The position numbers and the translations under genes were made by a program. Under the pieces are notes generated by a model. That model ran no database searches, was not told the DNA's origin, and saw only the letters and a list, made by a program, of their open reading frames with translations. A stretch of 64,000 bases of DNA, taken from Aeromicrobium sp. (lineage in GTDB: Bacteria; Actinomycetota; Coriobacteriia; Anaerosomatales; Anaerosomataceae). The DNA is taken from positions 62,001 through 126,000 of the forward strand of contig JADIIM010000024.1 in assembly GCA_015351705.1 (NCBI GenBank), read 5' to 3'. Of this stretch, positions 1-64,000 are shown one piece after another (the first letter of the stretch is position 1; each line of letters starts with the position of its first letter).

Positions 1-854
1 TCGATGGGGCTGACCGCCGGGCCGATCTCGCCGTCGTACTCCAGCGGTAGCGCCGGGTGTGCAGCGATGGACACCTTCGAGGCAGTATGGATCTCGAGCC
101 CGGGTCGCTCCGGATGGCTCTGCAGCCTGTCGAGCAGCGCGGCCCACACTGCGGGAAGCAGCCCCGCGGCTGTTCGGCTCTTGAGGACCACGACCTCGAG
201 CAGCCCGTCCTGCGCGTCGCTGCCGTGGGCGACCTCCAGGTCGAACTGGATGCGGGCGAGGTTGACCAGGAGGACGGCGATCCCATCGGTCTCCAGTGTG
301 CGATCGTCGAGTTGTATGGTGAACCGCGAGACGGTGGGCGCCAGGTTCTGCAGCGCGCCGATGATGTACGCACCCTCACCGAGTGTCTGCTTGAGCGGGG
401 CCGCGGCCTCCATCACCGCCGCATCGTAGCCGATGCCCGCCGCTATGCAGAACCCGATCGTCCTGCTGCCCCGTCCGCCCACCGGCGGCACCACGAGCTC
501 CCCGAGGTCGATCGACACGGTGCGTCCCGCGATCGTGGTGAGCGCAAGCTCGGCGGGATCGAGCGGCATCCTGAGGTTGCGCGCCAGGAGGTTCGCCGTC
601 CCTGCCGGGTAGGCGAGGATGGGGATCCCCGTGTCGCGCAACGCGTAGGCGACCGAGGAGACGGTACCGTCGCCGCCTGCCGCGACGACCCGGGCGTACT
701 GGTGGACATCGCGCAGTAGGTGCCCGAGGTCGGCACCCTCGGTCAGGAACCTGAGCGTGACCTCTGCACGGTGCGCGCCGAGCTCGCGGACGAAGTCGAA
801 CAGGCCGGGGTCACCGGATCCGGAGCGCAGGTTGCTGATCATCAGGATGTTCAC
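1..854 (-). CDS. Diacylglycerol/lipid kinase family protein, 3' end outside window
   Basis: This is a lipid kinase of the diacylglycerol kinase catalytic family (YegS/DgkB-like), which phosphorylates a lipid or lipid-linked alcohol with ATP at the membrane. Reading from a GTG at 854, preceded by GGAG, gives about 284 residues with no stop before the window edge. Visible motifs are AAGGDGTVSS near residue 60, the nucleotide-binding GGDGT of the family, and PAGTANLLARNL near residue 82. LEYDGEIG near the visible end matches the conserved C-terminal DGE region, so only a short tail is missing. It is divergent from rnd, with an 80-base gap. A second member of the family lies at 35265-36161. The exact lipid substrate cannot be told. 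Confidence 0.85.
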   Translation of the reverse strand, partial: MNILMISNLRSGSGDPGLFDFVRELGAHRAEVTLRFLTEGADLGHLLRDVHQYARVVAAGGDGTVSSVAYALRDTGIPILAYPAGTANLLARNLRMPLDPAELALTTIAGRTVSIDLGELVVPPVGGRGSRTIGFCIAAGIGYDAAVMEAAAPLKQTLGEGAYIIGALQNLAPTVSRFTIQLDDRTLETDGIAVLLVNLARIQFDLEVAHGSDAQDGLLEVVVLKSRTAAGLLPAVWAALLDRLQSHPERPGLEIHTASKVSIAAHPALPLEYDGEIGPAVSPI

Positions 855-934
855 CGCAGCTCCTCGTGCGTGTCGGCGGCATCGGCTACACTCGGTGGCA
901 CCGGGCGGCCATCGCGTGCGGCCGCATCCCGTCC

Positions 935-2128
935 ATGGCTGGAGACCTATTGTACATCCGTGATCTTGAGGCGCTCTCCCGTGCGTGCGAGGAGCTTGCC
1001 GGCGCACCGGTCGTGGCCATCGACACCGAGTTCATGCGCGAGCGAACGTACTACGCTCGGCTGTGTCTCGTTCAGCTCGCGACCACCGAGGCCGTCTATC
1101 TCATCGACGCGATAGCGCTCGAGGACCGTCTCGACCTGCTCGCGCCGGTCCTGTGCGATCCCGGGACCGTGAAGGTCTTCCACGCAGGCGTACAAGACAT
1201 CGAGATCCTCCTGCGAGCCACGGGCACCACGCCTGCGCCGGTGTTCGACACGCAAGTGGCGGCGACCCTCGCCGGCTTCCCGGCGCAGGTGGGCTACGCG
1301 CAGCTCGTGGGAGACCTGCTCGACGTCCGTATCGACAAGGCCGACACGTTCACCGACTGGTCGGTGCGCCCGCTTGCCGAGGCGCAGCTCGCCTACGCTG
1401 CCGCAGATGTGGAACACCTGCCACGCGTGTACGAGATCCTCCGAGAGAAGCTCAACGAGCAAGGGCGCCTGGACTGGCTTGCCGACGATTTCGTGCGCCT
1501 TGCCGACCCGGACACGTACCTCGTCGACCCCCGGGAGCAGTTCCGAAAGGTGAAGCGCGCCTCGTCTCTGGATCGGCGGTCGCTGGCGGTGTTGCGCGAG
1601 CTCGCTGCGTGGCGGGAGACAGAAGCGCAACGGCGCGACGTCCCCCGGCGATGGCTCGTATCGGACGAGAGCCTGATCGAAATCGCGCGACGGCGTCCTG
1701 CGGACGTGGGTGAGATCGGCGCCATCCGTGGAGTGAACGAGCGCACCGCGACACGGTGCGCACCCGCGCTCGCCGCGGCGATCGCTGCCGGCATGGCGGT
1801 GCCGGAGGACGAGCTGCCGCGTCTGGCGAAGCGTACGCGGATCCCCGGCGATGCGGCCCCTCTCGCCGATGTGCTCCAGGCACTGTGTCGTGTGCGTGCG
1901 CGTGAGAACGGGGTGGCCGTGACGCTGCTGGCCACACGCGACGAGCTCGAGCGTTTTGCTGGCGGTGACCGTGACGGACATCCGCTCGCCGAAGGCTGGC
2001 GTCGGACGATCGTCGGTGCGGAGCTCGAGTCGTTCCTGGACGGCCGCACGGCGGTGACGGTGCGTGACGGCCGCCTCGTCGTGCAGTCGGTCGATGGCGC
2101 GGAGGGACCCGATGGCAATGACGGCTGA
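935..2128 (+). CDS. rnd: Ribonuclease D-like 3'-5' exonuclease with HRDC domain
   Basis: This is a DEDDy-type 3'-5' exoribonuclease that trims the 3' ends of structured RNAs such as tRNA precursors. The 397-residue protein has the exonuclease motifs in order: Exo I as AIDTEF (D30, E32), Exo II as VFHAGVQDIE (D88), and Exo III as AYAAADVEHL (Y154, D158). An HRDC-type helical domain follows at about residues 205-280, and a second less clear HRDC-like region fills the C-terminus, so the length fits the family. The ATG at 935 was preferred to one at 866 because MAGDLLYIRD starts the recognisable domain. Its end overlaps the start of xseA by 17 bases, which implies translational coupling. Confidence 0.9.
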   Translation: MAGDLLYIRDLEALSRACEELAGAPVVAIDTEFMRERTYYARLCLVQLATTEAVYLIDAIALEDRLDLLAPVLCDPGTVKVFHAGVQDIEILLRATGTTPAPVFDTQVAATLAGFPAQVGYAQLVGDLLDVRIDKADTFTDWSVRPLAEAQLAYAAADVEHLPRVYEILREKLNEQGRLDWLADDFVRLADPDTYLVDPREQFRKVKRASSLDRRSLAVLRELAAWRETEAQRRDVPRRWLVSDESLIEIARRRPADVGEIGAIRGVNERTATRCAPALAAAIAAGMAVPEDELPRLAKRTRIPGDAAPLADVLQALCRVRARENGVAVTLLATRDELERFAGGDRDGHPLAEGWRRTIVGAELESFLDGRTAVTVRDGRLVVQSVDGAEGPDGNDG

Positions 2129-3452
2129 TCGCGCCATCAGCGTCTCGGACGCGATGGCGCTCGCCAAGTCCTCGCTCGAGACCGTACGCGTCCGGGTGGT
2201 GGGCGAGGTCTCCGGTCTCGCGTCGAAGCCGGGCTACAAGGCGGTCTACTTCTCCTTGAAGGACGACCAGGCGGTCATGCCGTGCTTGATGTGGCGTGAC
2301 GCGTACGATGCCTCGGGGGTCCGGCTGAGCGACGGGCAGCTCGTCGAGGCCACCGGCGGGTTCACGGCGTACGCCCCCAAGGGCAGGCTGCAGTTCCAGG
2401 TCCGCACACTCACCATCGCCGGTGAGGGCATGCTACGCCTGCAGGTGGCCGAGCTCGCCCGGCGGCTGGATGCCGAAGGCCTCATGGATCCTGCGCGCAA
2501 GCGTCCGCTGCCGCCGTTCCCGTCCCGCATCGGCGTGGTGACGTCTCCACGCGGCAAGGCGGTCCACGATGTCGTCCGTACGCTCGCGCGCCGCTATCCG
2601 GTGGCGGAGTTGGTGGTCGCGGGGGTGACGGTCGAGGGAGGGCGGGCCGCCGAGGAGATCGTCCGGGGCCTGCGCACCGTGGCGTCCGAGCCCGGGGTCG
2701 ATGTGATCGTCCTCTGCCGGGGTGGTGGCAGTTACGAGGACCTCATGCCGTTCAACGCCGAGGAGGTCGCCCGAGCCATCGTCGCCAGCCCGGTACCCGT
2801 GGTCACCGGGATCGGGCACGAGCCTGACATGTCCATCGCCGACATGGTCGCCGATGTGCGAGCGTCTACTCCCACCGCTGCCGCCGAGGCGGTCTCGCCC
2901 GACCGGGCCGACGTGTCAGCACGGCTGTCCGTCGTGGGTGGGCGGCTCGGCCGGGCGCTCTCGGCATCGGTGACCGCTCGCGCGCACCGTCTGCGCCTCG
3001 TGGCCGAGCGGCCGGTCTTGCGCGACCCTTCGGTCGTCCTCGGCACGTGGATGCAGTCGCTCGATGCGCTCGCGGCATCGCTCGGGCGGGCTCTGCCCGA
3101 TCGACTTGAGCGGCAGGCCGACGCGGTGAAGCGTGCTGGCGCGGCAATCTCTGGGTGGGCGGGCCGCTTCGGGCGGCGTGAGCGACAGGCTGTCTCGCAT
3201 GGCGCGCGGCGGCTGCTTGCGGCAGGGCCGCTGGTCCTCGCGGCGCCCGGGCGACGCTTCGCCGTCGCGGCCGCGCGGCTCGAGGACCTGTCACCGCTCG
3301 GGATACTCGGCCGCGGGTACGCGGTATGTTATGGAGAAGAGGGTGCCGTCGTGCGCGATGCCGGCGAAGTCGCCCCCGGTGATCACCTGACCGTGCGTGT
3401 GGCACGCGGCACGCTCGGCTGTGTGGTCGAGTCCGTCGGAACGGAGGAGTAG
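2112..3452 (+). CDS. xseA: Exodeoxyribonuclease VII large subunit
   Basis: This is the large subunit of exonuclease VII, which with XseB degrades single-stranded DNA from both ends to acid-insoluble oligonucleotides. The 446-residue protein has an N-terminal OB-fold (about residues 1-100), then the catalytic core with FPSRIGVVTSPRGKAVHD, the glycine-rich CRGGGSYEDLMPFNAE, and GIGHEPDMSIADMVAD followed by the STPTAAAE region. A long helical part follows, then a C-terminal segment containing GILGRGYAVC. The start is the ATG at 2112 with GGAGGGA five bases upstream; a second ATG lies two codons later. The stop is directly followed by the xseB ATG, which is the standard pairing. Confidence 0.95.
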   Translation: MAMTADRAISVSDAMALAKSSLETVRVRVVGEVSGLASKPGYKAVYFSLKDDQAVMPCLMWRDAYDASGVRLSDGQLVEATGGFTAYAPKGRLQFQVRTLTIAGEGMLRLQVAELARRLDAEGLMDPARKRPLPPFPSRIGVVTSPRGKAVHDVVRTLARRYPVAELVVAGVTVEGGRAAEEIVRGLRTVASEPGVDVIVLCRGGGSYEDLMPFNAEEVARAIVASPVPVVTGIGHEPDMSIADMVADVRASTPTAAAEAVSPDRADVSARLSVVGGRLGRALSASVTARAHRLRLVAERPVLRDPSVVLGTWMQSLDALAASLGRALPDRLERQADAVKRAGAAISGWAGRFGRRERQAVSHGARRLLAAGPLVLAAPGRRFAVAAARLEDLSPLGILGRGYAVCYGEEGAVVRDAGEVAPGDHLTVRVARGTLGCVVESVGTEE

Positions 3453-3719
3453 ATGACACCAGAGGTCACACCCCTGGCCGAGCTGACGTTCGGCGAGGCG
3501 CTCGGTGAACTCGAGGGCATCGTCAGGGCCCTCGAGTCAGGCGAGCTCGAATTGGAGGAGAGTCTCGAGCGCTACGAGCGTGGGGTCGCGCTGTTGCGGG
3601 CATGCAGGGAGCGTCTCGCCGGTGCGGAGCAGCGTGTGACGATGCTCATCGGAGAGATCGAGTCGGACGAGGACGGGCCTGCGGCGCAGGCGGGGACAGG
3701 GGGGACCGGGGATGAGTGA
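3453..3719 (+). CDS. xseB: Exodeoxyribonuclease VII small subunit
   Basis: This is the small subunit of exonuclease VII, and several copies assemble on the large subunit XseA. The 88-residue protein is mostly acidic and helical, with the family signature LTFGEALGELEGIVRALESG near residues 10-29 and ELEESLERYERGVALLRACR after it. The length is typical. The start codon directly follows the xseA stop codon and GGAGGAG precedes it. The last eight bases overlap the following HIT gene, so the two are probably translated together. The C-terminal GPAAQAGTGGTGDE stretch is low in complexity and probably disordered. Confidence 0.93.
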   Translation: MTPEVTPLAELTFGEALGELEGIVRALESGELELEESLERYERGVALLRACRERLAGAEQRVTMLIGEIESDEDGPAAQAGTGGTGDE

Positions 3720-4071
3720 GTGCATCTTCTGCATGGTTGCCGCCGGGGACATCCCGGCACGAGTGGTCTACGAGGACGACACCATCATCGCGTTCGATGA
3801 CATTGCACCACAGGCGCCGGTGCATACGCTGATCATCCCGCGCGATCACTACGAGCACCTGGGGTCAGGAGTGCCGGCCGAGGTGCTGAGCGCTCTGTTC
3901 GCCGCGGTGCCGAAGGTCGCCGCCGCCAAGGGCGTGGAGGAGAGCGGCTACCGGGTGGTCGTCAACAACGGGCGGGACGCGATGCAGACGGTCCATCACC
4001 TGCACGTCCACGTGTTCGGCGGACGTGCGATGGCCCACGGGATGGTCCACTTCGATGAAGGGCGGCCCTGA
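3712..4071 (+). CDS. HIT family nucleotide hydrolase/transferase
   Basis: This is a histidine-triad protein of the HINT branch, a cytoplasmic purine nucleoside phosphoramidase or related nucleotidyl hydrolase. The 119-residue protein begins with CIFCMVAAGDIPARVVYED, and the two cysteines may bind zinc as in some bacterial HINT proteins. The catalytic triad HHLHVHVFGG sits near residue 92, with the H-x-H-x-H pattern intact. The start overlaps the xseB stop and the stop overlaps the degV ATG, so it lies inside one tight operon. The physiological substrate is not predictable from sequence. Confidence 0.92.
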   Translation: MSECIFCMVAAGDIPARVVYEDDTIIAFDDIAPQAPVHTLIIPRDHYEHLGSGVPAEVLSALFAAVPKVAAAKGVEESGYRVVVNNGRDAMQTVHHLHVHVFGGRAMAHGMVHFDEGRP

Positions 4072-4922
4072 TGAACGCGATCGGCGGTGTGTGTGTGGTC
4101 ACCGACTCCACCTCGGACATCCCGAAGGAGGTCGCCGAGGATCTGGGCATCGCAGTCGTGCCGTTGAGCGTGAGCCTCAACGGGGAGACGTTCGTCGACG
4201 GCAGCATCAGCCTCGCCGATTTCTTCGCGCGCATGAAGGCGGCGCGTGACTTCCCCAAGACCTCGCAACCGTCGGTGGGTGCGTTCGCCTCCGCGTTCGA
4301 GTCGGCTCTCGAGTCGTGCGCCGAGGTGCTGTGCGTGACCATCTCGCACAAGCTCTCCGGTACGTACGAATCGGCCACCGAGGCGGCGAAGCGCTTCGGT
4401 GACCGGGTGCACGTCTTCGACAGCCTCAACCTGTCCTGGGGCGAGGGTTACCAGGCGGTGGCGGCCGCGCGGGCGGCTGCGGCAGGCGCGAGTCTTGGCG
4501 AGATCAAGCACACGCTCGAGGATCTCCGCTCCCGTGTGCACATGGTCGTAGGCCTCGACTCGCTCGATAACCTCGCCAAGGGTGGTCGGATCGGCAAGGT
4601 CTCCGCGATGCTCGGTGGCATGCTGAACCTGAAGGTGCTCCTGACGGTCGGGTCCGACGGCGCGTTCGAGCCGGTCTACAAGGGTCGTGGCGCCAAGAAC
4701 GCGCTGCAGGCGACGATCGATTGGGTGGCCGAGCGCATCGATGCCACACGTGAGGCGGCCTTCGCGGTACAGCACGCCGAGTCGCCGGACAAGGCCGCGT
4801 GGCTCGAGGCGGCCATCCGCGAGCGGTTCACGGTGGGCGAGATGAGGGTGATCGAGGCGGGATGCGTGATCTCGAGCCACACAGGGACCGGCTGGGGCGT
4901 GACCGCGGTCCAGACGGGCTGA
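4071..4922 (+). CDS. DegV family fatty-acid-binding protein
   Basis: The protein is a DegV/FakB-type fatty acid binding protein. Members of this family present acyl chains to a FakA kinase for acyl-phosphate formation. The 283 residues include the N-terminal VVTDSTSDIPKEVAEDLGI, the ligand-binding TSQPSVGAFASAFES, the SHKLSGTYESA motif, and GLDSLDNLAKGGRIGK. The ATG shares one base with the preceding stop (TGATG), so it closes the rnd-xseA-xseB-HIT-degV run. An inverted repeat resembling a terminator follows at 4992-5021. No FakA gene is seen nearby, so the fatty-acid role is inferred from the family only. Confidence 0.9.
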   Translation: MNAIGGVCVVTDSTSDIPKEVAEDLGIAVVPLSVSLNGETFVDGSISLADFFARMKAARDFPKTSQPSVGAFASAFESALESCAEVLCVTISHKLSGTYESATEAAKRFGDRVHVFDSLNLSWGEGYQAVAAARAAAAGASLGEIKHTLEDLRSRVHMVVGLDSLDNLAKGGRIGKVSAMLGGMLNLKVLLTVGSDGAFEPVYKGRGAKNALQATIDWVAERIDATREAAFAVQHAESPDKAAWLEAAIRERFTVGEMRVIEAGCVISSHTGTGWGVTAVQTG

Positions 4923-5426
4923 GACACCTCGGCGCGCTTGCTGGAGTGTGGCGCTGCGGTGTGCGCGGGCCGTGATCCGCGCGTCAAATGGAACGGCTCC
5001 GACCTTCGAGTCGGAGCCGTTCGGATTCCTTCCCTCGCTACCCCTGAGTCTCAGGCGGCTGTTCCATGGCACCGGGGCCATGTCCACCGGGATGCCGGTC
5101 ACCGGCGGAGCCGCAACTGCGATGGGGCGGATTCCCCGCGTCATCGCATGTTAGGGAAGGGAAACTGTCAACGTACCGACAACCTACTCTCTCGGTGCGC
5201 GGATTGCAAGCACGCAGACGCGGTCAGACCTTCCTGGCCTTGTGAGACGGGCCGCGTCCACCGTTGACCGAGCGCTACGCGCCGTTGACCTGTTCGCGGT
5301 CGGGAACCCGCGGTATCAGCCGCTACCATGCTGCCATGCGTCCGCACGCAAGGACTGCGTATTCTCGCGGCCGGCAGGTCGCAGTCAGGCAGGTTCACTG
5401 CACCCCGTTGGAGAGGAGTACAGCGC
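4923..5426. other. 504-bp intergenic region with GC-rich nested inverted repeats
   Basis: No gene was recognised here. After the hairpin at 4992-5021, the segment 5028-5160 is bounded by an 8-bp inverted repeat (CCTTCCCT at 5028-5035, AGGGAAGG at 5153-5160). It encloses several smaller perfect stems: CCTGA/TCAGG, CATGGC/GCCATG, GCGGCT/AGCCGC and GCGATG/CATCGC. Drawn as RNA it would make a closing stem with multiple branches. It was compared by eye with the c-di-AMP, cobalamin, ZTP, SAM and c-di-GMP riboswitch consensus patterns and fits none. The acs leader follows at about 5170-5426, where no clear -35/-10 pair was found. Confidence 0.4.
4992..5021. terminator. Hairpin terminator after degV
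   Basis: A perfect 12-base-pair inverted repeat (AACGGCTCCGAC and GTCGGAGCCGTT) closes a six-base loop. On the plus strand it is followed by a moderately pyrimidine-rich stretch (CGGATTCCTTCCC) rather than a long T run. It lies 70 bases after degV and probably ends that operon. It could act on transcripts from either strand. Confidence 0.7.
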
Positions 5427-7418
<1,992 letters not shown>

Positions 7419-7543
7419 GCGACCACTCTGGAAGTGGCGTTGCGCGCGGGCCCTGCACCGTCGATGTGGGGCCCGTCGCCGTCGCAGGCATGGTAGTATG
7501 CACTCCGACGATTCCCACACCCCGAAGCGGAGGACTGTCCCCG

Positions 7544-8614
7544 ATGGCGTACAACGATCTCTTCTTGCGTGCCGCCCGCCGTGAGGCCACCGAGAGCACG
7601 CCCGTTTGGATGATGCGTCAGGCCGGTCGCTACATGGCCGAGTACCGTGAGATCCGCGCGAAGTACGGCTTCCTTGAGATGTGCCGCACGCCCGAGCTGG
7701 CGGTCGAGGTCACCATGCAGCCGGTGGACCTGGTCGGCGTGGATGCGGCGATCCTGTTCAGCGACATCCTCGTGGTGTTCCCGGGCATGGGACTGGACCT
7801 CGAGTTCGCCAAGGGCGAGGGTCCGGTGATCCACAACCCCGTGCGCACCGCCGGCGATGTACGGAACCTGCGCATCAGCGACCCACTTGCCGACACCGGG
7901 TACGTCATGGAGTCCATCAAGATCCTGCGCGGCGAGCTCGAGCACAAGGTGCCGTTGATCGGCTTCGGTGGTGCGCCGTTCACGCTGGCAAGCTACATGA
8001 TCGAAGGCCATGGCACCCGCGACTACGAGTACACCAAGGCGCTCATGTGGGGCGAGCCTGCCGTGTGGGACGAGCTCATGACCAAGATCACCGACACGGT
8101 GATCGCATACCTCTCGGCACAGATCGACGCCGGCGCACAGGCCATCCAGGTCTTCGACAGCTGGGTCGGCTACGTGGCCCCGCGCGACTACGAGCGCTCC
8201 GTGCTGCCGTACACCAAGCGGGTCATCGACACGCTCACCGAGCATGGCAAGAAGGTCGTGCCGGAAGGCGTGCCGATCATCCACTTCCCGAACGGCGCTA
8301 CGTCCATGCTCGATCTCGCACAGCAGGCCGGCGGCGACGTGATCGGCATCGACTGGCGGCTGGATATGAAGCGTGCCGTGGAGCAGATCGACGAGCGCTT
8401 CGCGATCCAGGGCAACATCGATCCGGTCGCCCTGTTCGCGCCGGAAGCCGAGCTCGAGCGGATGGTCGTGGAGATCCTGGAGGCGGTCGGCACGCGGCCG
8501 GGACACATCTTCAACCTCGGCCATGGCATCCACAAGACGAGCGACCCGGACAAGGCGCGTGCGATGATCCGATTCGTGCACGAGCACTCGCGCCGCATCC
8601 GCTCGGGAGCGTAA
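7544..8614 (+). CDS. hemE: Uroporphyrinogen decarboxylase
   Basis: HemE removes four carboxyl groups from uroporphyrinogen III to give coproporphyrinogen III in the cytoplasm. The 356-residue protein carries the invariant WMMRQAGRYMAEYR near residue 20, whose arginines bind the substrate carboxylates. It also has LFSDILVVFPGMGLDL with the catalytic aspartate, GFGGAPFTLASYMIEG, QGNIDPVALF, and FNLGHGIHKTSDPD near the end. The start is the ATG at 7544 with GGAGG ten bases upstream, and an in-frame ATG 26 codons earlier has no such site. The stop TAA abuts the GTG start of hemH, so the two are coupled. It begins the heme gene run 7544-12686. Confidence 0.95.
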   Translation: MAYNDLFLRAARREATESTPVWMMRQAGRYMAEYREIRAKYGFLEMCRTPELAVEVTMQPVDLVGVDAAILFSDILVVFPGMGLDLEFAKGEGPVIHNPVRTAGDVRNLRISDPLADTGYVMESIKILRGELEHKVPLIGFGGAPFTLASYMIEGHGTRDYEYTKALMWGEPAVWDELMTKITDTVIAYLSAQIDAGAQAIQVFDSWVGYVAPRDYERSVLPYTKRVIDTLTEHGKKVVPEGVPIIHFPNGATSMLDLAQQAGGDVIGIDWRLDMKRAVEQIDERFAIQGNIDPVALFAPEAELERMVVEILEAVGTRPGHIFNLGHGIHKTSDPDKARAMIRFVHEHSRRIRSGA

Positions 8615-9583
8615 GTGCCGCGCGTCGGCGTCCTGATCACCGGCTTCGGAGGCCCCGACTGTCCGGAGGCGGTCGGCCCCTTCATGCGCAATCTCATGGG
8701 TCGTGAGCCCGCGCCGGAGCTGGTGAGCCGCGTGCGGGCGCGTTACGAGGCCATCGGCGGTTGCTCGCCGCTCGGTGCGACGGCGCGCCTGTTCGCCGAG
8801 CGGGTGCAGGCCGCCCTCGGCGCTCGCGGGGTGGGCGCGGACGCCCGCGTGGGCATGCGGTACTGGGAGCCGTACATCGGCCCTGCGGTGGACGCCCTCG
8901 TGAAGGGCGGTGCAGAGCGCATCGTCACCGTGGCGCTGTCTCCGTTCGAGACGCACGTGACGCACGGCGAATACCGTGCCGCGGTAGAGGCGGCGGTCGC
9001 CGGCCATCCCGGTGTGACGGTAGCCGAGGCGCCTCTGCTCTCGGCCCTTCCGGTCTACGCGGAGCTGCACGCGCAGGCGGCGCGCGCCGCGCTCGAGACG
9101 CTCGGGGTGCCCGACGCCCCCATCGTCTTCTCGGCGCACAGTCTGCCGATCGCCGACGTGACCGGCGACGACAGCTACACGGGCGGTCTTGAGGCGTGCG
9201 CCGAGCAGGTCGCGTCCGCGCTTGGGCTCGGGGCCGGGTCCGTGAACGCCGAGGTCTATCCCGGCGTGACCGCCTACGGATGTGCGTCCGGTCCGCGTCG
9301 ATGGCTTGTGGCGTACCAGTCGAAAGGTGCTCGAGGAGGCGAGTGGCTCGGTCCCGATACCGACGATGTCATCGCTGCCGTGGCTCGGGAAGGCGCGGCC
9401 GGCATGGTGGTCGTTCCACTGGGCTTCGCGACCGAGCACATGGAGACGCTGTACGACCTGGATATCGTGGCCGTACAGGTGGCCCGTGATGCCGGGATCG
9501 CGTTCGCCCGCTCATCGGCACCGGATGCGCACCGGGTGCTGACCGACGCGGTCGCCGACGCGGTCACAGGGATGCTCGGGTAG
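8615..9583 (+). CDS. hemH: Ferrochelatase (probably coproporphyrin ferrochelatase)
   Basis: This enzyme inserts ferrous iron into a porphyrin. In Actinobacteria the enzyme is usually the coproporphyrin III type (CpfC), and the adjacent oxidases fit that route, but the substrate is inferred. The 322-residue protein shows GFGGPDCPEAVGPFMRN at the N-terminus, MRYWEPYIGPAVDAL, LSPFETHVTHGEY, the active-site FSAHSLPIADVTGDDSY with its histidine near residue 176, and GFATEHMETLYDLDI with the metal-site glutamate. It starts at GTG 8615, immediately after the hemE stop. No ChdC (HemQ) decarboxylase gene is in the window to settle which heme route is used. Confidence 0.92.
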   Translation: MPRVGVLITGFGGPDCPEAVGPFMRNLMGREPAPELVSRVRARYEAIGGCSPLGATARLFAERVQAALGARGVGADARVGMRYWEPYIGPAVDALVKGGAERIVTVALSPFETHVTHGEYRAAVEAAVAGHPGVTVAEAPLLSALPVYAELHAQAARAALETLGVPDAPIVFSAHSLPIADVTGDDSYTGGLEACAEQVASALGLGAGSVNAEVYPGVTAYGCASGPRRWLVAYQSKGARGGEWLGPDTDDVIAAVAREGAAGMVVVPLGFATEHMETLYDLDIVAVQVARDAGIAFARSSAPDAHRVLTDAVADAVTGMLG

Positions 9584-9667
9584 GGTGGGACGGGGCAGTG
9601 CCCTGATCGCGGACGCTCCGGCAAGCGCCCGCTCGCAACGAGAGATCGCGAGTAGAGGAGCGCGCAC

Positions 9668-11173
9668 GTGGAAGTCATCATCATCGGAGGCGGCATCGCC
9701 GGCCTGGGTGCCGCCTACAAGGTCCGTCGAGCTGCCGAGGCCGGGTACGACGTCACGTTCACGCTCGTAGAGCGCGATGACCGCCTCGGCGGGAAGATCT
9801 GGACCGACATCGCCGAGGACCCCGACGGCGGACGATACATCGCCGACGGCGGCAGCGACTCGTTTCTCACCGACAAGACCGCCGTCCACCGCGTGGCGAA
9901 GCTCCTCGGCGTGTTCGACGAGGAGTGCGGGACGCTCGAGGAGAACAAGAAGACGTTCATCGTCAAGCGCGGGAAGCTCGTTGAGATGCCCGACGGCATG
10001 ATGATGTTCGCGCCAACCAAGCTCGTACCGCTCGCCACCTCGCGGCTGTACTCGTGGCCAGCCAAGTTCCGCATGGCGCTCGATTTCGTGATACCGCGGA
10101 AGGTCCGCTGGGCCGAGGGAGAGACCGCGGCCGACCACGACGAGACGCTTGAGAGCCTGGTGGTCCGGCGGCTGGGCCGAGAGGCGCTCGATCGCCTCGC
10201 CGAGCCGCTCGCGGCAGGCGTGAACGGCGATCTGGCCTCCGAGATGTCGGTGGCCGCGCGCTACCCGATGCTGCTCGACATGGAGCAGCAGCACGGCTCG
10301 CTCGTGCGCGGCTTCCTCGCGCAGCGCAAGAAGGTCGAGGAGATCAAGCGCAGGTACCCGCCCAAGCCAGGCGCCAAGCGGCGCACCTTCTTCTCATCGT
10401 TCAACGAGGGCCTGCAGTTCATCTGCGACCGCATGGCCGACGCGGCGGGGCGCGAGCACATCCGCACGGGCGTGGGCGCGACCGCCATCGAGCGTGCGGG
10501 CGACGGGTGGCGCGTGACCCTCACGACCGGAGAGGTGCTTGAGGCCGACGCGGTCATCGTGGCCACCGAGGTGTGGGCCGCCGCCGGTCTCGCCCGTGGC
10601 GTTGACGGGGCGCTTGCGTCGCTTCTGGACACGATCCCGTCCTCGTCGTGCGCGACTGCGATCCTTGCGTTCGATGCGGCAGACTATCCGCATGACACCC
10701 GCTGGCACGGTGTGCTCACGCCGTCGGTGGAGCGCCGACCGCTCACCGGCGTGTCGCTCATGAGCTCCAAGTGGCCGGACCGTGCGCCGGAAGGCCGGGT
10801 GCTCTTCCGCGGGTTCCTCGGCGGACCGCGCGACCCGGAGGTCCTCGAGCAGAGCGACGAGGCGCTGCTGGAGCTCGCGCGCACGCAGCTTGCCGAGCTC
10901 ATCGGCATCAGGCCGGATGCGCGTCCGCGCTACGCGAAGCTCTTCCGCTGGGAGAAGGGGATGCCGCAGTACACGCTCGGCCATCTGGACCGTGTCGACG
11001 AGATCGAGCGCCTGACAGCCGGGCTGCGTGGGTTCGGGCTGGCGGGCAATGCGTACCGCGGCGTGGGCGTGCCCAACGCGCTCGAAAGCGGGGAGCAGGC
11101 GGTCTCCAAGGTGCTTGCCGAGGTCGGCATCACCCTTGCCGAGGACAGCGTCGAAGAGAGGCGGGTCTACTAG
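9668..11173 (+). CDS. hemY: Protoporphyrinogen/coproporphyrinogen oxidase, copy 1
   Basis: This FAD enzyme removes six electrons from a porphyrinogen to form the porphyrin; in the coproporphyrin-dependent route it is called CgoX. The 501-residue protein has the N-terminal dinucleotide fold IIIGGGIAGLGAAYKVRRA, then DGGSDSFLTDK, MPDGMMMFAPTKLVPL, RFLVRRLGREALDRLAEPL-like helices, and the C-terminal FAD-contacting PQYTLGHLDRVDEIERL and GNAYRGVGVPNALESGE. It starts at GTG 9668 with AGAGGAG upstream. A close paralogue begins two bases after its stop, so this is a tandem duplication. The partner HemH lies just upstream. Confidence 0.9.
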   Translation: MEVIIIGGGIAGLGAAYKVRRAAEAGYDVTFTLVERDDRLGGKIWTDIAEDPDGGRYIADGGSDSFLTDKTAVHRVAKLLGVFDEECGTLEENKKTFIVKRGKLVEMPDGMMMFAPTKLVPLATSRLYSWPAKFRMALDFVIPRKVRWAEGETAADHDETLESLVVRRLGREALDRLAEPLAAGVNGDLASEMSVAARYPMLLDMEQQHGSLVRGFLAQRKKVEEIKRRYPPKPGAKRRTFFSSFNEGLQFICDRMADAAGREHIRTGVGATAIERAGDGWRVTLTTGEVLEADAVIVATEVWAAAGLARGVDGALASLLDTIPSSSCATAILAFDAADYPHDTRWHGVLTPSVERRPLTGVSLMSSKWPDRAPEGRVLFRGFLGGPRDPEVLEQSDEALLELARTQLAELIGIRPDARPRYAKLFRWEKGMPQYTLGHLDRVDEIERLTAGLRGFGLAGNAYRGVGVPNALESGEQAVSKVLAEVGITLAEDSVEERRVY

Positions 11174-11174
11174 C

Positions 11175-12686
11175 GTGAAGAAGATCATCATCATCGGAGG
11201 CGGTGTGGCCGGGCTCGGGGCGGCGTACAAGGTGCGGCGCGCGGCCGAGGCGGGTCACGATGTCGACTGCGTGCTCGTTGAGAAGGACGCCCGGCTCGGC
11301 GGCAAGCTCGCCACGGACATCGTCGCTGACCCCGAAGGCGGCGAGTACGTCGTCGACGGTGGGAGCGACGCCTTCGTCTCCACCAAGCCGGCTGTCGCGC
11401 GCATTGCGCGGATGCTGGGTCTCGGCGACTCGATGGTGCCCGCACGCGAGGAGAACAAGAAGACGCTGATCGTGAAGGGCAAGCGCCTCGTGGAGCTCCC
11501 CGACGGCATCATGATGTTCGCGCCCACCAAGCTCGTGCCGCTGGCCACCACGTCCCTCTACTCCTGGCCCGCGAAATTCCGCATGGCGCTCGACTGGTTC
11601 TTGCCGCCCAAAGTGCGCTGGGCCGAGGGCGAGACGGCGCAGGACCATGACGAGACGCTTGAGAGCTTCGTCGTGCGCCGCATGGGCCGCGAGTCGCTCG
11701 ACCGTCTCGCCGAGCCGCTCGTGGGCGGAGTCCACGCCTCAGACCCGCGCGAGATGTCGCTTGCCGCGACGTTTCCCAACTTCCTCGAGATGGAGCAGGA
11801 GTTCGGCTCGCTCATCCGCGGGTTCCTGGCCGAGCGCAAGAAGCGCGAGGCGATGCGCAAGAAGTATCCGCCCAAGCCGGGCGCCAAGCCATGGGCGTTC
11901 TTCAACACCTTCTACCGTGGCATGCAGCAGCTCACCGACGGCATGGCCGATGCGGTGGGCCGCGAGCGCATCATCACCGGCGCCGCGGTGACCGTGGTCG
12001 ACCGCGACGGCGCTGGCTGGCGCGTGACGCTCGATGACGGCCGCGTGCTGGAGGGTGACGCGGTGATCGTGGCCACCGAGGCGTGGGCGGCCGAGCCGCT
12101 GGCCCGGCACGTCGAGCCTGCGATCGCCGATCTGCTCGCGACGATCCCGTGTTCCTCCTCAGCCACCGTGCCGATGGCCTTCCGGTCCGAGGACTTCCCC
12201 TCAGACCGGCAGTGGTTCGGCATCCTCTCGCCGATCGTGGAGAACCGCCCGCTGCTCGCCGTCACGCTCTCCTCCTCGAAGTGGCCGGACCGGTCACCGG
12301 AGGGCCGCGTGCTCCTCCGTGGCTTCATCGGCGGGCCGCGCAACCAGCACCTGCTCGAGGCGGATGACGCCGAGATCATCGAGACCATTCGCGCGCAGAT
12401 CGTGGACCTGCTCGGCATGAAGGCCGATGCGCAGCCCGTCTTCGCGAGCGTCTACCGCTGGAACGGCGGCATGCCCCAGTACACGCTCGGGCATCTCGAC
12501 CGCGTGGACGAGATCGAGCGGTTGAGCGCCGAGGTCTCCGGCTTTGCGCTCGCCGGCGGCGCGTACCGCGGCGTGGGGATCCCCAACTGCATCGAGAGCG
12601 GGGAGCGGGCGGTCACCAAGGTGCTGGCTGACGTCGGCATCGGCTACGACGAGGACACGTCGCCGAAGCGTCCGCCAGGACTGTAG
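11175..12686 (+). CDS. Protoporphyrinogen/coproporphyrinogen oxidase, copy 2
   Basis: This is a second 503-residue FAD-dependent porphyrinogen oxidase, colinear with the copy just upstream over its whole length. It has the same landmarks: IIIIGGGVAGLGAAYKVRRA, DGGSDAFVSTKPA, LPDGIMMFAPTKLVPL, PQYTLGHLDRVDEIERL and GGAYRGVGIPNCIESGE. All FAD-binding elements are intact, so it is not an obvious pseudogene. The GTG start at 11175 is one base after the stop of copy 1. A longer frame beginning at 11028 only adds residues that overlap copy 1 and was not used. It may differ in substrate (copro- versus protoporphyrinogen) or in electron acceptor, but the sequence does not say which. Confidence 0.87.
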   Translation: MKKIIIIGGGVAGLGAAYKVRRAAEAGHDVDCVLVEKDARLGGKLATDIVADPEGGEYVVDGGSDAFVSTKPAVARIARMLGLGDSMVPAREENKKTLIVKGKRLVELPDGIMMFAPTKLVPLATTSLYSWPAKFRMALDWFLPPKVRWAEGETAQDHDETLESFVVRRMGRESLDRLAEPLVGGVHASDPREMSLAATFPNFLEMEQEFGSLIRGFLAERKKREAMRKKYPPKPGAKPWAFFNTFYRGMQQLTDGMADAVGRERIITGAAVTVVDRDGAGWRVTLDDGRVLEGDAVIVATEAWAAEPLARHVEPAIADLLATIPCSSSATVPMAFRSEDFPSDRQWFGILSPIVENRPLLAVTLSSSKWPDRSPEGRVLLRGFIGGPRNQHLLEADDAEIIETIRAQIVDLLGMKADAQPVFASVYRWNGGMPQYTLGHLDRVDEIERLSAEVSGFALAGGAYRGVGIPNCIESGERAVTKVLADVGIGYDEDTSPKRPPGL

Positions 12687-12729
12687 CGGGTCTCACCGGG
12701 AGAGCGTCGGGAAGGCCGGGCCGCCGCGC

Positions 12730-13542
12730 TCAGGATCCTTCGACCTCGGCGATGGCGGCCAGCAGGGCCGCATGGAGCGTCGGGTTCGCGGCGATCACGT
12801 CGCGGGTGGTCACGCTCCACGGATCGCCGTTGAAGTCCGTGACCGCACCGCCTGCCTCGGTGACGATCAGCACGCCTGCGGCCATGTCCCAGGGCTGGAG
12901 CGAGGTCTCCCAGAAGCCGTCCACCCGCCCGGTGGCCACGTGGCACAGGTCGATGGCCGCCGAGCCGTCGCGGCGGATGTCGTGCGCCGGCCGGAGCAAG
13001 CGCTCGAGTAGTCGGAGTTGGCGGTCGAGGCCGGCGCCCCGGTCGTAGGGGAAGCCGGTCGCCAGCAGCGCCTCGGCGAGCGCGTGCGCGCCCCGGCACG
13101 TGAGCCGTGTGCCGTCGCGCCAGGCGCCATGGCCCGCGGCGGCCGACACCATCTCGTCGGCAGGAACGTTGTAGACGGCCCCGGCGACCGGCGCGCCGTC
13201 GCGCAGACACGCGACACTCACCGAGTAGCACGGATAGCCGTGCACGAACGAGGTGGTGCCGTCGAGCGGGTCGACCACCCACACCTCGTCGTCGCGAAGC
13301 GTCCCCGGTACGATGCCGGTGAGGTCGAACACCTCGGGCTCCTCCACCACGAACCGTGCGCTCTTCACGGCCTCGGCGATCGACCGGACGACCGCGACGC
13401 CTGCGGCCACGTCCGCCGCACTCACGAGATCGGCGCCGCCGGACTTGGCGCGGACGCCGGTGACACGCGGCGCATGGGCCCGCAGTACCTCGGCTCCGGC
13501 ACGGGCGGCATACTCGGCGATGTCGCGAAGCGATGCGGTCAT
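12730..13542 (-). CDS. Inositol monophosphatase family protein
   Basis: This is a magnesium-dependent, lithium-sensitive-type phosphatase of the inositol monophosphatase family, acting on inositol phosphate or a similar sugar phosphate. The 270-residue protein shows the metal-binding VVDPLDGTTSFVHGYPCY motif near residue 90, the upstream acidic VVEEPEVF, and the C-terminal WDMAAGVLIVTEAGG. The ATG at 13542 was chosen because GGGAG precedes it at good spacing. It is divergent from the transketolase gene with an 85-base gap. A perfect 14-bp palindrome (GTCTCCCGGGAGAC, 13545-13558) overlaps its ribosome-binding site. The substrate could also be a nucleotide phosphate (CysQ-like). Confidence 0.88.
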   Translation of the reverse strand: MTASLRDIAEYAARAGAEVLRAHAPRVTGVRAKSGGADLVSAADVAAGVAVVRSIAEAVKSARFVVEEPEVFDLTGIVPGTLRDDEVWVVDPLDGTTSFVHGYPCYSVSVACLRDGAPVAGAVYNVPADEMVSAAAGHGAWRDGTRLTCRGAHALAEALLATGFPYDRGAGLDRQLRLLERLLRPAHDIRRDGSAAIDLCHVATGRVDGFWETSLQPWDMAAGVLIVTEAGGAVTDFNGDPWSVTTRDVIAANPTLHAALLAAIAEVEGS

Positions 13543-13627
13543 GGGTCTCCCGGGAGACGGGGTTCGGGTATGCTCAAGTGTACAGGTTCGCCGGACCCTC
13601 CGGCGTCTCCGGAGCCGAGGAGGAGCG

Positions 13628-15547
13628 ATGCTCGAACGAGGTTTCCATGTGCCCGAGCTTGATGCGGCGAGCGCCGAGGAGATCGCCGAGCGCGCCCGGC
13701 GGCTCCGGGGTGCGATCCTCACGATGACCACGCTTGCGGCGTCGGGGCATCCTGGCGGCTCCATGTCGTCCCTCGAGGCCTACCTCGTGCTGTACCACTT
13801 CGCGGCGCTCGATCCGGCGCGGCCGCGATGGGAGGACCGTGACCGCATCGTCGTGAGTCACGGACACACCTCGCCCGGAGTCTACTGCGCGCTCGCCGAC
13901 GCGGGGTTCTTCTCGCTCGACGATGCGGTGGCGCACTTCCGCCAGGCAGGCAGCGTGTTCGAGGGGCACGTGGAGCGCTCGGTGCCGGGCGTCGAGTGGG
14001 GCACCGGCAACCTCGGGCAGGGACTGTCGGCGGGCGTCGGGTTCGCGCTCGCATCGCGGATGACCGGCCGCGGATACCGCACGTTCGTGGCCATGAGTGA
14101 CGGCGAGCAGCATAAGGGCCAGGTGGCTGAGGCGCGCCGGCTCGCGGTCAAGGAGGGGCTCGTGGACCTCACGGTCGTCGTCGACTGCAACGGCATCCAG
14201 ATATCGGGTGAGACCGCCGATGTGATGCCGGTGGACATCGCGCGCGGGTACGCCGCCGACGGCTGGGGCGTCATCGAGGCGGACGGCCACGACGTCACCG
14301 CGTTGTACGCGGCGGTCTCGGCGGCACTCGCCGACACGGAGCGCCCGGTCGCGATCATCGCGCGGACCGTGATCGGCAAGGGCGTGTCGTTCATGGAGGG
14401 CAAGGCCGAGTTCCACGGACGCGGACTGACAGGCGAGGAGTACCTCCGCGCCATGGCCGAGCTCGGGCTCGAGCCTGCGCTCGAGGCCGCGCGTGAGCGA
14501 CGCGGCGGCGTGACGCTCACCCCCGCGCTTCACACCGTGCCCAACCGTTGGGTGGTGCCGACCGGCGAACCACGCACCTACACACGCGAGAAGCACACGG
14601 ACAACCGCTCGGCATGGGGTATGGCGCTTGCCGACATCGCCGAGAACGCTTCAGACGTGCCGATCGCCGTCCTGGACTGCGACCTGGCGGCCTCGGTCAA
14701 GACCGACGGCTTCGCCGGAGTGCGGCCCGACGGGTTCATCCAGTGTGGGGTGGGGGAGCATAACGCGGCGACGGCGGCCGGCGCACTCTCGGTCTCGGAT
14801 GTGCTGACGTTCTTCTCGGATTTCGGTGTGTTCGGCATCGATGAGGTCTACAACCAGCAGCGGTTGAACGATATCAACGAGGCCCAGGTCAAGCTCGCTG
14901 TCACCCACTGCGGTCTCGATGTCGGCGAGGACGGCAAGACGCACCAGTGTCTCGACTACGTAGGAGCGTTGCGCACGATGTTCGGCTGGAAGGTGATCGT
15001 GCCGGCCGACCCGAACCAGACCGACCGTGCCGTGCGCGCGATGGTCGGGATGCCCGGATGCGTGGCGATCGCGATGGGCCGGTCGAAGATCCCGGTCATC
15101 CTCGACACGGACGGTGCGCCGCTCTTCGGCGGCGACCGCGCCTTCGAGTATGGTCGCGCCGCGTGGGCCCGGGAGGGGTCCGACGGCGTGGTCCTGGCCA
15201 TGGGGACCGTCGCGGGTGCGGCGGTCGATGCCGCGGACGTGCTCGCCGAGGAGGACCTCTCGATCGGTGTCGGCATCGTGTCCGCTCCTCTCGACCTCGA
15301 CGACGAGCTGATGGAACGTGCGATGCAGGCGCCATGGGTCCTGGTGGCCGAGGACCACGGCGCGCGAACGGGTCTGTGGGCCTCGGTCGCCGAGTGGCTC
15401 ACCGCGCGTGGCATTGCCGCACGGGTGGTCTCCCGCGGCGTCGACGGCTACCAGAGCTCGGGCGCCGCCCAGGACCTGCTGGCTCGCGCGGGACTCGACG
15501 TACGCGGGCTGGCCGATGCGATGCGCGAGCTCGCCGCGGAGGCGTGA
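13628..15547 (+). CDS. tkt: Transketolase, single-polypeptide type
   Basis: This thiamine-diphosphate enzyme moves two-carbon units between sugar phosphates in the pentose phosphate pathway. The 639-residue protein includes both halves that are separate genes in many actinobacteria and archaea. The N-terminal half has LAASGHPGGSMSS, VVSHGHTSPGVYCAL, TGNLGQGLSAGVGFAL and the diphosphate-binding SDGEQHKGQVAEARR. The C-terminal pyrimidine-binding half has QCGVGEHNAATAAGALS with the catalytic glutamate, FSDFGVFGIDEVYNQ and GVDGYQSSGAAQDLL. The start is the ATG at 13628 with GAGGAGGAG upstream. A two-component system follows after 76 bases. A role as a transketolase-like enzyme with another acceptor cannot be excluded. 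Confidence 0.88.
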   Translation: MLERGFHVPELDAASAEEIAERARRLRGAILTMTTLAASGHPGGSMSSLEAYLVLYHFAALDPARPRWEDRDRIVVSHGHTSPGVYCALADAGFFSLDDAVAHFRQAGSVFEGHVERSVPGVEWGTGNLGQGLSAGVGFALASRMTGRGYRTFVAMSDGEQHKGQVAEARRLAVKEGLVDLTVVVDCNGIQISGETADVMPVDIARGYAADGWGVIEADGHDVTALYAAVSAALADTERPVAIIARTVIGKGVSFMEGKAEFHGRGLTGEEYLRAMAELGLEPALEAARERRGGVTLTPALHTVPNRWVVPTGEPRTYTREKHTDNRSAWGMALADIAENASDVPIAVLDCDLAASVKTDGFAGVRPDGFIQCGVGEHNAATAAGALSVSDVLTFFSDFGVFGIDEVYNQQRLNDINEAQVKLAVTHCGLDVGEDGKTHQCLDYVGALRTMFGWKVIVPADPNQTDRAVRAMVGMPGCVAIAMGRSKIPVILDTDGAPLFGGDRAFEYGRAAWAREGSDGVVLAMGTVAGAAVDAADVLAEEDLSIGVGIVSAPLDLDDELMERAMQAPWVLVAEDHGARTGLWASVAEWLTARGIAARVVSRGVDGYQSSGAAQDLLARAGLDVRGLADAMRELAAEA

Positions 15548-15623
15548 CGAAGGGGACTGGTCGGCCCGCTTCTTCACACGGTCTTCACGCGGCGACGGTA
15601 CGCTCGCGGCGTAAGGAGGCGAT

Positions 15624-16316
15624 GTGCGCATGCCGCGCGAGGTGCTTGTCGTCGATGACAACGAGAAGATCGTGGACGTCCTGCGGGCCTACCTGGAGCA
15701 GGACGGCTTCAGCGTGCGCACCGCGGCCGACGGGCCCACGGCGCTTGCCGAGGTGGCCCGCTCGGTGCCCGACATCGCTCTGCTCGACATCATGCTACCC
15801 GGGACCGACGGGCTCGAGCTCACCAGGCGCTTCCAGCGCGACCACGGGCTGCCGGTCATCCTCGTGACCGCCCGCTCGGACGAGGTGGACCGGCTGGTAG
15901 GCCTCGAGATCGGTGCTGACGACTACATCTCCAAACCGTTCAGCCCGCGCGAGGTCGTCGCCCGGGTCAAGGCCGTCCTGAGGCGCGCCGACGGCGCACG
16001 CGGGGACGGGGGTGTCCTGCGCGTGGGCGCTCTCGAGGTCGATACCGAGCGCCGCGAGGTGCGTCTTGATGGCCGAGCGTGCGATCTTACCCGTACCGAG
16101 TTCGACATCCTGTCCACGATGGCGTCGCATCCCGGCAGGGTGTACAGCAGGCTGCAGCTGCTCGAGGCCGCGACCGGGGATGCGTTCGACGGGTACGAGC
16201 GGACCATCGATGCCCACATCAAGAACATCCGCAAGAAGATCGGCGACGACCCGCGGTCACCGGCGTACGTCAGGACGGTGTTCGGCGTCGGCTACAAGGT
16301 GGAGGCCCCCCGATGA
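15624..16316 (+). CDS. OmpR-family response regulator
   Basis: This is a two-component DNA-binding regulator. Residues 1-120 form the receiver, with VVDDNEK supplying the acidic pocket, the phosphoacceptor aspartate in LLDIMLPGTDG, and the conserved lysine in ISKPFSPREVV. A winged-helix OmpR/PhoB output domain follows, with LTRTEFDILSTMASHPG and RTIDAHIKNIRKKIGDDP. The start is either GTG 15624 or ATG 15630, with AAGGAGG ending at 15619; the difference is two residues. Its stop overlaps the histidine kinase ATG (ATGA), so the pair is cotranslated. The regulon is unknown; nothing nearby resembles a repeated binding site. Confidence 0.93.
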   Translation: MRMPREVLVVDDNEKIVDVLRAYLEQDGFSVRTAADGPTALAEVARSVPDIALLDIMLPGTDGLELTRRFQRDHGLPVILVTARSDEVDRLVGLEIGADDYISKPFSPREVVARVKAVLRRADGARGDGGVLRVGALEVDTERREVRLDGRACDLTRTEFDILSTMASHPGRVYSRLQLLEAATGDAFDGYERTIDAHIKNIRKKIGDDPRSPAYVRTVFGVGYKVEAPR

Positions 16317-17464
16317 AGCGCGCAGGACTCATCCGCCAGGTCTTCATCGCAAGCCTCGCCGTTGCGCTCGCCGCAGTCCTCGCCACCGGGCTCATCGCAC
16401 GCCGCGCGCTCGAGGCCGCTTTCGCCGAGTATCTCACCACACTCGGCAGGCACATGGGCCCTGGCTCGGGCATGGCCCGGCGGTTCGTGGTCGGCACCGC
16501 AGAGGGCGCGTTCCTTACAGGCGTGGACCGTGGCATCGTCATCTCGGTGCTCATCGCCGTGCTGCTCGCAGCCGTGGGGGCGTGGCTCGTGGCGCGCCGC
16601 CTTGTCCGGCCGATCCGTCGGCTGACCGCCGCATCGCAGACACTCGCGTCAGGCGATCTCACACACCGGGTGCAGCGTGACGGTCCCGCCGAGGTGGCCG
16701 AGCTCGCCGACGCCTTCAACGACATGGCCGCCGCGCTTGAGAACGCCGAGGCGCTCAGACGTCGGCTCGTGACCGATGTCGCCCATGAACTGCGCAATCC
16801 CATCGGGGCACTCCGTGCACAGATCGAGGGGATCGCCGAGGGCGTCATCCCGGCCGACCAGGCCAGGATTGCGTCGCTCGTGGAGGACGTCGCGACGCTC
16901 TCGCGCCTCGTCGACGATCTGCAGGAGCTCTCAATCGCCGAGGCCGGACGGCTGCACTACGAGCCCACACGGTTCGACATCTGCGTCACGGTGGCCACCG
17001 AGGCCGAGAGAGCGGCGGCGCAGGTCGCGGCGGAGGTCGACATCGAGATCGCCTGTCCGGACGGGCCGGTGTCGCTGGAGGCCGATGAGTTCCGGATCGC
17101 CCAGGCGGTGAGGAATCTGCTCTCCAACGCGGTGAGGCACACCGCCCACGGCCGGATCGAAGCCCGCGTGACCTGCGAGGGCAGCGGGGTGCGCGTCGCC
17201 GTGACCGATACCGGTGAGGGGATCGCCGAGGCGGACCTCCCGCTCATCTGGGAGCGCTTCTACCGCGCGGACGCGTCACGTGCGAGCGGCACGGGGGGCA
17301 CCGGTGTGGGTCTCGCCATAACCCGGCGCATCGTCGAGGCCCACGGAGGGCGTGTCTTCGCCGAGAGCAGGCAGGGGGAGGGCAGCACGGTCGGGTTCGA
17401 CCTGCCCGGACCGTGCGATCGTGCCTGTGCGTCTGATCGCCCGAGCGCCTCCCGTACCGCCTAA
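16313..17464 (+). CDS. Membrane sensor histidine kinase
   Basis: This is the cognate sensor kinase of the regulator encoded just upstream. The 383-residue protein has an N-terminal membrane helix (about residues 8-28), a short extracytoplasmic segment of roughly 50 residues, a second helix (about 75-97) and a HAMP linker. The phosphoacceptor histidine is in TDVAHELRNPIGALRAQI, and the ATPase domain has the N box LLSNAVRHTAHG, the G1 box DTGEGI and the G2 region GTGVGLAI. The small sensory loop suggests sensing at or in the membrane. It ends four bases into the convergent hydrogenase protease gene. The signal sensed is not predictable. Confidence 0.93.
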   Translation: MKRAGLIRQVFIASLAVALAAVLATGLIARRALEAAFAEYLTTLGRHMGPGSGMARRFVVGTAEGAFLTGVDRGIVISVLIAVLLAAVGAWLVARRLVRPIRRLTAASQTLASGDLTHRVQRDGPAEVAELADAFNDMAAALENAEALRRRLVTDVAHELRNPIGALRAQIEGIAEGVIPADQARIASLVEDVATLSRLVDDLQELSIAEAGRLHYEPTRFDICVTVATEAERAAAQVAAEVDIEIACPDGPVSLEADEFRIAQAVRNLLSNAVRHTAHGRIEARVTCEGSGVRVAVTDTGEGIAEADLPLIWERFYRADASRASGTGGTGVGLAITRRIVEAHGGRVFAESRQGEGSTVGFDLPGPCDRACASDRPSASRTA

Positions 17465-18033
17465 GCTCCAGCCTGCTTGGCTGCGATGTCGGTCTTCTCG
17501 GCGGCGACACGTGCCTGCAGTTCGGCGTCTCCATCGGTCCGCGGTGTGACGAATACCCCACGCTCCTCAAGCACGTAAAGCGTCGCGGCGATCGCGCGCG
17601 GAACGGCCGCAGCGACCGGTTCAGTGAGCCCGATGGTGATCTCGGCGGGCGTCATGTCCTGCACCTGCACGCCGATGCAGTCGGCCTCGGGCATCAGTCC
17701 GATCAGCTTGGCGGCCTCGAGGACGTCTGAGAAGCGGACATCGTGGAGTGAGTGCAGCACCTGGTTGGGCGCGAAGTCCTCGGGCGCCACCCGGACCACG
17801 GTCCCTGCGGGGTGCCCGGTGCCGTCGGCCGCGTCGACCAGGAGGAGGAACTCCACGCCCCGGAAGAGGTGGATCATCCCGAGCCCCATCGTGCCGCCGT
17901 CCATGACCGCGACGTCGTCCGGGAACTCGTAGTTGCGCTGCAGCGCCTCGGCCACGGTGTTGCCGACGCCTTCGTCGCGCATGAGCACATTGCCGATGCC
18001 GAGTACCAGGACGCGCGGCTCTCCCTCGAGCAC
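17461..18033 (-). CDS. Hydrogenase maturation endopeptidase (HyaD/HybD/HupD type)
   Basis: This endopeptidase cuts the C-terminal peptide from the hydrogenase large subunit after nickel insertion. The 190-residue protein has LVLGIGNVLMRDEGVG and MDGGTMG. By alignment to HybD, the three nickel-sensing residues are present: E21, D67 in LLLVDAAD, and H97 in SLHDVRFSDVL. The GTG at 18033 is preferred to one at 18042 because AGAGG lies eight bases upstream. It is the last gene of the hydrogenase operon, and the large subunit made upstream carries a 20-residue extension after its last ligand, which is the expected substrate. About 30 C-terminal residues go beyond the HybD core. Confidence 0.92.
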   Translation of the reverse strand: MLEGEPRVLVLGIGNVLMRDEGVGNTVAEALQRNYEFPDDVAVMDGGTMGLGMIHLFRGVEFLLLVDAADGTGHPAGTVVRVAPEDFAPNQVLHSLHDVRFSDVLEAAKLIGLMPEADCIGVQVQDMTPAEITIGLTEPVAAAVPRAIAATLYVLEERGVFVTPRTDGDAELQARVAAEKTDIAAKQAGA

Positions 18034-18122
18034 AGGACACACCTCTTTCTGATCGCTGCGTCGGGTAACGGCGCAGTGGCTGCGGGGTGGACAGGCGGGA
18101 TGTTCGGGGGCGTCCCCCCGAA

Positions 18123-18161
18123 GGCCCGGGCCCCGGAGCAGTGAGCTCCAGGGCCCGGGCC
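18123..18161. terminator. Long GC-rich hairpin between cytochrome b and protease genes
   Basis: An 11-bp perfect repeat (GGCCCGGGCCC, 18123-18133; GGGCCCGGGCC, 18151-18161) contains a second stem GGAGC/GCTCC. On the minus strand it sits about 40 bases after the cytochrome b stop. There is no T run, so it may attenuate transcription, or protect the 3' end of the upstream mRNA, rather than fully terminate before the protease gene. Confidence 0.55.
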
Positions 18162-18201
18162 GTGCATGCTGCGACGAGTGCTGTCGCAGCGGGAGCGACG
18201 A

Positions 18202-18834
18202 CTAGTGCTCCGTCTCCTTCCAGGCAAAGATGATCTTGCTCGGAGAGAAGTTGTACACGTTGGCCAGGTAGGCGTGGATCATCGTGAACACGATGAACAC
18301 CCACATCATGAAGTAGTGGATGATCCGCATGTTCATCGGACCGCCGACCATGTCAACGCCGCCCGCGAAGAAGCCCCAGTTCATGGTGGGCCCGTAGATC
18401 GCGAAGCCGGTGTAGGCCATGAGGTACGTCAGCGGGACCGTCGCCAGGTACGCGATCTTCTGGAGCGACCCGTACTTGGCCGAGATCACGGCCTCCTTGC
18501 GCAGGAACAGGTAGTACTTGACCGTCTCGAAGAACTGGTGACGGTTCTTCTCCTGCGGCAGCCAGTTCTTGATGTCCGTGTCCACCTCGCGGCTTCCAAG
18601 ATCGACGGCGGTCTTCACGAAGAAGGCCGCGATGATCCGGAACGTCAGGTTGATGAGGATCACGTACATCGCCACGAAGTGCATGCCGCGCGCCACACCC
18701 ATGAACCCGTCGAAGAACGGGTAGTGGATGTAGAAGCCCGAGAAGGCGAGCATGATCATGCAGATCAGGTTGATCCAGTGCGTGATCACGAACACCAACG
18801 GGTGGGCCTCACGATAGTGTGCGCTGCCTGCCAT
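18202..18834 (-). CDS. Membrane cytochrome b subunit of [NiFe(Se)] hydrogenase (HyaC/HupC family)
   Basis: This is the diheme cytochrome b that anchors the hydrogenase and passes electrons from the small subunit to the quinone pool. The 210-residue protein has about four or five hydrophobic helices. Candidate heme ligands are the histidines in VFVITHWINL (residue 19), GMHFVAMYV, RIIHYFMMW and FTMIHAYLANVYNF. The length is slightly below the usual 220-240. Its ATG immediately follows the TAG of the extended large subunit (TAGATG), which supports reading the large subunit through its internal TGA. The presence of this subunit indicates a respiratory, membrane-bound group 1 enzyme. Confidence 0.93.
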   Translation of the reverse strand: MAGSAHYREAHPLVFVITHWINLICMIMLAFSGFYIHYPFFDGFMGVARGMHFVAMYVILINLTFRIIAAFFVKTAVDLGSREVDTDIKNWLPQEKNRHQFFETVKYYLFLRKEAVISAKYGSLQKIAYLATVPLTYLMAYTGFAIYGPTMNWGFFAGGVDMVGGPMNMRIIHYFMMWVFIVFTMIHAYLANVYNFSPSKIIFAWKETEH

Positions 18835-20520
18835 CTACATCACCCCCATGCGGGTGGTCATGACGGTGGCTTCCTTGCCGGTCTTCGGTTCAAACACGTG
18901 AACCGCACAGCCGATTCAAGGATCGAAGCTGTGGCCGATGCGCAGGACCTCGAGCGGGCGCTCGGGGTCGGCCACCGGTGCGCCGATGAGTGCTTCCTCG
19001 AGCGGACCGCGGACGCCGTTGTCGTCACGCGGAGCGGTGTTCCACGTGGTAGGGGCGACGATCTGATAGTGATCGATCTTGCCGCCCTTGACACCGATCC
19101 AGTGCGCGACCGACCCGCGCGGCGCCTCCCAGGCGCCCACGCCGGAGCCGTTGTTGGTCTCAGCGGCCTCCCAGAACTTCACGTCGCCGCCCCTGAGGGC
19201 CTCGATGAGCTCGTTGATCCACACGAGCGCAAGATCGGCCACGTACGCTGCCTCAAGGTTGCGGGCAGCCACGCGGCCGAGCAGCGACACGAGCACCTCT
19301 GGCTTGCCGGCAACGCCGAGCGCCTCGAGGGTCGAGTCGATGAGTGCGGCAGGCGTGCGAACGCCGGTGGCACCGCCGGTGAGGTCCTGTCCGCCCTTCT
19401 CGGCGAGGTAGGCGACCACCATACGGGCGAGAGGACCGGACTCGGTCGACAGGCCCTTGCAGCGGACGGCCTTGCCCCAGGAGTACTTGTCGCTCTCGCC
19501 CGGGAAGTCATCCATGTTGTACTCGGTGAACTTCGCGACCGTCTCCCCCTGGGCGGGGTTGAGGCCGGTTCCGGACGAGTACCACGCGTGCGCGACGTCT
19601 TCCGTGACATCGTCCGGCGAGACCGTCTCAGCGGCCAGGCCCTGGGCGAAGCCACGGGGCAGATACCGCTCCTCGGCGACGCGGGACGACTTCTCGAACA
19701 CGCCCCAGCTGAGGAAGTTGCCGGTGCCGGCGCCGTACGTCGTGGCGTCGAGGATGAACGGCGCGATCGCGAGGGTGTCGGGGATGAGCGCCGTGTCGAT
19801 GAACTCCTTGACCCGGATGAACCGGAACAGGATGTCGTCGAGCTTCTCGACGGTCGGGACGAAAGCGGTGCCGCCCGGGACCGACGTCATCGGGTGCGAG
19901 AACTTGCCCGCGATGATGGCGACGATCTCGTTGGCCACGGCCTGCATCTCGAGCGCCTCGAGGTAGTGCGAGGTGGCGATCAGGTCGAGCTCCGGCGGAA
20001 GCGCGTAGCCCGGGTGGTCCCAGTAGTGACCAGTGAGGATCGACAACTGCCCGTTCTCGGCGAATGCGGTGAGGCGTGCGGCCACGGCACCGAAGTCGTT
20101 CACACGGGTGCCGGCGGCCTCGGCCAGCGCGTAGGTGTCGGCGATGTTGGCCGACAGCGCATTGATCGGGCTGACGTAGTCGAGCGCCGTCAGGTGGTAG
20201 AACCACAGGATGTGGCTGTGGAGGTACTGTGCCGCTTCGAGCAGGTTGCGCACCAGTCGGCCGCCCTCGGGGATGGTGATCCCGAGTGCGTCTTCGGTGG
20301 CCTGCGCCGAGGCGTGGCTGTGAGAGATCGGGCACACACCGCAGATGCGCTGGGAGACGTAGAACGCGTCTTCAGGACTACGGTCCAGAAGGATGGTCTC
20401 CATACCACGGTACAGAGTGCCCGCGACCCAGGCATCGACGATCTTGTTGTCCTGCACTTCGCACTCGACGCGCAGGTGACCTTCGATCCTGGTGAGCGGG
20501 TCAACGACTACTCGAGCCAC
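18835..20520 (-). CDS. [NiFeSe] hydrogenase large subunit, selenoprotein (internal TGA read as selenocysteine)
   Basis: This catalytic subunit oxidises H2 at a nickel-iron centre. The N-terminal motif RICGVCPISHSHA supplies C60 and C63. The frame meets TGA at 18916-18918 after HSFDP, and reading through gives P-U-I-G-C-A-V-H, the canonical DPCxxCxxH with U535 for the first cysteine and C538 for the second. Twenty more residues follow H541 before TAG at 18835-18837, a typical cleaved C-terminal peptide, for 561 residues in all. A SECIS-like hairpin lies 17 bases after the TGA. The start is GTG 20520, overlapping the small-subunit stop by one base. A true stop would remove two of four nickel ligands, so recoding is strongly favoured. 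It is probably matured by the protease at 17461-18033. Confidence 0.92.
18886..18905 (-). promoter_or_regulatory. Putative bacterial SECIS element
   Basis: On the transcribed strand the sequence after the TGA can form a 7-bp stem (CGGUUCA with UGAACCG) around the six-base loop CGUGUU. The spacing from TGA to the loop is 17 bases. A further UCGG/CCGG pairing below it extends the hairpin after an internal loop. Published bacterial SECIS models (bSECIS searches) expect a stem-loop with the loop about 16-37 bases after the UGA and a G in the first two loop positions; both hold here. SelB would bind it to deliver Sec-tRNA. The fold was drawn by eye and no energy was computed. Confidence 0.75.
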
Positions 20521-21740
20521 TACTTATCGCCTCCCTTCTTTGCCATCCGCTTGCGGTCATAGGCCTTTGCCGTCTCGACCGGCGGGCCATCGGGGCCGAT
20601 GCGGCCGGCGGCCTTCATGCCGAGGCCGTGTGCGACGAGCGCGGCCGCTGCCACACCGCCGACGACGGCGGCGACGCTGCCCGGCTGAACGTTGCCGAGG
20701 GTGTCGCCCATCTGCATGCTGGAGAGCCGCTTGAAGAACGGGGTGTTGTTGTCCACCCAGTTCAGGCCGCCGCAGCCGATGCACGGAGCGCCGGACTGGA
20801 CACACCAGCTGACCGAACGGTTCCAGCGGGTGATGGGGCACTGCGTGAAGGTCTGCGGACCCTTGCAGCCCACCTTGTACAGGCAGTAGCCCTTGGCCTC
20901 TTCTTCGCTGCCGAACTCGGTCACGAAGTGGCCGTTCTCGAAGTGTCCACGCCGCGGGCAGTTGTCGTGGATGGTCGAGCCGATGACGTACTCGGGGTAG
21001 TTGAGCGTGACGTCTCGGCCGGTGACCGTATCGCGATACGTGCGCGTGCGCAGCTTGGTCTTCGCGAGGAACGTCGCCGGATCATCCTCGGCCACGAGCA
21101 GCCACTGGACGACCATCGCGACGATCCACTCGGGGCTCGTCGGGCAGCAGGGCAGGTTCACGACGGGGGTCTTGATGTTGACCGTGTCGAGGAACGACTG
21201 CACGCCGATCGCCTTCGCGGGATTGGGGTGGGCGTAGACCCATCCACCGTCGACCGCGCATGCGCCGACCGCGAGGATGGCGTCCGCTCCAGCGGCGACC
21301 TCCTCGAGGATGTCGGTGCCCTTGTGGCCGTTGACGAGAAGGGTGTTGCCGTCCTCGCCCGTCATGACCGAGCCCTCGTAGATGAGCAGGTACCCGCCGG
21401 CTGCGACTGTGTCCGCGATGTTCTTCTCGGCGTCATGCCCGGCTGCCGCCATGATCGTCTCGAACGCGTTGATCGAGAGGATCTCGAGAACGACTGTGGC
21501 GACGTCAGGGGAGTCCACCTGAGCCATCGACTCGGTGCAGCCGGTGCACGAACCTCCGTTGATCCAGAGCGCGGGCTTGAGCTTCGCGCCCTTCTCGACG
21601 GCTGCGGCGATCTGGGGTGCGGCAGCCTCGGACAGCCCGAGCATTGCAGCGACGTAGCTGCAGTACTTCAGGAAGTCGCGACGGCTCACACCGCGGACCG
21701 CAAGCAGGTCGTAGATCGCACCGTGCGCCTCTTGCGCCAT
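20520..21740 (-). CDS. [NiFeSe] hydrogenase small subunit, Tat-exported
   Basis: This subunit carries three iron-sulfur clusters that wire the active site to the cytochrome b. The 406-residue precursor has a twin-arginine signal with SRRDFLKY at residues 19-26, so the complex acts outside the membrane. Proximal-cluster cysteines are C65 and C68 (GGSCTGC), C161 (GACAVDGG) and one of C198/C199. The distal site is H258, C261, C286 and C292. The medial site has four cysteines, C301, C313, C320 and C323, because the usual proline is cysteine in SWCVQSGAPCIGC. A C-terminal hydrophobic segment (about 353-372) anchors it. The ATG at 21740 has AAGGAGG at 8 bases; an ATG three codons earlier is too close. 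Confidence 0.95.
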   Translation of the reverse strand: MAQEAHGAIYDLLAVRGVSRRDFLKYCSYVAAMLGLSEAAAPQIAAAVEKGAKLKPALWINGGSCTGCTESMAQVDSPDVATVVLEILSINAFETIMAAAGHDAEKNIADTVAAGGYLLIYEGSVMTGEDGNTLLVNGHKGTDILEEVAAGADAILAVGACAVDGGWVYAHPNPAKAIGVQSFLDTVNIKTPVVNLPCCPTSPEWIVAMVVQWLLVAEDDPATFLAKTKLRTRTYRDTVTGRDVTLNYPEYVIGSTIHDNCPRRGHFENGHFVTEFGSEEEAKGYCLYKVGCKGPQTFTQCPITRWNRSVSWCVQSGAPCIGCGGLNWVDNNTPFFKRLSSMQMGDTLGNVQPGSVAAVVGGVAAAALVAHGLGMKAAGRIGPDGPPVETAKAYDRKRMAKKGGDK

Positions 21741-22273
21741 GCCATACACCTCCTTGGTGTTGGAACGGGGCTTACAGTGCCTTGCAAGACGTGGGATGAC
21801 CGGAGCGATTCCCGGTCATGCGCGTTACCGCCTCCTTTCCCTCCTTCGCGCATGGACACTTGGAGCCTCGACGCGCGAGAGGTGGCCGTGCCGGCGGGCG
21901 CCGCTCGCGAGGCTGACAGAAAGGAGTGGGCGACACGGGAGGCAGCGCGGAGTGAGCGCGCCGGATGTGCGCCGGCTTGGGCATGCATGGTGATATCGAT
22001 CGCGTATCGGAAGATCACGCACGCGTCGTGGTGAGCTGCTTCTCATCGTCCCCTCGGCAGACGGCAGCCGAACCTGGTGCATAGTCTACTGTAACGACTT
22101 GTATACGTCCACGAACGACGATGTCCTGCCGAGGGTGCCGGACAACCGTGCGGCAGGGCGGCGACTGCCCGTATCATTGCTGCTTCGTGCAGGAATCACG
22201 GACCCGGCGGCTAACACCCACGTACAGGACTTCCGGCGGTCCTGACGTTCATCCAGGGGGAGGTGGGGGTGCG
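21741..22273. other. 533-bp divergent region between hydrogenase operon and DUF2249 gene
   Basis: No gene was recognised in this stretch. It should hold the hydrogenase promoter on the minus strand and the DUF2249 gene promoter on the plus strand, but no confident -35/-10 pair was found on either. A perfect 7-bp inverted repeat, TGACCGG (21797-21803) and CCGGTCA (21812-21818), lies about 57-78 bases before the hydrogenase start and could be a leader hairpin or an operator. No FNR-type TTGAT-N4-ATCAA box was seen. Open frames here have composition unlike the neighbouring genes and no ribosome-binding sites. Confidence 0.5.
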
Positions 22274-22528
22274 GTGTCGGCACAGGGACTGGTCATCGAC
22301 GTGCGCGGCGTGACGCCCGCGATCCGGCGCCCGCTCGTGTTCGCGGTCATCGACAGGATGCTCGAGATCGACGCCTCCGACAGCGTGGTCGTGATCTGCG
22401 AGCACGATCCGTCGGGACTGGGCTATCAGCTCGACCTGCGCAGGGAAACGAGGGGCAGGTTCGAGTTCGACTGCGATCAGCGGCTCGATGGGAGCTGGGT
22501 CGCCCTCATCCGCCGCCGGATCGTCTAG
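22274..22528 (+). CDS. DUF2249 domain protein
   Basis: This small 84-residue cytoplasmic protein belongs to the DUF2249 family, a SirA/TusA-like fold common in anaerobes and denitrifiers and of unknown function. Visible family features are VIDVRGVTPAIRRPLVFAV near the start, VVICEHDPSGLGYQLD in the centre, and the aromatic-basic end DGSWVALIRRRIV. It has no TusA-type active-site cysteine motif. The GTG at 22274 follows a GGGGGAGG site; an upstream in-frame ATG at 22121 would add 51 residues of low-quality sequence and was rejected. Its stop overlaps the convergent HAD hydrolase gene by four bases. Electron transport or sulfur handling roles have been suggested for the family but cannot be read from sequence. 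Confidence 0.82.
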   Translation: MSAQGLVIDVRGVTPAIRRPLVFAVIDRMLEIDASDSVVVICEHDPSGLGYQLDLRRETRGRFEFDCDQRLDGSWVALIRRRIV

Positions 22529-23238
22529 CCGAGAGCGCCCTGGTCGCTGAGGCGGGGGAGAAGGTCGGCGAGCTCGATCAGATCGCCGCTCATATGGGCG
22601 GGAACGCCCGCTCGCGACCCGACGTAGTATGTGCTCATCCCCACATCGGCCGCGGCCATGTCCAGGATGTGGTCGTCGCCGACCATCAGGCAGGCCGACG
22701 GGGCGACACCGAGCATGCGAGACACCTGACGGTAGTAGTCGGGATGCGGCTTGCAGGCCGTCATGTCTTCGTAGGTGGTCACCAACGCGACCTCGACACC
22801 TGCCAGGCCCGCCCACGCGAGCCGATGTTCGACCGCCGCGCGGGGGAAGATCGGGTTCGTCGCGATCGCCACCCGATAGCCGAGGTGAAGTGCGGTCTCG
22901 ACCACTTCGCGGCCCCCGGCCATCGGGCCTGCTGTGTCGGCAAGGGTCGGGAAGACCTCGCCGTAGAACCGGTCGAAGACGTTCCACTGACGATCGAGAT
23001 CGATCCCCGTGAGTGTGGCGAACTCGGCATGGAAGACCTCGCGGTTGGTGAGGCCGGGGTGCTCGCCCATCATCGCGCGTGTAGACCGGTGAAGGGCCTC
23101 GAGCATGCCGTCCGGCTTGCCGGAGGCGTCACCGAGCGGTGCGAGCGCGTGCACGAGTGCGGTGAAGTAGCGGGCGAGGAACGCATCCAGATCGAGATCG
23201 AGCAGCGTTCCATCGAGGTCGAAAAGGACTGCCTGCAC
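22525..23238 (-). CDS. HAD-superfamily phosphatase
   Basis: This is a haloacid dehalogenase-type hydrolase, probably a small-molecule phosphatase similar to phosphoglycolate phosphatases. The 237-residue protein has motif I LFDLDGTLLDLDLD with the nucleophilic aspartate near residue 7, a helical cap domain (about residues 15-110), motif II IATNPIFPR, motif III lysine in ACKPHPDYY, and motif IV VGDDHILDMAAAD. The GTG at 23238 is used because GGGAG lies six bases upstream and the domain begins immediately after; a longer frame from 23352 adds 38 unlike residues. It is divergent from the FAD/Fe-S gene and shares an intergenic region with the two palindromes at 23354-23404. The substrate is unknown. 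Confidence 0.88.
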   Translation of the reverse strand: MQAVLFDLDGTLLDLDLDAFLARYFTALVHALAPLGDASGKPDGMLEALHRSTRAMMGEHPGLTNREVFHAEFATLTGIDLDRQWNVFDRFYGEVFPTLADTAGPMAGGREVVETALHLGYRVAIATNPIFPRAAVEHRLAWAGLAGVEVALVTTYEDMTACKPHPDYYRQVSRMLGVAPSACLMVGDDHILDMAAADVGMSTYYVGSRAGVPAHMSGDLIELADLLPRLSDQGALG

Positions 23239-23353
23239 GGCCTGCTCCCTATCCGAGTGTCCAGCTCGCGCATGATAGCACGTGCGTGCGGGAGTCCCTG
23301 CGGCCGCTCCAGGGCAGCGTCGACGCTCGTGCGGCATGTCACTTGACCGCACT

Positions 23354-23369
23354 ATACCCAGGTGGGTAT
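23354..23369. promoter_or_regulatory. CsoR/CstR-like palindrome 1
   Basis: The 16-bp inverted repeat ATACCCAGGTGGGTAT has perfect arms ATACCC and GGGTAT. Operators of the CsoR/CstR/RcnR family (copper-, persulfide- or nickel-responsive) usually look like ATACCCC-N-GGGGTAT. The site lies in the divergent promoter region of the HAD gene and the FAD/Fe-S oxidoreductase, and its centre is 35 bp from that of a second palindrome. No csoR-like gene is in the window. Confidence 0.5.
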
Positions 23370-23388
23370 TGTGCTGTCGTCAGTGTTG

Positions 23389-23404
23389 ATACCCCCGGGG
23401 GTAC
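23389..23404. promoter_or_regulatory. CsoR/CstR-like palindrome 2
   Basis: ATACCCCCGGGGGTAC contains a perfect 14-bp palindrome, TACCCCCGGGGGTA. It is closer than palindrome 1 to the CsoR/CstR consensus, with longer C and G runs. It lies 37 bases before the ATG of the FAD/Fe-S oxidoreductase, a position from which a bound repressor could block that gene's promoter. Two sites of the same type 35 bp apart are unlikely to be chance. Confidence 0.55.
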
Positions 23405-23441
23405 TGGGATGCCGGCCCGGGGCCGATCGAGCGGAGTTTCG

Positions 23442-26400
23442 ATGTCAGCGGTCAGTTCGCACGTGGAGGAAGCCCTACGGTCTATCGTCGGTAGCGAACG
23501 GGTCCGCACCGACCGCGTCGAGCGGAAGCTCTACTCCTCAGACATTGGTGCGCTGCCCAAGCTGGTCAAGCCGCTCATGCCCACAGGTGTGGCAGGCGCG
23601 GTGGTCAGGCCTCGCCATGAGGCCGACGTGCTCGAGTTGGTGCGTCTCGCCGACCGTGAGGGCCTGAGGCTCGTGCCACGGGGGATGTCCACCTCGGGCT
23701 ATGGCGGCGTCCTGCCGGTTCCAGGGGCGGTCGTCATGGACATGTCCGGCATGGGCCGAATCATCGAGATCGACGCGGCGTCGATGACCGCTCGCGTAGA
23801 GGCGGGGACGCTGTGGGAGCCGCTGCAGAAGCGCCTGAACGCGGACGGTCTGGACCTGCGCCTGTACCCGTCCTCGCTGCCATCGTCGACCGTTGGCGGC
23901 TGGCTTGCCCAGGGAGGCGCTGGCTTCGGCAGCTACGAGCACGGCTTCTTCAAGGAGAACGTCCTTGCTGCACGGGTCGTGCTGCCCGATGGTGAGGTGC
24001 GTGAGTTCGAGGGCGCGGACCTTGAGCGCTACGTGGCAGACGCCGAGGGGATCACCGGCGTGATCACCGAGGTCACCATCGGCCTTCGTCGACTGGAGGG
24101 CGAGGTCCATCGGCTGATCGCATTCCCTTCCGCGAGTGCGTTGACCGGGGCGCTGCGTGCCATGTCGCTCCAGCGGCTGCCGATATGGTCGCTCACGTTC
24201 CTGAATCCCGAGTCCGTCCGCCTCAAGAAGACCATCCCGCACCGTCATGGTCACCCCTACGAGATGGAGCACCAGCACTACGAGCCCGAGCTTCCGGAAG
24301 CCTACCTGGCCGTGATCGCGTATCCGGAGACACGGCGACAGGCGATCGACGATGCCCTCGCAGCGATCCGGGACATGCACAACGGCGTCGAGCTTGACGC
24401 CGATGCCGCCGAGCACGAATGGGAGCAGCGGTTCGCGCCGATGCGTCTGAAGCGCGTGGGGCCGTCGATCGTCCCCACGGAGGTCGTGGTCCCGCTGACC
24501 GGACTCGAGGCGGTGCTCGACGAGATCGACGTGAAGCTCAAGCAGCCGTTCGTGCTCGAGGGCATGCTCGGCAAGGGCGATCAGGTGGTGCTGCTCGGCT
24601 TCATCCCGCACGACGAGCGCACGCTCGCGTTCAACCTCGCGTTCGCCCTCTCGCTCGTGGTGATCGCCATCGCCAAGCGGCACGGCGGCGGTGCGTACTC
24701 CACCGGCCTGTACTTCCGCCAGGAGGCCAAGAACGTGCTCGGCGCGAACAAGTACGCGGCCCTTGCGGACTTCAAGAGCAACCATGACCCACGTGGCCTC
24801 ATGAACCCGAAGAAGATCCTCGGGACCGGTGCCATCAACGCGCTCATGGGTGTCGCCGGTGCCATGGAGCCGGTCGTGCGTCCGATCGCCAACGCCGCCA
24901 AGGCGCCTGCGGGCGTCCCGGCGCTCAAGGAGCGGCGTGGCATCCCGGGTGATGTTGCGTACTACTCCTATGCGTGCGCCCAGTGCGGCTACTGCGTGCC
25001 CACCTGCGAGGAGTATGCCGGCCGCGGGTGGATGAGCCACTCCCCGCGAGGCAAGTACGCGTACCTGAAAGAGGTCATGGAGGGGCGCGAGACGTTCGAT
25101 CAGAAGATGGTCGATACCTTCCTTGTGTGCACCACCTGCGAGGTCTGCAACACGCGCTGCCAGCTGCAGCTGCCGGTGGAGCACTCCTGGATGGCGATGC
25201 GCGGCAAGCTCATCCACGAAGAGAAGCGCATGACGTTCCCGCCGTTCGAGATGATGGCGGCCTCGCTGCGCGGCGAGCGGAACATCTGGGCGGCGAAGCA
25301 GGAGAAGCGAGCCGACTGGATTCCCGAGCATATCGCCGAGAAGATCGATCCGACCTCGGACGTCCTGTACTTCGCCGGCTGTACCGCGAGTCTCGTCAAC
25401 ACCGATGTGGCGCAGTCCAGCGTCGAGCTCCTTGACGCCGCCGGCGTCAAGTTCAACTACATGGGTGTCGACGAGGCGTGCTGTGGCATCCCGATGAAGG
25501 TGTCGGGCAAGTGGGACGTCTTCGAGGAGATCTACGAGCACAACACCGCCGAAGCGCGGAAGCGCGGCGCGAAGACGATCGTGACCTCGTGCCCCGCATG
25601 TGGCCTGGTGTGGAAGGAGCTGTACGCCCAGATCGCCGCCGAGCGGGGAGAAGAGTATGAGTTCGAGGTCAAGCATTACTCGGAGATGGTCGCCGATGCG
25701 ATCGCCGAGGGCGCGCTCGAGTTCACGCACGAGGTCAACAAGAAGCTCACGTTCCACGACTCGTGCCATATGGGTCGCGCACAGGGCAACTACGAGCCGC
25801 CACGCGAGATGCTCAAGGCCATCCCGGGCGTGGAGCTCGTGGAGATGGAGCACAACCGCGAGACCGGGCTGTGCTGCGGCTCGGTGCTCACGCTGATCGG
25901 CGAGACTCCGGTCGCGCCCGAGCTCGGGAAGATGCGCCTTGATGAGGCCGTCGACGTGGGTGCCGATGCGATGGTGGCGCTCTGCCCCTGTTGCCAGGTG
26001 CAGCTGCGTGACTCGGCGGACAAGAAGGACATCCCGATGGAGGTCATCGACCTGGCGCACGTGGCCATGGACGGTCTCGGCATCGCGCACGAGGACCCGA
26101 GCCCGTATGCCAAGGAGATGTGGGGCTACTTCGAGAAGTTCATCTGGCTCATGAAGCCCGAGTCGATCACGGACATCATGGTCGCGCTGCTCCCGGACAT
26201 GATGAAGGCGATGCCCGCGGGCATGCTGCCGATGATGAAGGCGGCGCGGGCGGTGCCGGGCGGTCTTGCGCTGATGGGCACGATGATGCCCGCGATGATG
26301 CCGAAGATGATGCCCGCGATGATGCCCAAGGTCATGCCGGCGATGCTGGCCGAGGTCTCTCGCAGGGTAGGACCGCTGCCGGAGGACATGGAGGAGCTCA

Positions 26401-26510
26401 TGCCCGACCTGCTCCCCAAGACGATGGACGCGCTCCTGCCGAACATGCTCCCGCTCATCATCGACGATTTCACACCCAAGATGCTCGAATACGTCAAGAA
26501 CGAGCTGTAA
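23442..26510 (+). CDS. FAD-linked oxidase fused to Fe-S/CCG domains, with Met-rich tail
   Basis: This 1022-residue oxidoreductase joins a GlcD-like FAD-binding half to a heterodisulfide reductase-like half. Residues about 1-470 form the FAD domain and cap, with LVPRGMSTSGYGGVLPV and LPSSTVGGWLAQGGAGFGSY. Two [4Fe-4S] motifs follow at about 512-522 (CAQCGYCVPTC) and 563-573 (CTTCEVCNTRC). Two CCG domains follow, with CCGIP near 680 and CCGS near 810. The last ~120 residues are rich in methionine and proline (MMPAMMPKMMPAMMPK and similar), which is unusual. Substrate could be lactate, glycolate or another 2-hydroxy acid. The ATG at 23442 has CGGAG upstream; an in-frame ATG at 23409 is possible. 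Two CsoR-like palindromes precede it. Confidence 0.85.
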   Translation: MSAVSSHVEEALRSIVGSERVRTDRVERKLYSSDIGALPKLVKPLMPTGVAGAVVRPRHEADVLELVRLADREGLRLVPRGMSTSGYGGVLPVPGAVVMDMSGMGRIIEIDAASMTARVEAGTLWEPLQKRLNADGLDLRLYPSSLPSSTVGGWLAQGGAGFGSYEHGFFKENVLAARVVLPDGEVREFEGADLERYVADAEGITGVITEVTIGLRRLEGEVHRLIAFPSASALTGALRAMSLQRLPIWSLTFLNPESVRLKKTIPHRHGHPYEMEHQHYEPELPEAYLAVIAYPETRRQAIDDALAAIRDMHNGVELDADAAEHEWEQRFAPMRLKRVGPSIVPTEVVVPLTGLEAVLDEIDVKLKQPFVLEGMLGKGDQVVLLGFIPHDERTLAFNLAFALSLVVIAIAKRHGGGAYSTGLYFRQEAKNVLGANKYAALADFKSNHDPRGLMNPKKILGTGAINALMGVAGAMEPVVRPIANAAKAPAGVPALKERRGIPGDVAYYSYACAQCGYCVPTCEEYAGRGWMSHSPRGKYAYLKEVMEGRETFDQKMVDTFLVCTTCEVCNTRCQLQLPVEHSWMAMRGKLIHEEKRMTFPPFEMMAASLRGERNIWAAKQEKRADWIPEHIAEKIDPTSDVLYFAGCTASLVNTDVAQSSVELLDAAGVKFNYMGVDEACCGIPMKVSGKWDVFEEIYEHNTAEARKRGAKTIVTSCPACGLVWKELYAQIAAERGEEYEFEVKHYSEMVADAIAEGALEFTHEVNKKLTFHDSCHMGRAQGNYEPPREMLKAIPGVELVEMEHNRETGLCCGSVLTLIGETPVAPELGKMRLDEAVDVGADAMVALCPCCQVQLRDSADKKDIPMEVIDLAHVAMDGLGIAHEDPSPYAKEMWGYFEKFIWLMKPESITDIMVALLPDMMKAMPAGMLPMMKAARAVPGGLALMGTMMPAMMPKMMPAMMPKVMPAMLAEVSRRVGPLPEDMEELMPDLLPKTMDALLPNMLPLIIDDFTPKMLEYVKNEL

Positions 26511-26527
26511 CCGCCGATAACGAAGTT

Positions 26528-26560
26528 GACGGGCCGCGGCATGGACGCTCCCGGCCCGTC
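26528..26560. terminator. Hairpin after FAD/Fe-S oxidoreductase gene
   Basis: A 9-bp inverted repeat (GACGGGCCG, 26528-26536; CGGCCCGTC, 26552-26560) closes a 15-base loop. It lies 18 bases after the stop and 45 bases before the Crp/Fnr start. It lacks a T run, but its position fits a transcription end that would separate the oxidoreductase from the regulator. Confidence 0.6.
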
Positions 26561-26604
26561 ATGCTTCACTTGAAGCGTGGTGTCCCCGGCCAGGACGGAA
26601 GCAC

Positions 26605-27303
26605 ATGCCACCGATCACACGTGAGCGCGTCATCGAGCAGCTGCGGACGTTCAGCATGTTCGCTGACGTCGCCGAGGATGACCTCGCAACGATCGCGGGT
26701 ATGCTCAACCACCGCGTGTTCCCGAAGGGCACGTTCATACTGACGCAGAACGACCGCACGTCGGTCATGTACCTGTTGATCTCCGGTCGCGTGAAGCTCT
26801 CCGTCGCCTCTCCCGAGGGGCGCGAGCTTGCGATCAGTTACCTGGAGGCTCCGGAGCACTTCGGCGAGATGAGCGCGACCGACGGTCAGCCCCAGGCGGT
26901 GGACGTCATCGCCATGACCGAGACCGAAGTCCTCGCGCTTGAGGGCAAGGACCTTGCGAAGGCCATCGCCTCGCAACCCCAACTGGCGATCACCCTCATC
27001 GCCTCGCTGTCCCGGCGTGTGCGCGACTTGATCGGCCGACTTGAGGACATGGCGTTCCATGATGCAACGCATCGAGTCCAGCGCGTCTTGCTGAATGTCG
27101 CCACGGCTTCGTTCGAGACGCGCGGTGTTCCCGTGATCGAGGGTCTCACGCACTACGAGATCGCCACGCTGGCGGGGACCTCTCGTGAGACGGCGAGTCG
27201 CGTGATCTCCAACCTGTCGCGTGATGGCGTGGTCGGGACCAAGGGCCGCCGGATCGTGGTGGACCTGTTCTCGCTGCGCGACCTGGTGGAGCACCCTGAG
27301 TGA
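26605..27303 (+). CDS. Crp/Fnr-family transcriptional regulator
   Basis: This 232-residue regulator has an N-terminal cyclic-nucleotide-binding beta-roll (about residues 15-130), with YLLISGRVKLSVASPEGRE and EHFGEMSATDGQPQ. A long dimer helix follows, then a C-terminal Crp-type winged helix with LTHYEIATLAGTSRETASRV as the recognition part. The cAMP-phosphate-binding arginine-serine pair of true CRP is not present in the GQPQAVDV loop. There are no cysteines, so it is not an iron-sulfur oxygen sensor like FNR. It may bind another effector or heme. It lies just after the FAD/Fe-S gene and before the cytochrome b5-like gene, which may be targets, but no matching operator was identified. Confidence 0.9.
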   Translation: MPPITRERVIEQLRTFSMFADVAEDDLATIAGMLNHRVFPKGTFILTQNDRTSVMYLLISGRVKLSVASPEGRELAISYLEAPEHFGEMSATDGQPQAVDVIAMTETEVLALEGKDLAKAIASQPQLAITLIASLSRRVRDLIGRLEDMAFHDATHRVQRVLLNVATASFETRGVPVIEGLTHYEIATLAGTSRETASRVISNLSRDGVVGTKGRRIVVDLFSLRDLVEHPE

Positions 27304-27382
27304 TCGTGCGTGTCTCTGTACTCCGCGTTCGTCGGCGGGGTAAGTACCGTTCGAACACGCAACCGATCTGAGGAGGCCCCCC

Positions 27383-27610
27383 ATGAAGGAGTTCACGCTC
27401 GAGGATCTCAAGCAGTTCGATGGTCGGGACGGTCGGCCCGCCTATGTGGCCTACGACGGTATCGTGTATGACGTCTCCGACAGTCCGATGTGGGACGGTG
27501 GCGACCACGAGGGGATGCACGACGCCGGCGCCGACCTGACGGCTGAGCACGACGATGCTCCGCACGATGTGCACATCGTGGACTTTCCGCAGGTAGGCAC
27601 GCTCGTGTAG
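27383..27610 (+). CDS. Small cytochrome b5-like heme/steroid-binding domain protein
   Basis: The 75-residue protein is a stand-alone cytochrome b5-like domain of the short bacterial type. The N-terminal FTLEDLKQFDGRDGRPAYVA and YDGIVYDVSDSPMW match the family core. Candidate heme-ligand histidines lie in GGDHEGMHDAGADLT and in the final PHDVHIVDFPQVGTLV. There is no signal peptide or membrane segment, so it should be cytoplasmic, either as an electron carrier or as a heme-binding module. The ATG at 27383 has AGGAGG eight bases upstream. It follows the Crp/Fnr gene by 79 bases and is convergent with the methyltransferase gene. Heme binding is inferred from the family and not proven by these residues. 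Confidence 0.85.
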   Translation: MKEFTLEDLKQFDGRDGRPAYVAYDGIVYDVSDSPMWDGGDHEGMHDAGADLTAEHDDAPHDVHIVDFPQVGTLV

Positions 27611-27647
27611 AACGACTGCCCCGCTGCCTGTCCTTCGCGACCAGCGA

Positions 27648-28955
27648 TCAGCTTGACTCGAGGAGAGTTGCGGTCTCCAGGTGGTAGGTCTGCGGGAACA
27701 GGTCGACGGGCACGAACCTCCGCGGCACGTACCCGGCCTCCTCGGCAAGCCGCTTGACGTCCCGGGCGAGCGTCGCGGGGTCACAGGAGACATAGACCAG
27801 CCGCGCGATCCGGGCGCCCACGAGTGCCCGGATCGCGGCGTCCGCTAACCCCGAACGCGGCGGATCGATCAACGCGGCGTCGAGATGCCCGAGCCCCTCG
27901 AGCACATGCGCCGCGTCCCCGGGGGCAACGTCTGCGTCCAGCCGTGCCCGATCGAGGTTCCGGCGTAGGTCCAGGAGCGCGTGTTTCGAGCCCTCCACCG
28001 CGATCGTCTCGCCGGCCGCTCGTGCCATGGGCAGCGTGAACGTGCCCACGCCCGCGTAGAGATCGGCCACCCGCATGCTTCCGTCGCAGTCGAGCATCTC
28101 GAGCGCCGTCTGCCGGAGGGCGGTCGCGGCGGCGGTGTTGACCTGGAAGAACGAGGGGGCCGATACGAGGTACCTGTCGTCGCCGAGTGACTCGGCCCAT
28201 GCGCCCGGACCGGCCAGCACCTCCACACGGGTGACGTCGCGTTTCGCTCCGGGACCGCGGACGATCACGCGGGTGATGGTTCGGGCGCCGGTGGCCTCGG
28301 CGATCACCTTTGCGGCGAGTGCACGCGGGAACGGTCCAGCGGTGGTCCAGATGTCCACCGATCTCTCACCCGAGGTGGAGATGCGCAGAGTGGCGCGTAC
28401 GAGGTCCTGTACTCCTCGGCTGCCAAGGAACCGGAGAGCACCCGAAAGCGATCCCGGCAGACCGGTGGCGCCGCGGGGAAGCAGAAGGCATGTGTCGACC
28501 GGCACCAGGTCCGTGGAGCCGGCCCGTGCGAAACCGAGCTGGAGCGACCGACCCTCCCCGCTGACGGAGAGCTCGATCTTGTTGCGGTAGCCGTATTCGG
28601 CAGGAGAGGGGACAACAGGCCCGACGAGCGGGTCCTCAAGACGCGCGATGCGGCGCAGGCTCTGCACGAGAGTGTCTCGCTTCTCGTGCAGCTGCCGGGG
28701 ATACGCGACGTGCTGCCACTGGCACCCCCCGCAGGCGCCGAAGTACGGACACGGAGGCGTGACCCGGTCGGGGCCGGGCGTGTCGAGCGAGACCAGGCGG
28801 CCGCGTGCCCAGCGCTCGTGTGACTCGGTCACCTCGAGGGTCACCTCATCACCCGGGCATGACATGCTGACGAACACCGCGCGTCCATCGGGCAGATGCG
28901 CCACGCCGTCGCCGCCGTGTGCTAGGCTTTCTATGGTCACGCGCGCGCGTTCCAT
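27648..28955 (-). CDS. RlmD/TrmA-family RNA m5U methyltransferase
   Basis: This SAM-dependent enzyme methylates uridine C5, most likely in 23S rRNA (RlmD- or RlmCD-type). The 435-residue protein starts with a TRAM RNA-binding domain (IESLAHGGDGVAHLPDGRAV). It then has the iron-sulfur cysteines CPYFGACGGCQWQHVAY near residue 68, and the methyltransferase domain with VADLYAGVGTFTLPMA, DPPRSGL, and the catalytic cysteine in VYVSCDPATLARDV. The end EAGYVPRRFVPVDLFPQTYH is the family signature. The ATG at 28955 begins the TRAM domain directly. It stands alone, divergent from the pilT-like gene. The exact target nucleotide cannot be told. Confidence 0.93.
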   Translation of the reverse strand: MERARVTIESLAHGGDGVAHLPDGRAVFVSMSCPGDEVTLEVTESHERWARGRLVSLDTPGPDRVTPPCPYFGACGGCQWQHVAYPRQLHEKRDTLVQSLRRIARLEDPLVGPVVPSPAEYGYRNKIELSVSGEGRSLQLGFARAGSTDLVPVDTCLLLPRGATGLPGSLSGALRFLGSRGVQDLVRATLRISTSGERSVDIWTTAGPFPRALAAKVIAEATGARTITRVIVRGPGAKRDVTRVEVLAGPGAWAESLGDDRYLVSAPSFFQVNTAAATALRQTALEMLDCDGSMRVADLYAGVGTFTLPMARAAGETIAVEGSKHALLDLRRNLDRARLDADVAPGDAAHVLEGLGHLDAALIDPPRSGLADAAIRALVGARIARLVYVSCDPATLARDVKRLAEEAGYVPRRFVPVDLFPQTYHLETATLLESS

Positions 28956-29113
28956 GCGGGTCCTCTCGCCGGGTCGCGGCTATCATACCCGCCACGGACG
29001 CGACGCGTGACGCCGGAGCGTGTGAAGGCGTCGGAGCGCTCCCGCGCACCGCTGCTCCCGCGCCCAGGTGTGTCGGACGGCTCGTCACGAGCCAGCAGAG
29101 AGGTCGTGCACAG

Positions 29114-30817
29114 GTGGCAGAGACACGTGTCCTGATCGTCCACGACGATGCTGCGTTCGTCGATCGCGCACGCGACGGCCTCGCGGCAACGCTCCCTGGA
29201 TGCGAGGTGCTGAGCGCGATCTCAGGTCCCCGGGCCCTCGGCATCGCAAAGCAACAGCGCCCCGACGCGATCATCGTCGATGGCGACCTCGTGGGTATGG
29301 ACGGCTACGCGTTCACCGCCGAGATGAAGGGTGACGGTGACTTGGCCGACACGCCGGTCGTGATCGTCGTCCATGACCCGACCGAGGCAAGTGCGCTCAA
29401 GGCTCGCCAGGTGGGTGCTGCCGCGCATCTGCCTGCGACGATCGATGGCGCCGCGCTTGCACAGAAGATCGTGGGGGTGCTCCCGCAAGCAGATGGAGGC
29501 GCGGCTCCCCAGGCCGTGCCTGCGGCCATCGCGGGTCTCCCGGTGATGGGTGAGCCGCCCGTCGAGCCGGCGCCGGCCGACGCTCCCGCGTCGCCTGGTG
29601 CACCGGGCGCCTCTCCGGTGCAGGTTCCACAGGCGCCAGGTCCGGCCGCTGTCTCACCGGCGCCCGTCGTGTCGGCGGGAGGCCCCGTACGACCGCCCCA
29701 GACCGTGGCCACGTCGATGGGCGGGCCGCGCGGAGCGGGAGATAGCGACATCCCGCACGTGGACGACCTGCTCCGGCTCATGATCGATCGCGGTGCGTCG
29801 GACCTGCACATCACGGTGGGCAGTCCGCCAGGGATCAGGCTCCGTGGCGAGATCGCCGCGGTGGAGAACACGAAGGTGCTCACCCCGCGGGACACCCAGG
29901 AGATGCTGCTGTCGCTCCTCTCGGAGGAGCAGAGGCGCAGGTTCGAGACCGAGCTGGAGCTGGACTTCGCGTACAGCATCCCCGGGCTCTCACGGTTCCG
30001 GACGAACATCTTCCAGCAGCGCAACTCGATGGGCGCGGTCTTCCGCGTGATCCCGCTCAAGATCCCCACGCTCGATGACCTCGGACTGCCGCGGGTGTGC
30101 AAGTATCTGGCCGAGCGGCCACGCGGAATGGTGCTCGTCACCGGACCGACCGGATCGGGTAAGTCGACCACCCTGGCGGCGATGATCGATCACATCAACG
30201 CAACTCGGCCGGTCCACATCATCACCCTCGAGGACCCGATCGAGTTCATGCACAAGAACAAGCGTGCGTACGTGAACCAGCGCGAGGTGGGCGAGGACAC
30301 CCACTCGTTCACCGCGGCGCTCAAGCGCGTGTTGCGCCAGGACCCCGATGTCATCCTCGTCGGTGAGATGCGTGACCTTGAGACCATCTCGGCGGCGCTG
30401 ACGGCAGCGGAGACGGGACACCTCGTGCTGGCGACCCTGCACACGACCGGTGGCCCGGAGACGGTCGACCGCATCATCGACGTCTTCCCGCCGCATCAGC
30501 AGCAGCAGGTGCGCATGCAGCTGTCGACCACGCTCGAAGGCGTGCTCTCTCAGACCCTGCTGCGGTCTACTGACGGCCGCACGCGCGTGATGGCGATGGA
30601 GATCATGCTCGGGATACCCGCCATCGGCAACCTCATCCGTGAGGGCAAGACGCACCAGATGGCTACCATCATCCAAGGTGGAGCGTCGATGGGCATGCAG
30701 ACGCTGGACCAGCATCTCAAGGCGCTGCTCCAGGCCGGGAAGGTCACGTACGAGGAAGCCATCCAGAAGGCTAAGGAGCCGCGCGAGTTGGCGCAGATGC
30801 TCGGCCGCAAGCTGTAG
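29114..30817 (+). CDS. Receiver-like domain fused to PilT-type pilus retraction ATPase
   Basis: The C-terminal ~350 residues are a PilT hexameric ATPase that powers type IV pilus retraction. They have Walker A GPTGSGKSTT near residue 343, LEDPIEFMHKNKR, the Walker B VILVGEMRDLETI, the histidine box ATLHTTGGPET and the PilT-specific AIGNLIREGKTHQM. Residues about 1-118 resemble a response-regulator receiver: VLIVHDD and D56 in IIVDGDLVGMDG are kept. The conserved lysine of strand 5 is replaced in AAAHLPATIDG, so phosphorylation control may be lost or altered. A Pro/Ala-rich linker (about 125-215) joins them. The GTG at 29114 is preferred, with GAGAGG upstream. Ordinary PilT is about 350 residues. 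No other pilus gene is in the window. Confidence 0.88.
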   Translation: MAETRVLIVHDDAAFVDRARDGLAATLPGCEVLSAISGPRALGIAKQQRPDAIIVDGDLVGMDGYAFTAEMKGDGDLADTPVVIVVHDPTEASALKARQVGAAAHLPATIDGAALAQKIVGVLPQADGGAAPQAVPAAIAGLPVMGEPPVEPAPADAPASPGAPGASPVQVPQAPGPAAVSPAPVVSAGGPVRPPQTVATSMGGPRGAGDSDIPHVDDLLRLMIDRGASDLHITVGSPPGIRLRGEIAAVENTKVLTPRDTQEMLLSLLSEEQRRRFETELELDFAYSIPGLSRFRTNIFQQRNSMGAVFRVIPLKIPTLDDLGLPRVCKYLAERPRGMVLVTGPTGSGKSTTLAAMIDHINATRPVHIITLEDPIEFMHKNKRAYVNQREVGEDTHSFTAALKRVLRQDPDVILVGEMRDLETISAALTAAETGHLVLATLHTTGGPETVDRIIDVFPPHQQQQVRMQLSTTLEGVLSQTLLRSTDGRTRVMAMEIMLGIPAIGNLIREGKTHQMATIIQGGASMGMQTLDQHLKALLQAGKVTYEEAIQKAKEPRELAQMLGRKL

Positions 30818-30876
30818 GCAGGTCCCGGTAGCACCATCGCGGGTCCGGCAGGCCGGCCCGCCGGAAGGAGTGCCCC

Positions 30877-31305
30877 ATGGATACCGTTCGCGTGAAGTGG
30901 AACGGCAAGCGCCGGTTCGTTGCGTGGGACGAGGCGGGGCACAGCGTCGTCATGGATGCCCGGGCGGAGTACAACGGTGACGGCAGCGGTGTAAGGCCGC
31001 TTGAGCTGGTGCTCTACGCGACGGCAGGCTGCACCGGGATGGACGTGATCTCGATCCTGGAGAAGAAGCGTCAGAAGGTCACTGACTTCGATCTCGTGAT
31101 CACCGGGACCCAGCGTACCGACGACTATCCGAAGATCTACACGAGCATCGAGATCGAGTACGTGGTCACCGGGATCGGGGTCAAGGACGAGGCCGTCGCA
31201 CGTGCGATCGAGCTGTCCGAAGAGAAGTACTGCTCGGTACGCGGCATGCTCGGCCCGGACGTCGAGGTGTCGACCCGGTTCCGCGTCCTAGAGGCTGACC
31301 GCTAA
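30877..31305 (+). CDS. OsmC/Ohr-family peroxide reductase-like protein
   Basis: The 142-residue protein belongs to the OsmC family of thiol-dependent organic hydroperoxide reductases. The two reactive cysteines are visible in YATAGCTGMDVI (residue about 52) and EEKYCSVRGML (residue about 115), with the intervening long helix ISILEKKRQKV and the beta strand DLVITGTQRTDDYPK. The N-terminal part RFVAWDEAGHSVVMDA matches the YhfA-like subgroup more than Ohr. The ATG has GGAAGGAG nine bases upstream. It probably begins a short operon with the glycosyltransferase, whose GTG follows its stop by one base. Confidence 0.9.
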   Translation: MDTVRVKWNGKRRFVAWDEAGHSVVMDARAEYNGDGSGVRPLELVLYATAGCTGMDVISILEKKRQKVTDFDLVITGTQRTDDYPKIYTSIEIEYVVTGIGVKDEAVARAIELSEEKYCSVRGMLGPDVEVSTRFRVLEADR

Positions 31306-31306
31306 G

Positions 31307-32020
31307 GTGCCGGGTCCGCAGCGCGTGGCGGTGGTGCTGCCCGTCTACAACGAGGTGACGACGGTCGCCGAGGTGGTCCGCGCTGTCCACGGGTACCACA
31401 CGGGCCCTGTGATCGTCATCGATGACGGCTCGACCGACGGCACCGGAGAGGTGCTTGCCACGCTTGGCGACGCGACCGTCGTGTCCCATGCCGAGAATCG
31501 CGGATACGGACGCTCTTTGACCGACGGGTTCTCACGGGCGCTGGCCGATGGAGCCGAGGTCGTGGTCACGATGGACTGCGATGGCCAGCACGAGCCCGCG
31601 CACATCCCCGGGTTCGTGCGAGCGCTCGGATCGTGTGACATCGTGTCCGGATCCCGATACCTGCCGCAGAGCCCCGTCGTCGGGGTCGCGCCGCCTCAGC
31701 GGCGCGATGTCAACCGGCGGGTGACCGCGGTCATCAACGCCGCGACCGGGTGGACGCTGACCGACGCGTTCTGCGGGTTCAAGGCATACCGCGCCGACGC
31801 ACTCAGGCGTCTGACGCTCACCGAGCCCGGCTACGCGATGCCCCTCGAGCTGTGGGCCGAGGCGTACCGCGCGGGACTGCGGGTCCGTGAACTGCCGGTC
31901 GAGCGCATCTACTTCGAGGGGGACCGCTCGTTCGGTCAGGAGCTCGACGACCCCGAGCGCCGTCTCGGGTACTATCTGCGCGTGTGGGAACAGGCGTTGT
32001 CGAGGAGCGACGATGGCTGA
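31307..32020 (+). CDS. Family 2 glycosyltransferase
   Basis: This is a 237-residue cytoplasmic GT-A glycosyltransferase similar to dolichol-phosphate mannosyltransferase-like enzymes. It shows VAVVLPVYNEVTTVAEVV at the start, VIDDGSTDGTGEVL, the metal-binding MDCDGQHEPAHIP, SGSRYLP and AFCGFKAYRADALRRL. It lacks C-terminal membrane helices, so it is the soluble type. The GTG at 31307 follows the OsmC stop by one base. Its last eight bases overlap the PIG-L deacetylase gene, which suggests that it works on the same glycan or thiol precursor. Donor and acceptor sugars are unknown. Confidence 0.9.
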   Translation: MPGPQRVAVVLPVYNEVTTVAEVVRAVHGYHTGPVIVIDDGSTDGTGEVLATLGDATVVSHAENRGYGRSLTDGFSRALADGAEVVVTMDCDGQHEPAHIPGFVRALGSCDIVSGSRYLPQSPVVGVAPPQRRDVNRRVTAVINAATGWTLTDAFCGFKAYRADALRRLTLTEPGYAMPLELWAEAYRAGLRVRELPVERIYFEGDRSFGQELDDPERRLGYYLRVWEQALSRSDDG

Positions 32021-32693
32021 TGTCGTATGTATCGGGGCCCACCCCGATGATGTGGAGATCGGCATGGGCGGCACGGTCGCCGCGCTCGTGGATTCCGGCG
32101 CCGACGTGCTCATCGTGGATCTCACCGACGGAGAGCCGACGCCGTTCGGCACGCACGAACGCCGGATGGTCGAAGCCGCCGAGGCGGCCGCGGTCCTGGG
32201 ATGTCGCCGGGTCACCCTCGGCCTACCCAACCGGGTCCTCGCCGATACGCCGGAGGCGCGGAGTGCGTGCGCGGAAGTGCTTCGGCTGGAGCGTCCAGAC
32301 GTGCTGTTCATGCCCTATCCGGAAGACGCCCACCCCGACCATGTCGCTGCGGCCCGCATCGCCGAAGGGGCACGGTTCTTCGCGAAACTCTCCAAAACCG
32401 CGATGGCAGGCGAGCCGCACTTCCCGCGGCGGGCGTATCGCTACATGGCCGTGCACCTGAGGATCGTACGGGAGCCGACGTTCCTCGGGGACATCAGCAC
32501 GACTCTCGATCGCAAGATCCAGGCGGTCGCCGCGTATCGTTCGCAGTTTTCCGACAACCCGGTCAACGTCACGCTCCCTGAGTCGCTGCGGCGGACCGCG
32601 CTGAGCTGGGGGGAGATCGGCCGGGTCCATGCGGCCGAGCCCTTCTTCGCGCTCGAGCCGCCGGTCGTCGGCTCCGTCCTCGACCTCCGCTGA
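32013..32693 (+). CDS. PIG-L family deacetylase (BshB1/MshB-like)
   Basis: This is a zinc-dependent N-acetylglucosamine deacetylase of the LmbE/PIG-L family. The 226-residue protein has the metal and catalytic site VCIGAHPDDVEIGMGG at residues 5-20 and the second zinc-site histidine in YPEDAHPDHVAAA. The overall pattern, including TDGEPTPFGTHERR and LDRKIQAVAAYRSQF, resembles BshB1, which deacetylates GlcNAc-malate in bacillithiol synthesis. MshB of mycothiol synthesis is a related alternative. The ATG at 32013 lies within the end of the glycosyltransferase gene and the next gene starts five bases after its stop, so three genes are coupled. Confidence 0.88.
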   Translation: MADVVCIGAHPDDVEIGMGGTVAALVDSGADVLIVDLTDGEPTPFGTHERRMVEAAEAAAVLGCRRVTLGLPNRVLADTPEARSACAEVLRLERPDVLFMPYPEDAHPDHVAAARIAEGARFFAKLSKTAMAGEPHFPRRAYRYMAVHLRIVREPTFLGDISTTLDRKIQAVAAYRSQFSDNPVNVTLPESLRRTALSWGEIGRVHAAEPFFALEPPVVGSVLDLR

Positions 32694-32698
32694 CGACG

Positions 32699-34249
32699 AT
32701 GAGCGTTCACGAGCGACAGCGTCCGCCTGCGGGTCACGGGGAGGTCCTCACGGCCCCGCGGTACGAGGAGTGGGCGGAGCTCGTGCGTGCCAACCGCGCG
32801 TGGGCCAGGAGTCTGCCGGCGCCGCTCGAAGCGCTGCGCGTGCGTGCTCGCCAAGACGCAGTGTCTCTCGCACGCGACTACTCCGCGGCCATCGGTGTCG
32901 TCGATCCGGGGTCGGTACCCGACGCGCCGCTGGTGGTGACCGGGCACCAGCCCGTCTTGTACCACCCGGGCGTGTGGGTGAAGGTCTTCCTCGCGGACCG
33001 CTTCGCTCAGGAGACCGGCGGCCTCGCTCTCGATCTGGTGGTCGACACCGACACGGCGCGAGCCGTGGAGCTGGTGGCGCCGTGTCGCGCTCAGCGGATC
33101 GAGGTGTGCAGGGTGCCGCTTGCGGAGCTGCCATACGGGACGCCGTTCGTGTCCGCCGGAGTGCCCGGCCCCGGGGAGCTGGCGACGTTCCGCGCACGTG
33201 GCGCCGACGTCCTCGCCACACTCCCGGCCGAGGCGCCCCGGCGGCATTTCGCGGCGTTCTGTGACGCGCTCGACGAGGTGGCCCCGGCAGCAGATGATCT
33301 TGCGACCCTGGTGACGGCGGCCCGGAGGCACTACGAGCGGGCAGCGGAGACCCGCTATCTGGCGTTGCCGGTATCGCGCATGGCCCGGACGCCATCGGCG
33401 CGGGCCTTCTCAGGCATGCTGCTTGCCGGGGCACGGCGTTTCGCGGTGGTGTACAACGAGGCGCTCGGCGACTACCGGCGCCGGACCGGGGCGCGCTCAT
33501 CGGCCCAGCCCTTCCCGGACCTGGTGACCGGCGAAGACCGGGTCGAGACGCCGTTCTGGCACCTCGACGGGAACGTCCGCCACAGCGTGTACGTCGACCG
33601 TGCCGGCGTGCTATGGGCAGGGGGCGGACCGCTGGCGGACATAGGTGAGAGCGCGTCATCGGCGGCGGCGGCGCTGGAGCGGGCAGATGTCACACTCGCG
33701 CCCAAAGCGCTCGCGCTCACCCTGTTCCAGCGTCTGTTCGTTGCGGACCTGTTCATCCACGGGACCGGCGGAGCGCGCTACGATCGCGTGACCGACGAGG
33801 TGATCGAGGCCTTCTTCGGCATCGCCCCGCCTGCGTACGCCGTGGCGTCGATGACGATGGTGCTGCCGGTGGGGTGCCGCCTTGTGACGGATGCCGACGT
33901 TGCGTCACTCGAGGAGCGGTTGCACCGGCTCGAACACAACCCGGACCAGATGCTCGATGAGGTGGAGTTCGACGCTGTGACCGAGCGGGAGGCGGCTGAG
34001 CGGCTCGCGAGACGCAAGGCGGACCTCGTCGAGCGCATCTCGGAGCAGGGAGCAGACCGCAAAGCGCTCGGGCTTGAGATCCGAGAGGTGAACGGCGCTC
34101 TGGGGCGGCTGATGGCTCCGGTGATCGACGAGACGCGCGCGGCCCTCGGCCGTGCCCGCGAGGCCCGTGACGCGTCAGCCATACTCACCGACCGGACGTA
34201 TCCGTTCTGTCTGTGGGACCCGCGGGAGGTCGCCGACAAGGTCCGGTAG
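32699..34249 (+). CDS. BshC-like protein of uncertain function
   Basis: This 516-residue cytoplasmic protein is recognised only weakly. Its place after a BshB1-like deacetylase, its length (BshC is about 540) and a Rossmann-like TGHQPVLYHPGVWVKVFLAD motif near residue 81 suggest a distant relative of BshC, the cysteine-adding enzyme of bacillithiol synthesis. Other conserved-looking parts are FWHLDGNVRHSVYVDR, LFVADLFIHGTGGARYD and the C-terminal DRTYPFCLWDPREV. A coiled-coil region with many charged residues spans about 400-480. The usual BshC pattern around TGQQ is TGHQ here. It could instead be an unrelated conserved protein of a sugar-modifying operon. Confidence 0.6.
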   Translation: MSVHERQRPPAGHGEVLTAPRYEEWAELVRANRAWARSLPAPLEALRVRARQDAVSLARDYSAAIGVVDPGSVPDAPLVVTGHQPVLYHPGVWVKVFLADRFAQETGGLALDLVVDTDTARAVELVAPCRAQRIEVCRVPLAELPYGTPFVSAGVPGPGELATFRARGADVLATLPAEAPRRHFAAFCDALDEVAPAADDLATLVTAARRHYERAAETRYLALPVSRMARTPSARAFSGMLLAGARRFAVVYNEALGDYRRRTGARSSAQPFPDLVTGEDRVETPFWHLDGNVRHSVYVDRAGVLWAGGGPLADIGESASSAAAALERADVTLAPKALALTLFQRLFVADLFIHGTGGARYDRVTDEVIEAFFGIAPPAYAVASMTMVLPVGCRLVTDADVASLEERLHRLEHNPDQMLDEVEFDAVTEREAAERLARRKADLVERISEQGADRKALGLEIREVNGALGRLMAPVIDETRAALGRAREARDASAILTDRTYPFCLWDPREVADKVR

Positions 34250-34335
34250 CACGCGCTGCGTCAGGTGAGTATCATGGACGGCACCCCTCGGCCCGCCGAG
34301 TGGGGACGGTCGTCACGAGGAAAGGAACTGAGAAC

Positions 34336-34512
34336 ATGGGCAAGCCGGTCGTCGACCCCGATCTGTGCACCGCCTGCGGCATCTGCGTGGACGAGTGCCC
34401 CACCAGCGCTCTGGACCTTGAGGACGTCGCCGTTCTCGCGCGTCCGGATGACTGCACCGAGTGCGGTATCTGCGCGGATGTCTGCCCGAGCGAGGCCATC
34501 GAGCTCAAGTAG
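34336..34512 (+). CDS. 2[4Fe-4S] ferredoxin
   Basis: This 58-residue clostridial-type ferredoxin carries low-potential electrons in the cytoplasm. It has two complete cluster motifs, CTACGICVDECP at about residues 11-22 and CTECGICADVCP at about 41-52, with the pseudo-twofold layout typical of the family. The ATG at 34336 has AAGGAAC about ten bases upstream, and a longer in-frame reading from 34213 runs into the preceding gene. It stands alone before a hairpin. It is a plausible electron partner for the Rnf complex at 41360-46379, which oxidises reduced ferredoxin in this type of organism. Confidence 0.95.
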   Translation: MGKPVVDPDLCTACGICVDECPTSALDLEDVAVLARPDDCTECGICADVCPSEAIELK

Positions 34513-34533
34513 CACCTGGAACAGTGGTAGTCA

Positions 34534-34561
34534 CGGGACCGGTCCGGATGGGCCGGTCCCG
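34534..34561. terminator. Bidirectional hairpin between ferredoxin and plsY
   Basis: A 9-bp inverted repeat (CGGGACCGG, 34534-34542; CCGGTCCCG, 34553-34561) closes a ten-base loop. It lies between the convergent ferredoxin and plsY-like genes and could end both transcripts. T runs are absent on both sides, as for most hairpins in this GC-rich window. Confidence 0.7.
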
Positions 34562-34575
34562 CGTGTGCCCGGGAC

Positions 34576-35268
34576 CTAGCCGCGCGGCCCACCGCCGTCG
34601 TGGATGTACAGACGTGGTTCGTCGCCTCGCAGAAGTCCGACGAACCGGCGATGGTGCGCCGCATACACAAGGACCCCCATCGCCAGGGCGAAGGGCCAGT
34701 CAGGGGAGCGGAGCAGCAGCGCCGTGACCGGCAGGGTCGCGGCAGCGGTCACCTGGCCGGCCATCATGTACCGGGTGAGCGCGATCGTGAGCAGCCCGAC
34801 CACCACGACGGCGGCGAAGTACCGCCAGTCGTACGAGAGAAGCGCTCCGGCCCCGGTGGCCAGTCCCTTGCCGGTGCGGCCGAACCGTCGCTTGAGCAGC
34901 GCGAGCCACAGCGAGTAGTTGTGACCTGCCACAGCGCCTGCCACTGCAGCCATCGCGATGGCGCCGGCCCCGGTGCCGCTGTACTCGGCGCGTTCGAGCA
35001 GGACGCCCACCGGCGTGACGAGCACCCCGAACGCGACATGCTTCGCCGCGGCTACGGGAAGTGCGCCCTTGAGCACGTCTGCCACCATCGCCACGGTGAA
35101 CCATCCCCACGACCCTGTGGTACGTCGCACGTTCATCGCGCCGACGTTGCCGGTCCCGTGGGTGGTGACGTCCTCGCCCGTGACCGCTCGTACGATCGTA
35201 TAGGCCCACGGGATCGAGCCGATGAGGTATGCGGCACACAGCACGCCGAGGACGACCAAGACCGTCAT
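34576..35268 (-). CDS. plsY: PlsY-family glycerol-3-phosphate acyltransferase
   Basis: This membrane enzyme acylates glycerol-3-phosphate from acyl-phosphate as the first step of phospholipid synthesis. The 230-residue protein has several hydrophobic helices and the PlsY pattern: YLIGSIPWAYTIVRAVTGED near residue 14, HGTGNVGAMNVRRTTG near 36, and a G-K-G motif in FGRTGKGLATGAG. The ATG at 35268 shares four bases with the stop of the upstream lipid kinase (ATGA), so the pair is an operon for lipid metabolism. It is somewhat longer than typical PlsY and some helices are altered (VAGHNYSLWL in place of a canonical GHxxP), so a specialised acyltransferase is possible. Confidence 0.82.
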   Translation of the reverse strand: MTVLVVLGVLCAAYLIGSIPWAYTIVRAVTGEDVTTHGTGNVGAMNVRRTTGSWGWFTVAMVADVLKGALPVAAAKHVAFGVLVTPVGVLLERAEYSGTGAGAIAMAAVAGAVAGHNYSLWLALLKRRFGRTGKGLATGAGALLSYDWRYFAAVVVVGLLTIALTRYMMAGQVTAAATLPVTALLLRSPDWPFALAMGVLVYAAHHRRFVGLLRGDEPRLYIHDGGGPRG

Positions 35269-36161
35269 CGCGGCACCACGCATTCGACACCAGCGGGGAG
35301 GATCTCTACCTCGAACCGGCGATCGATGAGGACCTCGCCGTCGATCTGCGCGGGCATGGGCTCGTCGGAATCGATCGTGAGCGACCGGTGGCGCGCCATG
35401 TGGACCGGGCGCATGCCAGTGTGCGCGCCGGCGATGGCGAAAGGCAGTCTCATGAGCGCCTGGGGTAGCGAGAGCGGATCGATCCGGCAGACTTCCAGCA
35501 GCCCGTCGTCAGGAACAGCGTCTGGTGCGATCTTGAATCCACCACCGTACGTGGGGCCGATGGTCGCTGCGATGATCAGCAGGTCATGGGCCACCGGCTC
35601 GGCGCCGTCCCAGCTCACGCGCACGTGATGCGGGTACAGCTCGTTGAACAGCACGTGAAGCAGCGCGGTGAGGTAGAGCCACAGTCCCGAGCGACGTGTG
35701 GTGGCCTTGTACTCGACCGCCTTGGCGGTCACACGGGCGTCGAGGCCAGCGGCGAACGAGTTGTTGAAGTAGATGCCGTTGCAGACGCCGATGTCGAAGC
35801 GACGGGTGACCCCGGAGATGAGCGCCAGTGACGCATCGGTGACGTCATCGGGGATCCCGAGCGTCCGGCGGGTGTCGTTGCCGCTGCCGGTGGGGATGAC
35901 CCCGAGCGCAGGGCGGTCGTCGGGGGGGCGGCGCATGAGGCCGTTCAGGACCTCATGCACGGTCCCGTCGCCACCGACGGCCACCACGACATCGTAGCCT
36001 TCAGCCGCAGCGGCGATCTCCGTGGCGTGCCCGACATGTGTCGTGAGCGCGGTGTCGTGCTCGGCGCGGGCGAGGAGCTTCTCGATCACCGGGACGAGCT
36101 TGCCGGTCTCACCGTGCCGGGCCTGAGGGTTGACGATCAGTAGCAGTCTTCGCGGGGACAT
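35265..36161 (-). CDS. Diacylglycerol/lipid kinase family protein
   Basis: This is a 298-residue lipid kinase of the DagK/YegS family. The N-terminal LLLIVNPQARHGETGKLVPV, the nucleotide-binding VVAVGGDGTVHEVLNGLM near residue 62, and IPTGSGNDTRRTLGI are all present. In the second domain, GVCNGIYFNNSFAAGLDA, YGGGFKIAPDAVPDDGLLEV and the C-terminal DGEVLIDRRFEVEILPAGVE complete the family pattern. The ATG at 36161 opens the domain directly; a frame extension to 36194 is possible. It is coupled to the plsY-like gene by a four-base overlap. It is similar in type to the partial gene at the left edge of the window but is more complete, with a phosphatidyl-type substrate inferred. Confidence 0.87.
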   Translation of the reverse strand: MSPRRLLLIVNPQARHGETGKLVPVIEKLLARAEHDTALTTHVGHATEIAAAAEGYDVVVAVGGDGTVHEVLNGLMRRPPDDRPALGVIPTGSGNDTRRTLGIPDDVTDASLALISGVTRRFDIGVCNGIYFNNSFAAGLDARVTAKAVEYKATTRRSGLWLYLTALLHVLFNELYPHHVRVSWDGAEPVAHDLLIIAATIGPTYGGGFKIAPDAVPDDGLLEVCRIDPLSLPQALMRLPFAIAGAHTGMRPVHMARHRSLTIDSDEPMPAQIDGEVLIDRRFEVEILPAGVECVVPR

Positions 36162-36254
36162 CTGGGGCGCCTGTCGCCGGGGGCATAGGAGCAAGGATAG
36201 CGGCAGCGTAGCGTGTTGGAAACAGGGCGCGCCTGTGCTACTGTTCTCGCGCCC

Positions 36255-36330
36255 GCCCTCTTAGCTCAGAGGATAGAGCGTCTGCCTCCGGAGCAGAAGG
36301 TCGCAGGTTCGAATCCTGCAGAGGGCGCCA
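36255..36330 (+). tRNA. tRNA-Arg (anticodon CCG)
   Basis: A 76-base cloverleaf is visible. The acceptor stem pairs GCCCUCU with AGAGGGC, and CCA is encoded at 36328-36330. The anticodon stem UCUGC/GCAGA closes the loop CUCCGGA with anticodon CCG, which reads CGG arginine codons. The T arm has GCAGG-UUCGAAU-CCUGC. A hairpin follows at 36343. CGG is a common arginine codon in this GC-rich genome, so a dedicated tRNA is expected. Confidence 0.97.
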
Positions 36331-36342
36331 CCCGATGACATC

Positions 36343-36374
36343 GAACGGCCGGCCCCACTCGGAGCCGGCCGTTC
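36343..36374. terminator. Bidirectional hairpin after tRNA-Arg and EF-G paralogue
   Basis: A perfect 11-bp inverted repeat (GAACGGCCGGC, 36343-36353; GCCGGCCGTTC, 36364-36374) closes a ten-base loop. It sits 12 bases after the tRNA and 33 bases after the convergent EF-G-like gene's stop, so it can serve both strands. Confidence 0.8.
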
Positions 36375-36407
36375 GCGTGTGTCGGCGACGCGGTCAGTCG
36401 TTCAGCG

Positions 36408-38471
36408 CTAATGCCCCTCGGCCTTCTCCTTCTGGTACTCCTCGACGAGCCGCTTCTGAACGTCTCCCGGCACCTGCTCGTAGCTTTCGATGGAGATGGT
36501 GAACGTCCCGGTCCCGCTCGTGATCGAGCGCAGATGAGGCGAGTAGTGGACCACCTCGGCGTACGGCGCCTGCGCCTTGATGACCTGGATGCCGGCCTCG
36601 GGGGCGTCCATGCCGAGGATGCGGCCCCGGAGCGAGGAGATGTCACCCATGACCGCCCCTGCGTGCTCGTCCGGGACCTCGATCGTGAGCGTCGCGATCG
36701 GCTCGAGGATCACGGGGTCGGCCTTCTCGACCGCAGCGCGGAAGCCGATGCGCGCGGCGGTCTTGAACGCCATCTCGTTGCTGTCCACCGAGTGCATCGA
36801 GCCGTCGTACACGGCCACCTTCACGTCCTGCACCGGGTAGCCTGCGATGGCGCCGGTCGCCATCGTGTCCTGCACGCCCTTGTCGATGGCCACGATGAAC
36901 GGCTTGGAGATCCTGCCGCCCACGATCTCGTCGATGAACTCGTAGCCGGCGCCCGGGTTGGGCTCGACGCGAAGCCAGCAGTCCGCGAACTGTCCGGAGC
37001 CGCCGGTCTGCTTCTTGTGGCGACCCTGGGCCTGCGCCGACTTGCGGATGGTCTCGCGGTAGGGTATGCGCAGATCCTCGGTCTCGGCCTCGACGTGGAA
37101 CCGCTCGCGCAGGTGGGCGAGGAGGACGTCGATCGCCGCGTCACCGATCGCGCTCACGACCGTCTGACGTGTCTCCTCGTCGCGGTTCATGAGCAGGGCC
37201 GGATCCTCCTCCACGATGGTCTTGAGTGCAGTGCCGAGCTTGTCTTCGTCGGCCTTGGTCTTGGCCACGAGGGCGACGGGGTACAGCGGCTCGGGGACCG
37301 GGAGTGGCGCGAAGGCGATGTCGCCGTCGGCCGACAGTGTGTCGTTCGTGAGCGTGTCGGAGAGCTTGGTGAGGACGGCGATGTCTCCAGCGGGGGCGCC
37401 GTCGATATCGACGGTCTCCTTCCCGGTGATCTTGAAGACGTGCGCGGCACGCTCCTTCTTGCCGGTCCGTGAGTTGACGAGTTCGGCGCCCGGTGTCAGC
37501 GTGCCGGAGACGACCTTCACGAAGTTGATGCGTCCGACGTAGGGGTCGGACAGCGTCTTGAACACGTGACAGGCCACCGGGCCTTCGGTGGAGATGCTGA
37601 TCTCGCCGCCGTCGGTCGTGGCGAGAGCACCGTGTGCGGTAGGCTCGGGGAAGAAACTCACGATGTCGTCCATGAGGTCTTCGACGCCCTGGAGGGTGAG
37701 CGCCGAGCCGACGAAGACGGGGATGAAGATGGACTTGGCGATGGCCTTGTCGAGCAGGGTCTCGAGTTCGGACTGTGTCAGCCGCTCGCCCTCGAGGTAC
37801 TTCTCCATGAGATCGTCATCGGCCTCCGCGACGAGTTCGCACAGTTTGTCGCGGGCGGCCTCGGCGGCATCGGACATCTCGGCGGGGATGTCGACGATCT
37901 CCTCGCTCTCGCCCTTGTGGAGGTACGCCTTCATGCGGATGACATCGATGACCCCACGGAAGTCGGCCTCTTGGCCGATCGGGATCTGGACGGCGCCGAC
38001 GCGATGGCCGAAGGCCGCTTCAAGGGCGGCCATCGCGGCATCGAAGTCGGCGTGCTCCTTGTCCATGCGGTTGACGAACACCGACTTGGCGATGCCGCAG
38101 TCGGTGGCGAGCCGCCAGAGCTTGCGGGTCTGGACCTGGGGGCCGGCGACGGCGTCCACGACGAACAGCGCCATCTCGGCGGCCTCCATGCCGGCGACCG
38201 CGTCGCCGATGAAGTCGGCGTAGCCCGGGGTGTCGATGACGTTGATCTTCACGCCCTTGTGCATGACAGGCGCGATGGCGAGGTTGAGCGTGATCTTGCG
38301 ACGGACCTCTTCCGAGTCATAGTCGAGGTTGGAGTGTCCGTCGGCCACGCTGCCGAGGCGCTTGGTCTGACCGGCCATGAAGAGCATCGCCTCGGCGAGC
38401 GACGTCTTTCCCGCATCTCCATGGCCGAGCAGGACGACGTTACGGACCTTGTCGGTGCTGGGTGCTCCCAT
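36408..38471 (-). CDS. Elongation factor G-like GTPase (EF-G paralogue)
   Basis: This 687-residue translational GTPase has the EF-G domain order. Landmarks are P-loop GHGDAGKTSLAEAM at about residue 16, G3 as DTPGYADFIG, NRMDKEH for guanine specificity, then domains II-V ending in SITSGTGTFTISIESYEQVP. It differs from standard EF-G: the P-loop lacks the usual AHIDAGKTT form, and the catalytic G3 histidine is tyrosine. These traits mark the EF-G2/FusA2-like subfamily. The ATG at 38471 has GAGGAGG eight bases upstream. No rpsL-rpsG-tuf genes are adjacent, as they are for the housekeeping copy. A role in stress, ribosome recycling or specialised translocation is possible but unproven. Confidence 0.85.
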   Translation of the reverse strand: MGAPSTDKVRNVVLLGHGDAGKTSLAEAMLFMAGQTKRLGSVADGHSNLDYDSEEVRRKITLNLAIAPVMHKGVKINVIDTPGYADFIGDAVAGMEAAEMALFVVDAVAGPQVQTRKLWRLATDCGIAKSVFVNRMDKEHADFDAAMAALEAAFGHRVGAVQIPIGQEADFRGVIDVIRMKAYLHKGESEEIVDIPAEMSDAAEAARDKLCELVAEADDDLMEKYLEGERLTQSELETLLDKAIAKSIFIPVFVGSALTLQGVEDLMDDIVSFFPEPTAHGALATTDGGEISISTEGPVACHVFKTLSDPYVGRINFVKVVSGTLTPGAELVNSRTGKKERAAHVFKITGKETVDIDGAPAGDIAVLTKLSDTLTNDTLSADGDIAFAPLPVPEPLYPVALVAKTKADEDKLGTALKTIVEEDPALLMNRDEETRQTVVSAIGDAAIDVLLAHLRERFHVEAETEDLRIPYRETIRKSAQAQGRHKKQTGGSGQFADCWLRVEPNPGAGYEFIDEIVGGRISKPFIVAIDKGVQDTMATGAIAGYPVQDVKVAVYDGSMHSVDSNEMAFKTAARIGFRAAVEKADPVILEPIATLTIEVPDEHAGAVMGDISSLRGRILGMDAPEAGIQVIKAQAPYAEVVHYSPHLRSITSGTGTFTISIESYEQVPGDVQKRLVEEYQKEKAEGH

Positions 38472-38680
38472 GAGCATCGCCTCCTCGCGAACCACCGGAC
38501 GACCGTTGGCGGGTCGCTCATGCCGGCGCACTGCGTGGCTCTGCTGCGGTCCGGCTTCGACGACCCGGTTCACGCGCTGCGCCGGGCGCCCGGACGGGCG
38601 GCGGCGTGATGCACACGATAGCACAAGGTCAACGTCGGCCACGGAGCCTCATACGTCCTCGGTGGGACGCCCGGAGGCGA

Positions 38681-38709
38681 CTGACGAGGGTGTGTGGCAC
38701 TGCTAGAAT
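38681..38709 (+). promoter_or_regulatory. Predicted sigma-70-type promoter of the cyclophilin gene
   Basis: CTGACG (38681-38686) and TAGAAT (38704-38709) are separated by 17 bases, close to the TTGACA/TATAAT pattern. Transcription would begin near 38716, leaving a leader of about 48 bases before the ATG at 38764. The remaining 38472-38680 stretch should contain the EF-G paralogue's promoter, but no convincing minus-strand pair was found. Confidence 0.6.
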
Positions 38710-38763
38710 GAACGGGTCCGTCACCCGTCGCTTTGCGCGAGTCGCCTGTACAGAAGGGACACC

Positions 38764-39435
38764 ATGCCCGCATCCGTCCTGCGTGGCCGCATCATCGTCG
38801 CAGTGCTCTTCGCGCTGCTCATCCCCGCCGGTTGTTCGGCACGGGATGTCTCGGCACCCGACCAGATGCACGCGAGCGCACCCGGTGCTCCAGCGCAGTC
38901 CGTGCTACCGACACCAGCTCCCGAGGAGGCCCCCATGCTCCACACGTCCGAGGTTGAGATCACCGGCGCCGAGAAGGCGGTCATGACGACGTCGAAAGGA
39001 GTCATCGTCCTGGAGTTCTTCGCCGATGACGCCCCCAACACGGTGGCGAACTTCATCGAGCTCGCCGAATCCGGCTTCTACGACGGTCTCAAGTTCCATC
39101 GTGTCATCCCGGGCTTCATGGCCCAGGGAGGCGATCCCCTCACCCGCGACCTCACGCCCGAGCAGGTGATCGCGGGGGCGCCGGGAGTGGGGACCGGAGA
39201 CCCGGGCTGGAAGCAGAAGGCCGAGTTCAACAGCCGGAAGCATGTACGGGGCGCGCTGTCGATGGCGCGGTCGCAGGCGCCCGACTCGGCGGGATCCCAG
39301 TTCTTCATCTGTTTCGACGCCCACCCGCATCTCGACGGGCAGTACACGGCCTTCGGCCAGGTGGTCTCGGGCATGGAGGTCGTCGACACCATCACCATCG
39401 GAGACGTGATCCAGTCGATAGCCATCGAGCGGTAG
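38764..39435 (+). CDS. Lipoprotein peptidyl-prolyl cis-trans isomerase (cyclophilin type)
   Basis: This extracytoplasmic cyclophilin speeds proline isomerisation during folding of exported proteins. The 223-residue precursor has a signal peptide (about residues 1-24) and a lipobox LIPAGCSA, so C24 should be lipid-modified and hold it at the outer face of the membrane. A short unstructured linker follows. The cyclophilin domain has FYDGLKFHRVIPGFMAQGGD, ALSMARSQAPDSAGSQFFI with the active-site QFFI, and DGQYTAFGQVVSGMEVVD. The ATG has AAGGGA upstream. It is followed within five bases by the TPR gene, which may be cotranscribed. Confidence 0.93.
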   Translation: MPASVLRGRIIVAVLFALLIPAGCSARDVSAPDQMHASAPGAPAQSVLPTPAPEEAPMLHTSEVEITGAEKAVMTTSKGVIVLEFFADDAPNTVANFIELAESGFYDGLKFHRVIPGFMAQGGDPLTRDLTPEQVIAGAPGVGTGDPGWKQKAEFNSRKHVRGALSMARSQAPDSAGSQFFICFDAHPHLDGQYTAFGQVVSGMEVVDTITIGDVIQSIAIER

Positions 39436-39439
39436 GCGG

Positions 39440-40738
39440 GTGACCACTGTGGACGACGCACGACTCTCGACGGCCGAGGAGGCCTACCAGGCGGGTGACT
39501 GGACCGTGGCCGCGCGGGAGTTCCTCGCCGCCACCGGTGGCGAGGCGGCTGGCGCGGGCTACGCGTTCCATCGCGCGGGAAACGCGCTCATGCGGCTCAA
39601 GCGCCTGGATGACGCGGCCGCGGTCTACGAGCGTGCTCTGCAAGATGAGGAGTACGAGGACACCGGCGCGGTCGCCTGCAACCTCGGCACCGCACTGGCG
39701 GCGCTCGGCGAGCACGACCGGGCCGCGCAGTCGTTCCGGCGCGCGGCCGCCGACCCCGCCTACGCGGGGCGCTACAAGGGCCTGCAAGGGCTCGGAGGGG
39801 CGCTCTACGAGATGGGACGGATCGAGGAGTCGGCCGAGGCGTACCGTGAGGCCGCGCTCGACGAGGGCAACCCCGACCCCGGCAAGGCGCTCAACAACCT
39901 CGGCCTCTGCTTCCTGAAGCTTGGTCGCCCCGCGGACGCGGTCGCCGCGTACCGTGCTGCGCTCGAGCGGCCCGAGTATCGTGGCAAAGGCAGGGCGGCC
40001 GCCAATCTCGGCATGGCGTATGCGGCGCTGGGCGAGCATGATGCCGCGGTCGTGGCGTTCGAACGCGCTCGCGACGAGTTCGGCTTCACCCTCGGCGGTG
40101 CGATGGAGTCGGCGTACCGCACTTCTTCGGCAGCGATCGGTGGCGACATCGCGCCTGCGCCGGGGGGCTCACAGGTCGAAGGCTGGAGCACCGGGGAGAT
40201 CCCAATGGGCTCGGCCGAGGCCGACCTGGCGTGCGATGGCGCTGACGAAGTGTCGCGGTTCTTCGCCATGACAGACGCCGAGATGAAGGCGGCCGACCGC
40301 GAAGCGAGACGTCGAGAGCGGCTCGACAGCAGGCAACGCAAGCCGGTGTGGGTGACCGTGCTGACGTGGGCTGCAGCGGTAGTGCTCGTCGCGGGGGCGC
40401 TGGTCGGAGCGTACCTGTTCGGTCTCGGGTATCCGACGCAACACATGACCGTACAGGGGATGCTCGAGGCGTATCGGGCCGGCCAAACGGTGGAGTCGTA
40501 CTGGGTCGCCGTCCCCACGCGTGACGTTGCAAAAGCGATGTCGAGTCTGCCCCCGGCGTGGGAGTCGTACGACGTCGTGCGCGTCGTTCGCTCGGCCCGC
40601 ACTTCGAAGGCCGATGTCACGATCGTGTTGGAGCAAGGGGGGACGGTCGCCTACGAGGTGTCGCTCGCGCGTGAGGGTGTGGGCTGGAAGGTCAACGGCA
40701 TCACGAACTCCTTCAACTCACTCGAAGGTGGGCTCTAG
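39440..40738 (+). CDS. TPR-repeat protein with single membrane helix
   Basis: The 432-residue protein has an N-terminal solenoid of tetratricopeptide repeats (about residues 8-215), with pieces such as AYQAGDWTVAAREFLAAT, YAFHRAGNALMRLKRLDDA, LNNLGLCFLKLGRPADAVAA and NLGMAYAALGEHDAAVVAFE. A charged region (about 275-295), one membrane helix (about 298-320) and a C-terminal external domain of about 110 residues follow; the latter is not recognised. The topology places the TPRs in the cytoplasm. The GTG at 39440 has GGCGGG nearby; another GTG three codons in is possible. TPRs mediate protein binding and the partner is unknown. Confidence 0.85.
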   Translation: MTTVDDARLSTAEEAYQAGDWTVAAREFLAATGGEAAGAGYAFHRAGNALMRLKRLDDAAAVYERALQDEEYEDTGAVACNLGTALAALGEHDRAAQSFRRAAADPAYAGRYKGLQGLGGALYEMGRIEESAEAYREAALDEGNPDPGKALNNLGLCFLKLGRPADAVAAYRAALERPEYRGKGRAAANLGMAYAALGEHDAAVVAFERARDEFGFTLGGAMESAYRTSSAAIGGDIAPAPGGSQVEGWSTGEIPMGSAEADLACDGADEVSRFFAMTDAEMKAADREARRRERLDSRQRKPVWVTVLTWAAAVVLVAGALVGAYLFGLGYPTQHMTVQGMLEAYRAGQTVESYWVAVPTRDVAKAMSSLPPAWESYDVVRVVRSARTSKADVTIVLEQGGTVAYEVSLAREGVGWKVNGITNSFNSLEGGL

Positions 40739-40774
40739 CCGAGAAGACGAGCGGCTCGTCAGGATCCGGCCGGG

Positions 40775-40804
40775 TTGCGTTTCCCGGCCTGGTGCTGCTA
40801 TATG
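40775..40804 (+). promoter_or_regulatory. Predicted promoter of ndk
   Basis: TTGCGT (40775-40780) and TATATG (40799-40804) are separated by 18 bases. The position, about 44 bases before the GTG start of ndk and after the TPR gene's stop, fits a separate ndk promoter. The assignment is by consensus only. Confidence 0.5.
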
Positions 40805-40847
40805 GCACGAAACCGAAACGGTGCCGACAGCGGATGAAGGAGTGCGT

Positions 40848-41249
40848 GTGACTCAGCGGACGTACTGCATGATCAAGCCCGATGCCGTCGCGAGGGGACT
40901 CGTCGGCCGCATCGTGACCCGGTTCGAAGAGGTCGGCCTTGAGATCGAGCGCCTTGAGCTCGGCATGGTCAGTGCCGAGCAGGCCGCCGCGAACTACGCG
41001 GAGCATGAGGGCAAGCCGTTCTACGACGGGCTGGTCTCCTACATCACCTCCGGCCCAGTGGTGAAGATGGTCCTGTCCGGACCTGAGGCCGTCGCCGTCG
41101 TACGCAAACTCATGGGCGTGACCAACCCCAAAGAGGCCGCGCCGGGCACCATCCGCGGTGACTTCGGACTGACGTTGGATGCGAACATCGTGCACGGCTC
41201 TGATTCGCCGGAGAGCGCCGAGCGCGAGATCGCGATCTTCTTCGGATAG
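40848..41249 (+). CDS. ndk: Nucleoside diphosphate kinase
   Basis: Ndk transfers the gamma phosphate between nucleoside triphosphates and diphosphates through a phosphohistidine. The 133-residue protein shows TYCMIKPDAVARGLVG, the substrate-binding KPFYDGLVSYITSGPVV, ATP-site NPKEAAPGTIRGDFG, and the active-site histidine in ANIVHGSDSPESAEREI. The GTG at 40848 was chosen because AAGGAG precedes it; a longer reading from 40521 lies inside the TPR gene. The length is typical of a bacterial hexameric or tetrameric Ndk. It stands just before the rnf cluster. Confidence 0.95.
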   Translation: MTQRTYCMIKPDAVARGLVGRIVTRFEEVGLEIERLELGMVSAEQAAANYAEHEGKPFYDGLVSYITSGPVVKMVLSGPEAVAVVRKLMGVTNPKEAAPGTIRGDFGLTLDANIVHGSDSPESAEREIAIFFG

Positions 41250-41359
41250 GCCGGCGCGCGCCCACTTCCTGCGGGTCAGCCCGCGGGGGTGGGCGACCGC
41301 TTCGAGCCCGGTGTGTGCGCATCTCAGGTGCGCCGACCGGGAGACGGGGAGGGGTACTC

Positions 41360-42655
41360 TTGGCAAGACGGGTGTTCAGGGGTGGGGTGCATCCACCTGA
41401 GCACAAAGATGCGACCGCCGGTTCCGCGATCCAGTGGGCACCGGTGCCCTCGCAGCTCGTGGTTCCGATGAGCCAGCACCTGGGAGCTCCATGCCAGCCG
41501 CTCGTCGAGAAGGGTGATCGCGTCGAGCGCGGGCAGGTGATCGGCTCGGTGGACGCGATGGTGAGTGCGCCGGTGCACAGTCCCGTCTCGGGTACCGTGA
41601 CCGCCGTGGCCAAGACGCTGACACCCGGCGGGACCTCATCGGTCGCCGTGGTGATCGAGCCCGACGAGACGCAGGACCGTGAGTCGTTCGTGACGGTGCC
41701 CGAGGCTGAGGACCGTGACCGTGTCCGCGCCGCGGGCATCGTGGGCATGGGGGGAGCCACGTTCCCGAGCGTCGTGAAGCTCACGCCACCGAAAGGCATG
41801 GCCGTCGACACGGTCATCGTGAACGGGTGCGAGTGCGAGCCCTTCCTCACGTGCGATCATCGCGTGATGCTCGAGCAGCCCGAACGTGTGGTCGCCGGTG
41901 CCGCACATATCAAGCGGATCGTCGGGGCGGCACGCGTGGTGATCGCCGTCGAGTCCAACAAGCCGGATGCCGCGGAGGCGCTCCGGCAGGCGGCGGGTGA
42001 CACGGCCGAGGTCGTCGTCCTGCCGACACGCTATCCGCAGGGCGCGGAGAAGCAGCTGATCTACGCGCTGCTCAGCAAGGAGGTGCCGCACGGGAAGCTG
42101 CCCGCGGCCACCGGGGCGCTCGTACACAACGTCGCCACCGCTGTCGCGATCGCGGACGCACTGGAGCACGGTAAGCCGCTCACCGAGCGTGTGGTCACCG
42201 TGACGGGCGCTGTTGCGCGTCCCGGCAACTACCGGGTGCTGATCGGCACTTCGGTCGCCGACCTGATCGAGCATGCCGGTGGCCTGGTGGGTGACGTCGA
42301 GCGGGTGATCGCCGGCGGACCCATGACCGGGCAGGCGCTCGGCTCTCTCGATGTGCCGGTCACGAAGGGTACATCAGGGATCGTCGCGCTTGCGGCCGGG
42401 GTCGCAGCGCCCGCGGTCAGCGACGACCAGCCGTGCATACGATGCGGCCGATGCCCCGAAGGATGCCCGATGGGGCTGGAGCCGTATGCGATCGCCAACC
42501 ACGCGTACCGTCGGCAGTGGGACGCCGCCGCGGAGCGCCACGCCACGGACTGCATCGAGTGCGGCGTCTGCTCATATGTGTGCCCGACCGGACGGCCGCT
42601 CGTCCAGCTCATCAGGCTGGCCAAGGCTGCGGCGATGAGCAAAGGAGGGAACTGA
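41360..42655 (+). CDS. rnfC: Rnf complex subunit RnfC
   Basis: RnfC is the peripheral NADH-binding subunit of the Rnf ferredoxin:NAD+ oxidoreductase. The 431-residue protein has the family start RRVFRGGVHPPEHK, the FMN/NADH-binding part with GMGGATFPSVVKL and NGCECEPFLTCDH, and two [4Fe-4S] motifs near the C-terminus, CIRCGRCPEGCP and CIECGVCSYVCP. The TTG at 41360 is the proposed start, with GGAGGGG five bases upstream and the conserved N-terminus right after it. Its stop overlaps the rnfD ATG. The order C-D-G-E-A-B matches the clostridial and actinobacterial operons. Confidence 0.93.
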   Translation: MARRVFRGGVHPPEHKDATAGSAIQWAPVPSQLVVPMSQHLGAPCQPLVEKGDRVERGQVIGSVDAMVSAPVHSPVSGTVTAVAKTLTPGGTSSVAVVIEPDETQDRESFVTVPEAEDRDRVRAAGIVGMGGATFPSVVKLTPPKGMAVDTVIVNGCECEPFLTCDHRVMLEQPERVVAGAAHIKRIVGAARVVIAVESNKPDAAEALRQAAGDTAEVVVLPTRYPQGAEKQLIYALLSKEVPHGKLPAATGALVHNVATAVAIADALEHGKPLTERVVTVTGAVARPGNYRVLIGTSVADLIEHAGGLVGDVERVIAGGPMTGQALGSLDVPVTKGTSGIVALAAGVAAPAVSDDQPCIRCGRCPEGCPMGLEPYAIANHAYRRQWDAAAERHATDCIECGVCSYVCPTGRPLVQLIRLAKAAAMSKGGN

Positions 42656-43653
42656 TGGCCGGGCTTACCGGGCGCCGCGTCGTCGGCCCCTCTCCGCACA
42701 TCAAGGAGGGCACGACCTGCACCAGCATCATGCTGTGGGTGGTCGCCGCCCTCGCCCCGTCGGCGCTGTGGGCCGTCGTCACGATGGGCTGGGTCGCCGC
42801 GCAGCTCCTGATCGTGTGCATCGTCGTGTCCCTCGCCACCGAGTATGGAGCGAACCTCCTCGCCCGGCGCCCGCAGACGCTCACCGACGGCAGTGCTCTG
42901 GTGACCGGCCTTCTGCTCGCGATGAGCCTCCCGCCGCGCACGCCGTGGTGGGTCGCTGCGGCGGCGGCGATCATCGCTATCGGCCTTGCGAAGCAGCTCT
43001 TCGGAGGACTCGGCCACAACCTGTTCAACCCAGCGCTCGTCGGACGCGCGTTCGTGGCGGTGTCGTGGGCGGGAGTGCTCGCCGCGGCACCCAACCGCGG
43101 GTGGTTCCAGACCCTGCCGGACGTGACCGCCGAGGGTCTCGACACGATCTCCGGAGCCACTCGTCTGGCGGTCGCCGCCGCAGACCGCGCCGCTTCGGGA
43201 GCGTACGGGTTCGATCTTGCCGCGGAGTATCAGCCGCTGCTCTGGAAGAACCTCGAAGGCTCGCTCGGCGAGATCTCGGCTGCTCTGCTCATCGCAGGCG
43301 GCCTGCTGCTCATCGTCAAGGGCATCATCGACTGGCGGATCCCTGCCGGGTACATCGGCACCATGGCCATCGTCTCGCTCCTGTTCGGCGCCGACCCCGT
43401 CTTCCATGTCCTTGCCGGCGGCGTGATGCTCGGTGCGTTCTACATGGCCACCGACTACGTCTCCTCGCCCATGTCGAAGAGCGGGAGGCTCGCCTACGGC
43501 ATCGGTTGCGGGCTGTTCAACGCGGTCGGGCGTTTCGTCGGGGCTATGCCGGAGTCTACGACCTTCGCGATCCTGTTCATGAACGGCCTTGCGCCGCTCA
43601 TCGACCGCATGTCCCGTCCTCGGACCTTCGGGTGGGTGAAGCGAGATGCTTAA
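42655..43653 (+). CDS. rnfD: Rnf complex subunit RnfD
   Basis: RnfD is an integral membrane subunit that carries covalent FMN. The 332-residue protein is highly hydrophobic with about eight or nine helices. The flavinylation threonine is visible in DTISGATRLAVAAAD near residue 163, matching the SGAT motif used by ApbE. Other family parts are GPSPHIKEGTTCTSIML at the N-terminus, FGGLGHNLFNPALVGRAF and MATDYVSSPMSKSGR. The ATG shares its first base with the rnfC stop, and the last eight bases overlap rnfG. No apbE gene lies in the window. Confidence 0.93.
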   Translation: MAGLTGRRVVGPSPHIKEGTTCTSIMLWVVAALAPSALWAVVTMGWVAAQLLIVCIVVSLATEYGANLLARRPQTLTDGSALVTGLLLAMSLPPRTPWWVAAAAAIIAIGLAKQLFGGLGHNLFNPALVGRAFVAVSWAGVLAAAPNRGWFQTLPDVTAEGLDTISGATRLAVAAADRAASGAYGFDLAAEYQPLLWKNLEGSLGEISAALLIAGGLLLIVKGIIDWRIPAGYIGTMAIVSLLFGADPVFHVLAGGVMLGAFYMATDYVSSPMSKSGRLAYGIGCGLFNAVGRFVGAMPESTTFAILFMNGLAPLIDRMSRPRTFGWVKRDA

Positions 43654-44230
43654 GTCGCTACGACTGGTGATCGCGGTCCTCGTCGCATGTGTCGCGGCCG
43701 CGACCGGGCTGTCGCTCACCTACGCCTGGACCGCGCCACGGATCGCCGAGCAGGACCGGTTGGCCGAGGAACGCTCGCTTCAGGCAGTGCTGCCTGAAGC
43801 CGACGACTTCACGCAGATCGACGACCCTGCCGTCATCGAGGCCGCCACGGCCGCCGCCGAACCCACGGACTTGCAGGGCGTCTACCGTGCCACGCGCGGA
43901 GGGGTCGACGAGGGATGGGCGGTCAAGGTGGCGTCCAGGGGCTACGGCGGCCCGATGCAGTTGGTTATTGGTCTGGACACATCTGGTTCGGTGACCGGTG
44001 TGAGCATCCTTGCTATGAACGAGACACCGGGGCTCGGAACGAAGGTGGAGACCGAGGAGTGGTTCATGGCCCAGTTCATGGACCTGCCCCCAGGGTTCAC
44101 CGACACCGATGTCAGGGCCCTGGACTCGATCAGCGGCTCCACGCGTTCCGCCCACGGTGTTCGCAACGGAGTGGCAGCTGCGGGGCGGATCTTCGCAGAG
44201 GTCCTGTCGGTGATGGAAGGGGGTTCGTGA
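43646..44230 (+). CDS. rnfG: Rnf complex subunit RnfG
   Basis: RnfG is a membrane-anchored subunit with a covalently bound FMN on the outer face. The 194-residue protein has an N-terminal membrane helix (about residues 8-27), and the FMN-binding domain with GYGGPMQLVIGLD, ILAMNETPGLGTKVET and the flavinylation motif DSISGSTRSAHGVRNGV. The usual S/T-G-A-T is S-G-S-T here, which still provides the threonine. The ATG overlaps rnfD by eight bases and the stop overlaps the rnfE ATG. Length and order are typical. Confidence 0.92.
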   Translation: MLKSLRLVIAVLVACVAAATGLSLTYAWTAPRIAEQDRLAEERSLQAVLPEADDFTQIDDPAVIEAATAAAEPTDLQGVYRATRGGVDEGWAVKVASRGYGGPMQLVIGLDTSGSVTGVSILAMNETPGLGTKVETEEWFMAQFMDLPPGFTDTDVRALDSISGSTRSAHGVRNGVAAAGRIFAEVLSVMEGGS

Positions 44231-44868
44231 TGGCCGAGTGGTTCAGGACGTTCAGGCAGGGCATCGCCATCGAGAACCCGCTCACGGTCCTCATGATCGG
44301 CCTGTGCGCGACGCTTGCGGTGTCCACACAGCTCAAGAACGCCGTGTTCATGGGTCTTGCTGTGGTGTTCGTCATCACGATGAGCAACGTGCTCGTCTCG
44401 GTCTTCCGCAAGCACATCCCGAGCGAGGTGCGCATCCCGATCTTCATCGTGGTCATCGCGTCGTTCGTGACGATCGTCGACCTGGTGATGAAGGCGTTCG
44501 TGCCCTCGGTCTACCAGGTCCTCGGCATCTGGATCCCGCTCATCGTGGTGAACTGCATGATCCTGGGCCGTGCCGAGGCGTTCGCGTACAACAACCGTCC
44601 GTTGCTGTCGATCGCCGACGGTATGGGGATGGGCACCGGCTTCTGGCTGGTGATGGTCATCCTCGCTGCGATCCGGGAGTTGTTCGGCACCGGCAAGATC
44701 GTGTGGTTCGGCAGCACGCTCATCGCGCTCCCGTCCGGTTATGAACCACCGAGCCTTCTGCTGCTCTTCCCGGGGGCGTTCCTGGTGTTCGGTTTCATGA
44801 TCGCGGGCTCACGGTGGCTGAACGAGCGGTCACAGGCGAGGGCGGAGGCGCGCGCATGTCGACGGTAA
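44230..44868 (+). CDS. rnfE: Rnf complex subunit RnfE
   Basis: RnfE is an integral membrane subunit of the ion-translocating Rnf core. The 212-residue protein has about six helices and the paired family features NPLTVLMIGLCATLAVS, VNCMILGRAEAFAYNNRP and SIADGMGMGTGFW, where the conserved cysteine of LGRAEAF-type loops helps bind iron near the membrane. The ATG at 44230 shares its A with the rnfG stop. It overlaps the rnfA start by 13 bases. RnfE and RnfA are homologous and pack as a pseudo-symmetric pair, and both are present here. Confidence 0.92.
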   Translation: MAEWFRTFRQGIAIENPLTVLMIGLCATLAVSTQLKNAVFMGLAVVFVITMSNVLVSVFRKHIPSEVRIPIFIVVIASFVTIVDLVMKAFVPSVYQVLGIWIPLIVVNCMILGRAEAFAYNNRPLLSIADGMGMGTGFWLVMVILAAIRELFGTGKIVWFGSTLIALPSGYEPPSLLLLFPGAFLVFGFMIAGSRWLNERSQARAEARACRR

Positions 44869-45482
44869 GCCAGTTCGCGCTGCTGTTCATCGGTGGCGCG
44901 CTCATCAACAACATCTTGCTCACCAGGTTCATCGGGCTGTGTCCGTTCTTCGGCGTCTCGGGCAACATGGAGACGTCGATGGGGATGAGCTTCGCGGTCG
45001 TGTTCGTCATGATGATGGCCTCGACGGCCACGTGGGTCGTCTGGGAGTTCGTTCTGGCCCCGCTCGGTGTCGGCGAGTTCCTCTATATCCCAGCATTCAT
45101 CTTGATCATCGCGTCACTCGTCCAGTTCGTGGAGATGTATCTGAGAAAGGCGAGCCCGGTCCTGTACCGGGCGATGGGGATCTTCCTGCCTCTGATCACC
45201 ACCAACTGTGCGGTTCTGGCGACCGCCACCGAGTCGGCGAAGCCCGGCTTCTTCAAGCTGAACATCGCTGTCGGTGCATCGCTGAGCCTCGGGCAGGCGC
45301 TCATCTACACCCTCGGCGTCTCGGTCGGCTTCGGGTTCGCGCTGATCACGTTCGCCGCGCTGCGCGAACGGCTCGAGCTTGCCGGAGTCCCGCGGTTGTT
45401 CAAGGGGACGCCGATAGCGTTCATCACTGCGGGACTGCTTTCGCTCGCGTACGTCGGGTTCTCCGGCTGGTTCGGACTGTGA
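44856..45482 (+). CDS. rnfA: Rnf complex subunit RnfA
   Basis: RnfA is the partner of RnfE in the membrane core. The 208-residue protein has about six helices with LLFIGGALINNILLTRFIGLC (shortened here to its centre) at the N-terminus, CPFFGVSGNMETSMGMS, and PLITTNCAVLATATES, whose cysteine lies in the conserved membrane iron site. The ATG at 44856 has GGCGGAGG six bases upstream; an in-frame ATG at 44814 is inside rnfE. RnfB follows after nine bases. Confidence 0.92.
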   Translation: MSTVSQFALLFIGGALINNILLTRFIGLCPFFGVSGNMETSMGMSFAVVFVMMMASTATWVVWEFVLAPLGVGEFLYIPAFILIIASLVQFVEMYLRKASPVLYRAMGIFLPLITTNCAVLATATESAKPGFFKLNIAVGASLSLGQALIYTLGVSVGFGFALITFAALRERLELAGVPRLFKGTPIAFITAGLLSLAYVGFSGWFGL

Positions 45483-45491
45483 GGTGATGGC

Positions 45492-46379
45492 GTGGATCTC
45501 GTGCTCATAGCCAAAGCGATCGGCGCTCTCAGCCTCATCGGTCTGATCACGTCGTCGATCCTCTCGACCGCGGCCAAGCGTTTCCATGTCGAGGTGGACG
45601 TGCGTGTCTCGGAGGTCGCTGCTGCGCTTCCGGGGTCGAACTGTGGTGCGTGCGGGCGCCCGTCGTGTTTCGCTGTCGCCGAAGGGATGGTCGCCGGCGA
45701 GATCGAGCCCAATGCGTGTGTCGCCGGAGGTCAGTCGGTCGCGGACGAGATCGCGGCGATCCTCGGCGCGGCGACGTGTGAGATGGCGTCGGTCATCTGT
45801 GCCCGGAACTGCGGTGGCGGCGCAAACGCCACACGCGTGTACGAGTACGCGGGGGTCCCGTCGTGCGCAGCGGCCAACCGGCTGGCGGGCGGCCCGATCG
45901 GGTGCGCGTACGGGTGCATCGGCTTCGGGGACTGCGAGCGGGCTTGTCCGTTCGATGCGATCGCGATGGATGAGCGGGGCTTGCCGGTCATCGATCCGGC
46001 GAAGTGCACCGGATGCGGCATCTGCGTACGTGAGTGTCCGCGTGGGCAGATCCAACTGCTGACACTGGTGCCCGAGGCGGCTCCGATCGTGGTTCGCTGC
46101 AATGCTCATGACAAGGTCAAGGACCGTCGGGGGAACTGCTCCATGGCGTGCATCGCCTGCAAGAAGTGCGAACGAGAGTGTCCACACGACGCGATCCACG
46201 TCGTGGACATGCTTGCGGTCGTCGACTATGAGAAGTGCACCGGCTGCGGGACCTGTGTCGAGGTATGCCCGCAGAAGTGCATCGACTTCTACGGCCATCG
46301 TCCGGGCGTGGACGCCGTGGCTGCTGACGGTCGCGGCCCGGACACGCCTGAGGTCGCATCCGTCTCGGAGGGAGCCTGA
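45492..46379 (+). CDS. rnfB: Rnf complex subunit RnfB
   Basis: RnfB accepts electrons from reduced ferredoxin and feeds them into the complex. The 295-residue protein has one N-terminal membrane helix, then a domain with GSNCGACGRPSCFAVAEG, several extra cysteine motifs (CGGGANA, GCAYGCIGFGDCERACP) and tandem ferredoxin motifs CTGCGICVRECP, CIACKKCERECP and CTGCGTCVEVCP. This cluster-rich form is the usual type in anaerobes. The GTG at 45492 has GAGGTGAT upstream. A ferredoxin that could donate electrons is encoded at 34336. Confidence 0.93.
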   Translation: MDLVLIAKAIGALSLIGLITSSILSTAAKRFHVEVDVRVSEVAAALPGSNCGACGRPSCFAVAEGMVAGEIEPNACVAGGQSVADEIAAILGAATCEMASVICARNCGGGANATRVYEYAGVPSCAAANRLAGGPIGCAYGCIGFGDCERACPFDAIAMDERGLPVIDPAKCTGCGICVRECPRGQIQLLTLVPEAAPIVVRCNAHDKVKDRRGNCSMACIACKKCERECPHDAIHVVDMLAVVDYEKCTGCGTCVEVCPQKCIDFYGHRPGVDAVAADGRGPDTPEVASVSEGA

Positions 46380-46383
46380 TCCG

Positions 46384-46743
46384 GTGTCCCGTGCGGACCG
46401 TATCGTCATCGCGATCATCGCGCTCGTCGCAGTAGCGGCGTGGCCGCTTGTGGCCGCGGCGGGCGGGGGTTCGGATGACGTGGTGATCGCTGGTCCGGCC
46501 GGTACGACCGTCGTACCCCTGCACGTCGACGGGACGTTCATGATCGAGGGACTTGGTGGACCGGTCACGGTCGTCGTGTCCGATGGCCGGGTCCGCGTGA
46601 GCGACTCGTGCTGCCCTGATCATGTGTGTATGCGCTCAGGTGCCATATCGGCGCCGGGTTCGCTGATCGCGTGCGTGCCGAACGGCGTGGTGGTGCGTGT
46701 GGGCGAGGGGGGTGACGATGGACTCGACGCTCGCGTGCGCTAG
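46384..46743 (+). CDS. NusG domain II-containing membrane-anchored protein
   Basis: The 119-residue protein has an N-terminal membrane helix (about residues 8-27) and one external NusG domain II-like beta domain (DUF1312 type). That region has VPLHVDGTFMIEGLGGPVTV, the two cysteines of SDSCCPDHVCMRSGAIS and IACVPNGVVVRV. Such proteins are often encoded next to rnf or a Gx transporter, and a role in flavin or electron-transfer assembly is only a suggestion. The GTG at 46384 follows the rnfB stop by four bases. The gene overlaps the next start by 26 bases. Confidence 0.85.
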   Translation: MSRADRIVIAIIALVAVAAWPLVAAAGGGSDDVVIAGPAGTTVVPLHVDGTFMIEGLGGPVTVVVSDGRVRVSDSCCPDHVCMRSGAISAPGSLIACVPNGVVVRVGEGGDDGLDARVR

Positions 46744-47269
46744 GACGTCTTCGGCGTCCGCTGCGGCCGTGACGCCGTCGCGCCGTGTCGCGCTCATCGC
46801 CGCTCTTCTCGCGTCCGCTGTCGTCCTCGGCCTGGTCGAGTCCACTCTGCCGTCCGTGGCACTGGTCCCCTGGCTGCGCATCGGACTGGCCAATCTCGCT
46901 GTGGTGATCGCGCTCGTCTGTTTCGGCGTCAGGGCGGCCGGACTCGTGAGTCTCGGCCGTGTCGTCATCGTCGCTGTGGCGACCGGGACGCTGTGGTCCC
47001 CGGTGTTCGCCATGTCGGTCGGAGGCGCGGTCGCCTCGCTTGTCGTGATGGCCGCACTCAGTGCGACGCTCCGCGGCATCACGCCCGTGGGGGTCTCGGC
47101 CGCAGGATCGGCCGCGCATGTCCTCGCCCAGTTCGTGGTCGCCTCCGTGCTGGTCGATACACCGTCGCTCCTGGTCCTCGCACCTCCCTCGGTGCTCGCC
47201 GCGCTCGCGTTGGGCGCGGTCATCGGCCTGATCGCTCAGGCCGTCGTCTCCCGCATGCCCTGGCGGTAG
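46718..47269 (+). CDS. Gx transporter family membrane protein
   Basis: The 183-residue protein has about five or six hydrophobic helices and the pattern of the Gx/heptaprenyl diphosphate synthase component I family (PF07456), including SVALVPWLRIGLANLAVVI and VSAAGSAAHVLAQFVVAS. Family members are thought to be ECF-like transporters of an unknown substrate. The ATG at 46718 has GGGGGG upstream. It ends the rnfCDGEAB run and is followed by the radC gene. The older family name as part of a prenyl synthase is probably misleading for this gene. Confidence 0.82.
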   Translation: MDSTLACARTSSASAAAVTPSRRVALIAALLASAVVLGLVESTLPSVALVPWLRIGLANLAVVIALVCFGVRAAGLVSLGRVVIVAVATGTLWSPVFAMSVGGAVASLVVMAALSATLRGITPVGVSAAGSAAHVLAQFVVASVLVDTPSLLVLAPPSVLAALALGAVIGLIAQAVVSRMPWR

Positions 47270-47293
47270 ACGGCACGGAGGGGGAGTGGCGCG

Positions 47294-47956
47294 ATGGCGC
47301 CGCGGGTTCTTGGAGACCGGACGTGCGCGCGGGACCTCGTGCTCTCGGGACATGCCGAGACGCTGTCGGACGCCGCGCTCATCTCGCTGCTGCTCGGTGA
47401 CGGTGAGGGAGCTCTCGGTGCGCGGGTCGTTGCGCGACACCCGATCCCCGACGGCCTGTGGCGCGTGAGCGCCGAGGACCTCGTGTGCATGGAACGGGTG
47501 GGGCCAGCGGCCGCGGCACGCCTGTTGGGGTCGCTCGAACTCAGCCGACGCGCAGCCCTGCGCACGGTGTCTGGCAGGCCCACGGTGTCTCGCGCCGAGG
47601 ACGTCGTGCGGCTCTGTGCCCCACAGCTGCGGGGATGCGATCGGGAGCACTTCTGGGCGCTCGCGCTCAACACGAAGAACCAGCTCATCAGGGTGATCGA
47701 GGTGTCGGTGGGTAGCCTGAACGCCTCGATCGTGCATCCCCGGGAACTCTTCAAAGAGGCGGTCAAGGTCTCTGCAGCCTCCGTGGTGGTCGTGCACAAC
47801 CATCCGAGCGGAGACCCGACGCCTTCGGGCGCTGATGTGCAGCTGACGAGACGACTCGTCAAGGCAGGGGACGTGCTCGGCATCGAGGTGCTTGACCACG
47901 TCGTCATCGGTGATGGAGGCGACCACGCCAGTCTGCGAGAGTTGGGGCTCATGTGA
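47294..47956 (+). CDS. radC: RadC family JAMM/MPN domain protein
   Basis: The 220-residue protein has an N-terminal helix-hairpin-helix-like part (about residues 15-90) and a C-terminal MPN/JAMM domain. The metal motif VVVVHNHPSGDPTPSGADV near residue 165 has the H-x-H and downstream D. A conserved glutamate is in VIEVSVGSLNASIVHPRE. Despite its name, the family's biochemical function is still unclear, and a role in DNA repair is doubtful. The ATG at 47294 is about ten bases after GGAGGGGG. It lies directly before the rod-shape cluster, a common arrangement in Gram-positive bacteria. Confidence 0.88.
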   Translation: MAPRVLGDRTCARDLVLSGHAETLSDAALISLLLGDGEGALGARVVARHPIPDGLWRVSAEDLVCMERVGPAAAARLLGSLELSRRAALRTVSGRPTVSRAEDVVRLCAPQLRGCDREHFWALALNTKNQLIRVIEVSVGSLNASIVHPRELFKEAVKVSAASVVVVHNHPSGDPTPSGADVQLTRRLVKAGDVLGIEVLDHVVIGDGGDHASLRELGLM

Positions 47957-48165
47957 CGCCTCACCTCCGCGCGCACCACCTCCGACCTGCACTGTTGCTA
48001 TACTGATGCCCGGTCCCAGCGGCGCTGGTGCCGGTTCATCTGCTACACTTCACAGGATGCGCGGGCAGGTGCATGCGAGAAGCATGCCCGCCGCGTGTTC
48101 GCGCATGTCATCGCGTTGGTGGCGCTCGCGCCGGTGCTGGCGCGTGTGGAAGGAGAGAAGCGCTC

Positions 48166-49206
48166 TTGTCGCTTATCGATATGTTCTTCGACTCATGGGG
48201 CGGCGACATGGCCGTGGATCTCGGGACGGCGAACACGCTCGTCTCGGTCCGTGGTCGTGGCATCGTGCTCATCGAGCCCTCGGTCGTCGCGGTCGAGCGT
48301 GATACGAAGCGTGTCCTGGCGGTCGGGATCGACGCCAAACGCATGCTGGGCCGCACACCCGGATCCATCGTTGCGATCCGGCCCCTCAAAGACGGCGTCA
48401 TCGCCGACTTCGAGGTGACGGAAGCCATGCTGCGCTACTTCATCAACAAGACGCGCATCAAGCGCTTCCCGTGGCAACCGAAACCCCGTGTGGTCGTGTG
48501 CGTTCCCTCGGGCGTGACCGAGGTGGAGAAGCGCGCCGTTTTCGAGGCGACGATGCAGGCGGGTGCCCGGAGCGCGTATCTGATCGAGGAGCCGATGGCC
48601 GCTGCCATCGGTGCCGGTCTGCCCATCCAGGAGCCCACCGGCAACATGGTCGTCGACATCGGCGGCGGGACCACAGAGGTCGCCGTGATCTCCCTCGGGG
48701 GGATCGTCGTCGCTCAGTCGATCCGCATCGGCGGCGACGAGTTCGACGAGGCGATCATCGCCCACATCAAGAAGGAATACAACGTGCTCATCGGCGAGCG
48801 CACCGCCGAGGAGATCAAGTTCGAGATCGGCTCGGCGCATCCGCTGACCGAGGAACTCGACGTGGAGGTGCGTGGCCGCGACCTCCTGACCGGTCTACCG
48901 CGCACGTTCCAGGTCTCCTCGGAGGAGATCCGCATCGCTATCGAGGAGCCGACGATGGCCATCATCTCGGCCATCAAGGGGACGCTGGAGAAGACACCGC
49001 CGGAGCTCGCGAGCGACGTCATGGAGTACGGGATCGTCCTGACCGGCGGCGGTGCGCTCCTGCGAGCGCTCGACGAACGTCTGCGTTACGAGACCGGCAT
49101 GCCGGTCCACGTCTCGGAGAACGCGCTCATCAACGTGGTGCTTGGCTCGGCACAGGCGCTCGAGGAGATCGACGTCCTGAAGAAGGTTCTGACGGTCTCG
49201 CGCTGA
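48166..49206 (+). CDS. mreB: Rod-shape-determining protein MreB
   Basis: MreB is the bacterial actin that directs side-wall synthesis. The 346-residue protein has [20 protein letters not shown] with the first phosphate loop, [19 protein letters not shown] with the second, the [16 protein letters not shown] region and [18 protein letters not shown]. The TTG at 48166 is proposed as the start because GGAG lies ten bases before it and an N-terminal [12 protein letters not shown] peptide can precede the fold; the ATG at 48181 has no such site. It begins the operon mreB-mreC-mreD-mrdA-rodA. A 209-base gap separates it from radC. Confidence 0.92.
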
Positions 49207-49224
49207 TGACGGAGGCCGGTCCGC

Positions 49225-50082
49225 ATGCGCATCGGGCAGCCTGAGCCCAAGAGAGGTAACACTCGCCTCCTCGTCATACTGATCGTGGCGTCGCTGGTGC
49301 TGCTCACCGTCTACTTCCGCGAGGGCGATGACGGCCTGTTGCATGAGGCGCGCCGTATCACGCTGGGCGCGAGCGCCCCGATCGCCCGGCTGGGAACCGC
49401 GATCACATCGCCCGTTCGCGCAGTGGGGTCGTTCTTCGAGGGTCTCGGCGTGTCTCGTACGCGGCTCGAGGCGCTTGAGGAGCAGAACGCCGAACTGCGC
49501 GCGCGCCTCGCGGAACTCGAGGAAGCGCGGCAGGAGAACGAACGGCTGAGGGCTCTCGTCGAGTTCGCCGAGGAGCGCCGCTTCTCCAAGCTCGGCGCCC
49601 GGGTCATCCAGCGCCCGCCGAGCAGCTGGGAAGGCGTGATCATGGTCGACCGGGGCGCTGAGGACGGAGTCGAGCCCGGCATGCCCGTCATCTCGGCACA
49701 GGGGCTCGTGGGCCAGGTGGCCGAGGTGAGCGCGCACTCGGCGACCGTGCGGCTGATCACCGACCGCCAGAGCGGCGTGGCGGCGATGGTGCAGTCGAGC
49801 AGGGCGCTCGGCATCGTGCGCGGGTCGATCGACGGCGGTCTGACACTCGACTTCCTTGACCGGGAGTTCCTGCCACAGCCGGGCGACGTGGTCATCACGA
49901 GTGGCCTGGGCGGCGTCTACCCCAAAGGCATCGTCGTGGGCGACGTGGTGACCGTCGACGACCGCCGCGGAGAGTTGTATCCGCGCATCGCCATCACCTC
50001 CCGGGTGCCGGTCGATCGACTGGAAGAGGTCTTCGTGCTAGTGGGCGCGATGGCCGAGGTCGACGCAGGTGAGGTCGAATGA
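49225..50082 (+). CDS. mreC: Rod-shape-determining protein MreC
   Basis: MreC is a bitopic membrane protein that links MreB to the wall-synthesis enzymes. The 285-residue protein has an N-terminal membrane helix (about residues 14-32), a coiled coil (about 78-118, RTRLEALEEQNAELRARLA and beyond) and an external beta domain with SWEGVIMVDRGAEDGVEPG, VSAQGLVGQVAEVSAHSATV and PQPGDVVITSGLGGVYPKGI. The ATG is 18 bases after the mreB stop. Its last four bases overlap the mreD ATG. Length fits the family. Confidence 0.93.
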   Translation: MRIGQPEPKRGNTRLLVILIVASLVLLTVYFREGDDGLLHEARRITLGASAPIARLGTAITSPVRAVGSFFEGLGVSRTRLEALEEQNAELRARLAELEEARQENERLRALVEFAEERRFSKLGARVIQRPPSSWEGVIMVDRGAEDGVEPGMPVISAQGLVGQVAEVSAHSATVRLITDRQSGVAAMVQSSRALGIVRGSIDGGLTLDFLDREFLPQPGDVVITSGLGGVYPKGIVVGDVVTVDDRRGELYPRIAITSRVPVDRLEEVFVLVGAMAEVDAGEVE

Positions 50083-50591
50083 GGCGGACATGGACCACGG
50101 TCGGCGCTCTGGTGGGGGCGTTCGTGCTGCAGGTGATGCTGGCGCCGCACCTCGCGGTCTTCGGTGTGGTGCCCAACCTCCTCCTCCTCGTCGTGATCAC
50201 GCTGGCGTTCGTCGAGGGCCCATCAGCGGGCGCCGTCGCCGGCTTCGGCGCAGGGCTCCTGCTCGATCTGCTCGGCAACGATCCGGTCGGCGCGTGGGCG
50301 CTCGTGCTCTCCATCACGGGCTACACGACCGGGATGCTGCAGGAGAACCTCTTCGCCGAGGGGTGGCTGGCGCCTGTCACCGTGGCCATCATCGCGGGAC
50401 TGGTGGCGGACACGTCGTACCTGATCGTGCTCGCGATCGTGGGTGTGGGGCCGGCGTTCTGGCAGTCCCTCTGGTCCGTGGTGCTCCCTCGCGCGGTGTA
50501 TAATACCGCCCTGGTTCTGCTGGCCTATCCGTGGTTGGCGCGCTTCTTGCGCACTGATCGGACCATCAAGTCGTTCCGCCGCGTCGCCTGA
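50079..50591 (+). CDS. mreD: Rod-shape-determining protein MreD
   Basis: MreD is a small integral membrane partner of MreC. The 170-residue protein has about five helices with family parts VVPNLLLLVVITLAFVEGPS and GAGLLLDLLGNDPVGAWAL. The ATG at 50079 overlaps the mreC stop (ATGA), so the two are translationally coupled. The PBP2 gene follows after 38 bases. Sequence is poorly conserved in this family in general, so the operon position is the main support for the name. Confidence 0.9.
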   Translation: MRRTWTTVGALVGAFVLQVMLAPHLAVFGVVPNLLLLVVITLAFVEGPSAGAVAGFGAGLLLDLLGNDPVGAWALVLSITGYTTGMLQENLFAEGWLAPVTVAIIAGLVADTSYLIVLAIVGVGPAFWQSLWSVVLPRAVYNTALVLLAYPWLARFLRTDRTIKSFRRVA

Positions 50592-50629
50592 CAGCGACCT
50601 GACGCGGCCTTCCAGGAGTCGCCTCCGCA

Positions 50630-52552
50630 ATGTCCACGTATCGGCAGGAACTCAAGTCTCGGTTCGCCGTCCTCGGCGTGCTGATCGTCGTCGTGCTCGC
50701 AGCGCTGCTCGTCCGCCTGTGGACGATGCAGGTGCTCAACAGCGGCGCGTTCGCCTCCATGGCCGAGAGCAACCGCGTACGTGAGATCTCGCTCGAGGCG
50801 CCACGCGGACGCATCTACGACCGCAACGGTGTGGAGCTGGTGACGAACCGCTCGGCACTGGCGGTGAGCATCGATCCATCGCACGATGACGTGAGGCGGA
50901 TGATCTCACGCGTGCGCAACGAGGACTCGGCCGACGACCCGACACGGCGCGAGCTCGATGAACTGTTCGGCGAGCTGGCGGACCTGCTCGACATGACGTC
51001 AGCGGACGTCTTCGAGCGCGTTTCGGACGTTCGGCAGGAGGCCCTGCGTCCCCGGGTCGTGGCGGTCGACGCGCCGATGGAGGTGGTCGGCCAGCTTCTT
51101 GAGCGCCAGACGGACTTTCCGTGGGTGCGTGTCGAGGAGATCGCGGTTCGCGAGTACCCGCAGGGGGTCCTCGGCTCGCACATCATCGGCTACACCGGCG
51201 CGATCTCTGAGGAGCAGTTCAAGAGCTCGGACGTGTACGCCGGATATGAGCTCGGTGACACCGTGGGCAAGACCGGTGCCGAGCGGCAGTTCGAAGGTGT
51301 CCTGCAGGGTGACAAGGGCTGGCGGCGGATCGAGGTCAATGCGTCGGGTGCGCCGCAGGGCGTCGTCGACGAGCAACCGCCTCGTCCGGGCAATGACATC
51401 ATGCTGACCATCGACATCGAGGCGCAGCGCGTCGCCGAGGAGCAGCTCGCGGCGGCCATCGCAGAGGCGCGGCGCCAGGGGTACGACAACACGAAGGCCG
51501 GAGCCGTGGTCGTGCTCGACGTCGCCACCGGTGAGGTCATCGCGATGGCGAGCGCTCCGACCTACGACCCCGCCGCGTTCCTCGGCGGCATATCGACCGC
51601 TGAGTGGCAGCGCTTGAACGACAAGGCGAGCGAGTACCCGCTCAACAATCGCGCCATCATGGCGGCGTATCCGCCGGCGTCCACGTTCAAGGTCATCACC
51701 GCACTCGCGGGACTGGAGAACGGCATCGCCTCGGAGAACAGCACGTACCGCTGCACGGGGACCTGGACCGAGATGGGCAAGCAGTGGCCGAAGCGGTGCT
51801 GGCTGCGGAGCGGGCACGGGACCCTCACGCTCAGGCAGGGCATGAAGCACTCCTGTGACACGGTCTTCTACGAGATCGGCTACGAACTGTACAAGCGCAA
51901 GAACGAGGAGCTCGAGGCCGAGGCGCGCGCATTCGGTCTGGGCACGCGCACGGGCATCGACCTGCCGGGCGAGGTAGCCGGTCGTATCCCGGACGCTGCG
52001 TGGAAGAAGGAGTTCAACCGCAACTATCCCGAGTATCAGATGTGGCTGCCGGGCGACACCGTGAACATGTCGATCGGCCAGGGCGATGTGCTGACGTCGC
52101 CGCTGCAGATGGCTGCACTGTACGCCGGGCTCGGCAACAACGGCGTGGTCATGCGTCCTCACGTGCTCAAGGCGGTGCTTGACAGTGAGGGGCAGCCGGC
52201 ACGCACGGTCGAGCCGGAGGTGTTCGCAGAGAGCGGTGCCTCCGAGGCCGCCCTCGGGGTGATCGAGCGCTCGCTCATCGATGTGACGCGCGATGGGACG
52301 GCCAAGGGCGCGTTCTCCGGATTCAGGGTCACCGTTGCCGGAAAGACGGGCACCGCCGAGGTCAAAGGCAAGGACGACTACGCGTGGTTCACCGCCTATG
52401 CTCCGGCCGTCGAACCGCGCTATGCGGTCGCGATGGTCGTGGAGCAGGGCGGCCATGGCGGCTCGGTCACCGGTCCTGCTGTCCGCAACATCCTCGCTCA
52501 CCTGTTCGACCAGCCGCTCACGACCATCCGCACGACGGACCCATCGAGGTGA
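50630..52552 (+). CDS. mrdA: Penicillin-binding protein 2 (elongation transpeptidase)
   Basis: PBP2 cross-links peptidoglycan during side-wall growth together with RodA. The 640-residue protein has an N-terminal cytoplasmic stub and membrane helix (about residues 13-35), the dimerisation domain (RGRIYDRNGVELVTNRSAL, then GVLGSHIIGYTGAISEEQ), and the transpeptidase domain. There, the serine is in PPASTFKVITALAG, the second motif is KHSCDTVFYEIG, and the KTG box is VAGKTGTAEVKG. All catalytic motifs are intact. The ATG has AGGAG upstream at good spacing. RodA follows seven bases after the stop. Confidence 0.93.
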   Translation: MSTYRQELKSRFAVLGVLIVVVLAALLVRLWTMQVLNSGAFASMAESNRVREISLEAPRGRIYDRNGVELVTNRSALAVSIDPSHDDVRRMISRVRNEDSADDPTRRELDELFGELADLLDMTSADVFERVSDVRQEALRPRVVAVDAPMEVVGQLLERQTDFPWVRVEEIAVREYPQGVLGSHIIGYTGAISEEQFKSSDVYAGYELGDTVGKTGAERQFEGVLQGDKGWRRIEVNASGAPQGVVDEQPPRPGNDIMLTIDIEAQRVAEEQLAAAIAEARRQGYDNTKAGAVVVLDVATGEVIAMASAPTYDPAAFLGGISTAEWQRLNDKASEYPLNNRAIMAAYPPASTFKVITALAGLENGIASENSTYRCTGTWTEMGKQWPKRCWLRSGHGTLTLRQGMKHSCDTVFYEIGYELYKRKNEELEAEARAFGLGTRTGIDLPGEVAGRIPDAAWKKEFNRNYPEYQMWLPGDTVNMSIGQGDVLTSPLQMAALYAGLGNNGVVMRPHVLKAVLDSEGQPARTVEPEVFAESGASEAALGVIERSLIDVTRDGTAKGAFSGFRVTVAGKTGTAEVKGKDDYAWFTAYAPAVEPRYAVAMVVEQGGHGGSVTGPAVRNILAHLFDQPLTTIRTTDPSR

Positions 52553-52558
52553 TGGGTG

Positions 52559-53674
52559 ATGGATAGGTCACGCAGCAGGAAGGTGCTGAACGCTGTCAAC
52601 GTCCCCCTCGTCGTGTGGACCACGGCCCTTGTCGTATACGGGACGGTGATGGTCGCATCGGCGACCACCGGTATGCCCGGGGGCGGCGGGATGATCCTCA
52701 GGCATCTGGTGGGCGTCGCGCTGGGACTGGTGCCGCTCGGGCTGGCATGGGCGATCGACTACACGCGACTGCGTGGCTGGCAGGGACCGCTCATCGCACT
52801 CGGCGCGTTCCTCCTTATCAGTCCACGCATCCCTGGCCTGGGGTACACGGCAGGCGGCGCCACATCGTGGCTCGCGATCGGGGACGTCAGGCTGTTCCAA
52901 CCGTCCGAGCCCGCAAAGCTCATCTTCATCGTTGTCGCCGCTGCCATCATCGCGCAGTTCAAGGGCCGTATCGACCAGCCTGCGCAGGTTGCGAAGGTCA
53001 TGGCGTACCTGGCGGGGGCAGTGGTGCTGATCATGCTCCAGCCGGACCTCGGCACCGGGTTGGTGTTCATCGCCATCACGTTCACGATGCTGATCGTGGG
53101 GGGCATGAAGGGTCGCTACTTCGCCTATGCGGCGATAGCCGTTGCGGTCGCTACGGTGGCCGTGCTGCAGCTTGGCCTGCTTGCTCAGTACCAGGAGGAC
53201 CGGCTGCTCGTCTTCATCGAACCCGAGCGAGACCCCACTGGCGCAGGCTACAACCTCGCCCAGTCCAAGATCGCCATCGGCTCAGGCGGTCTGACCGGGA
53301 AGGGCCTCGGGGCAGGCACACAGTCGAACCTGCACTTCATCCCGGCTCGGCACACCGACTTCATCTTCTCGGTCCTGGGTGAGGAGCTCGGCTTCCTCGG
53401 CGCGGTGCTGCTTCTCGGGCTGTTCCTCGCACTCCTGGTGAGTGCGCTGGCGATCTCGACATCATCGCGCGACCTCTACGGTGCCCTGGTCGTGACCGGG
53501 GTCATCGGCATGTGGTTGTTCCAGATACTGGAGAACATGGGAATGACGGTGGGTATGATGCCTATTACAGGCATCCCGCTCCCGTTCATGAGCTTCGGCA
53601 GCTCGTCGATGGTCACCAACCTCGGTGCCGTGGGGCTGCTGCTGTCCGTATGGGCGCGACGGTACGGTACCTGA
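52559..53674 (+). CDS. rodA: Peptidoglycan glycosyltransferase RodA
   Basis: RodA is the SEDS-family glycan polymerase that works with PBP2. The 371-residue protein has about ten membrane helices and the family motifs LGYTAGGATSWLAIGD, FQPSEPAKLIFIV, LQPDLGTGLVF with the essential aspartate, FIPARHTDFIFSVLGEELGF and ITGIPLPFMSFGSSSMVTNL. The ATG at 52559 is preferred to the GTG at 52556 because GAGGTGAT precedes it at better spacing. It closes the rod-shape genes, and the DUF697 gene follows after 25 bases, perhaps in the same transcript. Confidence 0.93.
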   Translation: MDRSRSRKVLNAVNVPLVVWTTALVVYGTVMVASATTGMPGGGGMILRHLVGVALGLVPLGLAWAIDYTRLRGWQGPLIALGAFLLISPRIPGLGYTAGGATSWLAIGDVRLFQPSEPAKLIFIVVAAAIIAQFKGRIDQPAQVAKVMAYLAGAVVLIMLQPDLGTGLVFIAITFTMLIVGGMKGRYFAYAAIAVAVATVAVLQLGLLAQYQEDRLLVFIEPERDPTGAGYNLAQSKIAIGSGGLTGKGLGAGTQSNLHFIPARHTDFIFSVLGEELGFLGAVLLLGLFLALLVSALAISTSSRDLYGALVVTGVIGMWLFQILENMGMTVGMMPITGIPLPFMSFGSSSMVTNLGAVGLLLSVWARRYGT

Positions 53675-53699
53675 TCCCCGTCCCGGAGGGAGGCGACCG

Positions 53700-54647
53700 A
53701 TGGCACTCCCGGTCGACGTACGTGATCTGATGCGGTCGGGCACGCGCTTCACTGAAGAGCGCGAGCGCCCGGTGCACATAGCGGTGTTCGTCGAGGTCGA
53801 CGCCGATGATGACGTCATCTCGTCGGTCCAGGCCGCGCTGCGGCCGCGCACCGCTCTGGCGACATTGCAGGTAGACGTGGCCGGAGCGGGGGCCGTGCCG
53901 GTACACCGCCCTGCGACCGACGTGGTGGTCGCTGTCACGGGCTCGGGCAACGCTGAGCTGCGAAGCGCACTGGAGGCCGCGCGGCGCGGATTCGTCCCGA
54001 CCGTGGTGCTTGTGCGCGGTGACGCGAGTGTCGAGTCGGCCATCGCCGACGCGCTCGGCCAGCCCACTGCGGACATCGTCGGCGCCGATGACGCGTCAGA
54101 GGTCATCGAGCGTCTCGGCCTGTGGCTTGCCGATGCGCTCTCCAGCAAGCGGCTTGCGCTGGCGCACAACTTCACGTTCATGCGACGTGCCGTTGCCGAA
54201 GACGCTATCAAGACCACGGCGTGGCAGAACGGTCTGATCGGCGCTGTGTCGCTCATCCCCGGCGCCGACATGCCGATCATGACCGCGAATCAGGCGAAGA
54301 TGCTCCTGCAGATCGCGGCGGCCTACGGGCAGCCGCTCGGCGTGGACCGCATCAAGGAGCTCGCCGCCGTGGTGGGCGGGGGCTTCGCGCTGCGTGCCGT
54401 CGCCCGCCAGGCGCTCGTGACCGTCCCTGTGTTGGGATGGGCGATCAAGGGCGGTATCGGGTACACGGGCACCGTCGCGATGGGTAAGGCCGCGGTGAAG
54501 TACTTCGAGGAGGGTGCAGACCTCGGACAGGTGACCGCCCGGTTCAAGGAGGCGGGGAAGAAGGCGGTCGAGCGCGTTCCGCTCCGCAGGCCCACCGCTG
54601 CGTTGAGCCCGGCCCCTGGATCTGGAGACACGCCGAGTGACGCCTGA
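53700..54647 (+). CDS. DUF697 family protein
   Basis: The 315-residue protein ends in a DUF697 domain (YcjF-like; about residues 155-285), with LIGAVSLIPGADMPIMTANQ, ILQIAAAYGQPLGVDRIKEL-like text and VVGGGFALRAVARQALVTVP. DUF697 contains membrane-associated hydrophobic helices and usually occurs with GTPases. Here it is fused to an N-terminal region of about 130 residues that resembles a decayed P-loop/GTPase-like alpha-beta fold, with VVVAVTGSGNAELR but no Walker motif. The ATG at 53700 follows GGAGGGAGG. Function is unknown; the position between rodA and the radical SAM gene recurs in related genomes only as far as memory suggests. Confidence 0.8.
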   Translation: MALPVDVRDLMRSGTRFTEERERPVHIAVFVEVDADDDVISSVQAALRPRTALATLQVDVAGAGAVPVHRPATDVVVAVTGSGNAELRSALEAARRGFVPTVVLVRGDASVESAIADALGQPTADIVGADDASEVIERLGLWLADALSSKRLALAHNFTFMRRAVAEDAIKTTAWQNGLIGAVSLIPGADMPIMTANQAKMLLQIAAAYGQPLGVDRIKELAAVVGGGFALRAVARQALVTVPVLGWAIKGGIGYTGTVAMGKAAVKYFEEGADLGQVTARFKEAGKKAVERVPLRRPTAALSPAPGSGDTPSDA

Positions 54648-56484
54648 CCTGTGGCAGCGGGTCGAGCCGCTGCTCGAGCGCGTCGAGCGCCCGTCACGCT
54701 ACGTGGACCGCGAGTGGGGGGTTCGCCGCCTGCCCGACGCGGGGTACCGGGTGGTGCTCGCATACCCTGATGCGTACGAAGTGGGTATGGCCAACCAGGC
54801 GTTGCAGGTGCTCTCGGCATGTCTTGCTGAGGAACCGGACGTCGCCGTCGAGCGCGTGTTCGTCCCGTGGGTGGACATGACCGCGCTGATGCGCGCCGAG
54901 GGCGTGCCGCTCTTCACGCTGGAGTCGTGCGTGCCGGTCGCATCGTGCGACCTGCTCGGCATCACCCTGCCGTACGAGCTCACGTACGCCAACATCTGTG
55001 AGGTTCTCGACCTCGCTGGACTGCCGCTGCGCGCCGCCGAGCGCACGGAGGACCACCCGCTCGTCGTGGGCGGCGGGCCCTCGGCGCACAACCCCGAGCC
55101 GGTCGCGCCGTTCTTCGACGCCATCCTTGTCGGCGACGGCGAGGATGCCGTCGGCGAGATCGTGCGTGCGCACCGGTCGGTGACCGGGCGGGGCGGCTCC
55201 CGGACCGAGGTGCTCGCCGCGCTTGCGGCGATCGACGGGGTGTACGTGCCGTTGCTGTACCAGGCCGACGACACGGGAGCCATGCGGCCGGTGGGCTCGG
55301 CGCCTGCACGGGTGCGGCGTCGTGTGGTGGACGATCTCGCGCGTGTCCCCGCGCCCACGTGCCCGGTCGTCCCGTACGCCGACGTGGTCCACGACCGGGT
55401 CTCGGTCGAGGTGCTTCGTGGATGCGCGCGGGGCTGCCGCTTCTGCCAGGCGGGGATGGTCTACCGGCCCGTGCGGGAGCGCAGCGCCGACGAGGTGGTG
55501 CACGACGCGCTCGAGGCGCTGCGGTGCACCGGCTACGAGGAGGTCTCGCTCACGTCTCTGTCGACCGCCGATCACTCTCAGCTCGCCGACATCCTTCGGC
55601 GCTTGTCGCGTCGGCTCGAGGGGACCGCCGTGGCGGTCTCGGTGCCGTCGCTCAGGGTCGACTCCTTCACGCTCACGCTCGCGCGGCTTCTCGGCGACGG
55701 ACGCAAGTCCGGGCTGACGTTCGCGCCCGAGGCCGGCTCGCAACGCCTGCGGGACGTCATCAACAAGAACGTGACCGCCGAGGACCTCCTCGCCACGGTC
55801 CGCTCGGCGTTCGGCGCCGGATGGCGCCGGGTCAAGCTGTACTTCATGATCGGGCTGCCGACGGAGACCGACGATGACGTCGTCGCGATTGCTGCTCTCG
55901 TGAGCGAGGTCCTGGCGGCCGCGCGCGAGGTCACCCCGCCCGGTGAGCGGGGCGGTGTCCGTGTGGCGGTCTCGGTATCGACGTTCGTCCCAAAGGCGCA
56001 CACGCCGTTCCAGTGGCACGGGCAGATCCCGCTCGCCGAGGTGCGTCGACGTCAGACGCTTCTGCGTGACGCGATGCCGCGTAAGGGTGTGGACCTCTCG
56101 TGGCACGACGCTGACGTGTCGTTCCTTGAGGCGGTGCTTGCTCGCGGCGGGCGTCGGCTTGCCGACGCGATCGAGGCCGCCTGGCGTTCAGGCGCGGTGT
56201 TCGACGCCTGGAGCGAGCGCTTCTCGCCCGGGCTGTGGGAGCGTGCTTTCGAGGCCGTGGGGATCGACGCCTCGGCCGTGGCGTCCGAACCCTATGAAGT
56301 GGGTGCGACGCTCCCGTGGTCACACATCGACAGCGGTCTGGACGAGGCGTTCCTCGCCCGTGAGCGTGAGCGCGCCCTTGCGGCGCTTACCACGGAGGAC
56401 TGCACGTTCTCGGGCTGCACGGGATGTGGCGTATGCCCTGGTCTCGGTGTGGACAACGTGCTGGCAGGTGAGCGCCGTGGCTAG
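54637..56484 (+). CDS. TIGR03960-type B12-binding-like/radical SAM protein
   Basis: The 615-residue protein has an N-terminal cobalamin-binding-like domain (about residues 1-180), with YRVVLAYPDAYEVGMANQAL and VGGGPSAHNPEPVAPFFDA. A radical SAM barrel follows, with the [4Fe-4S] cysteines in RGCARGCRFCQAGMVYRPV near residue 265 and GLTFAPEAGSQRLRDV. The C-terminus holds an extra cysteine cluster, CTFSGCTGCGVCPG. This architecture, followed by a DUF2344 protein, matches the TIGR03960/TIGR03936 pair found in many Gram-positive genomes. The reaction is not known with certainty. The GTG at 54637 overlaps the DUF697 gene by 11 bases. Confidence 0.88.
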   Translation: MTPDLWQRVEPLLERVERPSRYVDREWGVRRLPDAGYRVVLAYPDAYEVGMANQALQVLSACLAEEPDVAVERVFVPWVDMTALMRAEGVPLFTLESCVPVASCDLLGITLPYELTYANICEVLDLAGLPLRAAERTEDHPLVVGGGPSAHNPEPVAPFFDAILVGDGEDAVGEIVRAHRSVTGRGGSRTEVLAALAAIDGVYVPLLYQADDTGAMRPVGSAPARVRRRVVDDLARVPAPTCPVVPYADVVHDRVSVEVLRGCARGCRFCQAGMVYRPVRERSADEVVHDALEALRCTGYEEVSLTSLSTADHSQLADILRRLSRRLEGTAVAVSVPSLRVDSFTLTLARLLGDGRKSGLTFAPEAGSQRLRDVINKNVTAEDLLATVRSAFGAGWRRVKLYFMIGLPTETDDDVVAIAALVSEVLAAAREVTPPGERGGVRVAVSVSTFVPKAHTPFQWHGQIPLAEVRRRQTLLRDAMPRKGVDLSWHDADVSFLEAVLARGGRRLADAIEAAWRSGAVFDAWSERFSPGLWERAFEAVGIDASAVASEPYEVGATLPWSHIDSGLDEAFLARERERALAALTTEDCTFSGCTGCGVCPGLGVDNVLAGERRG

Positions 56485-57145
56485 CCTCTATCGCCTGCGT
56501 GTCTGCTTCCGGAAGACCGGCCGGCTGCGCCACCTCTCACATCTTGAGACCGCTCGTGCGTGCGAACGCGCTGCGCGCAGAGCCGGATTGCCGTATGCTG
56601 TGTCGCAGGGCTTCACGCCGAGGATGCGCATCTCCTTCGGGCCGGCTCTCCCGGTCGGCACGGCCGGAGAACGTGAGTACTACGACCTGTTGCTCACGCG
56701 TTTCGTCCCACCCGGGGACGTGCTCGCTGCGCTGACGGGGTCGTGCGCCGATGATCTTGCCCCGGTGGCGTGCGGGTTCGTCGGCATGCAGGACAAGTCG
56801 CTCGCCGCAGCGCTTGAGATCGCGGTGTACGACGTGAAGGTGGAGGGAGGGATCCCGCACGAGGAGATGACGCGCTCACTTTCCCGGTTCGTCGCTGCCG
56901 GGACGTTCTCTGTCGATCACAAGGGCAAGCACAAGGTTTATGACCTTACCGAGGCGCTCCCGAAGGAGCCCGAGGTGACGTCAGACGATGGACACCCGCT
57001 GGTCCGCCTCTGGGTGCGGATGGGGGAGCGGGGGTCGATACGGCCCGAGGCGCTCGTTCGCGCCGCGCTCGACACCGATGTCCGGCTGACCGTGACCCGT
57101 ACGGATCTTCTGGTCGACGACGGAGACTGGCGCCGCCCCCTCTAG
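56477..57145 (+). CDS. DUF2344/TIGR03936 radical SAM-associated protein
   Basis: The 222-residue protein is the usual partner of the TIGR03960 radical SAM protein encoded just upstream. It has the family start YRLRVCFRKTGRLRHLSHLE, then AVSQGFTPRMRISFGPALPV and GEREYYDLLLTRFVPPGDVL. No catalytic motif is known. It is fused to the radical SAM protein in some bacteria, which supports one shared function, perhaps in RNA or ribosome modification given the neighbouring rng and rplU genes. The GTG at 56477 overlaps the upstream stop by eight bases and follows AGGTGA. Confidence 0.87.
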   Translation: MASLYRLRVCFRKTGRLRHLSHLETARACERAARRAGLPYAVSQGFTPRMRISFGPALPVGTAGEREYYDLLLTRFVPPGDVLAALTGSCADDLAPVACGFVGMQDKSLAAALEIAVYDVKVEGGIPHEEMTRSLSRFVAAGTFSVDHKGKHKVYDLTEALPKEPEVTSDDGHPLVRLWVRMGERGSIRPEALVRAALDTDVRLTVTRTDLLVDDGDWRRPL

Positions 57146-57156
57146 CGGGGAATGCC

Positions 57157-58644
57157 GTGACCGATATCACGCGCGAGATGCTTATCTCGCATGACGCACA
57201 CGAGACGCGCGTCGCCGTCCTCGAGGACCGGCGTCTTGTTGAGCTCTACGTCGAACGACCGAAGCGCAGTGTCGTCGGCAACGTCTACCTCGGCAAGGTG
57301 AAAGACGTCCTGCCCGGCATGCAGGCGGCGTTCGTCGACGTCGGGCTGGAGAAGAACGCATTCCTCTACATCGATGAGATTGTTTCGCCCGAGGGCGTAG
57401 CTGACGCTCCGCGCCGGGACATCCAGTCACTGCTCAAGCCCGGCCAGCAGTTGATGGTCCAGGTCCTCAAAGACCCGATGGGCACGAAGGGAGCCCGGGT
57501 CACGACCGAGATCACCTTGCCGGGCCGTTTCCTTGTGCTCATGCCGTTCTCGTCGTTCGTCGGCGTGTCCCGGAAGCTCGATGAGGCCGAGCGCGAGCGA
57601 CTCAGCGCGGTCATCGAACCCCGCGTCCCCGAGGGACTCGGCGTGATCGTCCGCACCGCGGCGTCCGGTGCAAGCCCCAAGGAGCTCGAGGGCGACCTGG
57701 AGTTCCTGCTGCGGCTGTGGCGCCGCGTCCAGCATCAGGGCCGGGAGGGACTGGCGCCGGAGATCGTCTACACCGAGATGGATGTCGCGATGCGGCTCGT
57801 GCGTGACGTCTTCAGCGAGGACTTCCGCCGACTGGTGATCGACGACAAGCGCCTGCACGACAAGGTGGTGTCCTTCCTCAAGAAGACCGCCCCCAAGCTC
57901 GTCAAGCGCGTGCACCTGCACAAGGAACGGCGTGCCCTGTTCGAGTCCTACACCCTACAGGACGAGATCGATGCGGCGGTCCTCCGCATCGTGCCGCTTG
58001 CGTCAGGAGGTCACCTCACGATCGACCGCACTGAGGCGCTGACCGCTATCGACGTCAATACGGGAAGCTACGTCGGGCGCAAGAACCTCGAGGACACCGT
58101 AGTCCGGACGAATCTGGAGGCGGCCGTCGAGGTCGTACGCCAGCTGAGACTGAGGGACATCGGTGGGATCATCGTGATTGACTTCATCGATATGGAAGAC
58201 GCGGCCAACCGGACCCGGGTGATGAAGCGCCTGACAGAGGCGCTCGAGCGGGACCGCACGAAGACGCGTGTCTCGGACATGTCGCGTCTCGGACTGGTGG
58301 AGTTGACCCGGAAGAACGTCACGGACGGTCTGTACGGAGTGCTGACCGAGCCGTGCCCATGCTGTCACGGCGAGGGTCGTGTGCTCTCCGAGGTCACGCG
58401 ACGCATCACGGTCGAGCGCCGGCTGCGTGAGGTCCTGGTGGCGGGGCGCTCGCCGGCGTACCTGATCGGGATGCACCCGGACACGTACGCTCTCATCTCC
58501 GCACCGGGCCGCAACGCCATCGCGCACCTGCGCGCCGAGACCGGCAAGCAGGTCAATGTGATCCCCGATCCGGATGCCGCGCTCACCGAGGTGCGGGTGT
58601 TGATCGAAGGTCGTGCCGGGCAGTCAGAGGTCGTCGACGTGTGA
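57157..58644 (+). CDS. rng: Ribonuclease E/G family endoribonuclease
   Basis: This endoribonuclease matures rRNA and starts mRNA decay. The 495-residue protein is RNase G-sized. It has an embedded S1 domain (GNVYLGKVKDVLPGMQAAFV and beyond, about residues 38-125), the catalytic DNase I-like part with TAIDVNTGSYVGRKNLE and GGIIVIDFIDMEDAANR (the two metal-binding aspartates), and the zinc-link motif CPCCHGEGRV. No long RNase E-type scaffold tail is present. The GTG at 57157 follows the DUF2344 stop by 11 bases. Its position just before rplU-rpmA is conserved in many bacteria. Confidence 0.93.
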   Translation: MTDITREMLISHDAHETRVAVLEDRRLVELYVERPKRSVVGNVYLGKVKDVLPGMQAAFVDVGLEKNAFLYIDEIVSPEGVADAPRRDIQSLLKPGQQLMVQVLKDPMGTKGARVTTEITLPGRFLVLMPFSSFVGVSRKLDEAERERLSAVIEPRVPEGLGVIVRTAASGASPKELEGDLEFLLRLWRRVQHQGREGLAPEIVYTEMDVAMRLVRDVFSEDFRRLVIDDKRLHDKVVSFLKKTAPKLVKRVHLHKERRALFESYTLQDEIDAAVLRIVPLASGGHLTIDRTEALTAIDVNTGSYVGRKNLEDTVVRTNLEAAVEVVRQLRLRDIGGIIVIDFIDMEDAANRTRVMKRLTEALERDRTKTRVSDMSRLGLVELTRKNVTDGLYGVLTEPCPCCHGEGRVLSEVTRRITVERRLREVLVAGRSPAYLIGMHPDTYALISAPGRNAIAHLRAETGKQVNVIPDPDAALTEVRVLIEGRAGQSEVVDV

Positions 58645-58700
58645 GTCCCGGGCCTTCGGTGACGCGTCCAGCTGACGGCTCAGCGGGCGCGGCGTGGCCG

Positions 58701-58730
58701 TTGACGCTCATGCTCGCACTCTGGTAGTCT
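58701..58730 (+). promoter_or_regulatory. Predicted promoter of rplU-rpmA
   Basis: TTGACG (58701-58706) and TAGTCT (58725-58730) are separated by 18 bases. Transcription would begin near 58737, about 35 bases before the rplU ATG. It is one of the best consensus matches in the window, as expected for a ribosomal protein gene pair. Confidence 0.65.
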
Positions 58731-58771
58731 TCTTCCTCGCGTGTATTCCTTCATGAGTGGAGCGACGATCC

Positions 58772-59320
58772 ATGTATGCAGTGATAGATAGTGGTGGCAA
58801 GCAGGCCAAAGTCGAGCAGGGCACGATTCTCGCGGTCGAGCGCCTTGACGCCGAGGTCGGCACTACGGTGGCGCTGCCGGTGCTGTTCGCATCTGACGGT
58901 GAGACCATCTATGCCACACCGGCCGAGGCGGCCGGTGTCTCGGTGTCCGCCGAGGTGCTCGAGCACTTCAAGGGCGAGAAGCAGGTCGTCTTCAAGTTCA
59001 AGAAGCGCAAGGGCTACAAGCGCACCAAGGGTCACCGGCAGGTGCTCACCAGCGTTCGCGTGACCGACATCACTCTTGGCGCTCCTGCCGCCAAGAAGGT
59101 CGCCAAGGCGGAGAAGCCCGCGGATGCGCCCGCGAAGGCCCCGAAGGCCGAGAAGCCCGCGGATTCGCGCGCGAAGGCCCCGAAGGCCGAGAAGCCCGCG
59201 GCTGAGGTCGCCGAGTCCGCGATGTGCGCCGCGACCAAGTCGGACGGCAGCCCCTGCACCAACAAGGCCAAGGACGGGTCGAAATACTGTGGCGTCCACG
59301 CGAAGAAGTACGAAGCCTAG
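58772..59320 (+). CDS. rplU: 50S ribosomal protein L21 with C-terminal Lys/Ala repeats and Cys/His tail
   Basis: L21 binds 23S rRNA in the large subunit. Residues 1-103 are a normal L21 domain: YAVIDSGGKQAKVEQGTIL, and KFKKRKGYKRTKGHRQVLT. Standard L21 ends at about 100-105 residues, but this protein runs to 182. Residues about 108-148 are Lys/Ala/Pro-rich with a 13-residue unit (EKPADAPAKAPKA-type) repeated almost twice plus a partial copy. Residues about 151-180 have a C-x8-C-x11-C-x2-H arrangement (AATKSDGSPCTNKAKDGSKY between the flanking cysteines) that may bind zinc. The extension could contact RNA or another ribosomal element. The ATG at 58772 was used. Confidence 0.93.
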   Translation: MYAVIDSGGKQAKVEQGTILAVERLDAEVGTTVALPVLFASDGETIYATPAEAAGVSVSAEVLEHFKGEKQVVFKFKKRKGYKRTKGHRQVLTSVRVTDITLGAPAAKKVAKAEKPADAPAKAPKAEKPADSRAKAPKAEKPAAEVAESAMCAATKSDGSPCTNKAKDGSKYCGVHAKKYEA

Positions 59321-59358
59321 CGCCACGGCGCGCGGAACCGACTAGAAGGTGATCGAGG

Positions 59359-59610
59359 ATGGCTCATAAGAAGGGTATGGGGTCGACCAAGAACGGTCGG
59401 GACTCCAAGGCCAAACGACTCGGCGTGAAGCGTTTTGCCGGTCAGCACGTGACCGCCGGCTCCATCCTGGTGCGCCAGCGGGGCACGCGGCTCAAGCCGG
59501 GCCAGAACGTCGGCCTCGGCCGTGACGACACGCTGTTCGCCAAGATCGACGGCGTCGTCGAGTTCACCCGCGGCAAGGACCGTCGCGTGCACGTGCTGCC
59601 GCCCGTCTAG
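59359..59610 (+). CDS. rpmA: 50S ribosomal protein L27
   Basis: L27 lies near the peptidyl-transferase centre, where its N-terminus reaches toward the P-site tRNA. The 83-residue protein is complete and typical: [20 protein letters not shown] at residues 2-21 and [19 protein letters not shown] in the centre. It starts directly with MAHKKG, with no Firmicutes-type cleaved N-terminal leader. It follows rplU by 38 bases and is ended by a hairpin at 59637. Confidence 0.96.
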
Positions 59611-59636
59611 GGTCGGCTGAGCGGTACACACCCGTG

Positions 59637-59664
59637 AGGCCTCCCGCTGCAAGCGGGGGGCCTT
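59637..59664 (+). terminator. Hairpin terminator after rpmA
   Basis: AGGCCTCCCGC (59637-59647) pairs with GCGGGGGGCCT (59653-59663), with one T-G wobble and a five-base loop. It is followed by a short TTCGTG. It lies 26 bases after the rpmA stop and separates the ribosomal pair from obgE. Confidence 0.75.
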
Positions 59665-59719
59665 CGTGCGTCATGCGGCCGTAGCACGGCGCGTGCACTA
59701 TGATGGGAGTCCGCGATGA

Positions 59720-61033
<1,314 letters not shown>

Positions 61034-61034
61034 C

Positions 61035-62138
61035 GTGGCACGACGAACGATCGTGATCAAGGTTGGAAGCTCGACGGTGACCGGGCCTGACGGCCGGATC
61101 GACCGCGACTACCTCGAGGCGCTCGCCGACCAGGTGGTCCGTGTCCGTGAGCTGGACGACCGTGTCGTGGTGGTCTCGAGCGGCGCCATCGCCGCAGGGC
61201 TCGAGGCACTTGCGATGCCCCGGCGACCTGTCGACATCCCCACACTGCAGGCGACCGCCGCTGTGGGGCAGGTGCGCCTGGTCGACGCATACCGGCAGCT
61301 CCTGAACGCGCGTGGTGCGATGGTCGGACAGGTCCTCGTGACCAAGCACGACGTCGCCCACCGGCAGCAGTATGTGAACGCATGCCACACCCTCGAGCGC
61401 CTGCTCGATCTCGGCATCGTCCCGATCGTCAACGAGAACGACACCACCGCGGTCGAGGAGATCCGGTTCGGGGACAACGACAACCTCGCAGCACTCGTGG
61501 CGATGATGGTGCATGCTGACCTCGTGGTTCTGCTCACCGACATCGCGGGACTGTACTCGGCCGACCCACGGTGCAACGCCGACGCACGGCTCGTGGAACG
61601 GGTGGACGACCTCACCGAGGACCACTTCGCGAGCGCAGGTGGCCCGGGATCTGCCGTGGGCAGCGGAGGGATGGCTACCAAGCTCGAGGCCGCGCGTGCG
61701 CTCATGAAGGCGGGGATACCGCTGGTGATAGCCGACGGCCGACGCCCGGACGTGGTGGTCGACGCCGCCGCTGGACAGCCGGTGGGAACGCTCTTCGCGG
61801 GTGGTGCCGCCGCGGTCAAGGGCCGCAAACTCTGGCTTGCCTACGCGGGCCATCCGCGGGGGTCGATCGTCATTGACGCTGGCGCGAGGGATGCCCTATG
61901 TTTGCGTGGCAAGAGCCTGCTCCCGGCCGGTGTGATCGACGTGACCGGGAGCTTTGTCGTCGGTGACCCCGTCGCGCTGGTGGACGCCGAGGGACGCGAG
62001 CTGGGACGCGGGCTGGCGGGTATCTCGGCGGCGGACCTGAAGCGGGTGCGAGGGATGCGTTCTGCCGAGGTCGCCGACATGTTGCCCGGATGGAACGGGT
62101 CCGAGGTCGTCCATCGTGACCGCCTCGTCATCTTCTGA
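61035..62138 (+). CDS. proB: Glutamate 5-kinase
   Basis: ProB phosphorylates glutamate, the first step of proline synthesis. The 367-residue protein has an amino-acid kinase domain (about residues 1-255) with VIKVGSSTVTG, VVSSGAIAAGLEAL, VNENDTTAVEEIRFGDND and GSAVGSGGMATKLEAARAL. A C-terminal PUA domain follows (about 275-365), as in E. coli ProB. The GTG at 61035 is one base after the obgE stop. proA follows after 32 bases, so the enzymes for making glutamate semialdehyde are adjacent. Proline feedback control is expected from the family. Confidence 0.95.
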   Translation: MARRTIVIKVGSSTVTGPDGRIDRDYLEALADQVVRVRELDDRVVVVSSGAIAAGLEALAMPRRPVDIPTLQATAAVGQVRLVDAYRQLLNARGAMVGQVLVTKHDVAHRQQYVNACHTLERLLDLGIVPIVNENDTTAVEEIRFGDNDNLAALVAMMVHADLVVLLTDIAGLYSADPRCNADARLVERVDDLTEDHFASAGGPGSAVGSGGMATKLEAARALMKAGIPLVIADGRRPDVVVDAAAGQPVGTLFAGGAAAVKGRKLWLAYAGHPRGSIVIDAGARDALCLRGKSLLPAGVIDVTGSFVVGDPVALVDAEGRELGRGLAGISAADLKRVRGMRSAEVADMLPGWNGSEVVHRDRLVIF

Positions 62139-62170
62139 GGATCCGCTGTCAAGCGAAGGGACGTGAGCGA

Positions 62171-63424
62171 ATGTCGGAGGTCCGCGAACTCGCCGGGAGG
62201 GCGCGCCAGGCAGCGATGTCGTTGGCGGCCACATCCACCGACCAGCGCAATCGGGCACTGCTCGCCATGGCCCACGCGCTTGTCGCGCGCCAGGACGAGA
62301 TCCTCGCGGCCAACGCCAGCGACCTGGAAGCGGCCCGTGCCAAGAACACCCCCGCGTCGCTCCTCGACCGGCTCGAACTCAACCAGATGCGCATCAAGGC
62401 GATCTCCGAATCGCTCAAGAGCCTGTCGATCCTGCCCGACCCGATCGGCGAGGTCGTGAGCGGCACCCGCCTCGGCAACGGGATATGGCTCCAGCAGGTG
62501 CGTGTGCCGATGGGCGTGGTCGCGATGATCTATGAGGCGCGGCCCAACGTCACCGCTGACGCGGCCGGTCTGTGCATCAAGACGGGCAATGCCGTCATCC
62601 TGCGCGGGGGCTCGCTCGCGGTGGAGTCCAACCTTGCGATCACCCGCGCGCTCGCGAGCGCGGCGGTGGGTGCGGGGCTTCCCGAGGGTGCGATCCAGTC
62701 GGTCGCGTCGACGGACCGCGATGCGGCCGAGGAGATCATGGGGCTCCACGGCATGATCGACGTCCTGATCCCGCGTGGCGGTGCGGGGCTGATCCGCAGC
62801 GTCGTGGAGAACGCCAAGGTCCCGGTGATCGAGACCGGGGTGGGCAACTGCCACGTCTACGTGCACGAGAAGGCCGATCCGGCGATGGCCCGCCGCATCG
62901 TGGTCAACGCGAAGTGCCAGCGCCCCGGCGTGTGCAATGCGGCCGAGACGCTGCTCATCGACGAGTCCATCCACGAGGTCGTCCTCCCGCCGATCCTGCG
63001 GGAGCTGGAGAACGCGGGCGTGACCGTGTACGCGGACGATCGCACCCGGGCGCTCGGCGCCATCATGCGGGTCCAGCCCGCGACCGACGAGGACTGGGCG
63101 ACCGAGTACCTCGATCTGAAGATCGCCTGCAAGGTCGTGTCCGGACTGGACGAGGCGATCAGGCACATCAACACCTACGGTACGAAGCACAGCGAGGCGA
63201 TCGTCACCGAGGACTACTCGGCGGCGGTGCGCTTCTTGAACGAGGTGGACGCCGCGGCCGTGTACGTCAACGCGTCCACGCGCTTCACTGACGGCGGTGA
63301 GTTCGGCCTCGGCGCCGAGATCGGCATCTCCACACAGAAGTTGCACGCGCGTGGCCCGATGGGGCTTGCCGCGCTCACGACCACCAAGTACGTCGCGATG
63401 GGGAACGGTCAGATACGCGAGTGA
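62171..63424 (+). CDS. proA: Gamma-glutamyl phosphate reductase
   Basis: ProA reduces gamma-glutamyl phosphate to glutamate semialdehyde with NADPH. The 417-residue protein has PMGVVAMIYEARPNVTADAA, LRGGSLAVESNLAI, RGGAGLIRSVVENAKVPV, the catalytic cysteine region NAKCQRPGVCNAAETLLID, and FTDGGEFGLGAEIGISTQ near the end. The ATG at 62171 has AGGGACGTGAG upstream. It pairs with proB and its stop overlaps the nadD start. Length is typical. Confidence 0.95.
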   Translation: MSEVRELAGRARQAAMSLAATSTDQRNRALLAMAHALVARQDEILAANASDLEAARAKNTPASLLDRLELNQMRIKAISESLKSLSILPDPIGEVVSGTRLGNGIWLQQVRVPMGVVAMIYEARPNVTADAAGLCIKTGNAVILRGGSLAVESNLAITRALASAAVGAGLPEGAIQSVASTDRDAAEEIMGLHGMIDVLIPRGGAGLIRSVVENAKVPVIETGVGNCHVYVHEKADPAMARRIVVNAKCQRPGVCNAAETLLIDESIHEVVLPPILRELENAGVTVYADDRTRALGAIMRVQPATDEDWATEYLDLKIACKVVSGLDEAIRHINTYGTKHSEAIVTEDYSAAVRFLNEVDAAAVYVNASTRFTDGGEFGLGAEIGISTQKLHARGPMGLAALTTTKYVAMGNGQIRE

Positions 63425-64000
63425 GGAAACGACTCAGACTCGGCATCATGGGCGGGACGTTCGACCCGATCCACTACGGTCACCTCGTCACCGCCGATGA
63501 GGCGCTCGTCCAGTTCAATCTGGACCGGGTGTTGTTCATGCCCACCGGGGAACCGGCGCGCAAGACGCACCGCCAGGTGACGTCCGCCGAGCATCGGTAC
63601 CTGATGACGGTGATCGCTACGGCGAGCCATCCCGACTTCGCGGTGAGCCGCCTGGAGGTCGACCGCCCGGGCGTCACCTACACCGTCGACACGATGCTCG
63701 AGCTCAGGAGCATCCACGGTCCTGACGCGGAGCTGTTCTTCATCACGGGGGCCGATGCGGTGCTGGACATCCTTACATGGAAGGACTCGCATCGACTCGC
63801 CGATGTGTGCACGCTGATCGCTGCGACGCGCCCGGGCCACGACCTCGCCGAGTTCTCGCGTCACGCAGCGGAGGCGGGTCTGGCCGTGGAGGTCATGGAG
63901 GTCCCCGCACTGGCGATCTCATCCACCGACATCCGCGAGCGCATGGCGTCCCGGCGTCCGGTGCGCTATCTGCTGCCCGAGGCGGTCGCTACGTACGCCG
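63421..64000 (+). CDS. nadD: Nicotinate-nucleotide adenylyltransferase, 3' end outside window
   Basis: NadD adenylates nicotinate mononucleotide in NAD synthesis. About 193 codons are visible without a stop, so only the last few residues may lie outside. The N-terminal GIMGGTFDPIHYGHLVTADE has the nucleotidyltransferase G-x-F-x-P-x-H-x-x-H signature. TGEPARKTHRQVTSAEHRY, FFITGADAVLDILTWKD and the C-terminal ISSTDIRERMASRRPVRYLL are present. The GTG at 63421 overlaps the proA stop by three bases. This follows the common obg-proBA-nadD order in Gram-positive bacteria. Confidence 0.93.
   Translation, partial: MRKRLRLGIMGGTFDPIHYGHLVTADEALVQFNLDRVLFMPTGEPARKTHRQVTSAEHRYLMTVIATASHPDFAVSRLEVDRPGVTYTVDTMLELRSIHGPDAELFFITGADAVLDILTWKDSHRLADVCTLIAATRPGHDLAEFSRHAAEAGLAVEVMEVPALAISSTDIRERMASRRPVRYLLPEAVATYA

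Follow-up and report, generated by a model that had tools for sequence, protein, structure and literature searches.

A very likely selenocysteine form of group 1i hydrogenase, encoded across an in-frame TGA in Anaerosomatales

Described selenocysteine hydrogenases and the present locus

[NiFeSe] hydrogenases are valued as H2 catalysts, and a 2026 review restricts their occurrence to sulfate reducers and methanogens (PMC13188914). In the HysAB enzyme of Desulfovibrio (PDB 5JSU, 2WPN, 3ZE6), a nickel-ligand position is taken by selenocysteine (Sec, U), which is followed by x-G-C; the substitutions G491A and G491S at this glycine in D. vulgaris raise O2 stability, an effect attributed to the blocking of a hydrophilic channel (PMC7497094). 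The archaeal FrhA/VhuU proteins of groups 3a and 3c have a U-x-x-C nickel ligand in which Sec replaces Cys (PMC13188914). These archaeal proteins are group 3 enzymes with the SECIS element in an untranslated region. HydDB lists [NiFeSe] variants for groups 1a, 3a and 3c only, and treats group 1i as putative, with an undetermined role (PMC5037454). The Anaerosoma and Parvivirga isolates were assigned a group 1i [NiFe] enzyme in a paper in which a term search turned up no reference to selenocysteine (PMC9686372). A Sec form of group 1i is not listed in the relevant passages of reviews from 2022 and 2026 (PMC9312934, PMC13188914), nor did we find one published in the open-access literature searched, so that novelty is claimed only provisionally.

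Here we describe a locus in a 64,000-nucleotide stretch of DNA (the window) that very likely encodes a membrane-bound respiratory [NiFeSe] hydrogenase of group 1i with Sec at the nickel site. This is inferred from sequence alone, without peptide, mass-spectrometry or 75Se data. That the enzyme is of the [NiFeSe] type with Sec at the nickel site had been claimed in a preliminary description; the claim is supported because the TGA is conserved throughout the order, a SECIS-like hairpin lies downstream, selD and a formate dehydrogenase gene also contain TGA, and most relatives have selA, selB and selC. The binding of selenium to nickel is a prediction for which there are no data from purified enzyme.

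The closest described enzymes are those of HydDB group 1i (Eggerthellaceae, Anaerosoma, Parvivirga), which belong to the same clade as the window protein and have a similar tail (..P.TGK....(M/W)GV.). The described isolates have the gene set found here, namely large subunit, small subunit, cytochrome b and protease (PMC9686372, PMC5037454). However, the Eggerthellaceae enzymes have Cys in a C-x-A-C motif, whereas the window enzyme has Sec in U-x-G-C. The preliminary description had compared the Sec position with that in the known [NiFeSe] enzymes of sulfate reducers, and one correction is needed: the Sec position is the same as in HysAB, but the window protein is a member of the group 1i clade rather than a copy of HysA, with a score under the HysA cut-off and a cytochrome b gene after the large subunit. 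Compared with the archaeal Sec hydrogenases, the window gene differs in having its hairpin inside the coding sequence.

The in-frame TGA and the reading frame beyond it

On the minus strand, the codon at 18918-18916 is TGA and interrupts the large-subunit frame, such that the table-11 ORF (18916-20520) ends after 534 residues with ...GHSFDP. When TGA is translated as U, a protein of 561 residues is obtained, in which U535 is followed by IGCAVH, a 20-residue tail and TAG. The join reads DP-U535-I-G-C538-A-V-H541, with the correct frame on either side. The TGA occupies the codon of the first Cys in the L4 nickel-ligand motif (FDP-U-IGC-AVH); one criterion for the [NiFeSe] class, an in-frame UGA in place of the first Cys codon of the L4 DPCxxC motif, is satisfied. 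Past the TGA, the frame runs 26 more codons to the TAG (18837-18835), which adjoins the cytochrome b ATG (18834-18832). The preliminary description had claimed that the frame ends at this TGA after HSFDP, that U-I-G-C-A-V-H and 20 residues follow, and that the TAG abuts the cytochrome b start. All three claims held on reading the codons and the translation, and the coordinates given there for the gene (Table 1) are exact once the TAG is included.

Table 1. Features of the hydrogenase locus, in window positions
Feature	Position	Strand	Details
Hydrogenase small subunit, twin-arginine signal	20520..21749	-	TIGR00391, TIGR01409
[NiFeSe] hydrogenase large subunit (very likely), read through TGA	18835..20520	-	561 aa + TAG; PF00374
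Large-subunit motifs			L1 RGxE and RICGVC intact; L4 is DP-Sec-IGC-AVH (Sec inferred)
In-frame TGA, Sec535, predicted terminal nickel ligand	18916..18918	-	TGA invariant, 66 distinct relatives
Bacterial SECIS-like hairpin	18886..18905	-	11-30 nt after UGA; stem CGGUUCA/UGAACCG, loop CGUGUU
C-terminal extension VFEPKTGKEATVMTTRMGVM, residues 542-561 after His541	18838..18897	-	Removal by protease predicted
b-type cytochrome subunit (HyaC-like)	18202..18834	-	TIGR02125 (under cut-off), PF01292
HyaD/HybD-type hydrogenase maturation protease	17461..18042	-	TIGR00072, PF01750

The L1/L2 motifs (R38, G39, E41, C60 and C63) are intact, as is the RIEGH motif, and both are unchanged throughout the aligned relatives; PF00374 (Ni-dependent hydrogenase large subunit) matches residues 38-541 with 503.6 bits, against a gathering score of 25.8. 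Among the 66 distinct clade sequences, third-codon positions past the TGA differ ~2.6-3.2 times as often as first and second positions (over codons 1-14, 11457 differences versus 4369 and 3616). It can therefore be deduced that the frame is still protein-coding beyond the stop codon. By inference from established [NiFe] hydrogenase maturation, the protease would cut the tail after His541; the 5' part of the tail overlaps the hairpin.

The genes for the small subunit, the b-type cytochrome and the maturation protease flank the large subunit on the same strand, and the rest of the operon is intact. The HyaC-like cytochrome b subunit is likely to be the exit for electrons to quinone. At the medial cluster, the small subunit has a Cys (WCVQSGAPCIGC) where Desulfovibrio [NiFe] enzymes have Pro. 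We dropped this Cys as a marker of NiFeSe enzymes, since the Cys homologues carry it too.

Conservation of the TGA, the downstream hairpin and Sec genes

The genome of the window (G000) is a 2.07 Mb MAG of 60 contigs, 96.75% complete, and was searched together with 60 relatives from Anaerosomatales/OPB41, an order of subsurface actinobacteria. This large-subunit gene with exactly one in-frame TGA was found in 55 of the 61 genomes, the copies in the relatives being 59-90% identical in protein sequence, and the TGA at the ligand position, identical in every distinct clade sequence, was confirmed by reading the codon directly. Of the six exceptions, two genomes had no match, two yielded nothing but fragments, one had a different TGA copy alone, and in G040 the ligand is Cys. 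G040 is 99% complete, has neither selA nor tRNA-Sec, and has TGC at the hydrogenase codon, as would be expected if loss of the Sec trait forces Cys. No natural residue other than Cys was met as an alternative at this site.

Beyond the order, a scan of the class found the TGA form in three other Coriobacteriia families and Cys in f19, f22 and others, while a scan of the phylum gave two TGA clades in addition to that of the window protein (clade A), namely B (FDPU[MI]AC) and C (RSFDPUIGC). The U-x-G-C motif is common to clade A, clade C and D. vulgaris HysA; clade B has U-x-A-C, and the Cys homologues mostly have C-x-A-C. Clade B (L078-L081, L094, L220-L230) consists of group 1 hydrogenases with a ...FxVR tail from the Actinomycetota families f42, f44 and f50, and some Anaerosomatales carry a member of it as an additional copy. 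The clade B hairpin is almost identical to that of clade A. Clade C (L231-L233), from the Actinomycetota family f30, is a TGA hydrogenase that is closest to Desulfovibrio HysA. It has the in-frame TGA and U-x-G-C like the window enzyme, to which it is ~40% identical, but it passes the NF033181 model (739.9 bits, cut-off 600), which the window protein does not, and its nearest structures are NiFeSe enzymes.

Three genomes (G010, G015 and G134; L075, L076, L239) encode the group 1i large subunit in a Sec version as well as a Cys version, and the Cys copies could possibly serve as selenium-free isoenzymes. In distant hydrogenase paralogues (L082-L093), TAG, TAA or TGA follows directly after DPCIACAVH, so there is no C-terminal extension to cleave. 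We considered TAG recoding in these paralogues and rejected it, the codon being an ordinary stop.

Bacterial SECIS elements have their apical loop about 16-37 nt from the UGA. Rfam at gathering thresholds reported no SECIS in the window, and the hairpin was therefore tested directly. A hairpin at ~+11 to +30 is possible in all 63 distinct clade A sequences (48-nt windows from the UGA), its loop lying within or beside CGU. Its perfect stem has a mean of 7.59 bp, versus 5.53 (sd 0.20, max 6.02) in 100 rounds of synonymous-codon shuffling with each peptide kept. The clade B stem behaves in the same way against its shuffles. The hairpin is absent from 71 Cys homologues, where the stem (4.72 versus 4.92 in shuffles) is not above the null.

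In the main register, positions +12/+29 are paired in 50 of 50 sequences (G-C in 33, C-G in 17), and +11/+30 occurs as C-G, A-U or G-C. In a second register, VDT replaces (F/I)EP in the peptide and GTC replaces GTT in the Val codon; the stem is kept, shifted by one base. Because these peptide and codon changes keep the stem, the sequence of the tail peptide is tied to the RNA pairing. The pair changes cluster by lineage, and the covariation events are therefore fewer than the sequences. No consensus emerged from RNAalifold across the 63 windows, probably because the two registers lie one base apart. With its loop at +18 to +23, the hairpin satisfies the criterion of a bacterial SECIS, a hairpin immediately downstream of the UGA, and we infer that it is one, again from sequence alone.

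Two other genes in the window's own genome have TGA at canonical Sec sites. These are selD, with TGA at its UxxK site, and the formate dehydrogenase alpha subunit (G000:C14:15020-16885, L249), the only PF00384 match in the genome, with an in-frame TGA in ARI-U-HSS. The preliminary description had proposed a search for the remaining sel genes, and held that its reading would be refuted if the complete genome had no Sec genes at all. That outcome was not obtained: selD is present, and only selA, a selB distinct from other elongation factors, and tRNA-Sec (selC) were not found in the 60-contig MAG assembly. Several candidates were rejected, the selB-like matches on C40 and C23 being EF-Tu at contig ends, a 50-bit tRNA-Sec match being tRNA-Ser(UGA), and C40:904-984 being tRNA-Tyr.

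Across the 61 genomes, selA was found in 48 and tRNA-Sec (UCA anticodon) in 46, and NCBIfam confirms selA and selB. In the sister-genus genome G011, selA, selB and tRNA-Sec(UCA) lie in one stretch. The window genome's C29, which carries selD, is collinear with G011 up to its first bases, at which point G011 continues into selA; C8 starts at base 1 with sequence found ~20 kb further along in G011. Because the ends of C29 and C8 are collinear with the G011 flanks, the missing selA, selB and selC can be placed in an assembly gap between contig ends C29:3 and C8:1. The evidence for this placement is strong but indirect, as it rests on a sister genus. In G013 (98% complete, about 10 contigs) and G045 (96%), the TGA hydrogenase is present and no selA or tRNA-Sec was detected; this stands against the Sec reading, and whether it reflects an assembly gap or something else is unresolved.

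Placement in group 1i and alternative readings

In a tree of 82 proteins, with HysA represented by one structure sequence, the window protein falls in a clade with the Coriobacteriia Cys enzymes (SH-aLRT 100), which splits into a Sec clade (98) and a Cys clade (99). The assignment to Coriobacteriia-type group 1i is based on this tree and on how two isolates of the order were classified in the literature, without a HydDB classifier call. The protein scores 409.7 bits with the NCBIfam HysA model NF045518 (cut-off 780) and 495.9 bits with NF033181 NiFeSe_hydrog (cut-off 600), and its nearest solved structures are [NiFe] enzymes. A single clade of A, C and HysA is rejected (AU p = 0.0004), as is one of A and B (AU p 4e-56); these tests used a quick tree and groups picked with the tree in view.

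At least four changes between Sec and Cys are needed on the tree. Within the Sec clade, L243 (also L156) combines Cys with a retained Gly (SFDPCVGCSIH), probably a reversion from Sec. The direction of change is unsettled, since repeated gain of Sec and an older Sec state with losses both fit; within the order, the Sec form is probably old, reverting to Cys once the Sec trait is lost. A bolder reading, which we would neither favor nor dismiss, is that Cys and Sec were exchanged several times at the nickel ligand of respiratory group 1 hydrogenases. The [NiFeSe] enzymes of Anaerosomatales (clade A), of other anaerobic Actinomycetota (clade B) and of the HysA lineage would then have separate origins, and in two of these three the adjacent Ala would have changed to Gly in the same way. 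If so, the oxidation of hydrogen by selenium-containing enzymes would be widespread among actinobacteria of the subsurface, and would have escaped notice because gene callers end the protein short of its last nickel ligands.

The alternative that survives best, although it is very unlikely, is that a Desulfovibrio-type HysA gene was acquired by transfer, in which case the enzyme would not be a Sec form of group 1i. In its favor, the U-x-G-C motif is common to both, and the medial-cluster Cys fits the [4Fe-4S] medial cluster reviewed for [NiFeSe] enzymes (PMC10779653). However, that Cys is not specific to Sec enzymes, and the HysA model score, the nearest structures, the grouping in the tree and the rejected joint clade all speak against transfer.

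Readthrough without Sec, in which UGA is reassigned to Trp or Gly or a near-cognate tRNA places Cys or Trp, is all but excluded. UGA reassignment exists in other bacteria, and there is no protein evidence here. Against this, in-frame TGA occurs at known Sec positions of three genes (hydrogenase, selD and formate dehydrogenase), the relatives have tRNA-Sec(UCA), selA and selB, and the sole natural alternative at the ligand site is Cys. Finally, a genuine stop or sequencing error leaving a truncated, non-functional pseudogene, for which the termination of standard gene calls at residue 534 and the lack of selA, selB and tRNA-Sec in the genome's own assembly could be cited, can be practically ruled out, as the TGA does not vary among dozens of species with independent assemblies, the codons that follow it are constrained as protein-coding sequence and contain a conserved hairpin, and the remaining operon is intact.

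For the preferred reading, a Sec-containing group 1i enzyme, the following course can be proposed. With the ribosome at UGA535, the hairpin would recruit SelB with Sec-tRNA(Sec), and Sec would substitute for the first Cys of DPCxxCxxH, as the sequence indicates and no protein has yet shown. The further steps are inferred from established hydrogenase biology. Hyp proteins would load the NiFe(CN)2CO centre with Sec535 as a terminal nickel ligand, after which the co-encoded protease would remove the tail. The complex of large and small subunits would be exported by Tat and oxidise H2, with the electrons flowing along the Fe-S relay to cytochrome b and on to quinone. High activity and O2 tolerance, which the preliminary description called not shown, are still untested for this enzyme.

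A Sec-containing group 1i enzyme that is linked to cytochrome b and spread across an order whose cultured members include H2 oxidisers would add a distinct lineage to the [NiFeSe] hydrogenases. The natural Sec and Cys versions, at times in one genome, offer a system for asking why selenium is used at nickel. For annotation, standard gene calls in Anaerosomatales genomes drop two of the four nickel ligands.

Elsewhere in the window, genes for a response regulator and a histidine kinase (15624-17464, + strand) are convergent with the hydrogenase operon, to which a regulatory link is at most conjectural. Further away, two similar tandem genes resembling protoporphyrinogen/coproporphyrinogen oxidase (9668-11173 and 11028-12686, + strand) come after hemE- and hemH-like genes.
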